The notes under the pieces are model-generated. The model was given only the letters and a program-made list of their open reading frames with translations, ran no database searches and had not been told where the DNA came from. Position numbers and translations under genes: made by a program. Shown one piece after another: positions 1 through 44,525 of a stretch of DNA of 44,525 bases. The stretch is from IMG/VR virus record IMGVR_UViG_3300046007_005629, positions 1 through 44,525 of that record; one strand, 5' to 3'. Origin of the DNA: a virus. Numbering within the stretch: the first letter of the stretch is position 1; the number at the start of each line of letters is the position of its first letter.

Positions 1-260
1 GGATGTTCTTGTTTGGTAATAGACAAAGCAATGTCTACCATTTGACTAATCCATTGTTTAGACTCCGGGGTTGCTTTTTTAGTTACTTCATTTAGCTTAT
101 CTATATTAATGAAGTTTTCTAAAACAATTTTAGGTTCTGGAGTCACTGCATCCACAAATGAACCAAGATTGTCGTTTTTAGGCTGTCTAGGTACTCTAGT
201 AGTTTTTGTATCTATTGTCGTAACGCCTGGTGTTCCTTTTTTAATTGCTCTTACTGCCAT
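1..260 (-). CDS. Partial hypothetical protein (C-terminus beyond window edge)
   Basis: An open frame of 86 codons starts with ATG at 260 and runs off the left edge without a stop. The N-terminus reads MAVRAIKKGTPGVTTIDTKT and is rich in Lys and Thr, then continues as a polar, probably helical segment. I do not recognise a family. It lies downstream of the 448-residue protein gene, separated by about 140 bases that hold a hairpin. The leader before the ATG is A/T-rich with no Shine-Dalgarno sequence, as for most genes here. Support is the uninterrupted frame, the start context and the strand shared with every neighbour. Confidence 0.6.
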   Translation of the reverse strand, partial: MAVRAIKKGTPGVTTIDTKTTRVPRQPKNDNLGSFVDAVTPEPKIVLENFINIDKLNEVTKKATPESKQWISQMVDIALSITKQEH

Positions 261-333
261 AACTTGTTTAATTATTATTTACTTAATATAGTAATTTCTT
301 TTGAAATTACCAAATAGAACGATCGATTAGTTG

Positions 334-357
334 AATACTCCCAATCAAGGGAGTATT
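334..357 (-). terminator. Candidate hairpin terminator after the 448-aa gene
   Basis: A perfect 9-bp inverted repeat (AATACTCCC / GGGAGTATT) with a 6-base loop lies 44 bases past the stop at 401. The minus-strand sequence after it is not a clean U-tract, while the plus-strand side is T-rich. It may be a weak or bidirectional terminator or an RNA processing structure. Confidence 0.5.
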
Positions 358-400
358 TTATTTTATAAAGATAAGAAGAAAATTTCTATTTACCAAATCT

Positions 401-1747
401 TTAAGACTGTTTTTGAATGTAAGCTCTGGTTGTATATTTATTTTTCAATCCAAATCTATAACCATCTTGCGAAGATTCTATAGTTGCGAACTCAGACATA
501 TCTGCAGATACTTTAGTATCTCCATTTTGGAAATAGATTAAGCCGGCTTTTGCTCCGAAAAATTCTTTTTTAATATTTTCCAATCCTGAAATAAAAGTTT
601 TAGGGTCTTTTATAAAAGTATGATTCATTAAATCAGTTAGAATAATTTTTACCTCTTTAGTTTCATCTGTTACTGGCTGTCCTACTCTGATTTTAATTTC
701 GTCTGGTTTACCTGCACTTTTAGCAATATCTTGAGCATCATCTCCACTAATCCAATATTGAGAATTTATAGAGGTACCTTTAACTATTATTCTAGAAGTA
801 GTAATATTTTTACTTAATTTAAGTGAAGAAAGTAATTTATTTAATTTTTCTATTGAATTAAATGTTGTGTCTAATATTCCCATTGGCACATCGCCTGGAG
901 TAATAGTAATTAAATCTCCGCTAGCTTTTTTAACTGGCACTTCTTTAACAATATCCATTATTGTAGCCATTTTAGGTGACAATGTTAATACTGCCGCAAA
1001 ATTATCAGGTTGCTGCAAATCATTAATAATTGTATAAAAATCCATTAACTGTTTAGTAAATGGATGTCTAGATACTTTACCTTCAGCGCCTGGTCTAATA
1101 TTTCCAGCTTTAAATTTTCCAGATTTTGAATCTAAAATATCTAGCGATTTAACTTCATAATGTTTATCGCCATCTGCAATATCAAAAGATTGAGATGACC
1201 CTTGAACTACGGCATTAAGAACAAAAAATGAAATATACAATTCTCCCTTTCCGATTGCTTGGCCTACGAATGTGTCCCAAAGCTTTTGATATGGTTTATA
1301 TGATTTGTTATTTAAATCGTCTACAGTTTGTAATGATTTAAATACTTTAGCATACATTAACGCCTCTGTATTAGTCAATCCAGTAATAAACTTTTGAAAC
1401 TCAATAAATAAGTTATTTGGCATAGTTTCTAAAAACGGTTGCCAAAGTTCTTTTTGGTTAGTGTCTAATAAACTAGTAAACTTTTTAAATTGTGTATCAG
1501 TAGACGGAGCTTCTGTCAATCGTTCAAATGGCACTTCAATTCCTTGAGCTTCTAAAATGTTTTGTAAAATAAACAAATCCTTTTTATTTTTAAAATCAGG
1601 ATATCCTTTTTCACATTGATAACTCCACTCTAAAAGAATAGCATCAAAATTAGGAAGTGGCTTCTGAGCAACTTCTACTGTTTCAGTAATTCTCTGAACC
1701 GCATTTTTATCTTCTGCTAGAATAGAATTTAGGTTAATTTTTGCCAT
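401..1747 (-). CDS. Uncharacterised protein, possible PD-(D/E)XK nuclease-like core
   Basis: 448 residues with no signal peptide or membrane segment. The middle (about residues 165-215) contains a GKGE segment, then hydrophobic residues, then an Asp followed by Glu-Val-Lys in a strand-like stretch (DGDKHYEVKS). That order, Glu in a helix then D...ExK, is the layout of PD-(D/E)XK nuclease folds. The match is by eye and short, so the nuclease idea is an inference; the protein could equally be a virion component that only resembles it. The ATG at 1747 overlaps the TAA of the upstream gene by one base (TAATG), so the two are probably translationally coupled. The flanks differ in composition from the central block, suggesting several domains. 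Confidence 0.85.
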   Translation of the reverse strand: MAKINLNSILAEDKNAVQRITETVEVAQKPLPNFDAILLEWSYQCEKGYPDFKNKKDLFILQNILEAQGIEVPFERLTEAPSTDTQFKKFTSLLDTNQKELWQPFLETMPNNLFIEFQKFITGLTNTEALMYAKVFKSLQTVDDLNNKSYKPYQKLWDTFVGQAIGKGELYISFFVLNAVVQGSSQSFDIADGDKHYEVKSLDILDSKSGKFKAGNIRPGAEGKVSRHPFTKQLMDFYTIINDLQQPDNFAAVLTLSPKMATIMDIVKEVPVKKASGDLITITPGDVPMGILDTTFNSIEKLNKLLSSLKLSKNITTSRIIVKGTSINSQYWISGDDAQDIAKSAGKPDEIKIRVGQPVTDETKEVKIILTDLMNHTFIKDPKTFISGLENIKKEFFGAKAGLIYFQNGDTKVSADMSEFATIESSQDGYRFGLKNKYTTRAYIQKQS

Positions 1748-2118
1748 TACGCTAAATTTTCTAATTTGTATTTTGTTGATGAAAGTAATTCATCAATAGT
1801 GTCAATTTGGTTTTGTATCGAAGAACTTTGAAGCTTTTCTCCTTTTCTTAATTTTTCTAAAGCTTCTATTAGCTTACTGAAATATTTAATAATATTTTCA
1901 ACAGCAGCATTATTGTCAATACCGTCTACATCTTGAAATTCAATTAATCCATTTTTACCTTGGTAATTTTCAATAATTAAATCAAGTAAAGGAATAATTC
2001 CTTCGTAATATGCTTGTAACGCTAAATGCGCTGCATGCGACCCAGGACCTTTTACACGTAAATGAAATACATGAGCTTGAGTTCTAGAGTGCATGAATAA
2101 TGATGCTAATTCTTCCAT
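1747..2118 (-). CDS. Small all-helical protein, DUF5856-like
   Basis: 123 residues, predicted almost wholly helical. It opens with a segment containing SRTQAHVFHLRVKG and, further on, YYEGI and ENYQGK. This resembles a phage family I recall as DUF5856, whose His/Glu-rich helices suggest a Dps/ferritin-like four-helix bundle. Family membership is from memory and the metal-binding idea is inference. The C-terminal third is Ser/Gln/Leu-rich. The gene has a candidate promoter motif at 2130-2140, just before its ATG, and is coupled to the next gene by a TAATG overlap. Function unknown. Confidence 0.8.
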   Translation of the reverse strand: MEELASLFMHSRTQAHVFHLRVKGPGSHAAHLALQAYYEGIIPLLDLIIENYQGKNGLIEFQDVDGIDNNAAVENIIKYFSKLIEALEKLRKGEKLQSSSIQNQIDTIDELLSSTKYKLENLA

Positions 2119-2129
2119 AATTTTCTTTA

Positions 2130-2140
2130 AAATAAATATC
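2130..2140 (-). promoter_or_regulatory. Late-promoter-like motif (core ATATTTAT)
   Basis: The minus strand reads GATATTTATT, 14 bases upstream of the ATG at 2118, in the gap after dut. It matches the motif repeated upstream of many other units in this window. Confidence 0.5.
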
Positions 2141-2147
2141 TAAATCC

Positions 2148-2681
2148 TTAATTTCCTGTTGACCCATAACCTCCAGAACCTCTTTGAGAATCAGACAAAT
2201 CGTCTACTTCTTCAAACTCAATTTGTGGATATGGTATAATAACTAACTGACCTATTCTATCTCCTACTTGATATGCAGTTTCAGATGACACCCAAATTAC
2301 ATTTTCTACTGGGCCTGTCAATAAAGGAAGTCCTTTTCGTTCTCTGTCTTCTTGAAGTGTTTGAAGAACTGCAGGTTCCATTTCTTTAGTTCTGATACCT
2401 AAATCTTTAAACCTAAATTTAATTTCACCTCTATATCCTGAATCTACAACTCCTACATGATTTGCTAAAATCAAAGATGTTTTTGATACTGAACTTCTAG
2501 CGAATAAAAGTCCTACATAGCCTTCTGGAATTTCAACTGCTAAACCAGTTCCATATTCAATAAACAATCCTGACTTATCTATTTGTGATGATATAGCCGT
2601 TAAATCCATTCCTGCATCTCCTTGAGTTGCATATGAAGGTATAACTGCTTCTGTGCTTAATTTTTTTATATTAACTTTCAT
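2148..2681 (-). CDS. dut: dUTP diphosphatase (trimeric dUTPase)
   Basis: Hydrolyses dUTP to dUMP and pyrophosphate, keeping uracil out of phage DNA and supplying dUMP for thymidylate. All five trimeric dUTPase motifs are visible in order: GDAGMDL near the N-terminus, ARSS, GVVDSGYRGEI with the catalytic Asp, RIGQLVI, and the C-terminal Gly-rich GSGGYGSTG arm. About 177 residues, longer than the usual 145-155 because of an insertion between motifs 3 and 4 containing a charged helix (KEMEPAVLQTLQEDRERKG). I chose the ATG at 2681; an in-frame TTG lies three codons upstream at 2690. The start overlaps the end of the thioredoxin gene by 11 bases, so the two are coupled and probably belong to one nucleotide-metabolism unit. 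Confidence 0.95.
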   Translation of the reverse strand: MKVNIKKLSTEAVIPSYATQGDAGMDLTAISSQIDKSGLFIEYGTGLAVEIPEGYVGLLFARSSVSKTSLILANHVGVVDSGYRGEIKFRFKDLGIRTKEMEPAVLQTLQEDRERKGLPLLTGPVENVIWVSSETAYQVGDRIGQLVIIPYPQIEFEEVDDLSDSQRGSGGYGSTGN

Positions 2682-2934
2682 ATTGCGCAACTGTTTCTTC
2701 TAATTTAGTAGCAGAAATAACTCCTACCATTTTTTCAACTACTTCTCCGTCTTTTTCAAATATAAATGTAGGAATATTTCTTACACCATACTTTTGCATT
2801 AATTCTTGGTTGCTGTCAGCATCCACTATCTCTGAAGTGAATCTACCTGGGTTGTCTTCAACAAATTTATTGAAAACAGGTTTCATCATTTTACAAGGCC
2901 CGCACCATGGAGCGCTTACATAAATTATGTTCAT
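2671..2934 (-). CDS. trxA: Thioredoxin
   Basis: 87-residue thioredoxin-fold protein with the classic WCGPC redox site near residues 10-14 and the cis-proline loop (NIPTF) near residue 54. It is shorter than cellular thioredoxins (about 105) because it starts directly at the strand before the active site, which is common for phage thioredoxins and glutaredoxins. It likely acts in the cytoplasm as a dithiol reductant. Its position between the ribonucleotide reductase and dUTPase genes suggests it re-reduces the C-terminal cysteine pair of that reductase; this is an inference from context. It overlaps dut downstream and follows the 262-residue gene after 6 bases. Confidence 0.93.
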   Translation of the reverse strand: MNIIYVSAPWCGPCKMMKPVFNKFVEDNPGRFTSEIVDADSNQELMQKYGVRNIPTFIFEKDGEVVEKMVGVISATKLEETVAQYES

Positions 2935-2940
2935 AACTTT

Positions 2941-3729
2941 TTAATATTTAATTACTTTTTTAACTTCTAAAATTTCAACAGGCTTAACTATGATTTCATT
3001 CCACAAATAAGTCGATTTATCTTCATCACTACATAAATCAGCTGAAGTGCATAAATTAGATGTTTCGTCTGGGTGACCTAATCTAAACATATTAGCTGCT
3101 TTGTTACCTTTATCCGTTACAATAGATTTTACATCTGATTTAAACGCTGCTACTAATTTACCTTTTAGTTTAACTAACATATTAGATTCTGGTCTAAAGA
3201 ATTTTCTATATTGTTTAGTAAAAGTTGATATTGCATATATTCCTCCATTTTCAACGGAGTCTTGTAAATTCAATACTCCTTGAGGAGATGTCCAATGCAA
3301 TACAGTTACTGTTTCATCTATTGAACCATACACAGTCTGAGTAAAATCTTTATCTAACAATACAAAAGGCTCTAACGCTCCTCTTGAATAAAAGAATGCA
3401 ACTTTTACAGAATCGATTAATTCATTACCTAGCGCTTCTGAAAACTCATCTCGCAATTGCCAAACTCTATGGTTTACAAAATCTTCAATAAAATCTAAAA
3501 CTTCTTTTTGAGTTAGCCCATCAAAGAGTTGAGTTTCAACATAAAGTTGATACTTGAACCATTTATTGATTAAGTGTACTAAATTGTGGTTATCATCTAT
3601 TATTCCTCCTCTTGTATCAAATCCTTGCTTTTCAAGTTCAAGAAATTCATTAGCAACTTGCTCCCATTCGGAAATTGTTGCAAATGCATCTTCTGGGTGA
3701 AAATAACCTCTTACTGGAAATTTATTCAT
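2941..3729 (-). CDS. Uncharacterised 262-aa protein, possible ADP-ribosyltransferase-like C-half
   Basis: No confident family. The N-terminal half is helical and acidic. The C-terminal half has a strand with LHWTS (His145), then a strand with AISTFT (Ser168), and near the end WNEIIVKPVEI (Glu245). This His...Ser-Thr...Glu spacing loosely echoes the H-S-E layout of ADP-ribosyltransferase folds, but I cannot confirm it. Two cysteines lie close together in a loop (LCTSADLC). The gene overlaps the end of the preceding Cys-rich gene by 8 bases and has its own promoter-like motif at 3741-3751, inside that gene. Location beside nrdJ and trxA is the only functional hint. Confidence 0.8.
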   Translation of the reverse strand: MNKFPVRGYFHPEDAFATISEWEQVANEFLELEKQGFDTRGGIIDDNHNLVHLINKWFKYQLYVETQLFDGLTQKEVLDFIEDFVNHRVWQLRDEFSEALGNELIDSVKVAFFYSRGALEPFVLLDKDFTQTVYGSIDETVTVLHWTSPQGVLNLQDSVENGGIYAISTFTKQYRKFFRPESNMLVKLKGKLVAAFKSDVKSIVTDKGNKAANMFRLGHPDETSNLCTSADLCSDEDKSTYLWNEIIVKPVEILEVKKVIKY

Positions 3730-3934
3730 TCTGTTCTTTTATATAAATATCTTGTACTTGAATATTTCCCGCTTCATGTTTAGGTTCAAAAGGACAATGT
3801 CGACATCCATTACCACAACAAACACCTCTCTCTATATGGTATTTTGCAGTGAATACTTTATATCCATTTTCAATATAAAAGAGCGGCTTTTCGGACCGCT
3901 CTTCTACATATAATTTATATATCCAATCTGTCAT
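3722..3934 (-). CDS. Small Cys-rich protein (DUF5522-like)
   Basis: 70 residues. The core reads ERGVCCGNGCRHCPF, a CC-x2-C-x2-C cluster. I recall this from a bacterial family named DUF5522, common in Bacteroidota, whose members carry a very similar CCG.GCRHCPY motif; metal binding is likely but unproven. The first 25 codons coincide with a strong hairpin terminator (3879-3903), so this gene may be reached only by read-through. Its 3' end overlaps the next gene by 8 bases and contains that gene's promoter-like motif. It starts 4 bases after the nrdJ stop. Confidence 0.75.
   Translation of the reverse strand: MTDWIYKLYVEERSEKPLFYIENGYKVFTAKYHIERGVCCGNGCRHCPFEPKHEAGNIQVQDIYIKEQNE
3741..3751 (-). 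promoter_or_regulatory. Late-promoter-like motif inside the DUF5522-like gene
   Basis: The minus strand reads GATATTTATAT, ending 12 bases before the ATG at 3729. It lies in the last codons of the upstream gene, the only clear copy within coding sequence. Confidence 0.4.
3879..3903 (-). terminator. Intragenic hairpin terminator after nrdJ
   Basis: A perfect 8-bp inverted repeat (AAGAGCGG / CCGCTCTT) with a 9-base loop, followed on the minus strand by TTATATTG so that transcripts end in UUUUAUAUUG. It sits 36 bases beyond the nrdJ stop, within the first third of the DUF5522-like coding sequence. It probably ends or attenuates the nrdJ transcript. Confidence 0.6.
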
Positions 3935-3938
3935 TGAA

Positions 3939-5795
3939 TTATGTTATTTCACAGGCACCTCCTGCACAAGCAGCTTGATCTTGCAAATTGGTATTATCCA
4001 TTAATTCAACCACTTGAGACAAATCAATATTTGTTAATGATTTCATCATATCTAAATACTTTGCTTCATCACAGTCTTCAAAAGGAGCTTGAATATAAGT
4101 TCCTCCATTGTAAGGAAGTACTGACAATCCATTATAGAATTTTCTATTCTCCCACATCCAAGCGCCTACTTCATCCCATTCATTTTCTTTAATTGAAACG
4201 GTAGCGGATATGTTATGAGTATTTTGACCTCCTCGATGTCCTGGCTTGATCCAATTAGTATAGAACCATTTAACTCTTTCTAACAAATCTAATGCAGACT
4301 CATGTCTTAATATAGAACCGTCTGGAGCTTTTTGTGGCACTGAAATCACTGCTGTATCGTGAGGACGGAAATATTCATCTTCAACTAACTCAGGATGATT
4401 AATTGTTAAGTAAGAATAAATTGCTTCATTCTTTCCTACTCGAATTCTTCTAACATAATAATCATTGTGCCAAGCGTGAATACCTGAAGAGGTGCCTAAC
4501 ACCAATGAAGAAGTTCCAGAAGGCTTAATAGTAGTCGATCTAGCCGATTTATTGATTCCAATAATTTTTGCTACTCTTTCATTTTCTTCTTTTACAATTC
4601 CAGCTGCTGCCTTCAAATCATATTTTTGAGCTTGGTCTGAACCTACTCCTGTCATACCTACTCCAATCAAAGCGTCTTTCTCTGTAGTTCGTTGCCACAC
4701 AGAACGCAAATAATGGAAATTGGTATATCCTGCTTGAAGCGTTCCAATAAATGAAGCAGCTTTAACTCTAGCATCTAAATCTTCTTGAGATGTAATATCA
4801 GATACATTTACTTCACATAAATTACAAAACTGAAATGGTCTTAATGCTATTTCGCAACATGGATTAGTTCCCCAATCTTTATCATTTGAAAAATAAATTC
4901 CAGGCTCCCCTGCTCCAGAAGCTTCAATCTTTTTCCATAAACTTAAAAAGAATTCTTCAGTAATTTTATTTCTTAATAACACTGCTGAATTATTTGCTCT
5001 TCCTCTTTGTGGATTCAACTCCCACCATGCTCCTGATTTCGAAGCAATCATTTCATCATCGTCTGCCGAGAATAAAGATATCAAAGCGGCTCTACGAATT
5101 CCTCCAGCTAACACAGCATCTGCAATATGACACACTATATCATGCACCTCAATAGAGGTTAATTTTTCATTGTCTTGTTTAGTATCTAATATACCTTGAA
5201 TTTTTACAAGACATTCTTTTAATGGTTGTGGTCCTGGAGCTTTACCTCCTGAAGTAATTAACATTGCTCCTTTTTGACGAATGTCTGAAAAGTCGAAGTT
5301 AATTGTTGACCCGCCTTGAAAATAAGACTTCATTAGAATCTTAACAGCGTCTGCCCAACCTTCAATAGAATCTCCAATTAAGAATCTTCTATGTTTAGTT
5401 GGATTTGGTTTTCTAATTTCAGGTAATGCATCTACGTGATGTTTTTGAACAGAGTATCCTACTCCCGTACCACCTAACAATAAAAACATAACCTCTCCAA
5501 ATGCTCTCCAATCATCTATTGGAGCATACGCGCAATTATAAATTCTATTAGGAGAAATTTCAACTGGCTTACCGCCAAATTGCAAAGATCTCATAGAAGG
5601 TAGAACTTTTTTGTCGTATACAAATTTATAAGTCTCTTCAATTTCTTGGGCCAATTGAGGGTACTTTTTAATGTGCATTTCTTTGTTTCGAGTAACTAAC
5701 TCTTCCCACGTTTCACGTCTCTGGAGTGAAGACTGAAACCTCGCGTATTTCATATGAACTGTAATGTCAGATAAAATTTCGTTTGATAATTCCAT
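3939..5795 (-). CDS. nrdJ: Class II (adenosylcobalamin-dependent) ribonucleotide reductase
   Basis: Makes deoxyribonucleotides from ribonucleotides using a cobalamin-generated thiyl radical, independent of oxygen and of a small subunit. At 618 residues it resembles the monomeric Lactobacillus-type triphosphate reductase (about 739) more than NrdA. Visible features: Cys88 in RIYNCAY; the catalytic loop NPCCEI with Asn311, Cys313 and Glu315; Cys324, which with Cys88 forms the redox pair; the KPSGTSS nucleotide-binding segment; and a C-terminal CAGGAC (C-x4-C) that shuttles electrons from thioredoxin. The spacing Cys313 to Cys324 equals that of Cys408 to Cys419 in the Lactobacillus enzyme. trxA and dut lie downstream. 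A leader of about 75 bases separates it from the helicase gene. Confidence 0.93.
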   Translation of the reverse strand: MELSNEILSDITVHMKYARFQSSLQRRETWEELVTRNKEMHIKKYPQLAQEIEETYKFVYDKKVLPSMRSLQFGGKPVEISPNRIYNCAYAPIDDWRAFGEVMFLLLGGTGVGYSVQKHHVDALPEIRKPNPTKHRRFLIGDSIEGWADAVKILMKSYFQGGSTINFDFSDIRQKGAMLITSGGKAPGPQPLKECLVKIQGILDTKQDNEKLTSIEVHDIVCHIADAVLAGGIRRAALISLFSADDDEMIASKSGAWWELNPQRGRANNSAVLLRNKITEEFFLSLWKKIEASGAGEPGIYFSNDKDWGTNPCCEIALRPFQFCNLCEVNVSDITSQEDLDARVKAASFIGTLQAGYTNFHYLRSVWQRTTEKDALIGVGMTGVGSDQAQKYDLKAAAGIVKEENERVAKIIGINKSARSTTIKPSGTSSLVLGTSSGIHAWHNDYYVRRIRVGKNEAIYSYLTINHPELVEDEYFRPHDTAVISVPQKAPDGSILRHESALDLLERVKWFYTNWIKPGHRGGQNTHNISATVSIKENEWDEVGAWMWENRKFYNGLSVLPYNGGTYIQAPFEDCDEAKYLDMMKSLTNIDLSQVVELMDNTNLQDQAACAGGACEIT

Positions 5796-5871
5796 AGTGT
5801 GTTAAATAATTTGTAAATAATAAGTTGAAGTCTCCCAAGCCTGGTTATATAATTATAGTATGATATAGAAA

Positions 5872-7230
5872 TTATCCAAGATCATTTGACACTTCTTTGT
5901 ATTTTTGTAATAGACTTTTTCTTAATAATTCCTCTCCAGTCTGCATTTGTTTATTAGTATCTTTACCTTGCACTGAAGTCTCCTCATAGATATGAATTTG
6001 TCCATTAGACATATTCATTTTCGACGGAAATGTGATTCCGTCAGGCCCAAATCTGTTTTTAATAATATGGAATCTTCCTGTACCTGCTATCTTATCAGTT
6101 ACCTTTCTAGACAGTGAAAGCACAAAATCGGCAATCATTACTTTTGAATAAGACTCTGAAATTTTATCCGCTTCAATAACATCTTGCTCCAAAGCACTTC
6201 TGTTTGCCTGTGACGCTGTAAATAATGGAATTTCATATTCTCCTGCTACCCCACGTAAATCTTCATAAATAGATTCTAACTCATGTCTCATTTCTTTTCT
6301 AGAAACAGTACCTCTTAATAAATCTGCATAATCGACAACTACTAAATCAGGCTTCTTACCCATTAAAATCATTTTTTCAATGTGAGCTCTAATAGTGGAA
6401 CATGAAGCTGTCTTGGTTGGATAATACTTAATAGTTAAATCTCCTTTTAATTTGCCTACCATTGCAGCAATGTCTTCTTGATTGTATTTTAAATTTTGTG
6501 CAGCTATTCCTGTTAGCACCGCGTCATATCTCTGACCTACATATCCTTCATTTAACTCTAAAGTATAATGAACTACATTTAAGCCATTTTTTATTGCATG
6601 GGCTCCTACATTAATAAGACCCCAAGATTTACCAATACCTGCAGGAGCTACAAATACTACAAGTTCTCCTTTACCAAAACCTCCGTCTGCTAAATCATTA
6701 ATAACTGGCCATGGAGTCGGAATACACGCTCTAACATTTTCCATATACCTAGATTCCACACTTGTATTATATTCATGACCTACTGCCTTATCAGCACCAG
6801 CTTTCATTGCCATATCAATAGTAGCTTTAATAGAATCATATTCTCCTTTTCTCAAAAGTTCTACTGAATCTAAAATTGCTCTTTTAATGCACTGATTCTT
6901 ACAAAAGTCTAAAGTCTCTGCCTTAACAAAATCTAAATCATCAGACTCTAAAAATCTATATGAATCTTTAAGAGTTTCTACTATTGCAGTCTTAACTACA
7001 TCTCTTTCAACTTCTTGAGTTTTGATTTTAAATACATCTAATGTAGGAGCACATCCATACTCATGAAAGTATTTCACAATTTGCTCTACAACCCATTGGT
7101 TAGCTTCTGATTCGAAAAATTCAGGTAATAGAATATCTGCTACCTGTTGTAAAAATGCTTTGTCTGTAAGTAAAGAAGATACAATCTTTACTTGAAATCC
7201 GTGTCCGAAATTACTTAATTTGTCTGCCAT
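5872..7230 (-). CDS. Replicative DNA helicase, DnaB/gp41 type
   Basis: 452 residues. Hexameric 5'-3' helicase that unwinds the fork. An N-terminal helical domain (about 1-150) precedes a RecA-like ATPase core. Walker A is APAGIGKS at 195-202. Walker B is LVVVDYADLL with the Asp at 300. A SQANRSAL segment matches the DnaB H3/sensor region (usually S-Q-L-N/S-R), and KNRFGPDG near 400 resembles the arginine-finger strand of DnaB. Equivalent to T4 gp41. It follows the 5' exonuclease gene after 39 bases, within the replication block. The start ATG at 7230 has an A/T-rich leader with a possible Bacteroidota-type promoter. Confidence 0.93.
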   Translation of the reverse strand: MADKLSNFGHGFQVKIVSSLLTDKAFLQQVADILLPEFFESEANQWVVEQIVKYFHEYGCAPTLDVFKIKTQEVERDVVKTAIVETLKDSYRFLESDDLDFVKAETLDFCKNQCIKRAILDSVELLRKGEYDSIKATIDMAMKAGADKAVGHEYNTSVESRYMENVRACIPTPWPVINDLADGGFGKGELVVFVAPAGIGKSWGLINVGAHAIKNGLNVVHYTLELNEGYVGQRYDAVLTGIAAQNLKYNQEDIAAMVGKLKGDLTIKYYPTKTASCSTIRAHIEKMILMGKKPDLVVVDYADLLRGTVSRKEMRHELESIYEDLRGVAGEYEIPLFTASQANRSALEQDVIEADKISESYSKVMIADFVLSLSRKVTDKIAGTGRFHIIKNRFGPDGITFPSKMNMSNGQIHIYEETSVQGKDTNKQMQTGEELLRKSLLQKYKEVSNDLG

Positions 7231-7237
7231 ATTAACC

Positions 7238-7269
7238 TAAATATATTAAATTCATTTGAACCATACAAA
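7238..7269 (-). promoter_or_regulatory. Possible host-type promoter upstream of helicase
   Basis: The minus strand shows TTTG, a 20-base spacer, then TATATTTA eight bases before the helicase ATG. This is close to the Bacteroidota -33/-7 consensus (TTTG and TAnnTTTG). A single instance in AT-rich DNA, so weak. Confidence 0.3.
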
Positions 7270-8328
7270 TTATTTTTGACCAAAAGCTGTGATTGTTCCA
7301 AAGCTATTTGACAGCCAAGAATCTACATTTGGAATTACGGCATATATTTTGTCTTCCATAAACATCTTTTTAAATTTAAAAGTGTCCATAGGCGGTATAT
7401 CTCTTTGAGCAATGTCAGCAATAATACCTTTGTAATTAGCTGCTATATCTAAATCTTCTAACGACATAAGTGCCCAATTAAGTCTTAACTGGGACTCTGA
7501 GTCCACGACTGTCTTATAGACTTTGTGTGCGTCTTTGTTCGCTTGTGCAAAGGCTATAATTTCTTCCAATGTAACTGTTTGGTCAGTTAAGAGCATTGGA
7601 AATTTTGCTTGTAATGTTTTAATACCTATTCCATTAATACCTTTGATGTTATCTGAATTATCTCCCATAAATACTTTATAATGAATAAAGTTATGAGAAG
7701 GTATTCCAAATTTAGCTTCTACTTCTGTTTGAGTGTAGTATTTCTTTTCTACCGGTCTCCATACTGAAGTTTTAGCATCTACTAATTGAATAAAGTCTTT
7801 ATCATCTGACATTATGATTACTTCACTATCTTTAGGTCGAAATACTTCTGTAGCTAAATAAGCAATAGTATCATCTGCTTCAATATTGTCAATGGAAATA
7901 AGTGTCATTGGCAAACATTGTAAGTACTCAGATAATTTATGCATCTGATGACGCATATTTTGTAATTCTTGTTCTTGAGTCATATCTCCGATATCATCTC
8001 GTCTATTAAAACGAGTTGGTACTGATCTACCTTCTTTATAACCAGAGTGCATTTTCTTTCTCCTTGCAGAGCCTCCTTTACCGTCAAATACAATTATACA
8101 CCTAGTTGGTTTAAATTGTCTAATAACAGCAGCTATAGATCTCATGAATCCTACATAACCTCCTATATGGTCGCCATCGTCATTAACTAATGGCACCGCG
8201 CTAAAACAACGAATAAAAGAATTCAGACCGTCGACAATTAACACTTTACTGTCTTTGCCTAGGCCTGAGTTCTGTTTTTCGTGGTCTTCGCGAATTTGTT
8301 TCAATAAATCAGCGTAACCTTTTATCAT
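7270..8328 (-). CDS. rnh: 5'-3' exonuclease / RNase H (FEN family, T4 Rnh-like)
   Basis: 352 residues. Removes RNA primers and flaps during lagging-strand synthesis. The metal-binding acidic residues of the PIN/FEN nuclease fold are all visible: Asp33 in LIVDGLN, Asp82 in VFDGKGG followed by a basic ARRKK arch, Glu150/Asp152/Asp153 in IEADDTIAYLA, Asp175/176/178 in MSDDKDF, and Asp223/226 in GDNSDNI followed by the helix-hairpin-helix GINGIGIKTL. The N-terminal 25 residues before the first strand are an extension. It is a separate gene rather than a domain of the polymerase, as in T4. It lies 3 bases after uvsX. Confidence 0.93.
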   Translation of the reverse strand: MIKGYADLLKQIREDHEKQNSGLGKDSKVLIVDGLNSFIRCFSAVPLVNDDGDHIGGYVGFMRSIAAVIRQFKPTRCIIVFDGKGGSARRKKMHSGYKEGRSVPTRFNRRDDIGDMTQEQELQNMRHQMHKLSEYLQCLPMTLISIDNIEADDTIAYLATEVFRPKDSEVIIMSDDKDFIQLVDAKTSVWRPVEKKYYTQTEVEAKFGIPSHNFIHYKVFMGDNSDNIKGINGIGIKTLQAKFPMLLTDQTVTLEEIIAFAQANKDAHKVYKTVVDSESQLRLNWALMSLEDLDIAANYKGIIADIAQRDIPPMDTFKFKKMFMEDKIYAVIPNVDSWLSNSFGTITAFGQK

Positions 8329-8331
8329 AAC

Positions 8332-9498
8332 TTAAGAATCTTCTCCTTCAAACTCTGTTTCGATTTCGATATCATCTACCCCGAAATGTTCTCCAGCTTT
8401 GTAATTAATAATATACTTTTCACAAATTGTTCTATATACTTGCTCTTTCATTTCAGGATCGTCTATTAATTTCTTTTGGAAATCTTTAGATTGAAATTTA
8501 ATTATTTCACCCGTATCTGTGTTAGTATAAGTATACCACGCACCTGCTTGAGTTACCAATCCATGATTTTTCAACATTGTCAACCATGAACCATAATCGT
8601 CAATTCCAGAGTCAAAGTAAATTTCATAATCTACAGAACGTAAAGGCGGACCCATACGATTTTTAACTACCTGAGCTCGAGTTGTTATTCCTAACACTGC
8701 CTCCGGCGCATCTGAAGATTTTGCTAATTTAATTTGACCTACTGATTTTAAACGAAGACGAACTGAAGAGTGAAACGCGATTGCTTTACCTCCTGAAGTT
8801 GTCCATTGGTCTCCAAAGGATACCCCTAATCGAGTACGTAACTGATTTGTAAATATTAAACAAATACGCTCTCTACCAATAAAATTGGTAATTTTACGCA
8901 TTGCTTTTGATAGAATGATTGCTTTTGAAGTCGCCCATCCATCTTTGTCATAATCTGCTGACATCTCCTGCTTGGTAGATGCTCCTGCTACAGAATCCAC
9001 TACAATAGTCACTAATCTATTTTTAGCGTTTTTTCTTATAGATTCTGTAATTGATTCGATTGACTCGAATATGTCTTCAACTGTATCTAAAGGAACATAT
9101 AACATATCCTTTAAATTAATGCCTATCGCTTCTAGGAACTCACGAGAAACTGCATTTTCAGTATCTATATATACTGCTAATCCTCCTTTTCGTTGAGTGT
9201 CTGCTAGAGCGTGAGCAGCCAATAAAGATTTACCTGAAGCTTCCAAACCTGTGATTTCAACAATTCTTCCTACTGGCAATCCTCCATTTGGTCTATTTGA
9301 AATAGCCAAATCTAACATTGTCGATCCGGTAGAAATCCATTCATTCACATCCGAGGGTGAATCTGAGTCACCTTCTAAAAAATAAGCTACTTTATAATTA
9401 GAGCTTTTAAATTTCTTATTAAGGTTATCAGCTAACACCGAAGCCAAGTCATCTTCTAACTCAGCTTCTGTTGCTGGTTTTGTTGTTTTTTTCGCCAT
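8332..9498 (-). CDS. uvsX: UvsX/RecA-like recombinase
   Basis: 388 residues. Forms filaments on ssDNA and drives strand invasion for recombination-dependent replication and repair. Walker A is GLEASGKS at 84-91, Walker B-like strand VTIVVDSVAG near 165-175, and the L2-like stretch runs from FTNQLRTRLG to TTSGGKAIAFHSS, very close to bacterial RecA. A C-terminal extension ends in an acidic tail (EIETEFEGEDS), typical of RecA and UvsX. The N-terminus is charged and Ala/Glu-rich. It sits between the SSB gene and the 5' exonuclease, a standard T4-type recombination neighbourhood. A 12-base palindrome lies in the 34-base gap upstream of its ATG. Confidence 0.93.
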   Translation of the reverse strand: MAKKTTKPATEAELEDDLASVLADNLNKKFKSSNYKVAYFLEGDSDSPSDVNEWISTGSTMLDLAISNRPNGGLPVGRIVEITGLEASGKSLLAAHALADTQRKGGLAVYIDTENAVSREFLEAIGINLKDMLYVPLDTVEDIFESIESITESIRKNAKNRLVTIVVDSVAGASTKQEMSADYDKDGWATSKAIILSKAMRKITNFIGRERICLIFTNQLRTRLGVSFGDQWTTSGGKAIAFHSSVRLRLKSVGQIKLAKSSDAPEAVLGITTRAQVVKNRMGPPLRSVDYEIYFDSGIDDYGSWLTMLKNHGLVTQAGAWYTYTNTDTGEIIKFQSKDFQKKLIDDPEMKEQVYRTICEKYIINYKAGEHFGVDDIEIETEFEGEDS

Positions 9499-9512
9499 AG
9501 TTAATCTAGAGA

Positions 9513-9524
9513 AACCAATTGGTT
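9513..9524. promoter_or_regulatory. 12-base palindrome between ssb and uvsX
   Basis: AACCAATTGGTT is a perfect palindrome in the 34-base gap between the SSB stop and the uvsX ATG. It could be an operator or a small stem-loop; no U-tract follows, so it is not a convincing terminator. Confidence 0.3.
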
Positions 9525-9532
9525 ACTCAATA

Positions 9533-10315
9533 TTATTGGTTAAATAAGTTGTCGAATGCTGACGCTACGTCGTCTACTTTTGCTACTGGAGCTGCTTCTG
9601 CAATACCAGCTTGGTTTGCATTTGTAGCTTTTGCTGGAGCTGAAGCGGTTTCTTCTGCCGCATTTTCTGGGTCTAACCAATTATGTAAAAGTTTAGTCAT
9701 TTCATCGTAAGAATATTCTTTGAAGATGTCTGTCGCTTTTGGTTGATTAGCTAACTTCTCTAATACCGATTTGTTATCAGTTACAGGAGTTTGGTTAGGT
9801 TTAACACGAATAGAAGTTTCTGGAAATGATTTTCCTGTTTGATCAGCTGCTTTGAATTCAACTGCAATGTCTCTTCCTGCTACTGGATCTGTGATATCTC
9901 CATAATCAGGGTCTGCAATGAATCCTAAAAGTTCTTGATAAACTGATTTACCAAAGCCCCAAAATTTAACTCCTTCATCTTCTTTACCTCTTACAATAAC
10001 TGGAACATAACAACGCATTGTTGGCTCTAGTTTTTTACCAGCTTTCCAATCGTCTGAATTTCCTGTTGATTTAAGTTTTTCTCCGAACTCTAAAATTGGG
10101 TCAGGGCGACCAAATGACATTGGAGATAGAATTGATTTACCACCGAAGTTATAGTGGAAATAAAGTTCAATAAATGGATTCTCTCTATTGTGTTGATATG
10201 GCACAATACGAACTACTTGAGTTCCTGGTTCTGGTTTCCATAAATTGTTTTGTTTAGAAGTTACATTTTGCAATGAGTTTAGCTTCTGTTTAATTGCGTC
10301 TAAATTAATAGCCAT
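9533..10315 (-). CDS. ssb: Single-stranded DNA-binding protein, gp32-like
   Basis: 260 residues. Coats ssDNA at the fork and recruits helicase, polymerase and recombinase. The order of segments fits T4 gp32: a basic N-terminal helix (about 1-20), an OB-fold-like core with many aromatics (WKPEPGTQVVRIVPY, FIELYFHYNFGG, KFWGFGKSVYQEL), then a low-complexity Ala/Thr-rich linker (residues about 217-245) and an acidic, Phe-containing tail DDVASAFDNLFNQ used for partner contacts. The Cys/His zinc site of T4 gp32 is not evident; far-T4 relatives often lack it. The gene has a long AT-rich leader of about 139 bases, more than any other replication gene here, hinting at translational control as in T4 gene 32. 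Confidence 0.9.
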   Translation of the reverse strand: MAINLDAIKQKLNSLQNVTSKQNNLWKPEPGTQVVRIVPYQHNRENPFIELYFHYNFGGKSILSPMSFGRPDPILEFGEKLKSTGNSDDWKAGKKLEPTMRCYVPVIVRGKEDEGVKFWGFGKSVYQELLGFIADPDYGDITDPVAGRDIAVEFKAADQTGKSFPETSIRVKPNQTPVTDNKSVLEKLANQPKATDIFKEYSYDEMTKLLHNWLDPENAAEETASAPAKATNANQAGIAEAAPVAKVDDVASAFDNLFNQ

Positions 10316-10454
10316 GATTTAAAATTTAATTGTTAATGAATATTTAATAATTAGTAATTGGTAATGTAATTTGAGTGTCTAGAATAATCAATCTACATTC
10401 TCAACTTCTAATATAACCTTAATATATGATAACCTTACGGTTAATACAAATATT
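10316..10454 (-). promoter_or_regulatory. AT-rich leader of the SSB gene with a small hairpin
   Basis: 139 bases without a gene. It holds a 5-bp hairpin with a GTAA loop at 10430-10443 (TAACC / GGTTA), probably a weak end signal of the preceding small gene, and long A/T runs next to the SSB ATG. No copy of the late-promoter-like motif is present. An autoregulatory site is possible but not shown. Confidence 0.35.
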
Positions 10455-10676
10455 TTATTTATTTTCTTTAGCATTCTTATAAACGGTTTTCAACCATTTA
10501 ATGAATCCCATTTTTTCGTCTTTTTGAATATTTGGATATTCTTTGAAGAATTCCATTGCAAACGCATTAAATGAAATCGCATCTTGAGCCATTAAATCGA
10601 TATCTGACATAGCAGATTCTTTCATTGCTTTTTTTACTTCCTCTTTGATAAGAGCTCTGAATTGAGATGCTTTCAT
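10455..10676 (-). CDS. Small protein with capsid-targeting-like leader
   Basis: 73 residues. The N-terminus MKASQFRALIKEEVKKAMKE is nearly the same as the start of the 104-residue protein at 23896-24210 (MKASEFRKLIREEVKKALNE). It forms an amphipathic helix ending in x-x-Glu before Ser, a plausible but weaker prohead protease site. The remaining 50 residues are helical with several aromatics (FAMEFFKEYPN, FIKWLKTVYK). No known family. If the leader means what it does in T4 internal proteins, this is a packaged protein, even though it lies among replication genes. It starts one base after the stop of the upstream gene. Confidence 0.75.
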   Translation of the reverse strand: MKASQFRALIKEEVKKAMKESAMSDIDLMAQDAISFNAFAMEFFKEYPNIQKDEKMGFIKWLKTVYKNAKENK

Positions 10677-10677
10677 A

Positions 10678-11004
10678 TTATAAATTTATAATTTGATATA
10701 CTTTGGTATTTAATACTTTTAGTTCATTATTAGAAGTTACTAGTAAAGCATTGGCATATTTGGTCCAATCCACAGAATATTTATTATCTAATATTCCGTC
10801 ATTTTCTTTTCTAATTAAAGCATTTAAAGAATTAATAGTATATAAAGTATTAGTTTCTTTTTTTCTATGCACCAACATTGCTGCTGGTAATTGTTTTCTG
10901 TGATTTCCTTTTTCAACATTGAAACTGCAAATAAGCTCTTCACTATTATCTATGGAAAGCACAAATATTCGTTTGTAAACAACTTCGTAAGTCTTTGAAA
11001 TCAT
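10678..11004 (-). CDS. Uncharacterised protein, start uncertain
   Basis: I place the start at the ATG at 11004 (108 residues), because from there the protein opens with a regular strand-rich segment (YEVVYKRIFVLSIDN). The frame stays open upstream to a TTG at 11061, which would add 19 residues rich in Cys and Leu; the promoter-like motif at 11088-11100 would suit that longer form. Later segments include AAMLVHRKKETNTLYTINSL and a Trp-containing strand. Probably a small mixed alpha/beta protein; I do not recognise it. It sits between the polymerase and a leader-bearing small protein. Confidence 0.7.
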   Translation of the reverse strand: MISKTYEVVYKRIFVLSIDNSEELICSFNVEKGNHRKQLPAAMLVHRKKETNTLYTINSLNALIRKENDGILDNKYSVDWTKYANALLVTSNNELKVLNTKVYQIINL

Positions 11005-11087
11005 AGTAACTGTATGATCTAAAGAATCTTCTAAACAAAATAAACAAATTAATTGTACCAATGTTGTAATTTATAAACGATATTATC

Positions 11088-11100
11088 ATATATAAATATG
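11088..11100 (-). promoter_or_regulatory. Late-promoter-like motif (CATATTTATATATG)
   Basis: Lies directly after the polymerase stop and upstream of the small gene ending at 10678. Minus-strand core ATATTTAT flanked by C, matching the other copies. Confidence 0.45.
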
Positions 11101-11103
11101 GCA

Positions 11104-12453
11104 CTAGTGTCTTTTTGGTACAATCATGTTATTATAATCTGGGCCTATTTCCAGCTTCACAGGAAACTTTCCTCCCTGCTCTAATTCTTCTTGAATCAAA
11201 TTAACAAGCGTAGCGCCGTCTCGTTTGTCGAAATCGTATAAGAAGCTATCGTATGTATAAAGTATTAGTTTACTTGAATACGCCTTTGTACGTAGAAGTA
11301 TGTTATGGATTACGGCCATGTTCCTCTCGGTTTCATAAGACTGTAATAAATAGTTTAAAAGCTTTGCTGCATTCATATCACCAAAGAATGATTTAAACAA
11401 TTTTCTTCCAAACATAGGAGTTTCAATATACCCTTCATCTTTATACTGACTCCAAAGCAATTGAGTGTATCTGTGTATTTTTTCAAAGAATGGAATTTCT
11501 AAATACTCTTGACCAATACCTCCATAAAGTTGTCTAAATGAAATAGATTTAGCTTCTGAATATTCTTCCGGAGTAAGAGTTTCTTTTTGAAAATAAAATT
11601 TACCTAAATACTCATGCACTGAACATCCTTCTGGAAATTTATAATCAACTAACTCTGCTAAAAGTCTTAAGTGATATGCGTCGTAATCAAACGAAAGCAT
11701 AAACCCATTTTCTCCAAATCTAGAACAAAATGCACCACGTTGCCCATTGTCTTTGTTTAACGCAGCATAATTTATTCCTCCAAATCTATTTGAAGGTCGA
11801 CCTGTGGTAGTGTAAATGTTATATTCAGTATATGCAAAGTTCTCATATAAAGGAGCTTCCTTGAATTGTTTTTTGTATTGATCGTAATGAGCGAATAATC
11901 CATTTTGCTCTATTTGAGCAAGTGAATCTAAAATCAATTCATTGTAATTGGTAAATGCGGCATCTTCGTGAAAGAAATCATATACATCTAAAAATCTTTG
12001 AGCTATAGATTGCCCCTTTTCAATATGCTTTGTAATTGGAATAATTGCATTCAGATTATTGAACTTTTCAAAATGCCTTGTAAAGAACTCGTGAGCAGGC
12101 GTATCAAAATCATCTTCAATAGGTTGGTTCTTATGAAAGTACTCAACCATATTCATATCAATTATATTTTTACGATCTAGAAATCTTTTAAATTTCTTTT
12201 TACCATAAACAAACAATTTATTATCTTCTGGAAATTCATTTAGTAATTCTTCAGGAAGTGAAAGACCTTCAGTGTGATTGAATACAATCATTACTTCTTT
12301 ATCTAAATTAATTACATACACATAAATGACTGAGACAGAATCTGTATAAACTGGTCTTTCGCCATTACAGTAAGTAGGTACGACAATCCAATCGTACCCT
12401 TTAGACTTTTCTAGGAATGACTCAAACTCTAATTTCGTTTCTATAATTTTCAT
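11104..12453 (-). CDS. Family A DNA polymerase with degenerate exonuclease domain
   Basis: 449 residues. Motif A is FDYDAYHLRLLAEL with Asp256; motif B is AKSISFRQLYGG with Lys302, Phe306 and Tyr310 spaced exactly as Lys758, Phe762 and Tyr766 of E. coli Pol I; motif C is YTYDSFLYDF with Asp402. The pre-motif TTTGRPSNRFGGIN (215-228) is also typical. Unusual changes: the Glu of motif A is replaced by His and the HDE of motif C reads YDS, though both catalytic Asp remain. The N-terminal 200 residues look like a 3'-5' exonuclease domain that has lost its DxE metal site. It follows the baseplate genes after 30 bases with no promoter-like motif, so it may be read from the tail operon. T4 itself uses family B. 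Confidence 0.88.
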   Translation of the reverse strand: MKIIETKLEFESFLEKSKGYDWIVVPTYCNGERPVYTDSVSVIYVYVINLDKEVMIVFNHTEGLSLPEELLNEFPEDNKLFVYGKKKFKRFLDRKNIIDMNMVEYFHKNQPIEDDFDTPAHEFFTRHFEKFNNLNAIIPITKHIEKGQSIAQRFLDVYDFFHEDAAFTNYNELILDSLAQIEQNGLFAHYDQYKKQFKEAPLYENFAYTEYNIYTTTGRPSNRFGGINYAALNKDNGQRGAFCSRFGENGFMLSFDYDAYHLRLLAELVDYKFPEGCSVHEYLGKFYFQKETLTPEEYSEAKSISFRQLYGGIGQEYLEIPFFEKIHRYTQLLWSQYKDEGYIETPMFGRKLFKSFFGDMNAAKLLNYLLQSYETERNMAVIHNILLRTKAYSSKLILYTYDSFLYDFDKRDGATLVNLIQEELEQGGKFPVKLEIGPDYNNMIVPKRH

Positions 12454-12483
12454 AACCTAGACAATATATATAATTCTTTTGTT

Positions 12484-13122
12484 TTAACCAAATAATTTCT
12501 TAATGTCGTCTTTGACTGCTCTGGAATGAACTGATAATTCTATATAATCAGTTAAGAAGTTTTTAAGTCCTGCAAATTCATGATCTTTTAAAAGCACAAT
12601 TCTTTGGTTGGTATCATAAACACCATAAACGATATTTTGAGTTGTTCGATCATCATTAAGTGGCCCTGTTAATTTCCAATCAACTTCAGTAGCTATATAT
12701 AACTTGTTATCTATTCCACCTGAATGTTTTTTCCAAGATAAAAATTGATCTTTACTAATTTCTAGTATATCTTGAAAGGTAGAAAAGTTTCTTCTTTTAA
12801 GAAAATATCTAGTCATTTTACCGTCTTTATAATTATCTAAAGTAGGAATTGGAAATGTATAATGAGGAGCAATTATAGTATCTTTTTTAACAATAGAATC
12901 ATATTGAAAATTATTAGGCTGATCTATTCTATTAACATATGGAATTAATTTTTTAGAATCTGCTTTATGAAATACCGCACCTGTTAATACAGTACCATCT
13001 ATATATCTATGATAAAATCCTTTGAATTCAGTACCATCTTCCAACATCCATTCTAACCCATCTGTTCGAAGATTGTTTATAATATGAGAAGCTGGATAAT
13101 ATAATTTATTTCTTATATACAT
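12484..13122 (-). CDS. Probable baseplate-associated structural protein
   Basis: 212 residues. The N-terminal third has repeated aromatic/Gly segments (LYYPASHIINNL, GTEFKGFYHRYIDGTVLTG) similar to a virion protein type I recall from marine T4-like phages, where it lies near the baseplate genes. The middle is Asp/Lys-rich and the C-terminus is basic. No enzyme motif is visible. It starts one base after the stop of the hub gene, so it belongs to the tail/baseplate transcription unit. Placement, not sequence, is the main support for a structural role. Confidence 0.75.
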   Translation of the reverse strand: MYIRNKLYYPASHIINNLRTDGLEWMLEDGTEFKGFYHRYIDGTVLTGAVFHKADSKKLIPYVNRIDQPNNFQYDSIVKKDTIIAPHYTFPIPTLDNYKDGKMTRYFLKRRNFSTFQDILEISKDQFLSWKKHSGGIDNKLYIATEVDWKLTGPLNDDRTTQNIVYGVYDTNQRIVLLKDHEFAGLKNFLTDYIELSVHSRAVKDDIKKLFG

Positions 13123-13123
13123 T

Positions 13124-14944
13124 TTAGTATTCTGGTTGAGTTCTACAAACAGTGCTTAAAGTTGTCGTCCAATCATTTCCTGAAATATTATGATCTACTT
13201 TAGTAACAGTAAAGCATATTTTAGCTTTTTTATAAGCTGCTGGAAGATAATTACATGTAATTGCATTTCCAAATAGAAATCCATTAATTCCATCTAGAGT
13301 GCATGAAAATTCAATTGGCACTGGAAATGCCTCCGTGCCTGGCTTAACGCCATTAGCAGTTTCTCCGGAAGTATACATCCTTTTAATTGCCGCTCGTAAT
13401 GCATTAACATTTTTTGGCGAAGGGCCAATACCTTCAGGATCTTTAGGGTCAGGCGGTCCTTGCGCATCTATTTTTTTTCTAGCATCTGCATATGAAGTTG
13501 TTGGGTCTCCTTTAGTAGGAGTATCTTTTTCAGTAATTCCATTGATTTGAGCTACTACAGCACCTGCCGGAGATGACGTAGAAGTATTTCCTACATATGC
13601 AGCGGTTGCCATTTCTGACGGTACTTTTGCAACTAATGAAATATTTCTACAAATACTATCTCGCTGCACAGCTGTTATAACATATGGCTGAATCGCTGCG
13701 TCTATATAATTAGAATCTACAATTAAAAATTCCATTGGGTTTTTAGGATTCTGTGACATAGACAATTTAAATCTAGTACCTGTATTTATATTGATAGAAT
13801 CAAATAATTTACCAAATAATTTTGCAATTGAAGTATCTGCAGATTTTGCATTATTACCTTTATCATCTGCTAACTTACTTAAAATATCATTTAAGTGAGT
13901 AATGCTAATCATAATTTTACTTAAATCTCCTGAACCAAATTCCCCTTGATGTGTAGTAAATCCTAATTTCATTTTGCCTCCATACGTAGCATAAGGTTCA
14001 GGCAATAAAATTTCTTTTGGATTACCTGAAACAAGCATATTTGACCCTCCTGCTGGAACATTTCCTTTTGTAACAGTGCCATCACATTTGATAGATATTT
14101 CTTTAAGTTTAGCTGAAGTGTCATGTATTTTTTCAACTGCTAATTTAACAAATGCTTCTAAAGTTACGTAATAATGTGGAATAGCTTCTTCACCATCTTC
14201 ACCTTCTCCAGTTCCCCATGATTCTGGAAATTTAACATTTCCTACTCCGTCAGGGCCTACAATTTGGTCTGCCTGACCTTCTAATCCGTCTACTATAACT
14301 TCTAGAGCTCCCATTACAGTGTCTCCATGCACTTTATTACCTAAAGCGTCTGCAATTTCTTTTCCTTTTGCATCTGAAGCTGGGTTTGCTGAGGCACCTA
14401 AAATAGCCATACCCTCTCCCATTGCATTGCATACACAATCAAATCCACCTACTGGATTAACTTGATAACTAAAATTATATACAAATCCTTTGAAATTTCC
14501 AGCCGATCCTCCAGCACCTCCATCTTTATGCCAACCATATTTTACGTTAACTTCAGCTCCTAAATCAAAAAATGCTTGCTTTCCATCTAAATCGTTTAGG
14601 TTATATACTGTAAAAGAAATATCACATTTCAACACAGAACCAAAATCTCCTGCGCTAGATATTTTAACTGAAGTGATATGCGGCTTTGGATTGAATGCAC
14701 CTGCTGAAGTTCTTCCAGGCTCATATAATCCTGCTCCTCCTATACCTCCTCCAGTAACTAATGATAGATCAGCCGATCTTCCAGCTTTTTTATGAAAAGC
14801 GGTTGCAGATGCATACGCCATTTTTTGATTAAGCCATGCATGGGCTCCAGAATCTCTTACTGCAGTTGAATATATATTTTTTCTAGCATTTAAAGCTCCT
14901 TGAACTCCGCCATCTACTGCAGTATAAAAAATAGTATCTGCCAT
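13124..14944 (-). CDS. Baseplate hub protein (gp27/gpD-type)
   Basis: 606 residues. Likely forms the trimeric hub at the tube tip. The N-terminal 80 residues are Ala/Gly-rich. A strand-rich domain follows with LGAEVNVKYGWHKDGG (about 130-145), the segment that in contractile-tail hubs carries the Val-x-Tyr-Gly-Tyr/Trp motif. Residues near 545-606 (FSCTLDGINGFLFGNAITCNY, then VTKVDHNISGNDWTTTLSTVCR; read as two pieces) match the closing hub domain of gp27-like proteins. A Pro/Asp-rich linker lies near 470-510. No lysozyme domain is fused. The start codon overlaps the stop of the LysM gene (TAATG), giving strict coupling. Confidence 0.8.
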   Translation of the reverse strand: MADTIFYTAVDGGVQGALNARKNIYSTAVRDSGAHAWLNQKMAYASATAFHKKAGRSADLSLVTGGGIGGAGLYEPGRTSAGAFNPKPHITSVKISSAGDFGSVLKCDISFTVYNLNDLDGKQAFFDLGAEVNVKYGWHKDGGAGGSAGNFKGFVYNFSYQVNPVGGFDCVCNAMGEGMAILGASANPASDAKGKEIADALGNKVHGDTVMGALEVIVDGLEGQADQIVGPDGVGNVKFPESWGTGEGEDGEEAIPHYYVTLEAFVKLAVEKIHDTSAKLKEISIKCDGTVTKGNVPAGGSNMLVSGNPKEILLPEPYATYGGKMKLGFTTHQGEFGSGDLSKIMISITHLNDILSKLADDKGNNAKSADTSIAKLFGKLFDSININTGTRFKLSMSQNPKNPMEFLIVDSNYIDAAIQPYVITAVQRDSICRNISLVAKVPSEMATAAYVGNTSTSSPAGAVVAQINGITEKDTPTKGDPTTSYADARKKIDAQGPPDPKDPEGIGPSPKNVNALRAAIKRMYTSGETANGVKPGTEAFPVPIEFSCTLDGINGFLFGNAITCNYLPAAYKKAKICFTVTKVDHNISGNDWTTTLSTVCRTQPEY

Positions 14945-15264
14945 TATCTAGATGTATTTTGATCTTTATACAACATTAATACTTCATTATAATCTTGAGG
15001 TATTCTTAATTGAATCCCAGGTTCTAAATATAAAGAATCCTTTCGTAATGTAGGATTAGCTGCTGCTATCATCCACCAAAATTCTGCATTAGCATAATAT
15101 TTCCATGCTAATAAATCTAATCTATCTCCAATTGTAGTTATAACATAAATATCTGAATAACTTAATGGAATTGTTGGATCTAATAACGAATCATAATATC
15201 TTCGTTTATTGTCTTCATCCAATTTTGATTTTTGCGTAAATGAATAATTGTTATATCTTGCCAT
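14944..15264 (-). CDS. Baseplate LysM-type protein (gp53-like)
   Basis: 106 residues. The core has the LysM pattern: VITTIGDRLDLLAWKYYAN, AEFWWMIAAANP and a closing GIQLRIPQD. LysM folds of this kind are found in T4 gp53 and in the tail X-type proteins of contractile tails, where they sit in the inner baseplate near the hub. The N-terminal 30 residues are polar. It lies between the large gp48/54-like gene (11 bases upstream) and the hub gene (overlapping), the usual wedge-hub order. Confidence 0.78.
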   Translation of the reverse strand: MARYNNYSFTQKSKLDEDNKRRYYDSLLDPTIPLSYSDIYVITTIGDRLDLLAWKYYANAEFWWMIAAANPTLRKDSLYLEPGIQLRIPQDYNEVLMLYKDQNTSR

Positions 15265-15275
15265 TGTAAATTAAT

Positions 15276-18200
15276 TTAATTTATATCTGCGTCTCCTAAC
15301 CAATTTCCTACTCCTTGTGCTGTTCCGCCTCTAGGAGATAAACTATATGCTCTTCCCATTTTTTGTGGTCTATAATCTCCAATTACTGTTAGTGATATTG
15401 AAACTTCCATTATCATAGGAAGTTGTTTTCCCACCGTATCATTTTTATCATCAGCTTCTGCAATATCCCATGTCGCATCATCTGGTATTGTATATGACAA
15501 TGAAGTTATAAATCCAGGAGTTCTGTGAAATAAATCTCCTATTGTAAATCGCATCATAGGACCTGAAGGTTTTGATCCTCCAACTAAATCAGGCATTGTA
15601 TATGTAGATAAATAATTTAATTTTCTCCACATAGGAATCATTTCAGATCGAGTCGTTGCCGCTACTGTAAAATTAAATGATATACTTCGCTCGAATGAAG
15701 AATATAAATACGCACTATCTGGACGACCCATAATAGCTATTGCATCCCATCCTGGAGAAAATGAATCTGTAAATCCATTTAAAGTTGCTCTGAATGCCAT
15801 TATATTAGTTCCTGAAGTAGCATCTTCAAACCAAAATTTAACGAAATCTTTATAACCGTCTGGCATTGGGTCTCCTTTTCCGATATCTAATCCAGTAATC
15901 ATATCACCGTGAAATGTACCGTCTGAAGTTAATACTGTTCTATTATTTGCTTTTTTAAATGAGTAGTCAGTGCCTTTTTTAATAAATTTATTCGGCTCTG
16001 ATCTATCTCTTCCAACTTCGCCTGGTTTACCTAAACCAAATCCTGTTTTACTTTGAATATCATTATTTACATAATATTGAGAGTTAGGGTTTATTCCTAC
16101 AATTCCTTTTTGTACAGGAGTTAAATTAGGATTGTTCTTGTTAATATCATTTCTAAAATCATTAGGTATAGTTCTAGCTACTCCGTTTTGTTTAGGTATT
16201 TTATTGTATGCTAAAGTAATATAATCATTTATAGAATTATTAGGACTGTTTGGATAACTTGCAACTTTAGCTGCATTAGTTTCAATATATTTATCAGGAA
16301 TGGCATTGTTAGTATTTTTAGCTCCTGGAGTTACGTTATCTTTAGTAGCATTTGTAATAGTTGTTCTTAAACTATCTTTAGTTGTAGTGCCTTTTTTAAG
16401 AGTATCAACTTTTTCTACTGTATTTTTAGTATTATCTTTATCAGCATCAAAATCATGCTTAGTTGTTGCTCTTAAACTACCTGCATATTGTTTATCACTA
16501 TATCCTTTACGTTCTGCTAGCTCGTTCGATTCTTTAGATATTTTACCTGCCGATAATCTATCTTTTAATTGATATGGATTTGAATCCATATCATCGGTAG
16601 ATTTAGAATAAGCGGTTTTACCATATTCCTCAGCAGTTGGTTTTAATGAGGAAGGTAACTTATCAATATCTAATTTACCTTGTGGAGTTTGAGTACTAAC
16701 TGTATTTGAAGATTTATATACTGTCTTAGCTTCGTTAGTTGCATATTGTTTATCAAATGTATATAAAGTTTTCCAATTTTGTTTTAAAGCTTGAGAAACT
16801 GATTTATCATCTGTAAATGCAAATCTAGATATAGTTGTCGTACCAATACCATATACAGAATTTGGTCCTGCTAACCCAGATAGTATTTGTATTGGAGCTC
16901 CATTATGGCCAGATATTGATTTTAATTTAGCAACTGTTTTTTGTAAAACACTAGCAAATTTACCAACTTGCTTTTTTTCTTGTTTTCCAGGTTTTATAGC
17001 AGGAAGTAAATCTTTTCTAAGTTTTATTAATCTATTACCTTGAGGAGTTCCTAATTCATATGTTGTTATATTTTTATAGCTGTCTCCGTCATTTCTAGCT
17101 TTGATTACAGCTTCATAATTACCTGTAGCGTTTAATATAGGAATTCCATGACGGGTAAAGTGCAATCCAAATGCTGTTGTTGGCACAGATAACAATGAAG
17201 TAATTCCAGAGTGAATTCTAGAAGGTCTTCCTAATAAAGTTGGACCTGAAGATTCAACTTTTGGATTGGTTAATCCTAAACCTACTTGCTTAACTACCCA
17301 TAATAAACCTTTAGGAGATGCCATCCATTTTGCAATTCTAGCGGTATCTAATGCTGAACGTTCCACAGCAGTTGTCATACCACCTCTAATCAATCCATCA
17401 TCAAATGCTCCTGGAGAAGTTCTAAAGCCCCATCTTCTTCCTATAGATCTTACTACGAAAGGTTGCTTCATGTAAGTAGGATTATAAGACTCTTCTTGCA
17501 AATCGTATTTAGCATATTCAGCGTCTATTGCAGAAGGAGAGTTTTTCTCCATTCCTTTTGCATATAAAAGACTTTTATCTGATTGACCTTTTACAGACTT
17601 AATAGAATCGTTATATTTTCTTTTAGCTGAATATCCCGTATCTGAAAATTTCTTAGTAGCTATCGCTCCGTCTTTTAAATATTTAAACGGTGAACCCATT
17701 GACCCTAATTGATTATCTATCTTATACGTTCCAATCTCTAATACATTTTTATTAAATGTAGGTTTAACATCATTATGCTGAGTTGAAATAGAAGTAGTGG
17801 TAAATGCTGAAGCTTTTATAGAAGAATCTTTAGCTTTTACTACAGTATTAATAGGTATAATTTTAGACTCTTTACCTTTTAATTCAGGTTTAATAGGCAC
17901 AATATTTGAAGACTTACTTTTTACTTCAGTTTTTATAGGTGCTATATTTGAAGACTTACTTTTTACTTCAGTTTTTATAGGAGCTATTGTCGAATCTTTA
18001 GGTTTTAATATTGTTTGTATTGGACTAATTGCAGATACTTTATCTTTTACAATAGTTGAAATAGTTACAATATTTGATGTTTTATCTTTTAATGTCGTCG
18101 CTATAGGGTTTACAGGCGAAGGCTTTGGCTTAATAACACGTTCTACTTTGATATCATTGATATATCTTTGAGTAGGTGCATTATTAGGAGACTTTTTTTG

Positions 18201-18311
18201 AATGTCCATAGGCATTGAGCCAGGTAAATTACCCGGAGATTTCAATTTACCTTCTTGTGGGAAATCTGCTCGAAAATTCGCTAAATTAGATTTTAAGTCG
18301 ACTAATGCCAT
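15276..18311 (-). CDS. Large baseplate/tail-tube-cap protein (gp48/gp54-like C-terminus) with repeats
   Basis: 1011 residues. Only the last 250 or so resemble a known family: GFTDSFSPGWDAIAIMGRPD, then an SFNFTVAATTRSEM strand, FTIGDLFHRTPGFI and a closing ISLTVIGDYRP. This fits the tube-initiator or tube-cap proteins gp48/gp54 that join baseplate and tube. Residues 62-166 are about seven tandem 14-residue repeats (consensus K-x-S-x-I-x-P-I-x-T-x-x-K). A long Lys/Ser/Asn-rich, probably flexible middle follows, with a Gly-rich globular patch near 280-430. The size far exceeds T4 gp48 (364) and gp54 (320), so extra N-terminal material has been added. It lies just downstream of the tape measure gene, as gp48/54 do in T4. 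Confidence 0.78.
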   Translation of the reverse strand: MALVDLKSNLANFRADFPQEGKLKSPGNLPGSMPMDIQKKSPNNAPTQRYINDIKVERVIKPKPSPVNPIATTLKDKTSNIVTISTIVKDKVSAISPIQTILKPKDSTIAPIKTEVKSKSSNIAPIKTEVKSKSSNIVPIKPELKGKESKIIPINTVVKAKDSSIKASAFTTTSISTQHNDVKPTFNKNVLEIGTYKIDNQLGSMGSPFKYLKDGAIATKKFSDTGYSAKRKYNDSIKSVKGQSDKSLLYAKGMEKNSPSAIDAEYAKYDLQEESYNPTYMKQPFVVRSIGRRWGFRTSPGAFDDGLIRGGMTTAVERSALDTARIAKWMASPKGLLWVVKQVGLGLTNPKVESSGPTLLGRPSRIHSGITSLLSVPTTAFGLHFTRHGIPILNATGNYEAVIKARNDGDSYKNITTYELGTPQGNRLIKLRKDLLPAIKPGKQEKKQVGKFASVLQKTVAKLKSISGHNGAPIQILSGLAGPNSVYGIGTTTISRFAFTDDKSVSQALKQNWKTLYTFDKQYATNEAKTVYKSSNTVSTQTPQGKLDIDKLPSSLKPTAEEYGKTAYSKSTDDMDSNPYQLKDRLSAGKISKESNELAERKGYSDKQYAGSLRATTKHDFDADKDNTKNTVEKVDTLKKGTTTKDSLRTTITNATKDNVTPGAKNTNNAIPDKYIETNAAKVASYPNSPNNSINDYITLAYNKIPKQNGVARTIPNDFRNDINKNNPNLTPVQKGIVGINPNSQYYVNNDIQSKTGFGLGKPGEVGRDRSEPNKFIKKGTDYSFKKANNRTVLTSDGTFHGDMITGLDIGKGDPMPDGYKDFVKFWFEDATSGTNIMAFRATLNGFTDSFSPGWDAIAIMGRPDSAYLYSSFERSISFNFTVAATTRSEMIPMWRKLNYLSTYTMPDLVGGSKPSGPMMRFTIGDLFHRTPGFITSLSYTIPDDATWDIAEADDKNDTVGKQLPMIMEVSISLTVIGDYRPQKMGRAYSLSPRGGTAQGVGNWLGDADIN
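17814..18128 (-). repeat. Tandem 42-base repeats encoding 14-residue units
   Basis: About seven in-frame copies; the two central copies (starting at 17905 and 17947) are nearly identical, outer copies are diverged. Encodes units such as KSKSSNIAPIKTEV. The pattern indicates recent duplication by slippage or unequal recombination. Confidence 0.85.
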
Positions 18312-18322
18312 ATTTTAATATA

Positions 18323-21238
18323 TTAAAATGCTCCATGAGCACTATCCATTTTTGTATTATATGTTTTTCTTAAAGTAGTCTGTTTTTCAATTTCATCGAT
18401 TACTTTACCTCCTATATTAATAGATACTGGCTGAGAAGTCGCTGCTATTAATTGTTTTAATAAACTAGCTATTTCTGAATTGTCTTGAGCAGGAGCTGAA
18501 CCTCCTCCTATCATTGCAGAAACTCCTCCCATTAGTGAGGCAGCTAAGTCGCCTAATCCGCCCATACCAGAGTCGCTTGTCGAAGTTCCTCCATTGGCAC
18601 CTAAATCGGTTCCAGCTATTACAGAATCTTGTTTATCTAATTGATATGTACCTTTTGCACCTGATACTACTAAACCACCTGAAGGGTCTATTTGTGCATC
18701 TGAAACTTTAGTAGCTGTCGCTCCACCGGAAGTAGCTTCTTCTTCATCAGAGCCTCCTAACCAAGAAGGTAATAAATCAGTTAATGCTGAAGCTTTATCA
18801 GATACCCAATCAAACGCTGCGTTAAATGGAGCTGTAACTCCGTCTATTATCGAACTTCCTATACTTGCAATTCCGTCTACTATATTAAAACCTATGCCTT
18901 TGACCCCATCTGTTATCATTTGACCTAAATTATCTACATCAAATAAACCTCCAATGAAATCCATTACCATTCTAAATGGCCAAGATAAAGTATCAATTAT
19001 AGCGCCGCCTATAGATTTTAAAGCATCTACAATTCCGATATCTCCACTGAATACTCCTTTTATAAGTTCCCATCCTTTCATGAAAGGAGCTATTATTCCG
19101 TCTGTAATAGCAGGGGCAAATCCTGCGATTAAGTCCCATACTAACATAACCGGAGCATAGAAAAGCTTTAATATACCCGACCCGACATCTTTTAAACCTT
19201 CCATAATATCTCCACTAAAGATTTTACCTATTCCTTTAACTAAATCAATTACTCCTAATAATGGAGCAAATGCAAATTTAATTAATGGCATAATTGCTGG
19301 CATAATCCATGTTATAATATCTGTCAATGGATCTATTATTTCTGCAATCGGGCCTGCAACTTTACCAAATAGAGTAGTCAGTTTATCTGTTAAAGCATTT
19401 ATTTTATCTTGAGCAGATGCTTGTTGATTAGCAGTTTCTAACGCAGCTGCTTCTTCTGCACCGATTGCGCCTTGAGTTTCTAACTGCTTAATTTGTTCAG
19501 AAGTAAGATCTTTCATATCTTTAATCTTCTCACCTCCTAGAGCCTGACTATATTTTTCTAACTCTCCAGCTTTCATTAATTGATCAACTGTCAATCCTGC
19601 TGCATCAGCAATTGCTTTTTGTTGATATGGAGCCATTTGCAATAATTCGTCATAGCTACCTGCTTGTGCTACTACTTCAGCAGCTGCAGCTGCTGTATCT
19701 CCTTGTAAAGCTAATTGTCTAGCAGCATTCATATTCATATGCTTACCAGTTAACACATTAGCTTTCATTTCATTTTCAAGACTTGACTCAATGTCTAATA
19801 AATTTGCAGATACACCCGCAGTCTCTTCTAATGTCATTCCTATTTTTTTAGCTTGGATAGCTGCTTTGGTTAATGCTGCAACATTTCCTTTGTAGCTAGC
19901 TGTCGTTGCTTTAGATGCTTTTGCAATGTCGGCAGTAATTTCTTTAAAATTGACAGAATCTCCTGTCATTGCATTATACATTTTAGCAGTCCTCTGAATT
20001 TCCTGAGTCATTTGTGGCGCGGTTTTACCCATACCAGCTGCTGTTTGTTGAAATTCTGCAGCTTGCTCGCCTGTCATTCCATATTGTTTAGTAAGTAATA
20101 CTTGAGATTCTAACATCTCTTTACTTATCTGTCTGCTAGTACCTAATGCTTTATTTAAGTCTACAGAGGCAGCTGTCATTGTATGCACATTAGCTCCAAT
20201 AACTTTGGTGTCCATGGCAACATCTTCTAAATGATGATGCGTTTCTAAAGCTTCTTCTTTAGAAATTCCCATTTGTTTAGCGAACTCTGTAGCTTCAGCG
20301 TCTATTTCAAACGCTTTTTTAATTAACATTACAGCAGCTGCGATTGCTAATGCAACTGGAAGTAATGGACCCATTGCTGCTGAAGCACCTGCTGCTGATG
20401 TAGCTGCCGCACCTCCCGCGCCTTCGGCCATTTGCAATCCTTTTACCATTCCTTGCGCTCCGTCAGCAGCGCCCATCATACCTTCTGTTACTCCTCCAGT
20501 TGCGCCTTCAACACCGTTTAATGCATTTATCTGTGCATCATAACCATCTATTGCAGCTTGTGAAGCATTTTGTGCTTGCACAGTGCCTTTCATAAACACA
20601 TTTTCTAATGACTTACCTACTTTTGCTTCTAACTCTTCTTTTAGTTTATCAGTACCTAGAGCTTTTGATAAAAATGAACCTACTATAGGAATTTCTTTTA
20701 TTGAGTCATCTATTTTGTCGACAAACCCTAAAGACTCTGATACTGAATCTTTATATTTATCCTGAAATTTATTAAGCTTCATTTGAGACTCTAATAAAGT
20801 CTTTCTATGAGGTAATGCATCCGCTTCAAGTTTAAATACTTGTTTCTTTACATCAGCAGCTTTAATTGCAATTTTATAATCTTTTCTAGCTAATAATCCA
20901 GCTGCTTGATCATTTTTTAATGATTTAATTTTATCAGAAGCTAATTTATGTTGTAATCCTAAACGAGCAATTTCATTAGCATTAAGTTCCTTAGATACGT
21001 CAAAGATATCATCCTCAAGGTCTTTAATTTCCTTAAGAGTTCGTTTAATTTCTTGGTTTGTTTTATACCTTCCTTTATCTAACTCAGCTAATTCTTGTGA
21101 ACTTTTTCTAGATTCTTTCGCTGCTGTGGATTGTTCCTTTTTAATTTTAGCAAGGTCTTTGTCAACAGAAGCTGGCTTTGGAGCTGCCGACTTTGGAACT
21201 GCAGGCGATGGTGGAGTACTTGATTGCTTCTTAGCCAT
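18323..21238 (-). CDS. Tape measure protein (gp29-like)
   Basis: 971 residues. Sets tail length and occupies the tube lumen before DNA ejection. The N-terminal 200 residues are charged coiled coil. A Gly/Ala-rich hydrophobic stretch (about 265-310, including LLPVALAIAAAVMLI) is a likely membrane-active segment. The middle is a long helical region rich in Ala, Gln and Met. A second set of hydrophobic, Trp-containing amphipathic helices runs from about 640 to 830 (ITWIMPAIMPLIKFAFAPLL and similar). The C-terminus is Gly/Ser-rich then closes with a strand VSINIGGKVIDEIE. This size and layout, and the position between tail chaperone-like genes and the gp48/54-like gene, match tape measures. It starts 11 bases after the preceding small gene. 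Confidence 0.9.
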   Translation of the reverse strand: MAKKQSSTPPSPAVPKSAAPKPASVDKDLAKIKKEQSTAAKESRKSSQELAELDKGRYKTNQEIKRTLKEIKDLEDDIFDVSKELNANEIARLGLQHKLASDKIKSLKNDQAAGLLARKDYKIAIKAADVKKQVFKLEADALPHRKTLLESQMKLNKFQDKYKDSVSESLGFVDKIDDSIKEIPIVGSFLSKALGTDKLKEELEAKVGKSLENVFMKGTVQAQNASQAAIDGYDAQINALNGVEGATGGVTEGMMGAADGAQGMVKGLQMAEGAGGAAATSAAGASAAMGPLLPVALAIAAAVMLIKKAFEIDAEATEFAKQMGISKEEALETHHHLEDVAMDTKVIGANVHTMTAASVDLNKALGTSRQISKEMLESQVLLTKQYGMTGEQAAEFQQTAAGMGKTAPQMTQEIQRTAKMYNAMTGDSVNFKEITADIAKASKATTASYKGNVAALTKAAIQAKKIGMTLEETAGVSANLLDIESSLENEMKANVLTGKHMNMNAARQLALQGDTAAAAAEVVAQAGSYDELLQMAPYQQKAIADAAGLTVDQLMKAGELEKYSQALGGEKIKDMKDLTSEQIKQLETQGAIGAEEAAALETANQQASAQDKINALTDKLTTLFGKVAGPIAEIIDPLTDIITWIMPAIMPLIKFAFAPLLGVIDLVKGIGKIFSGDIMEGLKDVGSGILKLFYAPVMLVWDLIAGFAPAITDGIIAPFMKGWELIKGVFSGDIGIVDALKSIGGAIIDTLSWPFRMVMDFIGGLFDVDNLGQMITDGVKGIGFNIVDGIASIGSSIIDGVTAPFNAAFDWVSDKASALTDLLPSWLGGSDEEEATSGGATATKVSDAQIDPSGGLVVSGAKGTYQLDKQDSVIAGTDLGANGGTSTSDSGMGGLGDLAASLMGGVSAMIGGGSAPAQDNSEIASLLKQLIAATSQPVSINIGGKVIDEIEKQTTLRKTYNTKMDSAHGAF

Positions 21239-21249
21239 TGTATTTTAAA

Positions 21250-21666
21250 TTAAATAACTTTATATTTCTTAAGGATATCTTTATGTCTATCTCTAGTTTT
21301 TTGCATTACTTTAGTAATATCATCTCCCATTTTTACATCAATACCATCTTTCTGAAGTTCTTTAATTAATTTTTCATATTCAGATACTTTTTTCTTTAAT
21401 TGATCTGTAAGATTATTTAATGCTTGCGCTGATACTTTAATTTGTTGCTGCAACTCTTTATACTCTCCAGAATTTTTAAGGTATTCTGCTTGCTTTCTAA
21501 GTTTAGGTTCAACAAAAAGATTTAATAAAGATGCTAGTAAAGTTTCATGTAATTTACATTTACGTGAATGTGTAGCATCCATTAACTGAATATCTTCAGT
21601 AATTATTTCTAATTTTGTATATGCAACCTCTTCTTTGATAAGTTGCTTTAATTGAGTTAATTTCAT
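21250..21666 (-). CDS. Small protein with capsid-targeting-like leader
   Basis: 138 residues from the ATG at 21666. I prefer this start over an in-frame upstream one at 21732 because a terminator (21738-21759) and a promoter-like motif (21682-21696) lie just before it. The leader MKLTQLKQLIKEEVAYTKLE resembles those of the proteins at 10455, 23896 and 37577 and is followed by IITE-D, a possible but non-canonical gp21-type cleavage site. The rest is helical, with a Cys-x-Leu-His segment and a coiled-coil C-terminal half rich in Lys, Gln and Leu. No known family. First gene of the tape-measure/baseplate unit. Confidence 0.75.
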   Translation of the reverse strand: MKLTQLKQLIKEEVAYTKLEIITEDIQLMDATHSRKCKLHETLLASLLNLFVEPKLRKQAEYLKNSGEYKELQQQIKVSAQALNNLTDQLKKKVSEYEKLIKELQKDGIDVKMGDDITKVMQKTRDRHKDILKKYKVI

Positions 21667-21681
21667 TGTTGAATACTTTAA

Positions 21682-21696
21682 TTTATAATAAATATC
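21682..21696 (-). promoter_or_regulatory. Late-promoter-like motif for the tape-measure/baseplate unit
   Basis: The minus strand reads GATATTTATTATAAA, core about 22 bases upstream of the ATG at 21666 and downstream of the 21738-21759 hairpin. A full-length copy, also seen at 23781, 24774 and 33181. Confidence 0.55.
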
Positions 21697-21737
21697 AATT
21701 TGGTAAACAGTTGGTACCGAACATACACCCACAAAAA

Positions 21738-21759
21738 TAGGGCCGTTATCTTGGCCCTA
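21738..21759 (-). terminator. Hairpin terminator after the gp51-like frame
   Basis: A perfect 7-bp inverted repeat (TAGGGCC / GGCCCTA) with an 8-base loop, followed on the minus strand by TTTTTG. It overlaps the stop codon at 21746 of the gp51-like frame. Confidence 0.75.
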
Positions 21760-22054
21760 CTGATGGTCTATCTATTTTAGGTTTAGACGTATTTTTTGTA
21801 TTTCCTTTTTGTGCTTCTTTCTTTTTAAGCAAAGCTTCTTCAGTTTTTTTATAATAAAATTTACGAAGCCACACCGGCATATTATATAATTCGGTCCAAG
21901 TAAACCCATCGCCATAATAAACCATATCAAATAATTGAGTATGGATTACTGGTTTATCTTTAGGACTGAGGCCAAAAAAAGCTAGAATCAATACTGAATC
22001 CCATCGCCTCCTCTTCGTGGTCGCACTCTGTGCAATTGAAATAGCTAACTTCAA
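21746..22054 (-). CDS. gp51-like baseplate/tail chaperone frame, overlapping gp26-like gene
   Basis: The recognisable part runs from about 21980 to 21746: FFGLSPKD, LFDMVYYGDGFTW, LYNMPVWLRKFYYKK and a Lys-rich tail. A short protein with the Asn-Met-Pro-x-x-x-Arg-x-Phe-Tyr pattern follows gp26-like genes in other T4-like phages, where it is called gp51 or a hub assembly protein (recalled, not searched). It is in the +1 frame relative to the gp26-like gene, overlapping it by 95 bases. No ATG exists before the conserved segment; the frame opens at a TTG (22054). Expression may instead need a +1 shift on the run of seven T (21974-21980). The coordinates given are the maximal frame. Confidence 0.7.
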   Translation of the reverse strand: MKLAISIAQSATTKRRRWDSVLILAFFGLSPKDKPVIHTQLFDMVYYGDGFTWTELYNMPVWLRKFYYKKTEEALLKKKEAQKGNTKNTSKPKIDRPSVGPR

Positions 22055-22832
22055 ATTTTAAATCTGGAGAAATTTCTTTCATATAAGTTCTTAAAGCTCT
22101 AGAATCCATTGCAAATAACTCATTGTCTACAAAATCAACAACTGCTCGTCTGTCTGCGTTTCCGTCTACAGATACAATAATATTTTTCAATCTAGTTGTC
22201 AATTCTCTATCAACGCTTTGATTGTTTTTGTTAGCTTTTTTAGATGCTTCAATATCTTTTGATATCTTTTTATCATCCCCAATAGTTAATAATCTAAATT
22301 CAATTACTCGTTTAGTTTGAGGTAGTGTAAATTCAAATATTCCTGGGCTAGTTTGTACAGCATAATCTGGAATATTGTATTCCGGTAATTGAGTTAAATC
22401 TACTGTTACTTTATTTTCAGCACCACATTTTGGGCAAGTTACTACAATTGGATAATCTTTTCCATATCCTAAAATACGAGCCGCTACCATTATTGCATTT
22501 TTGTCGCCTATTACTAAATCTTCATATCTAACAGGAGATACAATCATTGACTGCATTAGCTTATCTAATACAATTCCTTGTTTAATTAAATTCTGTGAAG
22601 TAAGAATATCTTCTTCTCGAGCTGTCATGTATTTCATTTCTATAGTTCCTTCTCGCAAAGGGTTACCTTCAGGATATACTAATCCTTTAGATGGCAATGA
22701 AATTATTTCAGTTGGAAAATTAGAAGCTTTTACTTCTTGTCGAGCTAAATTTGTTAATGCTAAATCTTTTAATTGAGCATCAGTAAGTTCAGTGTTATTC
22801 GACTTTGGGTAGTTGTCATTAACTTGTGCCAT
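21960..22832 (-). CDS. gp26-like baseplate/tail assembly protein with zinc finger
   Basis: 290 residues. The N-terminal half carries EIISLPSKGLVYPEG, IEMKYMTAREEDIL and NLIKQG, the signature of the T4 gp26 baseplate family (PF12322 as I recall it). A zinc-finger-like pair is seen: CPKCG near 136-140 and CTECD near 266-270. The C-terminus ends in SSFFWPQS, where the DNA carries the T7 run shared with the gp51-like frame. In T4 gp26 and gp51 help assemble the hub; here the pair sits one small gene upstream of the tape measure, the place of the lambda G/GT tail chaperones. Own promoter-like motif at 22851-22865. Confidence 0.85.
   Translation of the reverse strand: MAQVNDNYPKSNNTELTDAQLKDLALTNLARQEVKASNFPTEIISLPSKGLVYPEGNPLREGTIEMKYMTAREEDILTSQNLIKQGIVLDKLMQSMIVSPVRYEDLVIGDKNAIMVAARILGYGKDYPIVVTCPKCGAENKVTVDLTQLPEYNIPDYAVQTSPGIFEFTLPQTKRVIEFRLLTIGDDKKISKDIEASKKANKNNQSVDRELTTRLKNIIVSVDGNADRRAVVDFVDNELFAMDSRALRTYMKEISPDLKFEVSYFNCTECDHEEEAMGFSIDSSFFWPQS
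21974..21980 (-). other. Candidate +1 frameshift site (run of seven T)
   Basis: On the minus strand the gp26-like frame reads TTT TTT TGG CCT CAG TCC TAA, while the next gene needs TTT TTT GGC. A +1 slip on the T run would fuse the two products a few codons before the gp26-like stop. Confidence 0.4.
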
Positions 22833-22850
22833 AACTAATATAAGTTTTTA

Positions 22851-22865
22851 TTTAATATAAATATG
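22851..22865 (-). promoter_or_regulatory. Late-promoter-like motif upstream of gp26-like gene
   Basis: Minus strand CATATTTATATTAAA, core about 25 bases before the ATG at 22832 in the 56-base gap after the preceding gene. Confidence 0.5.
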
Positions 22866-22888
22866 TAATCTTTAAATTTTTTGGTTTT

Positions 22889-23431
22889 TTAAAGGTTTCC
22901 TGCTTTTCCTGTAAAGTGAATATCAGCTTTATCTTCTAAACCTGATTTATTTAACCATTTGCCTAACTCTTCATCCATATTTGGTACAGGTTGAGTTTCA
23001 TTTCCTGGTTTAGATAGTTCAGGTACAATAACTTGATTGATAAACATAGCTTCTACTTTATCATCTAGTAATGTAGATACTTCTGGAGATAATTTAAGTG
23101 CATCCCAGAATGGACCTGTTAAGTTTTTAAACTCTGAAGATTTAGGATTTTTTAATCCGTCGTTAGACACAGATTTACCTATAGATAAAACAGCTTGAGC
23201 TACATCTTTAATATTTGATATGTTATCATAGGCTTCCAAAGCAGTTGTTATAATTGATAATCCTGGTATTAGCGATGCTCCCCATTTACCGCCAGTTTTT
23301 AATATTTTTGCTGCTTCAGCTTTGTTTTGCTTTCCTTTAATTGAATTTAATAATTTAGAAACTTCACCCCATGTAATTTGTTCCTCAGCTTCATTAAGTA
23401 CTTGCTCTGCTATAGGTTTAAGCTTGATCAT
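22889..23431 (-). CDS. Leader-bearing virion protein candidate with hydrophobic segment
   Basis: 180 residues from the ATG at 23431; a TTG five codons upstream (23446) is less likely. The leader MIKLKPIAEQVLNE is followed by Ala, a good match to the prohead protease site Leu-x-Glu before Ala. After it comes a basic helical region, a hydrophobic stretch (WGASLIPGLSIITTALEAY, about 52-70), and a conserved-looking PFWDALKLSPEVSTLLDDK block. No family I can name, though I recall similar segments in other T4-like phage proteins. It overlaps the end of the upstream leader-bearing gene by 14 bases (ATGATC...TAA), so the two are coupled. Probably packaged or virion-associated. Confidence 0.78.
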   Translation of the reverse strand: MIKLKPIAEQVLNEAEEQITWGEVSKLLNSIKGKQNKAEAAKILKTGGKWGASLIPGLSIITTALEAYDNISNIKDVAQAVLSIGKSVSNDGLKNPKSSEFKNLTGPFWDALKLSPEVSTLLDDKVEAMFINQVIVPELSKPGNETQPVPNMDEELGKWLNKSGLEDKADIHFTGKAGNL

Positions 23432-23771
23432 CTGTAGTCGTTGCAACTGGTTTTAACATTCCTTTAATCTTTCCTACTATTTGAGAAAATTCTTTTTCTG
23501 ACATTCCGAAGGCAATTGCAATAGCACCTACTAATGCGGCTCTTTGCGCTGGGTTCTTTAAAGATTTAGCAGCGTCTGGATCTTCAAGAATCTGTATTAA
23601 CTTAGGTCGTAGGCTCGAATCTACTGCCTTTACTGCTAGGTTCAAGTTGGTTATGATTCCTTTATCAGTGATTTTATTACCGTCCGGTCCGACAGGAATT
23701 ACATCAGCTTCATGAAGTTGCTTTTGTGGAGCAAATTCTTTTAAAAGTTGTTTGAATTTATCTGGTGTCAT
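23418..23771 (-). CDS. Small protein with capsid-targeting-like leader
   Basis: 117 residues. The N-terminus MTPDKFKQLLKEFAPQKQLH ends in Leu-His-Glu before Ala, fitting the gp21-type cleavage rule. The predicted mature part begins ADVIPVGPDGN and is a helical domain of about 95 residues with an Ala/Gly-rich hydrophobic stretch (AALVGAIAIAFGMSEKEF). No known family. Promoter-like motif at 23781-23795 and a strong terminator immediately upstream, so it starts a transcription unit shared with the next, overlapping gene. Confidence 0.78.
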   Translation of the reverse strand: MTPDKFKQLLKEFAPQKQLHEADVIPVGPDGNKITDKGIITNLNLAVKAVDSSLRPKLIQILEDPDAAKSLKNPAQRAALVGAIAIAFGMSEKEFSQIVGKIKGMLKPVATTTDDQA

Positions 23772-23780
23772 TGTATTTAA

Positions 23781-23795
23781 TTTATAATAAATATC
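23781..23795 (-). promoter_or_regulatory. Late-promoter-like motif after a terminator
   Basis: Minus strand GATATTTATTATAAA, core 16-23 bases before the ATG at 23771, and 11 bases after the stem of the terminator at 23807-23830. A clean terminator-promoter junction. Confidence 0.6.
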
Positions 23796-23806
23796 TAATC
23801 ATGAAA

Positions 23807-23830
23807 AAAGCCCCTATTTCTAGAGGCTTT
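23807..23830 (-). terminator. Rho-independent terminator after the 104-aa gene
   Basis: A 10-bp stem with one mismatch (AAAGCCCCTA / TAGAGGCTTT), a 4-base loop and six T on the minus strand directly after the stem. The clearest terminator in the window. Confidence 0.85.
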
Positions 23831-23895
23831 AGTTCGTTTCTATATATAAAGATAAGTATAATTTTTCAATCTACCAAATCTTTTTAAGATATATT

Positions 23896-24210
23896 TTAAT
23901 TATCTAGTTTTATTTTTAACATACTCTCAATATCTTTTTTCATAGAGTTATATTCACCTCTGGTAGCTGCGTCGTAATCACCCCAGTCTACTTCACTTTT
24001 TATATCTCGTGGCGTAGATGTAGGCTTCAATTCAAACTCAATGCCATAGTCATCAATTAACATGTCGACTATCTGTTGAAACTTTTTTTGCTTTTGAGCC
24101 TCTGTAAATGCCGTATATAGCAACTGTTTTATTTGTTTATCAAGACTGCCTTCATTTAAAGCTTTTTTTACTTCTTCACGAATTAATTTTCTAAATTCTG
24201 ACGCTTTCAT
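23896..24210 (-). CDS. Small protein with capsid-targeting-like leader and LNE-G site
   Basis: 104 residues. The leader MKASEFRKLIREEVKKALNE is followed by Gly, an exact fit to the Leu-x-Glu/Gly prohead protease rule. The leader is nearly identical to that of the 73-residue protein at 10455-10676 although the bodies differ, so leader and cargo look modular. The predicted mature part is helical, acidic near the C-terminus (DWGDYDAATRGEY). No known family. It follows the tail tube gene after 10 bases and ends at the terminator at 23807-23830, so it is made with the tube protein. Confidence 0.8.
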   Translation of the reverse strand: MKASEFRKLIREEVKKALNEGSLDKQIKQLLYTAFTEAQKQKKFQQIVDMLIDDYGIEFELKPTSTPRDIKSEVDWGDYDAATRGEYNSMKKDIESMLKIKLDN

Positions 24211-24220
24211 AAATTTTTAA

Positions 24221-24709
24221 TTAGAATTGAAGTATTGCGTAATCGTATTTCAAAGTTAATGTAATGTTGATAGCGTCTTCTGTCGACCAATCAAAGTCAC
24301 CAAAGTTAGCGTCTCCAATATAAGCTCCTTTTAGTGTCCATTCTTCAACTTTATCACCTACTGGTCCTAAAGCATTGAAAGTAATGTCTTTCTTATAAAA
24401 GTCAGAGTAACCATCTCTACCTGTTACAGATTCTTTTCCTAAACGAATCCATTCCATTACTGCTTGAGATGCAGACGGAACTACAGGATCATAAAGAGTG
24501 ATAGAAACGTCGTTCCATCTTCCTTTTCCTTTTAGTTTTCTCTCAACGTTGATATGATCTAATACTACGTCTCCGAAAGTGATTCCAGGTCTGTTAGCTG
24601 CTTTTATTAGGTAAGCAGGAATACCTTCAATATACATGATAAAACGGTTAGCTACTTTTGGTTCAAAAGCAGTAAACATGATTTCCGTTGGGTCTAATAA
24701 TTCAGCCAT
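24221..24709 (-). CDS. Tail tube protein (gp19-like)
   Basis: 162 residues, the same size as T4 gp19 (163). Polymerises into the inner tube through which DNA passes. Characteristic segments: NRFIMYIEGIPAYLIKAANRP near the N-terminus (read as NRFIMYIEG then AYLIKA), VERKLKGKGRWNDVSITLYD, the central helix ASQAVMEWIRLG, and the closing strand ITLTLKYDYAILQF. These match T4-type tube proteins. It lies right after the sheath gene, as 18-19 in T4, but is separated from it by a terminator and two promoter-like motifs, allowing separate and strong expression. Confidence 0.93.
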   Translation of the reverse strand: MAELLDPTEIMFTAFEPKVANRFIMYIEGIPAYLIKAANRPGITFGDVVLDHINVERKLKGKGRWNDVSITLYDPVVPSASQAVMEWIRLGKESVTGRDGYSDFYKKDITFNALGPVGDKVEEWTLKGAYIGDANFGDFDWSTEDAINITLTLKYDYAILQF

Positions 24710-24730
24710 TGTATTGTTATTATTTTATTA

Positions 24731-24745
24731 TTTTAAATAAATATC
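24731..24745 (-). promoter_or_regulatory. Late-promoter-like motif, proximal copy for tail tube gene
   Basis: Minus strand GATATTTATTTAAAA, core 28 bases before the ATG at 24709. Confidence 0.55.
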
Positions 24746-24773
24746 TTTGTTTCGAAAAAACATTACCTTTCGG

Positions 24774-24788
24774 TTTATAATAAATATC
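24774..24788 (-). promoter_or_regulatory. Late-promoter-like motif, distal copy for tail tube gene
   Basis: Minus strand GATATTTATTATAAA, 43 bases upstream of the proximal copy and just after the terminator at 24812-24834. Tandem copies suit a very abundant product. Confidence 0.55.
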
Positions 24789-24811
24789 CAAGTATCAAAA
24801 AAACAAAAGAA

Positions 24812-24834
24812 AAGGGACTATATTATAGCCCCTT
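24812..24834 (-). terminator. Rho-independent terminator after tail sheath gene
   Basis: A 10-bp stem (AAGGGACTAT / ATAGCCCCTT; the A-C position is a U-G wobble in the transcript), a 3-base loop, and a minus-strand T-rich tail ending in seven T. Confidence 0.85.
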
Positions 24835-24850
24835 GATTCTTTATTAATTA

Positions 24851-27283
24851 TTATGCTCCTGGGAAGGCAGCACCGGTAGGTAAAATGTTAAAGTCAATTA
24901 TAATAAACTCAGCGGTTTTCGCAGGTTGTAAATAAATTTGACCATACATAATATTTCTATCAATGATGTCTGGAGTGTTATTTGTTTCATCCATAATAAC
25001 TTTAAATCCATAAAGACCTTGTCTTTGTTGAACTGACTCTAAATATGGATTACAAATATTTAAGAAACGGTTACGAGTTGCAGCTGTATTGTTTTCGAAA
25101 ACCAAATACTTTGTTGCAGACGCAATAAATTTCTTAACAGCAATTAACAATCTTCTTACGTTGATTCTGTCTAGAGCTGACGGTTTAGCTTGAAGAGTTT
25201 TTTGACCCCATACACATACACCTTGAGCAGGGAATGTTGCAATTGGATTAACTCTTCCTTCATATAATGTATCTCTTTCAGCGTGAGTTAAACGAGTATA
25301 TGCGTCGATTACTGTTGATAATCCACCTCTATTTAAACCTGCTGGAGCATACCATTCTGCAGCTACTTTATCATTGAAAGATAAAACACCTGGAATAACA
25401 ACTGTCGGAGGAACCCAAACCGGTTTGTTAATACCAACATCTAATATTTTTACCCATGGATAGTAAGTTGCAGCGTAATTATTATCAATTGTTTGAACTG
25501 TATCTACTGCTATTGCAATATTATCTGTTAATCCAGCACAGTCAAATACCAAGAAAGTATCTCCTCTGTCTAAACACATATTAGCTGCATAGTCAATAAC
25601 TGCTGGATGCAATGTGTTAATAACACCTGGAAGAACTAACATATTAATATCTAATTCATCTGGGTTTGAAACTGCATCAATAGCATTAGTATAAACTGAA
25701 TAATCTTTACCAGATATTCCATTTAAGTCGAATCCTTGAGTATTTGAAGCTACAATCTCATCTCCTGTCAATCTTCTTCTATTTGGCTGAACTCCGTCAA
25801 ATCCACCTTGGAAAGGTACAACGAATTTACGAGTTTCAGATGAAGTTGAAGTAGTTAAATTAATTGACCCAGAGTATGCTTCTGCAGCGGTTGGATAATT
25901 TGCAGCTGCGTTTTGAGTATAATTTGATAATAAGAATTTAGCATTTGAACCTGTAGTCGAATTATCACCAGGAATTGGTTTTAAGTAATTGATGTTATCT
26001 GTACTACCTAAATCATAATTAAATCCATAATGCACTCTTTTATTGTATATACCACCTATTGATTGAGCAGTTACTAAAGAAGCAGAGAATGGAGCAGTGA
26101 ATGTTGAAGGTAATGGACTAAATAATGCAGCATGTCCAAAAGGAACTAATTCTTCAGATATCGCTGCTTTAGCAACATTCGTGTCAACCTCAACATAAAT
26201 ATATTTAGATTTATTAGCATAGTCACCATGTAAAATAACTTTACCATTTACAAATGTTCTATATCTATCTCCAATTACTCTAGCAATATATCTAGCAGAG
26301 TTAGGATCTAAATTTACATTATCAAAAACTTCTAAGAAATTCGGTCTAACATCAGTGTCAGTGGTATCATATGGAGAGCCAATTGCTTTTAAATAAGTTT
26401 GATCTACACCTCTAACAGCTACTGTAAATGAACCATAAGTTGATCCTGGTACAGTTCCTGCAGCTTTAATATTAGAAATTGCAATTTTAATTTCATAATT
26501 CGAAGTATTACCATCACTGATAGTATGAATTTTGAATAAATTGTAATTTGTATTATTTACTGTCTGAGATATAATCCATGGAGTAGTTGCATGATTAAAT
26601 GTAGATTCTGATTGATAATCAAATGATTCTGTTACAAAATAACAACTCGGGTCAGCTGCTAATGAAGCAGATGCTGCAGTATCAAATAATGTATATAAGA
26701 ATCCTGGTTGAGTTGTAGTGTTAGGTATTTTACTGAATACTTTAGATAAATAGTTTGGTGAAGTAGAGCTTATTGAAGCACTAAATGTATTGCTTACTGT
26801 AAATCCATCAGTTGGTGTATATGATCCTGATACTGTTACTACTACAGAACCTGAAGCATTAGAAGTTAATGCTGTTTTTTCAAACATTGTAGTAGCTGTC
26901 GCTATTGCAAAGTTCGTAGCAGTTTCATTAACTACTTGAGAAGGGTGAATTAATGCGATGTGTCTTTTTCCGAAAGAACCTGTTGCAACTAAAGCAACTG
27001 GAGCTACTACTTTATATCCATCATCATGTAAAGTACGAACAACTGTTAATTGTCCTGAAGAGTTTAAATACTCCTTAGCTGTGTAAGGTAAGTATAAATT
27101 TGGGTTGGTATTACCAAAAGTTTGCACAAACTCATTATAAGAAGAAACTGTTGTTGGAACCATTGCTGGTCCTTTCAATGTCGGACCTACGAATGCAGCT
27201 CCAATTTCAGAAATTCCTTGAGGTAAGAAAGACAAATCTTTTTCTTCGGTAAAGACACCCGGGCTAACGATTTTTTCTGCCAT
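24851..27283 (-). CDS. Tail sheath protein (gp18-like)
   Basis: 810 residues, longer than T4 gp18 (659). Forms the contractile sheath. The N-terminus (SPGVFTEEKDLSF) and the C-terminal domain are typical: INVRRLLIAVKKFIASATKY, YLVFENN, LYGFKVIMDETNN, then IDRNIMYGQIYLQPAKTAEF and IIIDF. The conserved start of that domain, RLTHAERDTLYEGRVNPI and FPAQGVCVWGQKTLQ, is also present. The middle (about 130-500) is Ser/Thr-rich, strand-rich and not recognisable, and accounts for the extra length; such inserts are usually exposed on the sheath surface. Its leader of about 70 bases holds one promoter-like motif, and a strong terminator follows. Confidence 0.95.
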   Translation of the reverse strand: MAEKIVSPGVFTEEKDLSFLPQGISEIGAAFVGPTLKGPAMVPTTVSSYNEFVQTFGNTNPNLYLPYTAKEYLNSSGQLTVVRTLHDDGYKVVAPVALVATGSFGKRHIALIHPSQVVNETATNFAIATATTMFEKTALTSNASGSVVVTVSGSYTPTDGFTVSNTFSASISSTSPNYLSKVFSKIPNTTTQPGFLYTLFDTAASASLAADPSCYFVTESFDYQSESTFNHATTPWIISQTVNNTNYNLFKIHTISDGNTSNYEIKIAISNIKAAGTVPGSTYGSFTVAVRGVDQTYLKAIGSPYDTTDTDVRPNFLEVFDNVNLDPNSARYIARVIGDRYRTFVNGKVILHGDYANKSKYIYVEVDTNVAKAAISEELVPFGHAALFSPLPSTFTAPFSASLVTAQSIGGIYNKRVHYGFNYDLGSTDNINYLKPIPGDNSTTGSNAKFLLSNYTQNAAANYPTAAEAYSGSINLTTSTSSETRKFVVPFQGGFDGVQPNRRRLTGDEIVASNTQGFDLNGISGKDYSVYTNAIDAVSNPDELDINMLVLPGVINTLHPAVIDYAANMCLDRGDTFLVFDCAGLTDNIAIAVDTVQTIDNNYAATYYPWVKILDVGINKPVWVPPTVVIPGVLSFNDKVAAEWYAPAGLNRGGLSTVIDAYTRLTHAERDTLYEGRVNPIATFPAQGVCVWGQKTLQAKPSALDRINVRRLLIAVKKFIASATKYLVFENNTAATRNRFLNICNPYLESVQQRQGLYGFKVIMDETNNTPDIIDRNIMYGQIYLQPAKTAEFIIIDFNILPTGAAFPGA

Positions 27284-27323
27284 TGTGTTTTATGTGTTAA
27301 AGATTTAGTTTAAGTTAATTATC

Positions 27324-27336
27324 ATTAATAAATATG
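27324..27336 (-). promoter_or_regulatory. Late-promoter-like motif for tail sheath gene
   Basis: Minus strand CATATTTATTAAT, core 46 bases before the ATG at 27283. Confidence 0.5.
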
Positions 27337-27355
27337 ATTAACCTGGCTCAAACAG

Positions 27356-27637
27356 TTATTGTATAGGAGTAAACATTCCTGTTTCTAAGTCGACATTTCC
27401 TTGCCCGTAACTATCTTCTATTTGTTTAACTAAAGCAACTTCAGATTCTATAATAGAATCATATTGACGTTCAAATTCTTCTTCTAAACGATTTAATTTA
27501 TCTAGCTCTTTTTCTAATAATCTTTTTTCAATTTTAAGTTGACCAAATTGAGTGGTTGATAATGCGTATTTTTCACGCAATTCTCTGAGTGCGCTTAATT
27601 CTGTTTCAGTAAGCGTAATTGTAGTTTGTTCTGTCAT
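27356..27637 (-). CDS. Coiled-coil protein of the tail module
   Basis: 93 residues. Two long charged helices (about 12-45 and 47-78) separated by a short turn give a prefoldin-like hairpin coiled coil, followed by the conserved-looking YGQGNVDLETGMFTP end. I recall small proteins of this pattern as widespread unknowns in T4-like phage structural regions. No enzyme motif. Has its own promoter-like motif (27654-27668) and lies between the gp15-like and sheath genes. An assembly chaperone is possible; this is an inference. Confidence 0.8.
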   Translation of the reverse strand: MTEQTTITLTETELSALRELREKYALSTTQFGQLKIEKRLLEKELDKLNRLEEEFERQYDSIIESEVALVKQIEDSYGQGNVDLETGMFTPIQ

Positions 27638-27653
27638 AACTTGATTTAATTAA

Positions 27654-27668
27654 TTTAATATAAATATG
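27654..27668 (-). promoter_or_regulatory. Late-promoter-like motif for the coiled-coil protein
   Basis: Minus strand CATATTTATATTAAA, core 23 bases before the ATG at 27637. Confidence 0.5.
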
Positions 27669-27685
27669 TAGCAACCATTTGAAAC

Positions 27686-28891
27686 CTATGCTAAATTGTC
27701 TTGTGCAATGAATTTACCAATACCTACTACCTGATCTCCAGGAACTAAATTATAATCTAAATTTGTGGTATTTACTACTAATGTAGAAATTCCTGCAGAT
27801 TGAGTAAATGATACAATAGCCGATCTAGGTATAAATGCTGCGGCCATTTCCCAATTCATTTGTTTATGTAAAAATGTAAAGTTATCAATGCTAGTAGCTG
27901 GCAATCCTATCGGCGCTGTTTCCCATCCAGAAGCAAAAGACACTGTAGTGCTATTTAATACTGTACCTGTTAATTGTCTATTAATAGTTAAATATGCAAT
28001 AGCTGCTGTACTGCTAGCGCCACTTCCACCAGATCGTGTACCATATCCATTTAATAAAGTAGTACTAGATTCTCTAGGTGCTGTGTTTGCTAATGCAGAA
28101 ACTGATTCAGTTACTCCATCTATTTCAATACCTGCAATAATTTTATTAACTGGATTAAGTCTATATAAAGCTGGCGCGTTTGGTCCATGAGTATTTAAAA
28201 TATGAGCTTTGGTTCTCATTGATAATGTAGCTCTAACCACTCTGTCAGTTCCCGTATCATTAATATTTTCGAATGAAGGAGGATCTATGTGAGTTATAAA
28301 TTTATGAGAGTCTCCGAATGCCTTTCCGTCAAACCACATTAGCTGTTCTACAATTTCATTTAATTGTACAGTATTATTAGTCCAACATAAAAGTTCATAT
28401 TCTATTTGCACAAATTTAGGCACGTCCATAGAATAAAATTCTCTTTCTCTAGGCCTTTGAGCTAAATCAAATCTTGAGTATCTATTTCTTTGAGTATATT
28501 TTCTTTCAAAAGTAATTCTAGCGTCTGAAGTTTCTAACACTTTTAAATCTTGAATATCCTCTCTTTTAGTAACTGAATTTCTTCTTATCATAATAAGTGG
28601 AGTAAGCAGTTTTCCTTGAGAATCACGAAGAAACCCATGCTTTTGCACAGATGCCCATTTCTCTCCTGCTGCATACATAACTGGCACTGTTATAACAGAA
28701 TTTTCTTCTACTATAGTAGGAGTGATAATATTTTCCAAATGCCACTTAACTGCATAATCTACATCATATAATGAAGTTGAAATGTCTTTAACTAACCCAT
28801 CTCTTTTGATATCAGTATACCCCGCATTACGTTTTACTTCTTTATCAGACACAAACGCTGCTTCACTTTTAGTTATTTTATCTGGTCTCAT
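27686..28891 (-). CDS. Tail completion / sheath-stabiliser-position protein
   Basis: 401 residues. The N-terminal 250 residues form one domain: YDVDYAVKWHLEN, TVPVMYAAGEKWASVQKHGF, LLTPLIMIRRNSV, YTQRNRYSRFDLAQRPR and VPKFVQIEYELLCWTNN. I recall this domain as a conserved virion protein of marine T4-like phages. The C-terminal part is Ser/Thr/Ala-rich and strand-forming. Its place after the two neck genes and before the sheath gene is that of T4 gene 15 (tail terminator/sheath stabiliser), but I cannot confirm homology. Its ATG overlaps the preceding stop (TAATG). Confidence 0.75.
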   Translation of the reverse strand: MRPDKITKSEAAFVSDKEVKRNAGYTDIKRDGLVKDISTSLYDVDYAVKWHLENIITPTIVEENSVITVPVMYAAGEKWASVQKHGFLRDSQGKLLTPLIMIRRNSVTKREDIQDLKVLETSDARITFERKYTQRNRYSRFDLAQRPREREFYSMDVPKFVQIEYELLCWTNNTVQLNEIVEQLMWFDGKAFGDSHKFITHIDPPSFENINDTGTDRVVRATLSMRTKAHILNTHGPNAPALYRLNPVNKIIAGIEIDGVTESVSALANTAPRESSTTLLNGYGTRSGGSGASSTAAIAYLTINRQLTGTVLNSTTVSFASGWETAPIGLPATSIDNFTFLHKQMNWEMAAAFIPRSAIVSFTQSAGISTLVVNTTNLDYNLVPGDQVVGIGKFIAQDNLA

Positions 28892-29418
28892 TATAAGTTA
28901 TTTGGTAATATTGGTTTTGATGTCGGAGGTGTTCCGAATCTGGTTTTTACTACATTTACTTTAGATTGTCGAGTCATATGAGCTTGAACAATATAAGATA
29001 CGGAATATCCATGAGTGTCACCTCCAAACCAGTCGCTAGGATCTTTACCAGCAAATACTTGGTTGTTTATAGTAGAATCAATTTCAAAAAATCTTGAGTG
29101 ATATTCTATTATATCTCCAATTTCCGGCATATTATTATTGTCGACTAAATCATCTAATAAAAATGCAAAAGTAGCAGTTTGAGTTACGTCAGGCCCGTAA
29201 TCTTCAGTAGCCCATTGTGGATCGTCAAAAGTTACAATAGCCGGAATTAATACTGGCTGTTGATAAACTTTATTATTCGTTTCGTCATAGACATTTGTAG
29301 ATATAGAGTTCAGCTGTGTCTTATAAAATAACACTTCCGTATCTATATATCTGTGAATTAATTCTCTATTTAAACTTCTAATTAAAGAAGCGTCTCGTTG
29401 ACCTCCAAATAATGCCAT
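28891..29418 (-). CDS. Neck protein (gp14-like)
   Basis: 175 residues. Segments LNRELIHRYIDTEVLFYKTQL, VYQQPVLIPAIVTFDD, FAFLLDDL, MPEIGDIIEYHSRFFEID and a YSVSYIVQAHMTR strand follow the pattern of gp14-type neck proteins in marine T4-like phages as I recall them. The N-terminal MALFGGQRDASLIRSLNREL is also typical. Acts at the head-tail junction. Starts 4 bases after the gp13-like gene and is coupled to the next gene by TAATG. The gene order 13-14-(15) equals that of T4. Confidence 0.75.
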   Translation of the reverse strand: MALFGGQRDASLIRSLNRELIHRYIDTEVLFYKTQLNSISTNVYDETNNKVYQQPVLIPAIVTFDDPQWATEDYGPDVTQTATFAFLLDDLVDNNNMPEIGDIIEYHSRFFEIDSTINNQVFAGKDPSDWFGGDTHGYSVSYIVQAHMTRQSKVNVVKTRFGTPPTSKPILPNNL

Positions 29419-29422
29419 ATCA

Positions 29423-30577
29423 TTAACCTATATAAATAGGCATAGGTACCTTGTTTAATTGAGATTGAATATTATCTGCTTCTTCAGTCATTTTAGCTAA
29501 TTGAGATTGTCTAGAAACTGCCTCTAGATTTTCTCTTAACTGAGTAATTAAAGCGTCTTTTTCTGTTTGACCTTGAGATACTAAATCAGCTCCATTTAAA
29601 GTCGTTTCTGAACCTGGAATTGGAATAGAAGAATACTTACCTCTTATATTACCTAAAACTTCTTTTGCTAGAGCTAATGTATATTTGAATATCCATTGCT
29701 TTCCAGCAGGATTAATTTCATTATAATTATGTAATTCATAAGGAGCGTTTGAAAAATCTCCAACTACATTTGAACCTGTTATAACTTGTAAAGCTGACCG
29801 ATCTTCTTCTGTAATATAATTTATAAATAATGTATAATCGTATGTCGGTAATGGAAATAAGGTTAATCTATCTCCTGTTATAGAGAAACTAAATGCAGAC
29901 TTACGAATCATATCATTCATTTCAATTGCTTGAAGTCTTAATAAATCCGCATACATAGGCATCATTAAAAATGATACACCTGGAGAATAATTACCCCATC
30001 CAAAATTCTCTAACATTGTCTGAGACCCTAAACCAGTACCTATAAATGGGTCAAAATATCTTACAATTGCAGGAGGAGTTTCATGAAATATTTTTTTAAT
30101 TTCAATGTGTTTAGATGCATCACCGGCTACTTCAAAAGTAAAATCATTTAAGTCATATACCTGCTGTCCTGTCGTTACTTGTATAGAAGCAGATTTATAA
30201 GATAAATAACCTCCCGAACCTGCTTCTGTACCGTAATTTTTTGCAATACCTATTAATCTTCCTAAATTAGTATTTACAGGTTTACCTGTTAAATTACCGC
30301 CTGTCGGAGACCCTTGTAATTGAAACATGTTATCTCTAATAGAGAATTGATTAACTTGATTGGAATATTCTAAAGATGCTTCTTCAAAACAAGCGTAAAA
30401 ATGCACTGCTTGAAGTTCGACATCATTTATTGGATATCCTAATCTACCAGCACACCATGCTGCTACTTTATCTGCGTGATTTCTATATGTCGAATCTGCA
30501 TCAAAGAATCCGAATGTGCCAGTTGAACCTGATACAAATGTACTTGATCCTGTCCAAATTGGTATTGTTACTGCCAT
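29423..30577 (-). CDS. Neck / head-tail connector protein (gp13-like)
   Basis: 384 residues. The C-terminal third is diagnostic of the T4-like neck group I recall: FKYTLALAKEVLGNIRGKYS, then IPIPGSETTLNGADLVSQG and EKDALITQLRENLE, ending in a helical tail and MPIYIG. The N-terminal part has W-rich and aromatic helices (HADKVAAWCAGRLGYP, FYACFEEASLEY) as in connector proteins that dock on the portal. The leader shows GGAG only one base before the ATG, too close for a normal Shine-Dalgarno role. Own promoter-like motif at 30591-30603; first gene of the neck unit. Confidence 0.78.
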   Translation of the reverse strand: MAVTIPIWTGSSTFVSGSTGTFGFFDADSTYRNHADKVAAWCAGRLGYPINDVELQAVHFYACFEEASLEYSNQVNQFSIRDNMFQLQGSPTGGNLTGKPVNTNLGRLIGIAKNYGTEAGSGGYLSYKSASIQVTTGQQVYDLNDFTFEVAGDASKHIEIKKIFHETPPAIVRYFDPFIGTGLGSQTMLENFGWGNYSPGVSFLMMPMYADLLRLQAIEMNDMIRKSAFSFSITGDRLTLFPLPTYDYTLFINYITEEDRSALQVITGSNVVGDFSNAPYELHNYNEINPAGKQWIFKYTLALAKEVLGNIRGKYSSIPIPGSETTLNGADLVSQGQTEKDALITQLRENLEAVSRQSQLAKMTEEADNIQSQLNKVPMPIYIG

Positions 30578-30590
30578 GCTCCTTTACTTT

Positions 30591-30603
30591 ATTAATAAAT
30601 ATC
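30591..30603 (-). promoter_or_regulatory. Late-promoter-like motif for the neck unit
   Basis: Minus strand GATATTTATTAAT, core about 18 bases before the ATG at 30577, overlapping the end region of the endolysin gene gap. Confidence 0.5.
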
Positions 30604-30605
30604 TT

Positions 30606-31415
30606 TTAAGATAATAAACTATAAAATTCTTTAAAGTGTTTGATTCTATCTGCTAATCCAATAGTACCTCCATTTACTCTTTTTGTCACTGCAGTTACTG
30701 TCGCGTCATCAGCTCCTTTATCACAAATAGACCATAATTTATTAGAATCAAAAAAGAATGCTGCTGAAGCTAATGGATATTTAGTAGCTACTAAATCAGG
30801 GTTTCCAACACAATCTTCACCAATGAATTTAGTAAAGTTAGTGTAATTAGATTTTCCTGTTAATTGAATATAACCTCTTCCTCTGAATTTGAATCCTTCT
30901 CTTGAAGCTTCATCTCCATTACCCATTCTAGATGCATAAACTCTAGAAGCTATTTTTTCTGGTTGACGAGCATATAAATCGGACATATTTCCAGGAAAGT
31001 ATTTTCCAAATATTTTTTTTAACCCATCTGCTGAGTAATTTACATTTTCACTAACTGCTTTAAAATTAGCTGACTCGTGACCACATTGAGCCAAGAAGTG
31101 AGCAAGTCTTAAAGGTGTTGTAATATTAAATTTCGCAGCTGTGCTAGGAATTTGAGCAATTACTGAATCAGGAACATGTCCCTTTAATTTGTCTAATTTG
31201 AAATTTGAATTTGGTATTGCAGCTACTGGAGCTGCTCCAAACATTTTTGTCCAGGTACCTGGTCCGACGATACCGTCTGCTGTTAATCCATTAGACTTTT
31301 GCCATTCTTTAACTTTTGTTTCTGTATTAGGTCCGAAAGCACCGTCTGCAGTTAATCCTAATTTAGTTTGAAGTTTTTTTACATCTTCTCCAGATGACCC
31401 ATTTTTTAAAAGCAT
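30606..31415 (-). CDS. Endolysin: peptidoglycan-binding domain plus GH19-type muramidase/chitinase domain
   Basis: 269 residues. Residues 7-58 are a PG_binding_1 domain (SSGEDVKKLQTKLGL, DGAFGPNTETKVKEWQKSNG, DGIVGPGTWTKM). Residues 80-269 match the GH19 lysozyme-like fold: FLAQCGHESANFKAV with catalytic Glu114, a second acid Glu123 in SENVNYS, then FKFRGRGYIQLTGKSNYTNF and a C-terminal VNGGTIGLADR. It cleaves cell wall glycan at lysis. There is no signal peptide or anchor, so release needs a holin, not recognised here; the spanin-like pair lies 13 kb away. It closes the phoH-phosphatase-kinase unit. Confidence 0.92.
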   Translation of the reverse strand: MLLKNGSSGEDVKKLQTKLGLTADGAFGPNTETKVKEWQKSNGLTADGIVGPGTWTKMFGAAPVAAIPNSNFKLDKLKGHVPDSVIAQIPSTAAKFNITTPLRLAHFLAQCGHESANFKAVSENVNYSADGLKKIFGKYFPGNMSDLYARQPEKIASRVYASRMGNGDEASREGFKFRGRGYIQLTGKSNYTNFTKFIGEDCVGNPDLVATKYPLASAAFFFDSNKLWSICDKGADDATVTAVTKRVNGGTIGLADRIKHFKEFYSLLS

Positions 31416-31430
31416 GATTGATAAGTTAAA

Positions 31431-31994
31431 TTATTTATAAATGATTTTACCTAATTCGCCACTAGGTGGTCGAAATCTTTTTGCCATAACTTCTAATTTT
31501 GCCGCGTCGACACCATGAAGGTTTCTTCTAGCTAATTTTTTTACATCTTGTTTATTTGGTTCGAAAACTACATATAAAATTTTATATCCATTTTGTTGAG
31601 CTAAAGTTTCATATGGTTCTCTTTCCTTATCTGTTAAATTTGTATTGTCAATTACAATAGCAGGTGCATTTTGATGCATTGCTAAAGCAGCTTTGTTTCT
31701 GCATTGTGTATGTGCCACTCCTAATTTAGTAGCGTCAAATTTATATTCTCCTCCTTGCTCGAAATAATGATCTGCTGAACAAATTACAGGAGCTCCTGGT
31801 AATTTTTTAATAAATGTAGATTTACCTGAACCTGGTATACCTACCATAATTATAACTGTTTTTGTTACTCCTTCATTTAATTGATTAAATGCAGTGTGAT
31901 ATGGATTAGAATATACTTGACCAGGAGTGAATTGTTTCATCCATCCTTTTTCAATATCTTCTAATACTGTATCTAATATATCTTTTAATTTCAT
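31431..31994 (-). CDS. P-loop polynucleotide kinase-like protein with cleavable-looking leader
   Basis: 187 residues. Walker A GIPGSGKST at 52-60, then CSADHYF, the YKFDATKLGVAH segment and IVIDNTNLT (DxTN-type), and RRNLHGVD. These are hallmarks of the Pnk/N4BP2L1-type AAA_33 kinases that phosphorylate 5'-OH nucleic acid ends. The first 41 residues are a leader ending in AFNQLNE before Gly, a perfect gp21-type site located exactly before the first kinase strand (GVTKTVIIMV), so removal would leave an intact kinase. It overlaps the HAD phosphatase gene by 4 bases (ATGA). Together they would equal a split T4 Pnkp (PseT). An alternative is a zeta-toxin-like kinase. Confidence 0.85.
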   Translation of the reverse strand: MKLKDILDTVLEDIEKGWMKQFTPGQVYSNPYHTAFNQLNEGVTKTVIIMVGIPGSGKSTFIKKLPGAPVICSADHYFEQGGEYKFDATKLGVAHTQCRNKAALAMHQNAPAIVIDNTNLTDKEREPYETLAQQNGYKILYVVFEPNKQDVKKLARRNLHGVDAAKLEVMAKRFRPPSGELGKIIYK

Positions 31995-32536
31995 AATTTA
32001 ATATGTTCTGCCTCTGTGGTATGAACTACTTCTAAATTTACTGTCGGATATTTCATCTTTAAACCTTCTACTGCTTTTACATTTTTAATAGAATCATCTA
32101 TAAAAACTATATCTTCATATCCTTTTTTAATTTCCTTTTCTATATATGCTGACTTCTTTTGTGGATCTGCATCCCCTAGCGCTACAATATATATGTCCAA
32201 TCCAAATTGCTTTTTCAAATAATACTTAACTGGGTAAGCTAAAAGTCTAGCTGTTAGAATAGTTGTTTTAGTATTTGGGTCAGACGCTGCTTTTTTAAGT
32301 AAAGTGATATTTGACTTAATAGGCACTGCAGTTTTAATTACTGCATTGAATTCTTTGAAATTAAAAGTATCGCCTGGTTTAGCATCATACACTGCAAATT
32401 CCGCCGGCGTAATACTTTTTTCATTTCCATTATTTTTTACAATAATATTAGCTTTTACTTTTGCTAAAGTATCATCAAAATCAAATATTCTTAATTTTTT
32501 TGCTTTGGCTTCTTTTAGTATTTTAGTTATATTCAT
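31991..32536 (-). CDS. HAD-family phosphatase, probable 3'-phosphatase partner of the kinase
   Basis: 181 residues. HAD motif I is FDFDDT (18-23), motif II is the Thr-containing TILTAR, and motif IV is IVFIDDS with two Asp. The Asp pairs and the Arg after motif II resemble the phosphatase domain of T4 Pnkp, which removes 3'-phosphates. The N-terminus MNITKILKE before Ala is a short leader with a Leu-x-Glu/Ala site placed directly before the first catalytic strand. Encoded between phoH (overlap of 14 bases) and the kinase (overlap of 4 bases), so the three are coupled. Nucleic-acid end repair is inferred from the pairing. Confidence 0.82.
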   Translation of the reverse strand: MNITKILKEAKAKKLRIFDFDDTLAKVKANIIVKNNGNEKSITPAEFAVYDAKPGDTFNFKEFNAVIKTAVPIKSNITLLKKAASDPNTKTTILTARLLAYPVKYYLKKQFGLDIYIVALGDADPQKKSAYIEKEIKKGYEDIVFIDDSIKNVKAVEGLKMKYPTVNLEVVHTTEAEHIKL

Positions 32537-33170
32537 AATCTAATATTTGTCCTACTAAATCACTTCTGTGATTCTCTTTTAATTTTATCCATTCAATACC
32601 AGCTATCTTTTTAGAGAGCTCAATAGCATAAGTTAAACCTGATATAGACTCGTTCGTATCCTGCTGTTCGTTATCCCCGTTTATAATGATTTTACCGGTC
32701 TTTCCAAGGCGTGTTAAGATGGCAAGCATCTCAGGCTTCGTAAGGTTCTGTGCTTCTTCTACAATCAACACATCGTCTATTGTTTTACCTCTAATAAATT
32801 GCACAGGTAAAGCTTGAACTCTTTCAGTTTTTACAAAATCATCTATTTTAATCTTGTCCATACACTTATACAAATTCTCAATAAGTGCTTCCATATATGG
32901 ATTGAATTTGTCTTCTAAAGCTCCCGGAAGAAATCCTAACGATCTTCCTACTTCAATAGCACTTCGAGTAACTAATATTTTATCACATTGTTTTTTATTT
33001 AAAAAGTCTAAAGCTGCTTGAGCTCCTACTAAAGATTTTCCTGACCCTGCTCTACCTGTTATAATGACAATTTGGTTATCTATTATTAACTGCTTTGCTT
33101 GTTTTTGTTCTTCATTTAAAATGACATTGTACTTAATATCATTTTTTCTAACTCTATTAGGTTCTTTCAT
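32523..33170 (-). CDS. phoH: PhoH-like ATPase
   Basis: 215 residues, the size of phage PhoH proteins. Walker A is GRAGSGKS at 39-46; ILVTRSAIEVGRSLGFLPG is the typical PhoH segment that follows; Walker B-like VLIVEEAQNL; then INGDNEQQD and a C-terminal ENHRSDLV arginine motif. The function in phages is not settled; a helicase/RNA-binding role is suggested for the family. Here it heads a unit with the HAD phosphatase, kinase and endolysin, with a promoter-like motif 17 bases upstream, and lies directly after the capsid gene terminator. Confidence 0.92.
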   Translation of the reverse strand: MKEPNRVRKNDIKYNVILNEEQKQAKQLIIDNQIVIITGRAGSGKSLVGAQAALDFLNKKQCDKILVTRSAIEVGRSLGFLPGALEDKFNPYMEALIENLYKCMDKIKIDDFVKTERVQALPVQFIRGKTIDDVLIVEEAQNLTKPEMLAILTRLGKTGKIIINGDNEQQDTNESISGLTYAIELSKKIAGIEWIKLKENHRSDLVGQILDYEYN

Positions 33171-33180
33171 AAAATACTAA

Positions 33181-33195
33181 TTTATAATAAATATC
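33181..33195 (-). promoter_or_regulatory. Late-promoter-like motif for the phoH unit
   Basis: Minus strand GATATTTATTATAAA, core 17 bases before the phoH ATG and 25 bases after the capsid gene terminator. Confidence 0.6.
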
Positions 33196-33219
33196 AATCT
33201 AGTGTCTTTTAATCAGTAG

Positions 33220-33245
33220 AAAAGGGGCTATTACTAACCCCTTTT
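33220..33245 (-). terminator. Hairpin terminator after the major capsid gene
   Basis: An 11-bp stem with one mismatch (AAAAGGGGCTA / TAACCCCTTTT) and a 4-base loop. The minus-strand 3' arm itself ends in CCCCTTTT; the tail beyond is only moderately T-rich. Confidence 0.75.
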
Positions 33246-33270
33246 AAACTTAATTTAGAGTGACTCTAGA

Positions 33271-34959
33271 TTATACTAAATGCAATCCATGTACTTTAAT
33301 AGTACCATAGAATTCTGGTCTTACCATTTTCTTAGCATAACGTGTCATAACACCTTTACGTGGAGTAAAGTTTGTTGGATCGTATACTAATGGAGTCATG
33401 ATAAGTGGAATATATGGAGCATATACAGCACCTGTTTCCAAGAATTGAGCACCTCTATATCCTAACAAGATAACGTTGTCAGTCATATAAGGATTTTTGT
33501 AAACTGTAAATCTTGAATTCAATAAACCTACTTTTTGAACTCCCATTGCAAATTGCATTTTGTCACCATTAGTGTCAGCAGCATATCCTGGGATAGATTC
33601 TAAAATAGTAGCTACGTCTGGAGAACATACTAAGAAGTTTGCTCCACCACGCATAGTCTTTTGGTGAATTTTGTTAGATACTTTTTGGATTTTAGTTCCT
33701 AAAGTTTGGAACCAAGTACCTTGAGTATAAGCTGTTCCTGTGAAACCGCCTACAGCGAAGTTATCAGTTGCTGAGCTGTACTCATATCCTACTTGAGCAG
33801 ACCATCTTTCAGTCGTTACTGCATTTTGAATCAACATATCTAAGATTTCTAAATCAATCTCTTGAGAGATATATTCAGATAACATAGAAGTCAATTCAGC
33901 TTCAGCATCGATTGAATGGTATGCATTTAAATCTTGAGCAAACTCTGGAGACCAAATAGCTTTTAATTTTCTTGTTTTAGCAACAATTGATTCTGATTTC
34001 AACTCTACGTTGATTTCAGGAATATTGATGTCTGTTCCATTTCCTAATGTATCTTGGAAATCACCTCTATCAGATGCGGTTGGTTGTTTTTGATATCCAA
34101 TTGCAATAGTTTCACCTAATCCTGAATTTGTAATAGAACCTGATACAATAAATGTCAATGTAGTGTCATTGATATTTTTAGTAAATTGTGGATAATAATT
34201 AACAATTTTAGCAGCGGTTGAACCTGAAATCAAATAAGCTCTTACACCTTCTAAATCTGCGTTTGATAATAATGCAGCTGGTACAGAGATTTTTTTGAAG
34301 TGACCTGCAGCAATTGACGCTGAGTTAGCAGTTGTAAATTTTGAATCGTAATTGAATTCGTCAAAATCTGCATCTGAAGCCATTGTTAATGCAGCTGAAA
34401 TAGATCCTGAAGCAGTAGCTGAAATAGCAGAACCTGAAGCATTCAATGTAGTTGTTACATCATTGATTGAGAATCCAAATCTACCTGAACCATAAAGACC
34501 ACCTGTTGGATCTTGATCTAATCCACTAGTTACACCAAATACAGAGTTAGCTTGAAACCCTGGAGCTGATGGATTACCTGCTGGAGTAGCAGTATTATTA
34601 AATCCTGGCTGAGCAGTACCGTATTTGAAATCCATATAGAACACAAGTCCTGATGGTAAATTCATTGGTTGTACAGAAACGAAATCTTTAGCAGCGATTT
34701 CAGCAAATACTCTTCTTACTAATGGTAAAGCTACACCTGACCATTGCTCTGAGTTAGAAGCTGTACCTGTTGAGTTAGCTTCAGTTACTAATTGTTTAGC
34801 TTGGTTTTCAAGCATAATAGCCATACCGTGTCTTTCGTACTCGCTATCAATACCTTCTAATAAACCAGTCTTTGACCATTTACCTACTAGGCCTTTGGTC
34901 TCATCCATTTGACGACGAACTTGAGAGTTACTGTCGTTTAAGATTGATTTTAATGACAT
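33271..34959 (-). CDS. Major capsid protein (gp23-like)
   Basis: 562 residues (T4 gp23: 521). Forms the hexameric capsid shell. Typical segments: MLENQAKQLVTE-ANSTGT near residue 60, the place where T4 gp23 is cut by the prohead protease (after Glu65); LVRRVFAEIAAKDFVSVQPM; KLKAIWSPEFAQDLNAYHSID; YISQEIDLEILDMLI; and FTPRKGVMTRYAKKMVRPEFYG near the C-terminus. A Ser/Ala/Gly-rich insert at about 150-260 is not in T4. A second LLE-G near residue 35 is also cut-site-like. The A-rich leader without Shine-Dalgarno is typical of strongly expressed Bacteroidota genes. Transcribed with the scaffold gene and ended by the 33220-33245 hairpin. Confidence 0.95.
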   Translation of the reverse strand: MSLKSILNDSNSQVRRQMDETKGLVGKWSKTGLLEGIDSEYERHGMAIMLENQAKQLVTEANSTGTASNSEQWSGVALPLVRRVFAEIAAKDFVSVQPMNLPSGLVFYMDFKYGTAQPGFNNTATPAGNPSAPGFQANSVFGVTSGLDQDPTGGLYGSGRFGFSINDVTTTLNASGSAISATASGSISAALTMASDADFDEFNYDSKFTTANSASIAAGHFKKISVPAALLSNADLEGVRAYLISGSTAAKIVNYYPQFTKNINDTTLTFIVSGSITNSGLGETIAIGYQKQPTASDRGDFQDTLGNGTDINIPEINVELKSESIVAKTRKLKAIWSPEFAQDLNAYHSIDAEAELTSMLSEYISQEIDLEILDMLIQNAVTTERWSAQVGYEYSSATDNFAVGGFTGTAYTQGTWFQTLGTKIQKVSNKIHQKTMRGGANFLVCSPDVATILESIPGYAADTNGDKMQFAMGVQKVGLLNSRFTVYKNPYMTDNVILLGYRGAQFLETGAVYAPYIPLIMTPLVYDPTNFTPRKGVMTRYAKKMVRPEFYGTIKVHGLHLV

Positions 34960-34989
34960 ATTGTTTTGTGTTTTTTGTTGTTTTTTAAA

Positions 34990-35859
34990 TTATTTTTTTA
35001 AACCTGCTAATTTTTGGAATCTGCTAGCTAAGTCAGCTCCTTCAGATAAAATACGCTTTGCTGGTTTAGTTGAAGCTACTGGCTTCGATGCGTATGATTC
35101 TTTAATCGACTTTTTAGATGATGGAGTTTTGAATCCTTCAGCTAATGTTGAGAAAACTAATTTCACTTCACGTAAATTATGAGCTCTGTCAAAGTTTTCA
35201 ATTACTTTCATTTTTTGACCTTCGTTCAATGCAAAATTACGGAACAATTTGTTTGAGTAAAGAAGTTTAGCATTCAATAAATTAACTTCATTGATTTTAC
35301 CTTTTAAGAAACGAATAACATTATAAGCTTCTTCTAACTCTTCGCTAGACTCTTCTTCTTCAGTCATTTCTTCAGCTTCTTCATCTTCTTCTCTTAAAGA
35401 ACGAATGATTTCGTTGATGTCGATATCTTCATCTTCTTCTTCAGTCATTTCTTCCTCTTCTCCTTCTTCCATTGGGTCTTCTTCAGAATAATCGCCTTCT
35501 TCCATTGAGTCGTCAGAATCGCTTTCTCCTTCTAATTCTCTGATGATTTCTTCTAAATCTAAATCATCTTCTTCTTCAGTCACTTCTTCTTCAGAATGGT
35601 CTTCTTCAGAATGGTCTTCGCCTTCTTCACCTTCCTCTACAGGAGCTTCGTTATCAGCATACGCCATATCATCTTCTTCATGCATCTCTTCGGTTTCAAC
35701 TTCTTCTTCCTCTTCAGAAAGTTCTTCAGCTAATTTCGCAGATAACATAGATTGAAGTCTTGGAGTAAACGCTTCTTCTAAAGCTAATTTAGCATTAGCA
35801 AGGGCAGTTTGTTTTACAGCTTTTGCATCAGCAATCGCTTCTTTCAATAAATCTTTCAT
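34990..35859 (-). CDS. Prohead core/scaffolding protein (gp22-like)
   Basis: 289 residues. Internal scaffold degraded or cut during head maturation. The N-terminus is an Ala/Lys-rich helix (MKDLLKEAIADAKAVKQTAL). Residues about 45-170 are extremely acidic, with repeated Glu/Asp/Ser/Met runs encoded by GAA/TCTTC-type repeats. The C-terminal third is helical and basic. At least four gp21-type sites are present: LALEE-A, ALNE-G, TLAE-G and ILSE-G. Position between the protease and capsid genes matches T4 gene 22. A possible Shine-Dalgarno (AGAGGA) lies about 8 bases before the ATG, unusual for this window. The leader contains two promoter-like motifs and an inverted repeat. Confidence 0.88.
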   Translation of the reverse strand: MKDLLKEAIADAKAVKQTALANAKLALEEAFTPRLQSMLSAKLAEELSEEEEEVETEEMHEEDDMAYADNEAPVEEGEEGEDHSEEDHSEEEVTEEEDDLDLEEIIRELEGESDSDDSMEEGDYSEEDPMEEGEEEEMTEEEDEDIDINEIIRSLREEDEEAEEMTEEEESSEELEEAYNVIRFLKGKINEVNLLNAKLLYSNKLFRNFALNEGQKMKVIENFDRAHNLREVKLVFSTLAEGFKTPSSKKSIKESYASKPVASTKPAKRILSEGADLASRFQKLAGLKK

Positions 35860-35914
35860 GTGTTTGTCCTCTTATTTTTTAAAAATCGGAAATAAGATTA
35901 TTAGGAATCTTAAT

Positions 35915-35929
35915 AGAATAAATACTATC
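35915..35929 (-). promoter_or_regulatory. Variant late-promoter-like motif before the scaffold gene
   Basis: Minus strand GATAGTATTTATTCT, a copy with one change in the core (GTATTTAT), 60 bases before the ATG at 35859. Confidence 0.4.
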
Positions 35930-35933
35930 ATGC

Positions 35934-35962
35934 ACCTTGCATAGAAGTAATGTGAGCAAGGT
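35934..35962. repeat. Inverted repeat in the scaffold/capsid leader
   Basis: ACCTTGC / GCAAGGT, 7-bp arms with a 15-base loop, between the two promoter-like motifs. No T-tract. Could stabilise the 5' end of the scaffold-capsid mRNA made from the distal promoter. Confidence 0.4.
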
Positions 35963-35972
35963 ATTGTGCGTT

Positions 35973-35987
35973 ATAACAATAAATATG
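35973..35987 (-). promoter_or_regulatory. Late-promoter-like motif overlapping a terminator arm
   Basis: Minus strand CATATTTATTGTTAT, 121 bases before the scaffold ATG. Its first bases are the last bases of the terminator stem at 35985-36012. Confidence 0.5.
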
Positions 35988-36012
35988 GGCGTGCTTACAA
36001 AAACACGCCCAT
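35985..36012 (-). terminator. Hairpin terminator after the head-core gene block
   Basis: A perfect 9-bp inverted repeat (ATGGGCGTG / CACGCCCAT) with a 10-base loop, 32 bases beyond the stop at 36044. The T-rich sequence after it is also the promoter-like motif. Confidence 0.75.
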
Positions 36013-36043
36013 TTTCATTATTTTTTTTAAAATCTTAAATTAA

Positions 36044-36832
36044 TTATACTTTTATGACTTTTGATATTACAGTTTTCAGTACTTCCATAGTCATATCACT
36101 ACCTTTTAATGTATCTACAACTAAATGAGTCAATGCTTCTGAATTAGTCCCTAAGTGTGATAATGCCGAAGATACTCCTGAAACTCCTTCTAAAGCGTGG
36201 TATATACCAAACCCAGCAACGCCTATCATAATACATGCATAAATTAATTCTGCTGCCGGTCCTGCATTTTGTTTAAGCCATTTATTTCCATTCATAAAAG
36301 CTACTCCTTGAAGTATTTTTTTAATTGGATATACAAACGCAGCATGCGCCATATGAGCAAATTTACCTAGAGCCTTACCAACCTTTGAAGCATATATTTT
36401 ATCATGTAAATTATGCATTACCTTTTCGTCTCCAGCCTTTTCAGCTTCTTCATATTGCTTTTTATATGATTCTAATTCTTTTCTCTCTTCAGAAGTTAAA
36501 GCTAATTTAGAATATGCCCAATCAATTAATTTGCCTAGTAATTTTAGTAAAGTAGGAGAAGCTAAAACTAAGGATAAAAATAATCCTTCATTTAAAACAT
36601 CTTCTTTAATTGTATCATCTGACTCGATAGCATCTAATGAAACATCTTCAGGTCCTTTAGAAGATAATTTCTTATTTTCCAAGTCTTTTGCAATTCCTTT
36701 TAAAAGCTTTTCTAAATCAGCATCAGACGCAATGCCAGCTTCTGCTAACATGAATCGATCTTGTTTAGTTAATGATTCTTTAACTAAAACAAATGCCTTT
36801 GTGTGTGCTGGTATAGCATCGTATAATTTCAT
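36044..36832 (-). CDS. Predicted membrane-active, protease-processed head protein
   Basis: 262 residues. Two strong gp21-type sites: FMLAE-AGI near residue 31 and DVLNE-GLF near residue 84. Directly after the second site comes a hydrophobic helix (LFLSLVLASPTLLKLLGKL), then a charged coiled segment, and a second hydrophobic helix near 195-215 (LIYACIMIGVAGFGIYHAL). It lies in the head block between gp21 and gp22, so it is probably an internal head component whose mature form has two membrane-type helices. A role in DNA ejection is possible but inferred. The ATG overlaps the preceding stop (TAATG), and a terminator follows. No family recognised. Confidence 0.8.
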   Translation of the reverse strand: MKLYDAIPAHTKAFVLVKESLTKQDRFMLAEAGIASDADLEKLLKGIAKDLENKKLSSKGPEDVSLDAIESDDTIKEDVLNEGLFLSLVLASPTLLKLLGKLIDWAYSKLALTSEERKELESYKKQYEEAEKAGDEKVMHNLHDKIYASKVGKALGKFAHMAHAAFVYPIKKILQGVAFMNGNKWLKQNAGPAAELIYACIMIGVAGFGIYHALEGVSGVSSALSHLGTNSEALTHLVVDTLKGSDMTMEVLKTVISKVIKV

Positions 36833-37575
36833 TACTCTTCTTTTTCTTCGTTATCTTCTTTAGGCTCTTCAGGCGCTTGATAATTAGCGTCAATCCAATT
36901 AAAGAATTTTTTCTTTGATTTATCGTCTTCTAAATCTGAAGGTTCTTGAATTTTAAATTTCTTCATTGCTTTTTGAAAGAACTTTTGATAGTCTTGACCA
37001 GCTCCTGCTACTGCTGAAGCTTCATTAACCATACCACCTACATCATAATATTTGTTCAATGTAGAACCTATGTCTTCATAACAAGCTTCTAAACGTTGTT
37101 GAAGCGTTGACATTTCTTGAGCAGTCTTTTCAAATATTTTGTGAGCCTCCCCTAAATGCTTCATATGACGACCTACTGTCTGATGGTCAAACCATTCTTC
37201 AGTCTCTGATAAAGTCAATTGATTTGCTGCGTTAATCATTTCTCCTAAATACTGAGAGGTCTCTCTTAAATTGTGAGTTCTGTAAATAGAATTAGAATGC
37301 TCCGCAAATTTATACACAGCTTCTAAAAAAGCTTTCTTTTGTTTCGACGACATTCCATCGGTCGCAGACTTATTTTCCTTAAGTTTAATAAGTGATGCAA
37401 GTTTAATAGGATTCTTACTCATAGATTCGTTATTTATATTTTCAGCGCGCATGTGCAATGCAGCTAGATATTTTCTTAATGCTTCTTTTGTTCCTTTTGT
37501 TCTACCAACTAATTTGCCAGTGTCTTTTTTATATACAGCATATTTACCATCTTCTTTTTTTACTGAATATGGCAT
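36832..37575 (-). CDS. Head-core associated protein
   Basis: 247 residues. The N-terminal 42 residues (MPYSVKKEDGKYAVYKKDTG, then TKEALRKYLAALHM) form a small basic domain I recall at the start of several phage head-region proteins. The middle is helical with His and aromatic residues, and includes a MVNE-A site near 182, possibly cleaved. The C-terminus is highly acidic (EEPKEDNEEKEE), like a core protein. No enzymatic motif. It lies one base after the 129-residue leader-bearing gene and is coupled to the next by TAATG. Role in core assembly is inferred from place and composition. Confidence 0.78.
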   Translation of the reverse strand: MPYSVKKEDGKYAVYKKDTGKLVGRTKGTKEALRKYLAALHMRAENINNESMSKNPIKLASLIKLKENKSATDGMSSKQKKAFLEAVYKFAEHSNSIYRTHNLRETSQYLGEMINAANQLTLSETEEWFDHQTVGRHMKHLGEAHKIFEKTAQEMSTLQQRLEACYEDIGSTLNKYYDVGGMVNEASAVAGAGQDYQKFFQKAMKKFKIQEPSDLEDDKSKKKFFNWIDANYQAPEEPKEDNEEKEE

Positions 37576-37576
37576 A

Positions 37577-37966
37577 TTAAAATTGTGCTATGTATTTATT
37601 ATTTTTAAACAATACCGTTCCAGACTCTAAAGTTTCTTGCTTACCAAATGGATGAACAAACTTAAATCTAAATAAAAATGTATATCCTCCAATTATATTT
37701 GGCAATGGAGTTACTACAACTTCTAGACTTAATGAATTAAACATTGCCTTCATTATATTTGTTCTAATTTCTTTTTCTAAAGAAGTAGCGTACACGACAA
37801 CGTTATTACCTTTTTTTAATAAAGTAGGAGTAGCTGGATTAATACCAGTTTGTTGCCTGAATACATCAACAGCTCCTTTTAAAACTTGCTCAGAAGGTTC
37901 TACTACAGCTTCATTTAAAGCTTTTCTAACTTCAGACTCTATAAGTTTTTTTAATTCAGCTTTCAT
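37577..37966 (-). CDS. Small head protein with capsid-targeting leader (LNE-A site)
   Basis: 129 residues. The leader MKAELKKLIESEVRKALNE is followed by Ala: the same amphipathic helix and the same ALNE end as the protein at 23896-24210. The mature part (about 110 residues) is predicted to be alpha/beta, with VFRQQTGINPATPTLLKKGN and strand pairs ending in LFKNNKYIAQF. Not recognised. It starts on the stop codon of the gp21-like protease gene (TAATG), which supports a link between protease and substrate. Confidence 0.82.
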   Translation of the reverse strand: MKAELKKLIESEVRKALNEAVVEPSEQVLKGAVDVFRQQTGINPATPTLLKKGNNVVVYATSLEKEIRTNIMKAMFNSLSLEVVVTPLPNIIGGYTFLFRFKFVHPFGKQETLESGTVLFKNNKYIAQF

Positions 37967-38577
37967 TATTTTATATCAGTTAAGATATCAGTTATCAATC
38001 TATTTACTTTTGTGTATTTAGATGATGAAAACGTTTGACCTGGTTGGATTGACTCATGCATTGGTTTTAAAAATGCTCCGTGAGTTGAAGGATTTGATAC
38101 AAAGTCAAATGCAATTAACTCAAAGTCATTTTGAACTTCAACTTCAGATTCTCCTAATTGCTTAACAGACCCTAGACCTCTAGAAGAGATACCTAATTTA
38201 ATTCCACATTTGAAAAGTTCTTTTAAAATGTTTCCTGATGGTGTTGATAACACTTCTACAGTACCACATAAATCATTTCCATCCCAATGCATTTCTGTAA
38301 TGTTATGAGATACATTGTTTAAGTTAACTATAGATGAATCTGGATGATCTAGCTCACCTAACGCTCTTCTTTCTTTAATATTAATATCAGAATACTTTTG
38401 TGCTTCTCTCATTAATATATTTTTTGGATATTTACGTCCGTTTTGATTAGTGGCATCTGCTCTTTGCAAAACACCTTTAACCATTAAGCGTCCTCCGTTT
38501 CTTTCCATAGATTCGTTAATCTTATCTGGCGAAATGTCAAAGGTGATATAATCTACTAATAATTTTTTATTTTCCAT
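37966..38577 (-). CDS. Prohead maturation protease (gp21-like)
   Basis: 203 residues (T4 gp21: 212). Serine protease of the herpesvirus-assemblin-like fold that cuts scaffold, capsid and internal proteins after Leu/Ile-x-Glu. His78 lies in GELDHPD and the nucleophile region is GISSRGLGS (Ser131/Ser132), both diagnostic for the T4 group. RADATNQNGRKYP near 39-51 and the DFVSNPSTHGAF segment near 170 are further family marks. Encoded between small head proteins and the scaffold, as in T4 (20-21-22-23). It would be the enzyme acting on the many Leu-x-Glu leaders in the window. Confidence 0.93.
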   Translation of the reverse strand: MENKKLLVDYITFDISPDKINESMERNGGRLMVKGVLQRADATNQNGRKYPKNILMREAQKYSDINIKERRALGELDHPDSSIVNLNNVSHNITEMHWDGNDLCGTVEVLSTPSGNILKELFKCGIKLGISSRGLGSVKQLGESEVEVQNDFELIAFDFVSNPSTHGAFLKPMHESIQPGQTFSSSKYTKVNRLITDILTDIK

Positions 38578-38581
38578 GATA

Positions 38582-39010
38582 TTATTTTAAATGTAATTGA
38601 GACGATAACTTCATAAAAGTAGACTCAGCTACATTGCTTTTATTTTTCTTAACTTTTTTATATCCTAGCATTTCGATAGTGTCATCTTCTACATCTCCGA
38701 AAGCGGCAGGAGTGTCATATCCAGCAACTCCAGCTGTTGTAGACATTTCTGTGATGTCTTCGCCTAGCTCATTCATCATAAAGTCAAATACTTGATCCAT
38801 GTTATTTTTAGCTTCTGATATATGATCTTCAGCCCAGTCATGCCCATTTTCAAGTATATTATTAATTTCCATTTCATCTTTGTTTAAAAGAATCTCACAT
38901 TGTCTATGCATTTGTTTTAAATTGCTATAAAACATGTAATTAATAGACTTACTTGAGTCTAACGCTGCTTCCTTTAAAAGGAATTTTTTAAATGAATCTG
39001 AATAAGACAT
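38582..39010 (-). CDS. Small head-module protein with STTAGVAGY motif
   Basis: 142 residues. The N-terminus MSYSDSFKKFLLKE before Ala is a short leader with a Leu-x-Glu/Ala site. Helical with several Met and His in the middle; then EMSTTAGVAGYDTPAAF near 95-112, a motif I recall from several head-region proteins of T4-like phages, followed by an acidic and then basic end. Function unknown. It lies 4 bases upstream of the gp21-like gene, within the same run of closely spaced head genes. Confidence 0.78.
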   Translation of the reverse strand: MSYSDSFKKFLLKEAALDSSKSINYMFYSNLKQMHRQCEILLNKDEMEINNILENGHDWAEDHISEAKNNMDQVFDFMMNELGEDITEMSTTAGVAGYDTPAAFGDVEDDTIEMLGYKKVKKNKSNVAESTFMKLSSQLHLK

Positions 39011-39019
39011 AAATTATTT

Positions 39020-39331
39020 TTAATAGTATAATACAGTTATATCTCCAGCTGCAGATGCAGACACGTATGATAATTGAATTGGGAATATGTAATGGCTATT
39101 CGTTGGTTCGTGAAAATCTATTGCTGTGTATCCTTGCCCATTAGAAGCTGAAATAACTACAGATCCTGTATTCATAACTATAAAAGCTGCGTTATTAGCA
39201 AAGCTTCCTGTTAGCCTTAATGGATTGTTTAAAGTCGCAGTTACTCGAACTGTTCTAGAAAAGGTTCCTTGTTGAACTTGTGAATGATATGCGTTTTGAA
39301 ACGAATATGTTGGATTTACTGGATTAGACAT
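39020..39331 (-). CDS. Small beta-rich virion protein candidate
   Basis: 103 residues, almost all strand-forming: alternating hydrophobic residues with Asn/Ser/Thr/Gly turns (RVTATLNNPLRLTGS, AAFIVMNTGSVVISAS, HYIFPIQLSYVSAS). No Lys apart from none in long stretches and no helix. Such a pattern fits a small capsid decoration or surface protein; this is inferred from composition and location between portal and protease genes. No family recognised. Spaced 3 bases after the 281-residue gene. Confidence 0.72.
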   Translation of the reverse strand: MSNPVNPTYSFQNAYHSQVQQGTFSRTVRVTATLNNPLRLTGSFANNAAFIVMNTGSVVISASNGQGYTAIDFHEPTNSHYIFPIQLSYVSASAAGDITVLYY

Positions 39332-39334
39332 GAT

Positions 39335-40180
39335 CTATACTTTTTTAAGTTCTTTGATTAATTCATGATACCGTAACAAATTCAATATATGATTATCTTT
39401 AATTGTCTTAACAGAAGCTAGTTCTTTTAGCAAATTAGTTACTTCAGTTAATTTAATTTTTACTACAGCATCGTCTACTTTAGAAGTCAATGTAGTTAAA
39501 TCTTTTTGAAGTTTAGCAGATTCTTTAACAATAAAGTCTTTTAAATCCGGGCCGTCTGAAACTGTATTAATATAGTTTCTTAAGATTGATTTCTGACCTT
39601 CATTCAAATTTGAATATTTGTCATTGAATTTATCAACTAAAATTTTATATGATAGCAAACGAACTTCTTTGTCTTGCTTAACAAAATCAGACATTTCATT
39701 TAACTCAGCTTTTACTTTAACCTCTTTACGAGTTATATGCTCGATAATAGTATATCTATTATTAACAGACTCTGTAGGGTTATCAGCAATTGTAAATTCA
39801 AATAATTTATAAATTGCAGCTAAAGTTTTATAGTTATTTACTTTTGATTTGAAAAAGTCTTCAACATTATAAGTGTCTCTGATTTCTTTAATCAAGTTAT
39901 ATTTTTGTCTGTTTAAAGTTGCTTGGTTAATTTGCGATTTTGCCACTAACACTGCTTCAATTAAATGATTAGCTTTTTCTTCTTTTGAAAAATGCTCTTT
40001 AACTAAAGTTTGATACAAGTTAAGTTCTTTAGCTAATGTTGTAGATTTAGCAAAATACTTCTTGATAAGCGGAATCGCCTTTGAATCATTATTGTTCAAA
40101 GTATCGGACGCAACTTGGCGAACAAGTAATTCGAATAGTACGCCGGTGTTTTTAAACTTTGAGTGCTTTAAATTTTTCAT
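39335..40180 (-). CDS. Conserved head-module protein of unknown function
   Basis: 281 residues, helical and Lys-rich throughout. The start KHSKFKNTGVLFELLVRQVAS is a segment I recall at the N-terminus of a protein placed after the portal gene in marine T4-like phages. It has no nucleotide-binding or membrane motif. A coiled-coil-like C-terminal half (AKLQKDLTTLTSKVDDAVVK) suggests oligomerisation. Promoter-like motif at 40200-40215; first gene of a run of seven closely packed head genes ending at the terminator at 35985. Confidence 0.78.
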   Translation of the reverse strand: MKNLKHSKFKNTGVLFELLVRQVASDTLNNNDSKAIPLIKKYFAKSTTLAKELNLYQTLVKEHFSKEEKANHLIEAVLVAKSQINQATLNRQKYNLIKEIRDTYNVEDFFKSKVNNYKTLAAIYKLFEFTIADNPTESVNNRYTIIEHITRKEVKVKAELNEMSDFVKQDKEVRLLSYKILVDKFNDKYSNLNEGQKSILRNYINTVSDGPDLKDFIVKESAKLQKDLTTLTSKVDDAVVKIKLTEVTNLLKELASVKTIKDNHILNLLRYHELIKELKKV

Positions 40181-40199
40181 TCAGGCTATGTGTTTCTTT

Positions 40200-40215
40200 T
40201 TTAATAATAAATATG
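40200..40215 (-). promoter_or_regulatory. Late-promoter-like motif for the protease/head block
   Basis: Minus strand CATATTTATTATTAAA, core 27 bases before the ATG at 40180 in the gap after the portal gene. Confidence 0.5.
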
Positions 40216-40229
40216 AACTTTCTAATGTT

Positions 40230-42101
40230 TTAATTTCCTTCTGGTAAAATACTTGACTCATCATCTATACTAGTATGTTCTGATAATAAAGTCGCTTTTT
40301 TATTCACAAATTTTTCTAATCCATATTTTTTAATTAAATCTACAGATTCATTTCGTGCGTTTTTCCAAGCTACTTTACCAATTGGATCATATCCTCTAGG
40401 ATGATCGTGAGTATTGTATTTCATACCTTCTTTTGGTCTACCAGCTCCTGGCCATCCTCCTTTAGGTACTTCAGGCGTATCTCTATTTTTAGAGCGTTTA
40501 TCATATTTTTTTTCTAAATCTTCATCAATGCCTTCTCCAAATGGATTAGCTCCTTTTTCTTCTTCACCTTCAGGAGCGGCCTCTTCTCCTTCAGCTCCGC
40601 CTTCTTCACCGCCTTCCTGCTCTTCTTTCTTTTTATTGAATTCATCTAAAGGATCTTCTCCCTCTTCTGAAATTTTAGTTATTCTAAAAGTTTCTTTTTG
40701 ATCTTGAATAATTCCTAATGTAATAGTTTCAATCTCATCATCTGCAAAATTAAATATATTTCTGAAAATCCAATCTTTAGAAATTATTTTACCTTCTAAC
40801 ATCGATTTTGCTAAATCAACTTTGGTAGCATATAAAGTTAATTTTTCTTGCTCGTAAATAGTAGACGGCGAAGTCATTGTCAATTCGAAATTAGCTAATT
40901 CAGAATCTTCATAACCTTGAGCAGACAAATGTACAATAGCTATTTTATACAATTCAGAAATTATAATTCTTTGAAGTCTTTCAATAGTTCTTGCAAATCT
41001 AACATCTTCAGCTGCTAAAGTAGCTTTTCCTCCTACTCCTTCTTCATACCCAAGAAATGCTTTAGGCACTTTTAAAGAAGCCATCATTTTATTTCTTAAG
41101 TACTCAATATCGTCAATACCCGTAAATTCCATTCCAGCCAAAGTGTCAATTTCAGTTCCAGAAGCTCCACCCCTTACAGGTAAGAAATAATCTTCTAACA
41201 TATTTTGCATGTTAAACTTAAGATTATAATCTCCCGTTTGTTGATCAACAAAAGGAGTCTTTTTCATATTATTGACAATTTTCTGCATGTACGCATCAAC
41301 TTCATTAGGCGGAATATTACCTACATCAATTTTGAAAATTCTCTTTTCAGGAGCTCTCATTATTCTATGAATTAACATTGCATCTTCCATCAAAGTTAAT
41401 TGCTTCCAAACTTTTCTAGCTCCTTCAATCATAGATCTACCATATGGTAGAAAATTTGAATCTGTTAATAATCTAAAATGAGCAATTTCAAAATTCTCAT
41501 ATACAATATTTTCTCCTCCTAATTGCTTGAATTGTACAGCGTATGGATTATTAGGGTCCATTCCTTCTTCACGAATAATTTCATATGCAGATAATGGAAC
41601 TACATTGATAACGCCTACCTCTTCAGATACATCTAATTTCAAGTATAAATCTCCATACTTACACATATTTCTAACCCATGGCCATAAATTAAATTCTATG
41701 TTTAAAATGTCATAGAATAAATTGTGAAGTATCTTTTTTGTATTTTCATCATTACTAGTTATTCTCAATACATCGCCGAAGTCATCTTTCATTACAGTTT
41801 CATCTGCATAAATGTCCAAAGTTGAATTGATAATAGCGTCTTGATCCATTGTTTCATAATCCGTATACAATTCTACCTTTGAAGAAAAGTAATTGTAGTT
41901 AGGATTGTATGTATTTGATGAATATGGTTTAACTCCGTGTAGTCGAGTAAATCTGTCGGTATATCTTGAATTGTGTGGATTACCCAATGACTGTAAATGG
42001 TCATTGTCAATAACGCGTAGTTTATCTTTACCAACTTTACGCACAATTACGTTAGTGTTAAAGAGACGTTTAAGACGACCAAATAATGTTTTTTCTGCCA
42101 T
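40230..42101 (-). CDS. Portal protein (gp20-like)
   Basis: 623 residues (T4 gp20: 524). Dodecameric ring at the packaging vertex. The family is clear from SKVELYTDYETMDQDAIIN, LDIYADETV, WPWVRNMCKYGDLYLKLDV, GRSMIEGARKVWKQLTLMED, MLIHRIMRAPEKRIFKIDVG and MASLKVPKAFLGYEEGVGGK. The C-terminal 120 residues are an extension: a Glu/Gly-rich tract (about 495-525) then a basic PKGGWPGAGRPKEGMKYNTH segment with His and Gly. This part is not in T4 gp20. Promoter-like motif at 42117-42131. Follows the terminase gene after 35 bases; T4 has 17-18-19-20, so the order is rearranged here. Confidence 0.95.
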   Translation of the reverse strand: MAEKTLFGRLKRLFNTNVIVRKVGKDKLRVIDNDHLQSLGNPHNSRYTDRFTRLHGVKPYSSNTYNPNYNYFSSKVELYTDYETMDQDAIINSTLDIYADETVMKDDFGDVLRITSNDENTKKILHNLFYDILNIEFNLWPWVRNMCKYGDLYLKLDVSEEVGVINVVPLSAYEIIREEGMDPNNPYAVQFKQLGGENIVYENFEIAHFRLLTDSNFLPYGRSMIEGARKVWKQLTLMEDAMLIHRIMRAPEKRIFKIDVGNIPPNEVDAYMQKIVNNMKKTPFVDQQTGDYNLKFNMQNMLEDYFLPVRGGASGTEIDTLAGMEFTGIDDIEYLRNKMMASLKVPKAFLGYEEGVGGKATLAAEDVRFARTIERLQRIIISELYKIAIVHLSAQGYEDSELANFELTMTSPSTIYEQEKLTLYATKVDLAKSMLEGKIISKDWIFRNIFNFADDEIETITLGIIQDQKETFRITKISEEGEDPLDEFNKKKEEQEGGEEGGAEGEEAAPEGEEEKGANPFGEGIDEDLEKKYDKRSKNRDTPEVPKGGWPGAGRPKEGMKYNTHDHPRGYDPIGKVAWKNARNESVDLIKKYGLEKFVNKKATLLSEHTSIDDESSILPEGN

Positions 42102-42116
42102 AATTTAATTAAGTGA

Positions 42117-42131
42117 TTTTAAATAAATATC
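42117..42131 (-). promoter_or_regulatory. Late-promoter-like motif for the portal gene
   Basis: Minus strand GATATTTATTTAAAA, core 22 bases before the ATG at 42101. Confidence 0.5.
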
Positions 42132-42136
42132 AATCT

Positions 42137-43729
42137 TTATAATAACCAGCGTAAATCTTCATCATGGCCTTGACCATTATGACCTGTATTCATAGACCAA
42201 CCCACATCGCTTCGATATCCTGCAGAATATGCTCCAGCACCTTTACTAAAATGGTCTAAAGTTTTTCTATTCAATTCCATTCCTTGTTGACGAAGTTTCA
42301 ATGCTGTATCTCTAATCCATAGCGTAATACAAAATGCCATAGTTAAATCGTCATTATAACCTCTCTGCGCTTCTGCTCTAGAACCATTCCAAATAAATAC
42401 AAAAAGTTCTGCTATAAGTCGTTTACTGCGAATTACTGGGATTCGCTCTCTCATATAAGTATCTAATTTTGATATTACCAATGGTCTTGTTCTAGAAGAA
42501 GTTGTAAATCCAGGCGTCATTTGAGAAGTATCTTTTAAATCAACATATCGTGCAAGTTGTTGGGAGACATCTGATACTCCGCCATCTTTAGGAGAATAAT
42601 AGATATTTTTATATTGCCTATCTATTGCTACTTGAATTGATGCCCAACCTACATTTGCATTTTCTATTACTAGTAATGCATCATTATATTCTGTCGCTAC
42701 ATTTACTAAAAGATTACCATAATCCTTAGTACTCATTTGCCCTTTGTATTCTGCTACTTGAGTTACAGACTCTACATCTAATACGTGGAATGCTGAATAA
42801 TCTCCACCATCTCCACGAGCAACGTCTGCTACTACAATATAATCTCTTGTGTAATCAGGTTGTTCCCAAATCCATAAATTTCCGTCTATACCACGTTTTT
42901 CTATAGGCTCTTGAATAGTAGTTTGTTCATACCATTGTAATAATGCACCGTCAATTACGGTAGTACCAGATGATATAAAGTCACAATCACATTCTTGAGC
43001 TGCTCCTTTAGTTCCTAAAAGACCATCTTGTTTATCTCTCCAAGCTTGATTTCTGTCAGGATGCACAGACCAATGTAGTCTAATTGTATTGAATTGATTA
43101 GTGCCTTCTTCAGCCCCTACCCATGTTTGATGAAAGAAATTACCAGTACCATTAGGCGTTGATAATATAATAGCTCCTCCTCCTGTTGCTAGAGTTTGTT
43201 GAGCAGATATCCAAATTTCTTCTACATTGGAAATAAATGCGGCCTCGTCTATTATCAATAAAGACAATGCTTCAGAACGACCCGAGTCCCCTGATGATGA
43301 AGTTGCTTTAATTTGAGAACCATTATTTAATCTTAATGATAATTTATTATCTTCAGTAGCTGGTAATTTTAACCATGAAGGTAAATTTTCATACATTACC
43401 TTTACTTTTAATACTAAGTTTTTTGCAACCTCTTGTTTAGTTGCAATAACTAAAATATTTTTATCGCCAAAGAAAGTCATTAACCATAAAGCATATCCCG
43501 CAGATAAAGTTGAAATACCTAACTGTCTAGACTTTAAGATTATATTATAATCATTATCTCTTAAATCACGTAACGCGTCTTCTTGAAATGGATATAAATG
43601 AAATGGAATTTTACCTTTTTGTGGATGTTGAATCTGACAGTACTTCTTCATAAAGTGTACAGGATCTAACAAACACTTTTTGTATTCTTCCTTAATAATA
43701 TCTTTTAAAGACTTATTTGTATTCGACAT
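42137..43729 (-). CDS. Terminase large subunit (gp17-like)
   Basis: 530 residues (T4 gp17: 610). ATP-driven packaging motor and headful nuclease. The ATPase half has YPFQEDALRDL (Q-motif-like), the terminase Walker A variant SRQLGISTL at 67-75, Walker B LLIIDEAAF with Asp161-Glu162, and the coupling motif ILSTPNGTGNFF near 189-200. The RNase H-like nuclease half has IVVADVARGDGGDYSAFHV with Asp302 and Asp310, LLVIENANVG, and DDLTMAFCITLWIRD near the end. A small subunit (gp16) was not recognised in the window. It follows the spanin-like genes after 3 bases. Confidence 0.95.
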   Translation of the reverse strand: MSNTNKSLKDIIKEEYKKCLLDPVHFMKKYCQIQHPQKGKIPFHLYPFQEDALRDLRDNDYNIILKSRQLGISTLSAGYALWLMTFFGDKNILVIATKQEVAKNLVLKVKVMYENLPSWLKLPATEDNKLSLRLNNGSQIKATSSSGDSGRSEALSLLIIDEAAFISNVEEIWISAQQTLATGGGAIILSTPNGTGNFFHQTWVGAEEGTNQFNTIRLHWSVHPDRNQAWRDKQDGLLGTKGAAQECDCDFISSGTTVIDGALLQWYEQTTIQEPIEKRGIDGNLWIWEQPDYTRDYIVVADVARGDGGDYSAFHVLDVESVTQVAEYKGQMSTKDYGNLLVNVATEYNDALLVIENANVGWASIQVAIDRQYKNIYYSPKDGGVSDVSQQLARYVDLKDTSQMTPGFTTSSRTRPLVISKLDTYMRERIPVIRSKRLIAELFVFIWNGSRAEAQRGYNDDLTMAFCITLWIRDTALKLRQQGMELNRKTLDHFSKGAGAYSAGYRSDVGWSMNTGHNGQGHDEDLRWLL

Positions 43730-43732
43730 AAA

Positions 43733-44170
43733 TTATTTTGTTATTAATAGATATGATGTAGTAATCACACCTACGAATGTCGCAGCTTTCCAGATAAAAG
43801 ATTTAGCCTTTTGTCCTTTTAATTCTTTATGCAAGTCTTCAGACATTTTTTTAGCTAATTTAACTTGCTCTTCAAGCTGCTGAATTATAAATGCATTATT
43901 TTTATGTTGTTCATCATGCATATCCAACATAATAGATTTAACTTGAGATATACTTTCTAATTTTTCAATTTTAGTATTTAAAAGTTTAACTTCTTCTAAA
44001 CATCCATCATATCGCAATAAATCTTTTGCAACTTCTTTTGCAATAGGAGTAGGTATACAAACTTCGGTAGTATCTGGACTACTTGGTTTTAAGGGCTGGG
44101 TTGTAGCGGTTTGTGAAAAAGTATTCCAACTCAGGGTTAGAAAGCTTATTAATAGAATTAGTTTTTTCAT
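43733..44170 (-). CDS. Exported coiled-coil protein, candidate spanin component
   Basis: 145 residues. An N-terminal signal peptide is clear: basic MKK, hydrophobic LILLISFLTLSW, then NTFSQ-TATT. No Cys lies at a lipobox position, so it is not an obvious lipoprotein. The mature part has two Cys (in EVCIP and YDGCLEEV), a long coiled coil (about 55-125) and a C-terminal membrane helix (FIWKAATFVGVITTSYLLI). It overlaps the upstream coiled-coil gene by 92 bases in another frame. This overlap and the coiled coils suggest a two-part cell-envelope disrupting pair, but the topology is atypical. Confidence 0.78.
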   Translation of the reverse strand: MKKLILLISFLTLSWNTFSQTATTQPLKPSSPDTTEVCIPTPIAKEVAKDLLRYDGCLEEVKLLNTKIEKLESISQVKSIMLDMHDEQHKNNAFIIQQLEEQVKLAKKMSEDLHKELKGQKAKSFIWKAATFVGVITTSYLLITK

Positions 44171-44441
44171 CTGTTTTTTGTTTTACTGTCATTATTGTTT
44201 TGTCAATGTGATGGATATCATTATTAATAGTTACAACTTTTTGCTTAACTGAATCAATTTTAACACCTATTTTAGTGTTCACAGCTTTAGCCGAATCTAC
44301 TTTTACTTGAATAGATTCAATTTTGTTTTTGTATCCCCTTACGTCTGTCTTAATCCTGTTAGTAGTAAATATATTATAAGCTGCTAATGCAATTATAATA
44401 AATAACAGAATATTTTGATTGTTGTCGTTTGATGTACTCAT
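44079..44441 (-). CDS. Membrane-anchored coiled-coil protein, candidate inner-membrane spanin
   Basis: 120 residues. A short polar N-terminus (MSTSNDNNQN), one membrane helix (ILLFIIIALAAYNIFTT, about 11-27), then a long coiled coil rich in Lys, Val, Asp and Ile (30-100), ending in SNPELEYFFTNRYNPALKTK. This is the layout of inner-membrane spanins (Rz type) with the coiled coil in the periplasm. The 3' quarter overlaps the next gene, which encodes an exported coiled-coil protein, as in Rz/Rz1-type pairs. The leader folds into a 14-bp hairpin whose end lies 3 bases before the ATG and includes an AAAAGG ribosome-site candidate. Confidence 0.78.
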   Translation of the reverse strand: MSTSNDNNQNILLFIIIALAAYNIFTTNRIKTDVRGYKNKIESIQVKVDSAKAVNTKIGVKIDSVKQKVVTINNDIHHIDKTIMTVKQKTDEKTNSINKLSNPELEYFFTNRYNPALKTK

Positions 44442-44444
44442 ATG

Positions 44445-44483
44445 TTACTACCTTTTATTTAATATAAATATAAAAGGTAGTAA
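44445..44483 (-). promoter_or_regulatory. Long perfect hairpin in the leader of the spanin-like pair
   Basis: A perfect 14-bp inverted repeat (TTACTACCTTTTAT / ATAAAAGGTAGTAA) with an 11-base loop. It spans the promoter-like motif and the purine-rich AAAAGGTAGT before the ATG. It could be a terminator for the upstream gene or a fold that hides the ribosome site. Confidence 0.6.
44458..44472 (-). promoter_or_regulatory. Late-promoter-like motif in the hairpin loop
   Basis: Minus strand TATATTTATATTAAA, core 23 bases before the ATG at 44441; lies in the loop and inner stem of the 44445-44483 hairpin. Confidence 0.45.
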
Positions 44484-44486
44484 TTA

Positions 44487-44525
44487 TTAAGATATTTTTG
44501 CGTCTGGCGAAGGAGCTACTGTCGC
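44487..44525 (-). CDS. Possible C-terminal end of an upstream gene
   Basis: The minus strand at the right edge reads in one frame as ATVAPSPDAKIS followed by TAA at 44487. The Pro/Ser-rich end and the stop placed just before the leader hairpin suggest the tail of a gene that begins outside the window. Only 12 codons are visible, so this is weak. Confidence 0.35.
   Translation of the reverse strand, partial: ATVAPSPDAKIS

Follow-up and report, generated by a model that had tools for sequence, protein, structure and literature searches.

The window analysed here, a stretch of viral DNA of 44 525 nucleotides, carries a gp26-like gene whose end is overlapped by a second open reading frame. This second frame, called gp51-like, is coding and lies in another frame, and its counterparts have no conventional start in 62/174 relatives. 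The question raised by the locus is how it is translated. An earlier note, made from the letters of the window, had proposed that the two frames form a tail chaperone pair produced by +1 frameshifting, and the comparative sequence evidence is best read in this way; we put the probability of this reading at a little under nine in ten. TAC-N (the gp26-like protein) and TAC-NC (the gp26-gp51 fusion) would be made from one start codon by programmed frameshifting. Most ribosomes would terminate at the gp26-like stop and release TAC-N. A minority would stall with Phe-tRNA on the second UUU and UGG waiting in the A site. The Phe-tRNA (or a Leu-tRNA on CUU) would then move one base forward and re-pair with UUU in the +1 frame, and GGC or a similar codon would be read next to give TAC-NC, whose C-terminal part is the gp51-like three-helix domain. 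If the pair works like lambda gpG/gpGT, the tape measure protein would be bound by the core and tail tube subunits brought in through the extension, and the TAC-N : TAC-NC ratio would depend on the efficiency of the slip. Sequence comparison shows the coding status of the extension, its frame relation to the gp26-like gene, the conservation of the slip codons and the homology to T4 gp26/gp51; slippage, its efficiency and the chaperone function are inferred.

Organization of the locus

The window is a fragment of a T4-supergroup genome with a gp20 portal, a gp23 capsid and a T4-type terminase; no tRNA genes were found in it. The features of the locus are listed in Table 1. The proposed chaperone locus lies between the tail tube gene upstream (whose PF06841 match of 28.0 bits is slightly below the cut-off of 28.2) and the presumptive tape measure gene downstream, the latter being preceded by one small gene as the earlier note had described. 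The tail sheath gene also lies upstream of the gp26-like gene. The tape measure ORF, for which no Pfam match was found, was assigned from its position and size. The tape measure gene is the usual neighbour of tail assembly chaperones, and the interval between the tube and tape measure genes is their classical place.

Table 1. Positions of the features discussed in the text
Feature	Position	Strand	Remarks
gp26-like gene, proposed TAC-N	21960..22832	-	290 aa + TAA; ATG at 22832
0-frame stop TAA, end of the short product	21960..21962	-	4 codons past the P-site codon
T7 run	21980-21974	-	
Proposed +1 slip site UUU UUU UGG CCU (0-frame codons)	21969..21980	-	
gp51-like C-terminal extension, +1 frame	21746..21973	-	75 aa + TAA
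Small gene between proposed chaperone pair and presumptive tape measure gene	21250..21666	-	138 aa; context only
Presumptive tape measure gene	18323..21238	-	971 aa
Tail tube protein (gp19-like)	24221..24709	-	PF06841 E=2.2e-6
Tail sheath protein	24851..27283	-	PF04984 E=1.1e-15, PF17482 E=1.1e-13
Proteins with an amphipathic N-terminal stretch	10455-10676, 21250-21666, 23418-23771, 23896-24210, 34990-35859	-	

On the minus strand, the gp26-like gene ends in ...AGC TTT TTT TGG CCT CAG TCC TAA, with the two TTT codons at 21980-21978 and 21977-21975 and the four codons TGG, CCT, CAG and TCC between them and the stop. In the +1 frame the junction reads TTT TTT GGC CTC AGT CCT, with GGC from 21973, and this frame stays open for 75 codons up to its own TAA at 21748-21746. 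The proposed slip site would present UUU in the E site, UUU in the P site, UGG in the 0-frame A site and GGC in the +1 A site. The predicted fusion (proposed TAC-NC) has 286 + 75 = 361 aa and a mass of about 41 kDa, in agreement with the approximately 360 residues given previously. The positions, the +1 frame relation, the run of seven T common to both frames and the distance of the gp26-like stop were thus as first described. The absence of an ATG ahead of the conserved part of the gp51-like frame was likewise confirmed, TTG at 22054 being the sole candidate start.

Protein family and structure models

The gp26-like core matched Pfam family T4_baseplate (PF12322) with E=1.9e-12 and 47.8 bits (curated cut-off 24.5), and PHROG 150 'baseplate hub' with E=9.5e-16. 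T4 gp26 and T4 gp51 each match PF12322 (8.8e-64 and 3.9e-52) and are therefore paralogues; their genes are on opposite strands, and gp51 exceeds the gp26-type core by about 48 residues. Searched alone against Pfam and the PHROGs, the 78-aa extension gave no match, and its homology was seen by profile alignment. In pairwise hhalign comparison (E=7e-9), the extension profile aligned over its full length with small gp51 proteins from phages such as KVP40 and the cyanophages. These classic small gp51 proteins aligned in turn with the C-terminus of T4 gp51 (E=2.4e-6), and T4 gp51 was also matched by PHROG 634 at 1.2e-23. Directly compared with the T4 gp51 C-terminus, the extension profile gave no useful score (E 0.2), so the classic gp51 proteins serve as a bridge. 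These alignments establish homology between the extension and the C-terminal domain of gp51. The name gp51-like holds for this C-terminal domain and goes no further, since in T4 gp51 the domain follows a complete gp26-type core. In Campylobacter phage NCTC12673 (L111, L113), more than one PF12322 match was found in neighbouring frames, so that this phage, like T4, may have two paralogues.

The core and the extension were modelled separately. The AlphaFold2 model of the core had a pLDDT of 87, and the extension was modelled as three helices with a pLDDT of 80. When the core model was aligned with 995 PDB chains, the top chain was the HK97 tail assembly chaperone 2ob9 (gp13), with a Z of 5.3 over 72 residues (model 39-124); a Z under 8 can reflect a common arrangement. 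A Foldseek search of the core model against the PDB returned nothing below E 0.1, and no relative was found by sequence search of the PDB. The HK97 match of the predicted model is modest, yet it is to a chaperone of exactly the expected kind. Together with T4 gp26/gp51 and the place of the gene, it points to a function as tail chaperone.

Coding status and initiation of the extension

Over 735 pairs of relatives with 75-95% identity, dN/dS in the extension frame was 0.114. Changes at the three codon positions numbered 4051, 2159 and 11210, the third position dominating, and the other two frames across the extension gave ratios above 1. By this comparison of sequences, the extension frame is coding and under purifying selection.

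A coding extension might be a separate gene, translated as a free gp51-like protein after a restart at a non-ATG codon near the gp26 stop or from an internal ATG. The TTG in the window's extension frame would allow this, small separate CDSs are annotated in the P-SSM2, KVP40 and immuto records, and in two relatives (L297 and L303) an ATG follows just after the gp26 stop. However, between the last in-frame stop and codon 10 of the extension, no ATG, GTG or TTG is available in 62/174 relatives, and in 57 the frame opens at most six codons before the slip point. A start at an internal ATG would cut off the beginning of the domain, where residues are conserved, and separate initiation leaves the synonymous TTT/CTT conservation described below unexplained. 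The other 112 relatives have a potential start, so that separate initiation is formally possible in them; the slip codons are conserved there too. We consider a separate gene improbable, although it is the best of the alternatives to +1 frameshifting.

An ATG-started, non-overlapping gp51 gene in relatives had been named in the earlier note as evidence contrary to frameshifting. Such a gene is present in L297 and L303, which form one nested clade in which the slip site is also altered. This fits a loss of frameshifting in that clade and does not refute it elsewhere.

Conservation of the proposed slip site in relatives

A total of 280 relatives from IMG/VR and phage records was reduced to 193 representatives (<90% nucleotide identity over the last 450 nt). 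The extension lies in the +1 frame in 175 of these and in the -1 frame in 18. The 175 include a Campylobacter phage without a scored extension, which was dropped from the later statistics (n=174). Whether relatives keep the site and the frame relation had been proposed as a check, and their recurrence in 175/193 dereplicated relatives is far beyond chance.

The slip codons (E, P and A sites) are TTT TTT TGG in 128 relatives, TTT CTT TGG in 23, TTT TTT TAC in eight and other combinations in a few. Among cultured phages, Microcystis phage Mel-JY01 has TTT TTT TGG and Flavobacterium phage immuto TTT CTT TGG. Where the P-site residue is Phe, its codon is always TTT (147/147; 77% in the rest of the gene), and where it is Leu, the codon is CTT in 24/27, against a background of 18.6%. 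Phe in the E site is TTT in 165/171, while the other conserved Phe columns have 62-89% TTT. The 0-frame A-site codon is UGG in 159/174 and UAC in 10/174, and in about 98% the P-site codon is directly followed by a T, whether the next residue is W or Y. The 0-frame stop lies 4 or 6 codons after the P-site codon in 164/174 relatives. A P-site codon that can re-pair one base forward (YUU U) is thus synonymously conserved in nearly all +1 relatives. Neither protein needs these preferences for YUU and a following U, which are those required if a tRNA bound to YUU is to re-pair in +1. They are given as percentages, which are safer than binomial P values since the latter ignore shared ancestry.

The +1 frame could also be reached if ribosomes slipped by -2, and the product would then be one residue longer, with FFFG in place of FFG. 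A tRNA on UUU UUU U can re-pair after a -2 shift as well as after a +1 shift, the E-site U's are strongly conserved, and -2 shifts are in use in phage Mu (PMC5009743). Nevertheless, TTC TTT TGG/TAC sites retain the +1 extension although a -2 shift would place Phe-tRNA on UCU, and the T right after the P-site codon, not needed for -2, is present nearly throughout. We regard -2 slippage as somewhat less probable than a separate gene. Slippage of RNA polymerase on the T7 run, giving mRNAs one U short and a fusion made by ordinary translation, is the least credible: the window and most relatives do have a seven-base homopolymer, but the same frame relation is found with TTT CTT T in 24 relatives and with TTC TTT T or CTT TTT T in others, none of which has such a run, and runs of at most seven bases are not known to be commonly shortened by one base through slippage.

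Two candidate stimulators of the proposed +1 frameshift were dropped. SD-like words upstream of the site were enriched (53/174 versus 3/174), an enrichment that is confounded by Gly codons and can be explained by them. Downstream RNA folding was slightly below that of shuffles (mean z about -0.9; control -0.1), which was judged too weak for a claim.

Different sites were seen in four other phages. In L084, L085 and L089 (Streptococcus, Bacillus SP-15 and Listeria phages), the extensions are in +1 and the sites are TTC TTT CGT CCC CGA, TTT TTT CAC and TTT TTT AGT. The extension of L088 (Stenotrophomonas RAS14) lies in -1, and its site is T TTT TTT A.

Direction of the proposed shift and exceptional clades

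Eight classic T4 relatives, namely P-SSM2, Syn9, HTVC008M, Cr30, Vi01, phiM12, KVP40 and phiW-14, have a single gp26 gene to which the extension is joined at the same FF position as in the window lineage. They differ in that their extension is in -1, whereas it is in +1 in the window lineage. Seven of the eight have an in-frame U UUU UUY, a canonical -1 heptamer, and Vi01 has GAA ATT TTC ATT. The window lineage has (non-U) UUU UUU U, its U run being one base later in register than that of the classic relatives. In the window itself (AGC TTT TTT T, extension in +1), the canonical heptamer X XXY YYZ is not formed. A T directly ahead of the run was seen in 2/150 relatives versus 81 expected, and both exceptions have TTC at the E site. 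As T before the run is nearly absent and neither exception forms the -1 heptamer U UUU UUU, this heptamer is absent from the lineage. No -1 heptamer could form at TTT CTT T sites, and U before the run was found in 0/24 of them. Since these sites also lack the U, avoidance of -1 shifting is a possible, not a proven, cause; the idea that U is avoided solely to prevent a -1 heptamer was not fully supported and was set aside.

Some relatives depart from this pattern. In a nested clade (L050, L051, L073, L074, L130 and L131), the extension is in -1 and the site is A AAU UUC (A AAU UUU in L051). In L297 and L303 the slip codons are changed, and the gp51-like domain starts at an ATG of its own just behind the gp26 stop, with extra N-terminal residues (MNIDRFLQELQES... 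in L303); this is apparently a natural split of the fused gene. In a tree of the cores, T4 gp26 and gp51 group with the -1 relatives (99, starred), and both the nested -1 clade and L297/L303 are inside the +1 clade. The tree was built by a quick method, and T4, RM378, BRock and some others have long branches in it. T4 gp26 and gp51 may have arisen by duplication within the -1 group. On a more speculative reading, which we hold to be less likely than not, moving the U run by one base in register could turn a conserved phage recoding site from -1 to +1 or back, as the nested -1 clade suggests.

Comparison with known systems

T4 gp26 and gp51, which are hub assembly chaperones, share the PF12322 core, and the window's extension is homologous to the gp51 C-terminus. 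T4 and the window lineage are alike in having a short form and a long form that bears the same C-terminal domain; they differ in that T4 has two full paralogous genes on opposite strands and the window lineage one gene with a proposed +1 shift. According to the passages of PMC10885494 and PMC12846349 that summarise Vladimirov et al. (2022), tail assembly chaperones were proposed there for T4-like phages, some of which have one short copy and another that is longer and fused. For T4-like TAC-N genes, these passages also mention poly-T signals for -1 shifting. From these summaries and the paralogy described above, we read the two copies as gp26 and gp51; gp26/gp51 as chaperones have apparently been published already.

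With lambda gpG/gpGT, the locus shares its place before the tape measure gene and the pairing of a short abundant and a long rare chaperone from one start, as proposed here. The lambda shift is -1 and the proposed one +1, and the likeness is one of gene arrangement. Tail chaperone frameshifts of tailed phages occur in -1, -2 and +1 forms, with +1 known in some and, for HSTV-2, suspected in its tail genes, and T4 is given as the exception (PMC5009743). The site also resembles that of RF2 (prfB), with a P-site YUU followed by U and, as proposed here, a forward re-pairing. CUU is the RF2 P-site codon, CUU U is found in about a seventh of the relatives, and at the RF2 site UUU is one of the slipperiest codons that can take its place (PMC10885494). 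In contrast to the RF2 stop, the 0-frame A-site codon is UGG or UAC here, and comparison of the 174 relatives did not establish an SD element spaced as in RF2. A +1 U7 site in this lineage was not found described in the part of the literature covered by the search, and the conserved +1 site at UUU UUU U or UUU CUU U appears to be new.

The family that includes the T4 exception would thus have its frameshift in place in a large, mostly uncultured environmental lineage. It offers a natural series of arrangements (-1, +1, +1 back to -1, an extension split off with its own ATG, and T4 with its two paralogues), with many sequence variants for testing what sets the direction of bacterial frameshifting. 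Current annotations omit the gp51 domain or cut it short; all that the immuto record shows at this place is a hypothetical protein of 36 aa.

Other features of the window

A B12-dependent (class II) ribonucleotide reductase-like protein (PF02867, PF21995) is encoded in this T4-like fragment at 3939-5795 on the minus strand. Several small or mid-sized proteins (Table 1) have a similar amphipathic N-terminal stretch (MKASEFRKLIREEVKKALNEG, MKASQFRALIKEEVKKAMKES, MKLTQLKQLIKEEV or similar). By analogy with T4, this stretch might be a common signal for targeting or processing, for instance a capsid-targeting peptide.

Follow-up and report, generated by a model that had tools for sequence, protein, structure and literature searches.

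Gene organization of the locus

The window, by which we mean the whole 44,525-base stretch of DNA analysed, covers part of the genome of a T4-like myovirus and stands as a separate virus record. Along its minus strand the genes run in the order gp21-type protease, core/scaffold-like protein, gp23, PhoH, a HAD protein, a P-loop kinase and an endolysin, followed by neck and tail genes (Table 1), and the processing site of gp23 (LVTE/A at residue 60; a slash marks the site here and below) is as expected. The nearest major capsid proteins are those of Microcystis phage Mel-JY01 and Flavobacterium phage immuto (56-58% identity; 56.5% for immuto), which makes a bacteroidete host likely, and the hosts of this T4-like phage are probably flavobacteria. 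Small genes near the tail genes (22889-23446, 23418-23771 and 23896-24210) have leader-like N-termini.

Table 1. Coordinates of the HAD and kinase genes, their parts, and the leader-bearing and head genes of the window
Feature	Position	Strand	Basis
Endolysin, downstream border of cargo slot	30606..31415	-	phrog_181 E 4e-68; synteny
P-loop (AAA_33, Pnkp-type) kinase gene, 187 aa	31431..31994	-	AAA_33 E 2.3e-17; T4 Pnkp profile and fold matches
Kinase leader, residues 1-41, end LNE/G, proposed capsid-targeting propeptide	31872..31994	-	low model confidence; HAD homologues; purifying selection
Predicted mature kinase, Gly42 to residue 187	31434..31871	-	first strand 46-52; invariant residues
HAD phosphatase gene, 181 aa	31991..32536	-	phrog_415 (PNK phosphatase group) E 9.7e-11
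HAD leader, residues 1-9, MNITKILKE/A	32510..32536	-	pLDDT <50; cf. T4 IPIII MKTYQEFIAE/A
Predicted mature HAD, Ala10 to residue 181	31994..32509	-	HAD motifs invariant
PhoH gene, upstream border of cargo slot, without leader	32523..33170	-	PhoH E 4e-52; synteny
Major capsid protein gp23, site LVTE/A after residue 60	33271..34959	-	Gp23 E 6.7e-82; site
Acidic prohead-core/scaffold-like protein, N-terminus MKDLLKE/A, many further ExA/ExG sites	34990..35859	-	between protease and gp23 genes; sequence
Head-cassette protein, VLNE/G site after residue 82	36044..36832	-	sequence; similar protein behind HAD in L016/L017
Small protein, class-B leader MKAELKKLIESEVRKALNE/A	37577..37966	-	sequence
gp21-type prohead core serine protease, proposed processing enzyme	37966..38577	-	Peptidase_S77 E 1.8e-30; phrog_207 E 7e-54
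Head-cassette protein, short leader MSYSDSFKKFLLKE/A	38582..39010	-	leader pattern
Small protein, class-B leader MKASEFRKLIREEVKKALNE/G	23896..24210	-	leader pattern
Small protein, class-B leader MKASQFRALIKEEVKKAMKE/S	10455..10676	-	leader pattern

The HAD and kinase genes overlap by ATGA at 31991-31994, and the sequences at the proposed sites are MNITKILKE/AKAKKLRIFDFDDT and ...FNQLNE/GVTKTVIIMVGIPGSGKST respectively. In AlphaFold models (mean pLDDT 82.6 for the HAD and 67.9 for the kinase) the first predicted strand comprises residues 13-18 of the HAD and 46-52 of the kinase; residues 1-9 of the HAD form its sole segment with pLDDT below 50 and correspond exactly to the leader, and the low-confidence part of the kinase model is essentially residues 1-42. 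The two overlapping genes of the original prediction, with their motifs and with leaders that end at the enzyme folds, are thus confirmed both by the sequence and by the modelled strands and pLDDT. The kinase leader is itself under purifying selection, with pN/pS of about 0.05-0.6 as compared with 0.06-0.44 in the enzyme domain. The residue following LNE is E, not A or G, in the kinase relatives L006, L007, L009, L021 and L022, and two relatives have very short HAD leaders (MIFE/A in L007 and MLKE/V in L008).

Relationship to polynucleotide kinase-phosphatases

The best PDB profile match of the kinase is T4 Pnkp (3.7e-10), the top Foldseek matches of its predicted fold are the kinase domains of Clostridium thermocellum Pnkp and T4 Pnkp, and hhalign aligns it to Pnkp with a probability of 99 (E 4e-18); as originally predicted, it groups with the Pnkp kinases, and not with the zeta or nucleoside kinases. 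The P-loop, D75, D116 and R157 are invariant in 11 kinase relatives. Set against the residues that we take to be catalytic in T4 Pnkp (K15/S16, D35, R38, D85 and R126), K58/S59 (S or T), D75, D116 and R157 are kept, and Phe78 lies at the position of R38, the residue of T4 Pnkp that binds the 5'-OH. Profile, fold and motifs together suggest that the protein is quite probably a 5'-OH polynucleotide kinase.

The affinities of the HAD protein are looser. Its motifs (D19/D21, T95, K128 and D147/D148) are invariant in 30 relatives. Of the PHROGs it matches only phrog_415 significantly, and the phosphatase domain of T4 PseT matches this group too; PNKP phosphatases make up many of the named viral proteins that its fold matches. 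A sequence search of PDB gave nothing useful for the HAD, the PDB folds matched by its model are generic HADs, and its fold matches include a deoxynucleoside-5'-monophosphatase. Alignment with the Pnkp phosphatase by hhalign is weak (probability 75, E 2.5e-5), with motifs I to IV aligned. The assignment as a Pnkp 3'-phosphatase is a moderate one, with the phrog_415 match in common with T4 PseT in its favour and the weak alignment and generic folds against it. The sequence places the HAD weakly nearest to T4-Pnkp-type phosphatases, and we lean slightly towards a 3'-phosphatase. In comparison with T4 Pnkp (PseT), the kinase domain is homologous and the HAD domain weakly so, with every motif in alignment, but here there are two leader-bearing genes, with the HAD gene first, and either may stand alone.

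The gene content of the slot between PhoH and the endolysin bears on whether this is a split Pnkp. Both genes are present in the window and in L004-L008, L021 and L022, the kinase only in L002, L003, L009 and L020, and the HAD only in L012, L013, L018 and L043; in L026 the HAD follows PhoH without a kinase, and no endolysin was recognised. The idea of a split Pnkp pair is right in that kinase and phosphatase genes are separate, rather than joined in one polypeptide as in the bifunctional T4-type Pnkp, but the gene content does not support their being two halves of one unit, since the HAD is missing from L002 and L003, whose kinase is 99% identical, and the kinase is missing from five HAD-bearing relatives. 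The two enzymes also have different histories: L004 and the window share an identical HAD domain, and their kinases are about 86% identical. From their distribution the two are not obligate partners, either occurring alone.

No RNA ligase is known from the 44.5 kb of the window, and RNA ligase families were searched for in its long relatives. The nearest of these, G002, has a PF09414 ligase-family match without a leader, PF09414, PF09511 and RtcB are all without a match in G001, and no ligase found in the relatives carries a leader. G003 encodes a leaderless homologue of the kinase (138 aa, E 5e-25) in an overlapping operon, and the order in this segment (L263 1034-3215; G003:C1 about 60,533-62,714) is a phosphoesterase-like gene, identified from its sequence and not by profile, the leaderless Pnkp-type kinase and an Rnl1-type RNA ligase. 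The operon resembles C. thermocellum Pnkp (kinase-phosphoesterase-ligase) divided into separate genes, and the kinase fold of that enzyme is also among the best PDB matches of the window kinase; the window kinase differs in that its partner is a HAD instead of a metallophosphoesterase and in having no adjacent ligase. A kinase gene of this kind also overlaps an annotated RNA ligase gene in Aeromonas phage 2L372X. This neighbour and the G003 operon together suggest that leaderless kin of the kinase work beside RNA ligases.

Leaders and sites in related and unrelated proteins

Leader exchange is seen between the two enzymes. Where the slot contains both genes the HAD has a short leader; in the relatives with a HAD alone (L012, L013, L018 and L026, and more weakly L043) it carries a long leader, ..KVYSDP..F..INE/A, with homology to that of the kinase. 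Local alignments of HAD leaders with kinase leaders give z up to 15.6, and for most pairs 0 of 500 shuffles did as well, L043 being weak.

Matching xxE[AGS] as a regular expression within residues 1-50 discriminates poorly (14 of 47 window genes as against 8.3 expected by shuffling, and 47 as against 33.6 in G001), and it was replaced by tests specific to the leaders and to the domain borders. For the border test we used 40 distinct IMG/VR HAD relatives with an N-terminal extension, the expectation being taken from other windows of the same proteins. The motif [LIVMF]xE falls within -10 to +2 of the first HAD strand in 37 of the 40 (5.0 expected), and the strict form [LIVMF]xE[AGS] is at the border in 23 (0.9 expected). 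These HADs are related to one another, although at least five unrelated leader types share this ending, and the FTELRTG group scores in the loose form only and its cut site is doubtful. That the leader ends at the edge of the enzyme domain, as noted for the two window proteins, is therefore beyond chance. Among 30 aligned HADs the leader ranges from absent to about 48 residues long, with xxE still just before the first strand, and leaderless HADs are present in the gp21-bearing phages G003 and G012.

The border site is also found where the HAD lies hundreds of residues into a long fusion. In L079 (6249-8534) and L059 (2404-4032) a CCA-adding-type tRNA nucleotidyltransferase is fused to the HAD with xxE at the HAD border (...IINE/GGRILRVFDFDD in L079), and the L079 fusion has an N-terminal leader as well (MMRKVDFIKKVFNLNE). 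Fusion to such an enzyme hints at tRNA 3' ends; phage RNA-repair tools include both PNK-linked HADs and CCA-adding enzymes (PMC7824862). Chains of 1000-1500 aa in L027, L033, L038, L046 and L052 contain an N-terminal nucleotidyltransferase-like region (DNA_pol_B_palm in L038), a cytidylyltransferase-like part and a HAD, the border in L052 being ...KLEE/GRSSKKLRVFDFDD. The xxE motifs near several domain borders of HAD chains suggest a polyprotein that would be processed by the prohead protease. The multi-domain enzyme chains known as polyvalent proteins, which occur in phages and conjugative elements and are thought to be injected (PMC5512222), resemble those HAD relatives of 850-1500 aa that have nucleotidyltransferase and cytidylyltransferase-like domains, but the sites at several borders here suggest release by the prohead protease and not by a built-in peptidase. 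In another lineage, L016 (4991-6265) and L017 (7998-9272), the HAD is fused in front of a protein like the head-cassette product of 36044-36832, with EEG between them. Matches of our first HAD profile to ORF 36044-36832 itself came from two fusion rows of the alignment, and there is no HAD domain there.

A 10-residue stock leader, MIKLKD[LI]LxE, opens dozens of proteins that are otherwise unrelated, a further HAD among them (L172, MIKLKDLLLE/KKLRVFDFDDT). An exact DNA scan of IMG/VR for ATG-encoded MIKLKDxLxE found at least 120 stretches, as compared with 3 in a codon-shuffled control, and 88 leader proteins were read from 80 loci of these. The bodies behind the leader include NUDIX proteins, RNase_T-type exonucleases, AAA_33/zeta-type P-loop proteins, RimK ATP-grasp proteins, lysozymes, M23 peptidases and the HAD. 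Among 53 non-redundant leader-bearing proteins, recruited without requiring Glu, 39 have Glu at position 10, whereas at the positions on either side only 3-8 do (p about 2e-34 against a background of 6.8%), and A, S or G follows the site directly in 37%, as compared with 11-20% further on. In an uncontrolled count, the gp21 protease is on 15 of 25 stock-leader contigs, all of them partial. Leader counts in the long relatives G001 and G002 are 23 (2.4 in shuffles) and 18 (1.4), respectively.

Arrays of such genes are seen in both of these relatives: at G002:C1:2711-15732 consecutive genes open with MIKLKDLLxE or MKKSELRxLIREEVRKxLxE on different bodies, and at G001:C1:165173-172932 there is a similar array of stock-leader genes. 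Leader proteins at G001:C1:166592-167074, L152:5016-5906 and L200:1187-1531 share a YHYTS/YHFT start that resembles ADP-ribosyltransferase-like folds and is a candidate for one; T4 Alt is an injected protein of ADP-ribosyltransferase-like type. Flavobacterium phage immuto has a stock leader of its own, MENFDLKKFLVENKLTTNSKILKE, on several unrelated genes (L264 2632-3932 and L265 1803-2318), has the leader MIKLIDLLTE as well, and contains neither the kinase nor the HAD in the 145 kb examined. The cultured-phage collection yielded no relative of the HAD of L074. Because some proteins with the MIKLKD leader are lysozymes or M23 peptidases and some leader-like proteins are encoded near tail genes, the leader may not mark head cargo in every case, and the lysozymes that bear it may act in entry instead.

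Probable packaging and possible role of the enzymes

The N-terminus of T4 IPIII and IPII is MKTYQEFIAE/A. Black and colleagues described how these 10 residues direct proteins into the head and are removed by gp21, and the 10-residue leader is enough for packaging and delivery (review, PMC9026906). The proteins described here have three of the marks of internal head proteins with a capsid targeting sequence (CTS): a leader in front of the mature domain that ends in a gp21-type site, a gp21-family prohead protease in the same phage, and exchange of the leader between unrelated proteins. They share with T4 IPI-IPIII and Alt the short N-terminal leader ending in xxE, its use on unrelated proteins and the gp21-family protease in the same genome, and the 9-10 residue form has nearly the same layout. 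They differ in the proposed cargo, which would be end-healing enzymes, in using leaders of several classes, among them a class of about 40 residues exchanged between kinase and HAD, and in the number of leader-bearing genes, which is about 20 or more in the long relatives. A search of open-licence papers turned up no account of such a set of leaders or of Pnkp being packaged.

The recurrence of the leaders, the Glu and A/S/G bias, the co-occurrence of the protease and the design of T4 IPIII/IPII argue strongly that the leaders are capsid-targeting propeptides. With the domain-border sites, the leader exchange and the presence of the stock leader on many proteins, the HAD and the kinase are very probably packaged. 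The suggestion that the pair may be packaged and injected, made initially from a single sequence, is thus well supported by comparison of leader exchange, stock leader, border statistics and Glu at position 10.

The mechanism that we infer is one in which the leaders would place HAD and kinase in the prohead core as head cargo, the phage gp21 would cut after Glu9 of the HAD and Glu41 of the kinase at head maturation, and the trimmed enzymes would stay inside the capsid to be delivered along with the DNA. Once in the cell, the kinase would phosphorylate 5'-OH ends and the HAD would strip 3'-phosphates, so that the ends, either of RNA (tRNA cleaved by defence ribonucleases of the host being the likeliest) or of nicked DNA, would be healed before phage gene expression and sealed by a ligase made later. 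Injected end healing is likely on the sequence evidence; for the whole mechanism, packaged end healing with RNA as the substrate, we consider the chances to be about even.

The HAD and kinase could instead be packaged and act on something else, such as DNA ends, free nucleotides, nucleotide-derived defence signals or protein. The generic HAD folds, with a deoxynucleoside-5'-monophosphatase among them, would fit this, as would the loss of the equivalent of T4 Pnkp Arg38, the separate occurrence of the two genes and the failure to find a leader-bearing ligase in the relatives. Against it, the kinase is closest to Pnkp kinases by both profile and fold, its leaderless kin adjoin RNA ligases, and the HAD is fused to a tRNA nucleotidyltransferase in L059 and L079, and we regard another substrate as a real but rather unlikely alternative.

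The leaders themselves could be amphipathic helices at the N-terminus that serve some other purpose, such as core assembly, contact with the membrane or the ribosome, or regulation, on enzymes that are ordinary late cytoplasmic proteins. Their presence on scaffold-like proteins, near-tail proteins and lysozymes, and the leaderless HADs of gp21-bearing phages, are compatible with such a role, but it seems improbable given that the border Glu is kept on unrelated proteins with A, S or G favoured next to it, as gp21 cleavage predicts, and that the leaders occur in protease-bearing phages and correspond to that of T4 IPIII both in length and in site. That these are an ordinary metabolic HAD and a generic P-loop kinase with ExA/ExG motifs arising by chance is very improbable. 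The motif [LIVMF]xE[AGS] is short and common, and the 14 window genes seen are to be set against the 8.3 of 47 expected; the border and Glu-10 statistics over the relatives, the homology of kinase and HAD leaders and the Pnkp affinity of the kinase all speak against chance.

The pair may belong to something larger. Tentatively, and with less confidence than in the mechanism itself, we suggest a large and exchangeable kit of head-packed enzymes with stock leaders, some of them made as polyproteins cut at domain borders, in which a tRNA-repair subset (5'-kinase, HAD 3'-phosphatase and CCA-adding enzyme) would mend tRNA cut by the host as soon as infection begins. Because stock leaders are found on dozens of other proteins in the sister phages, the injected proteome may be readable from sequence; if the leader code is right, the set of delivered proteins could be listed from the genomes of a large group of uncultured phages, and the question of which proteins they inject becomes directly testable. 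T4 injects a few internal proteins and makes its Pnkp only after infection. Unlike T4, these phages would then include in the injected set end-healing enzymes that counter defence ribonucleases before phage gene expression.
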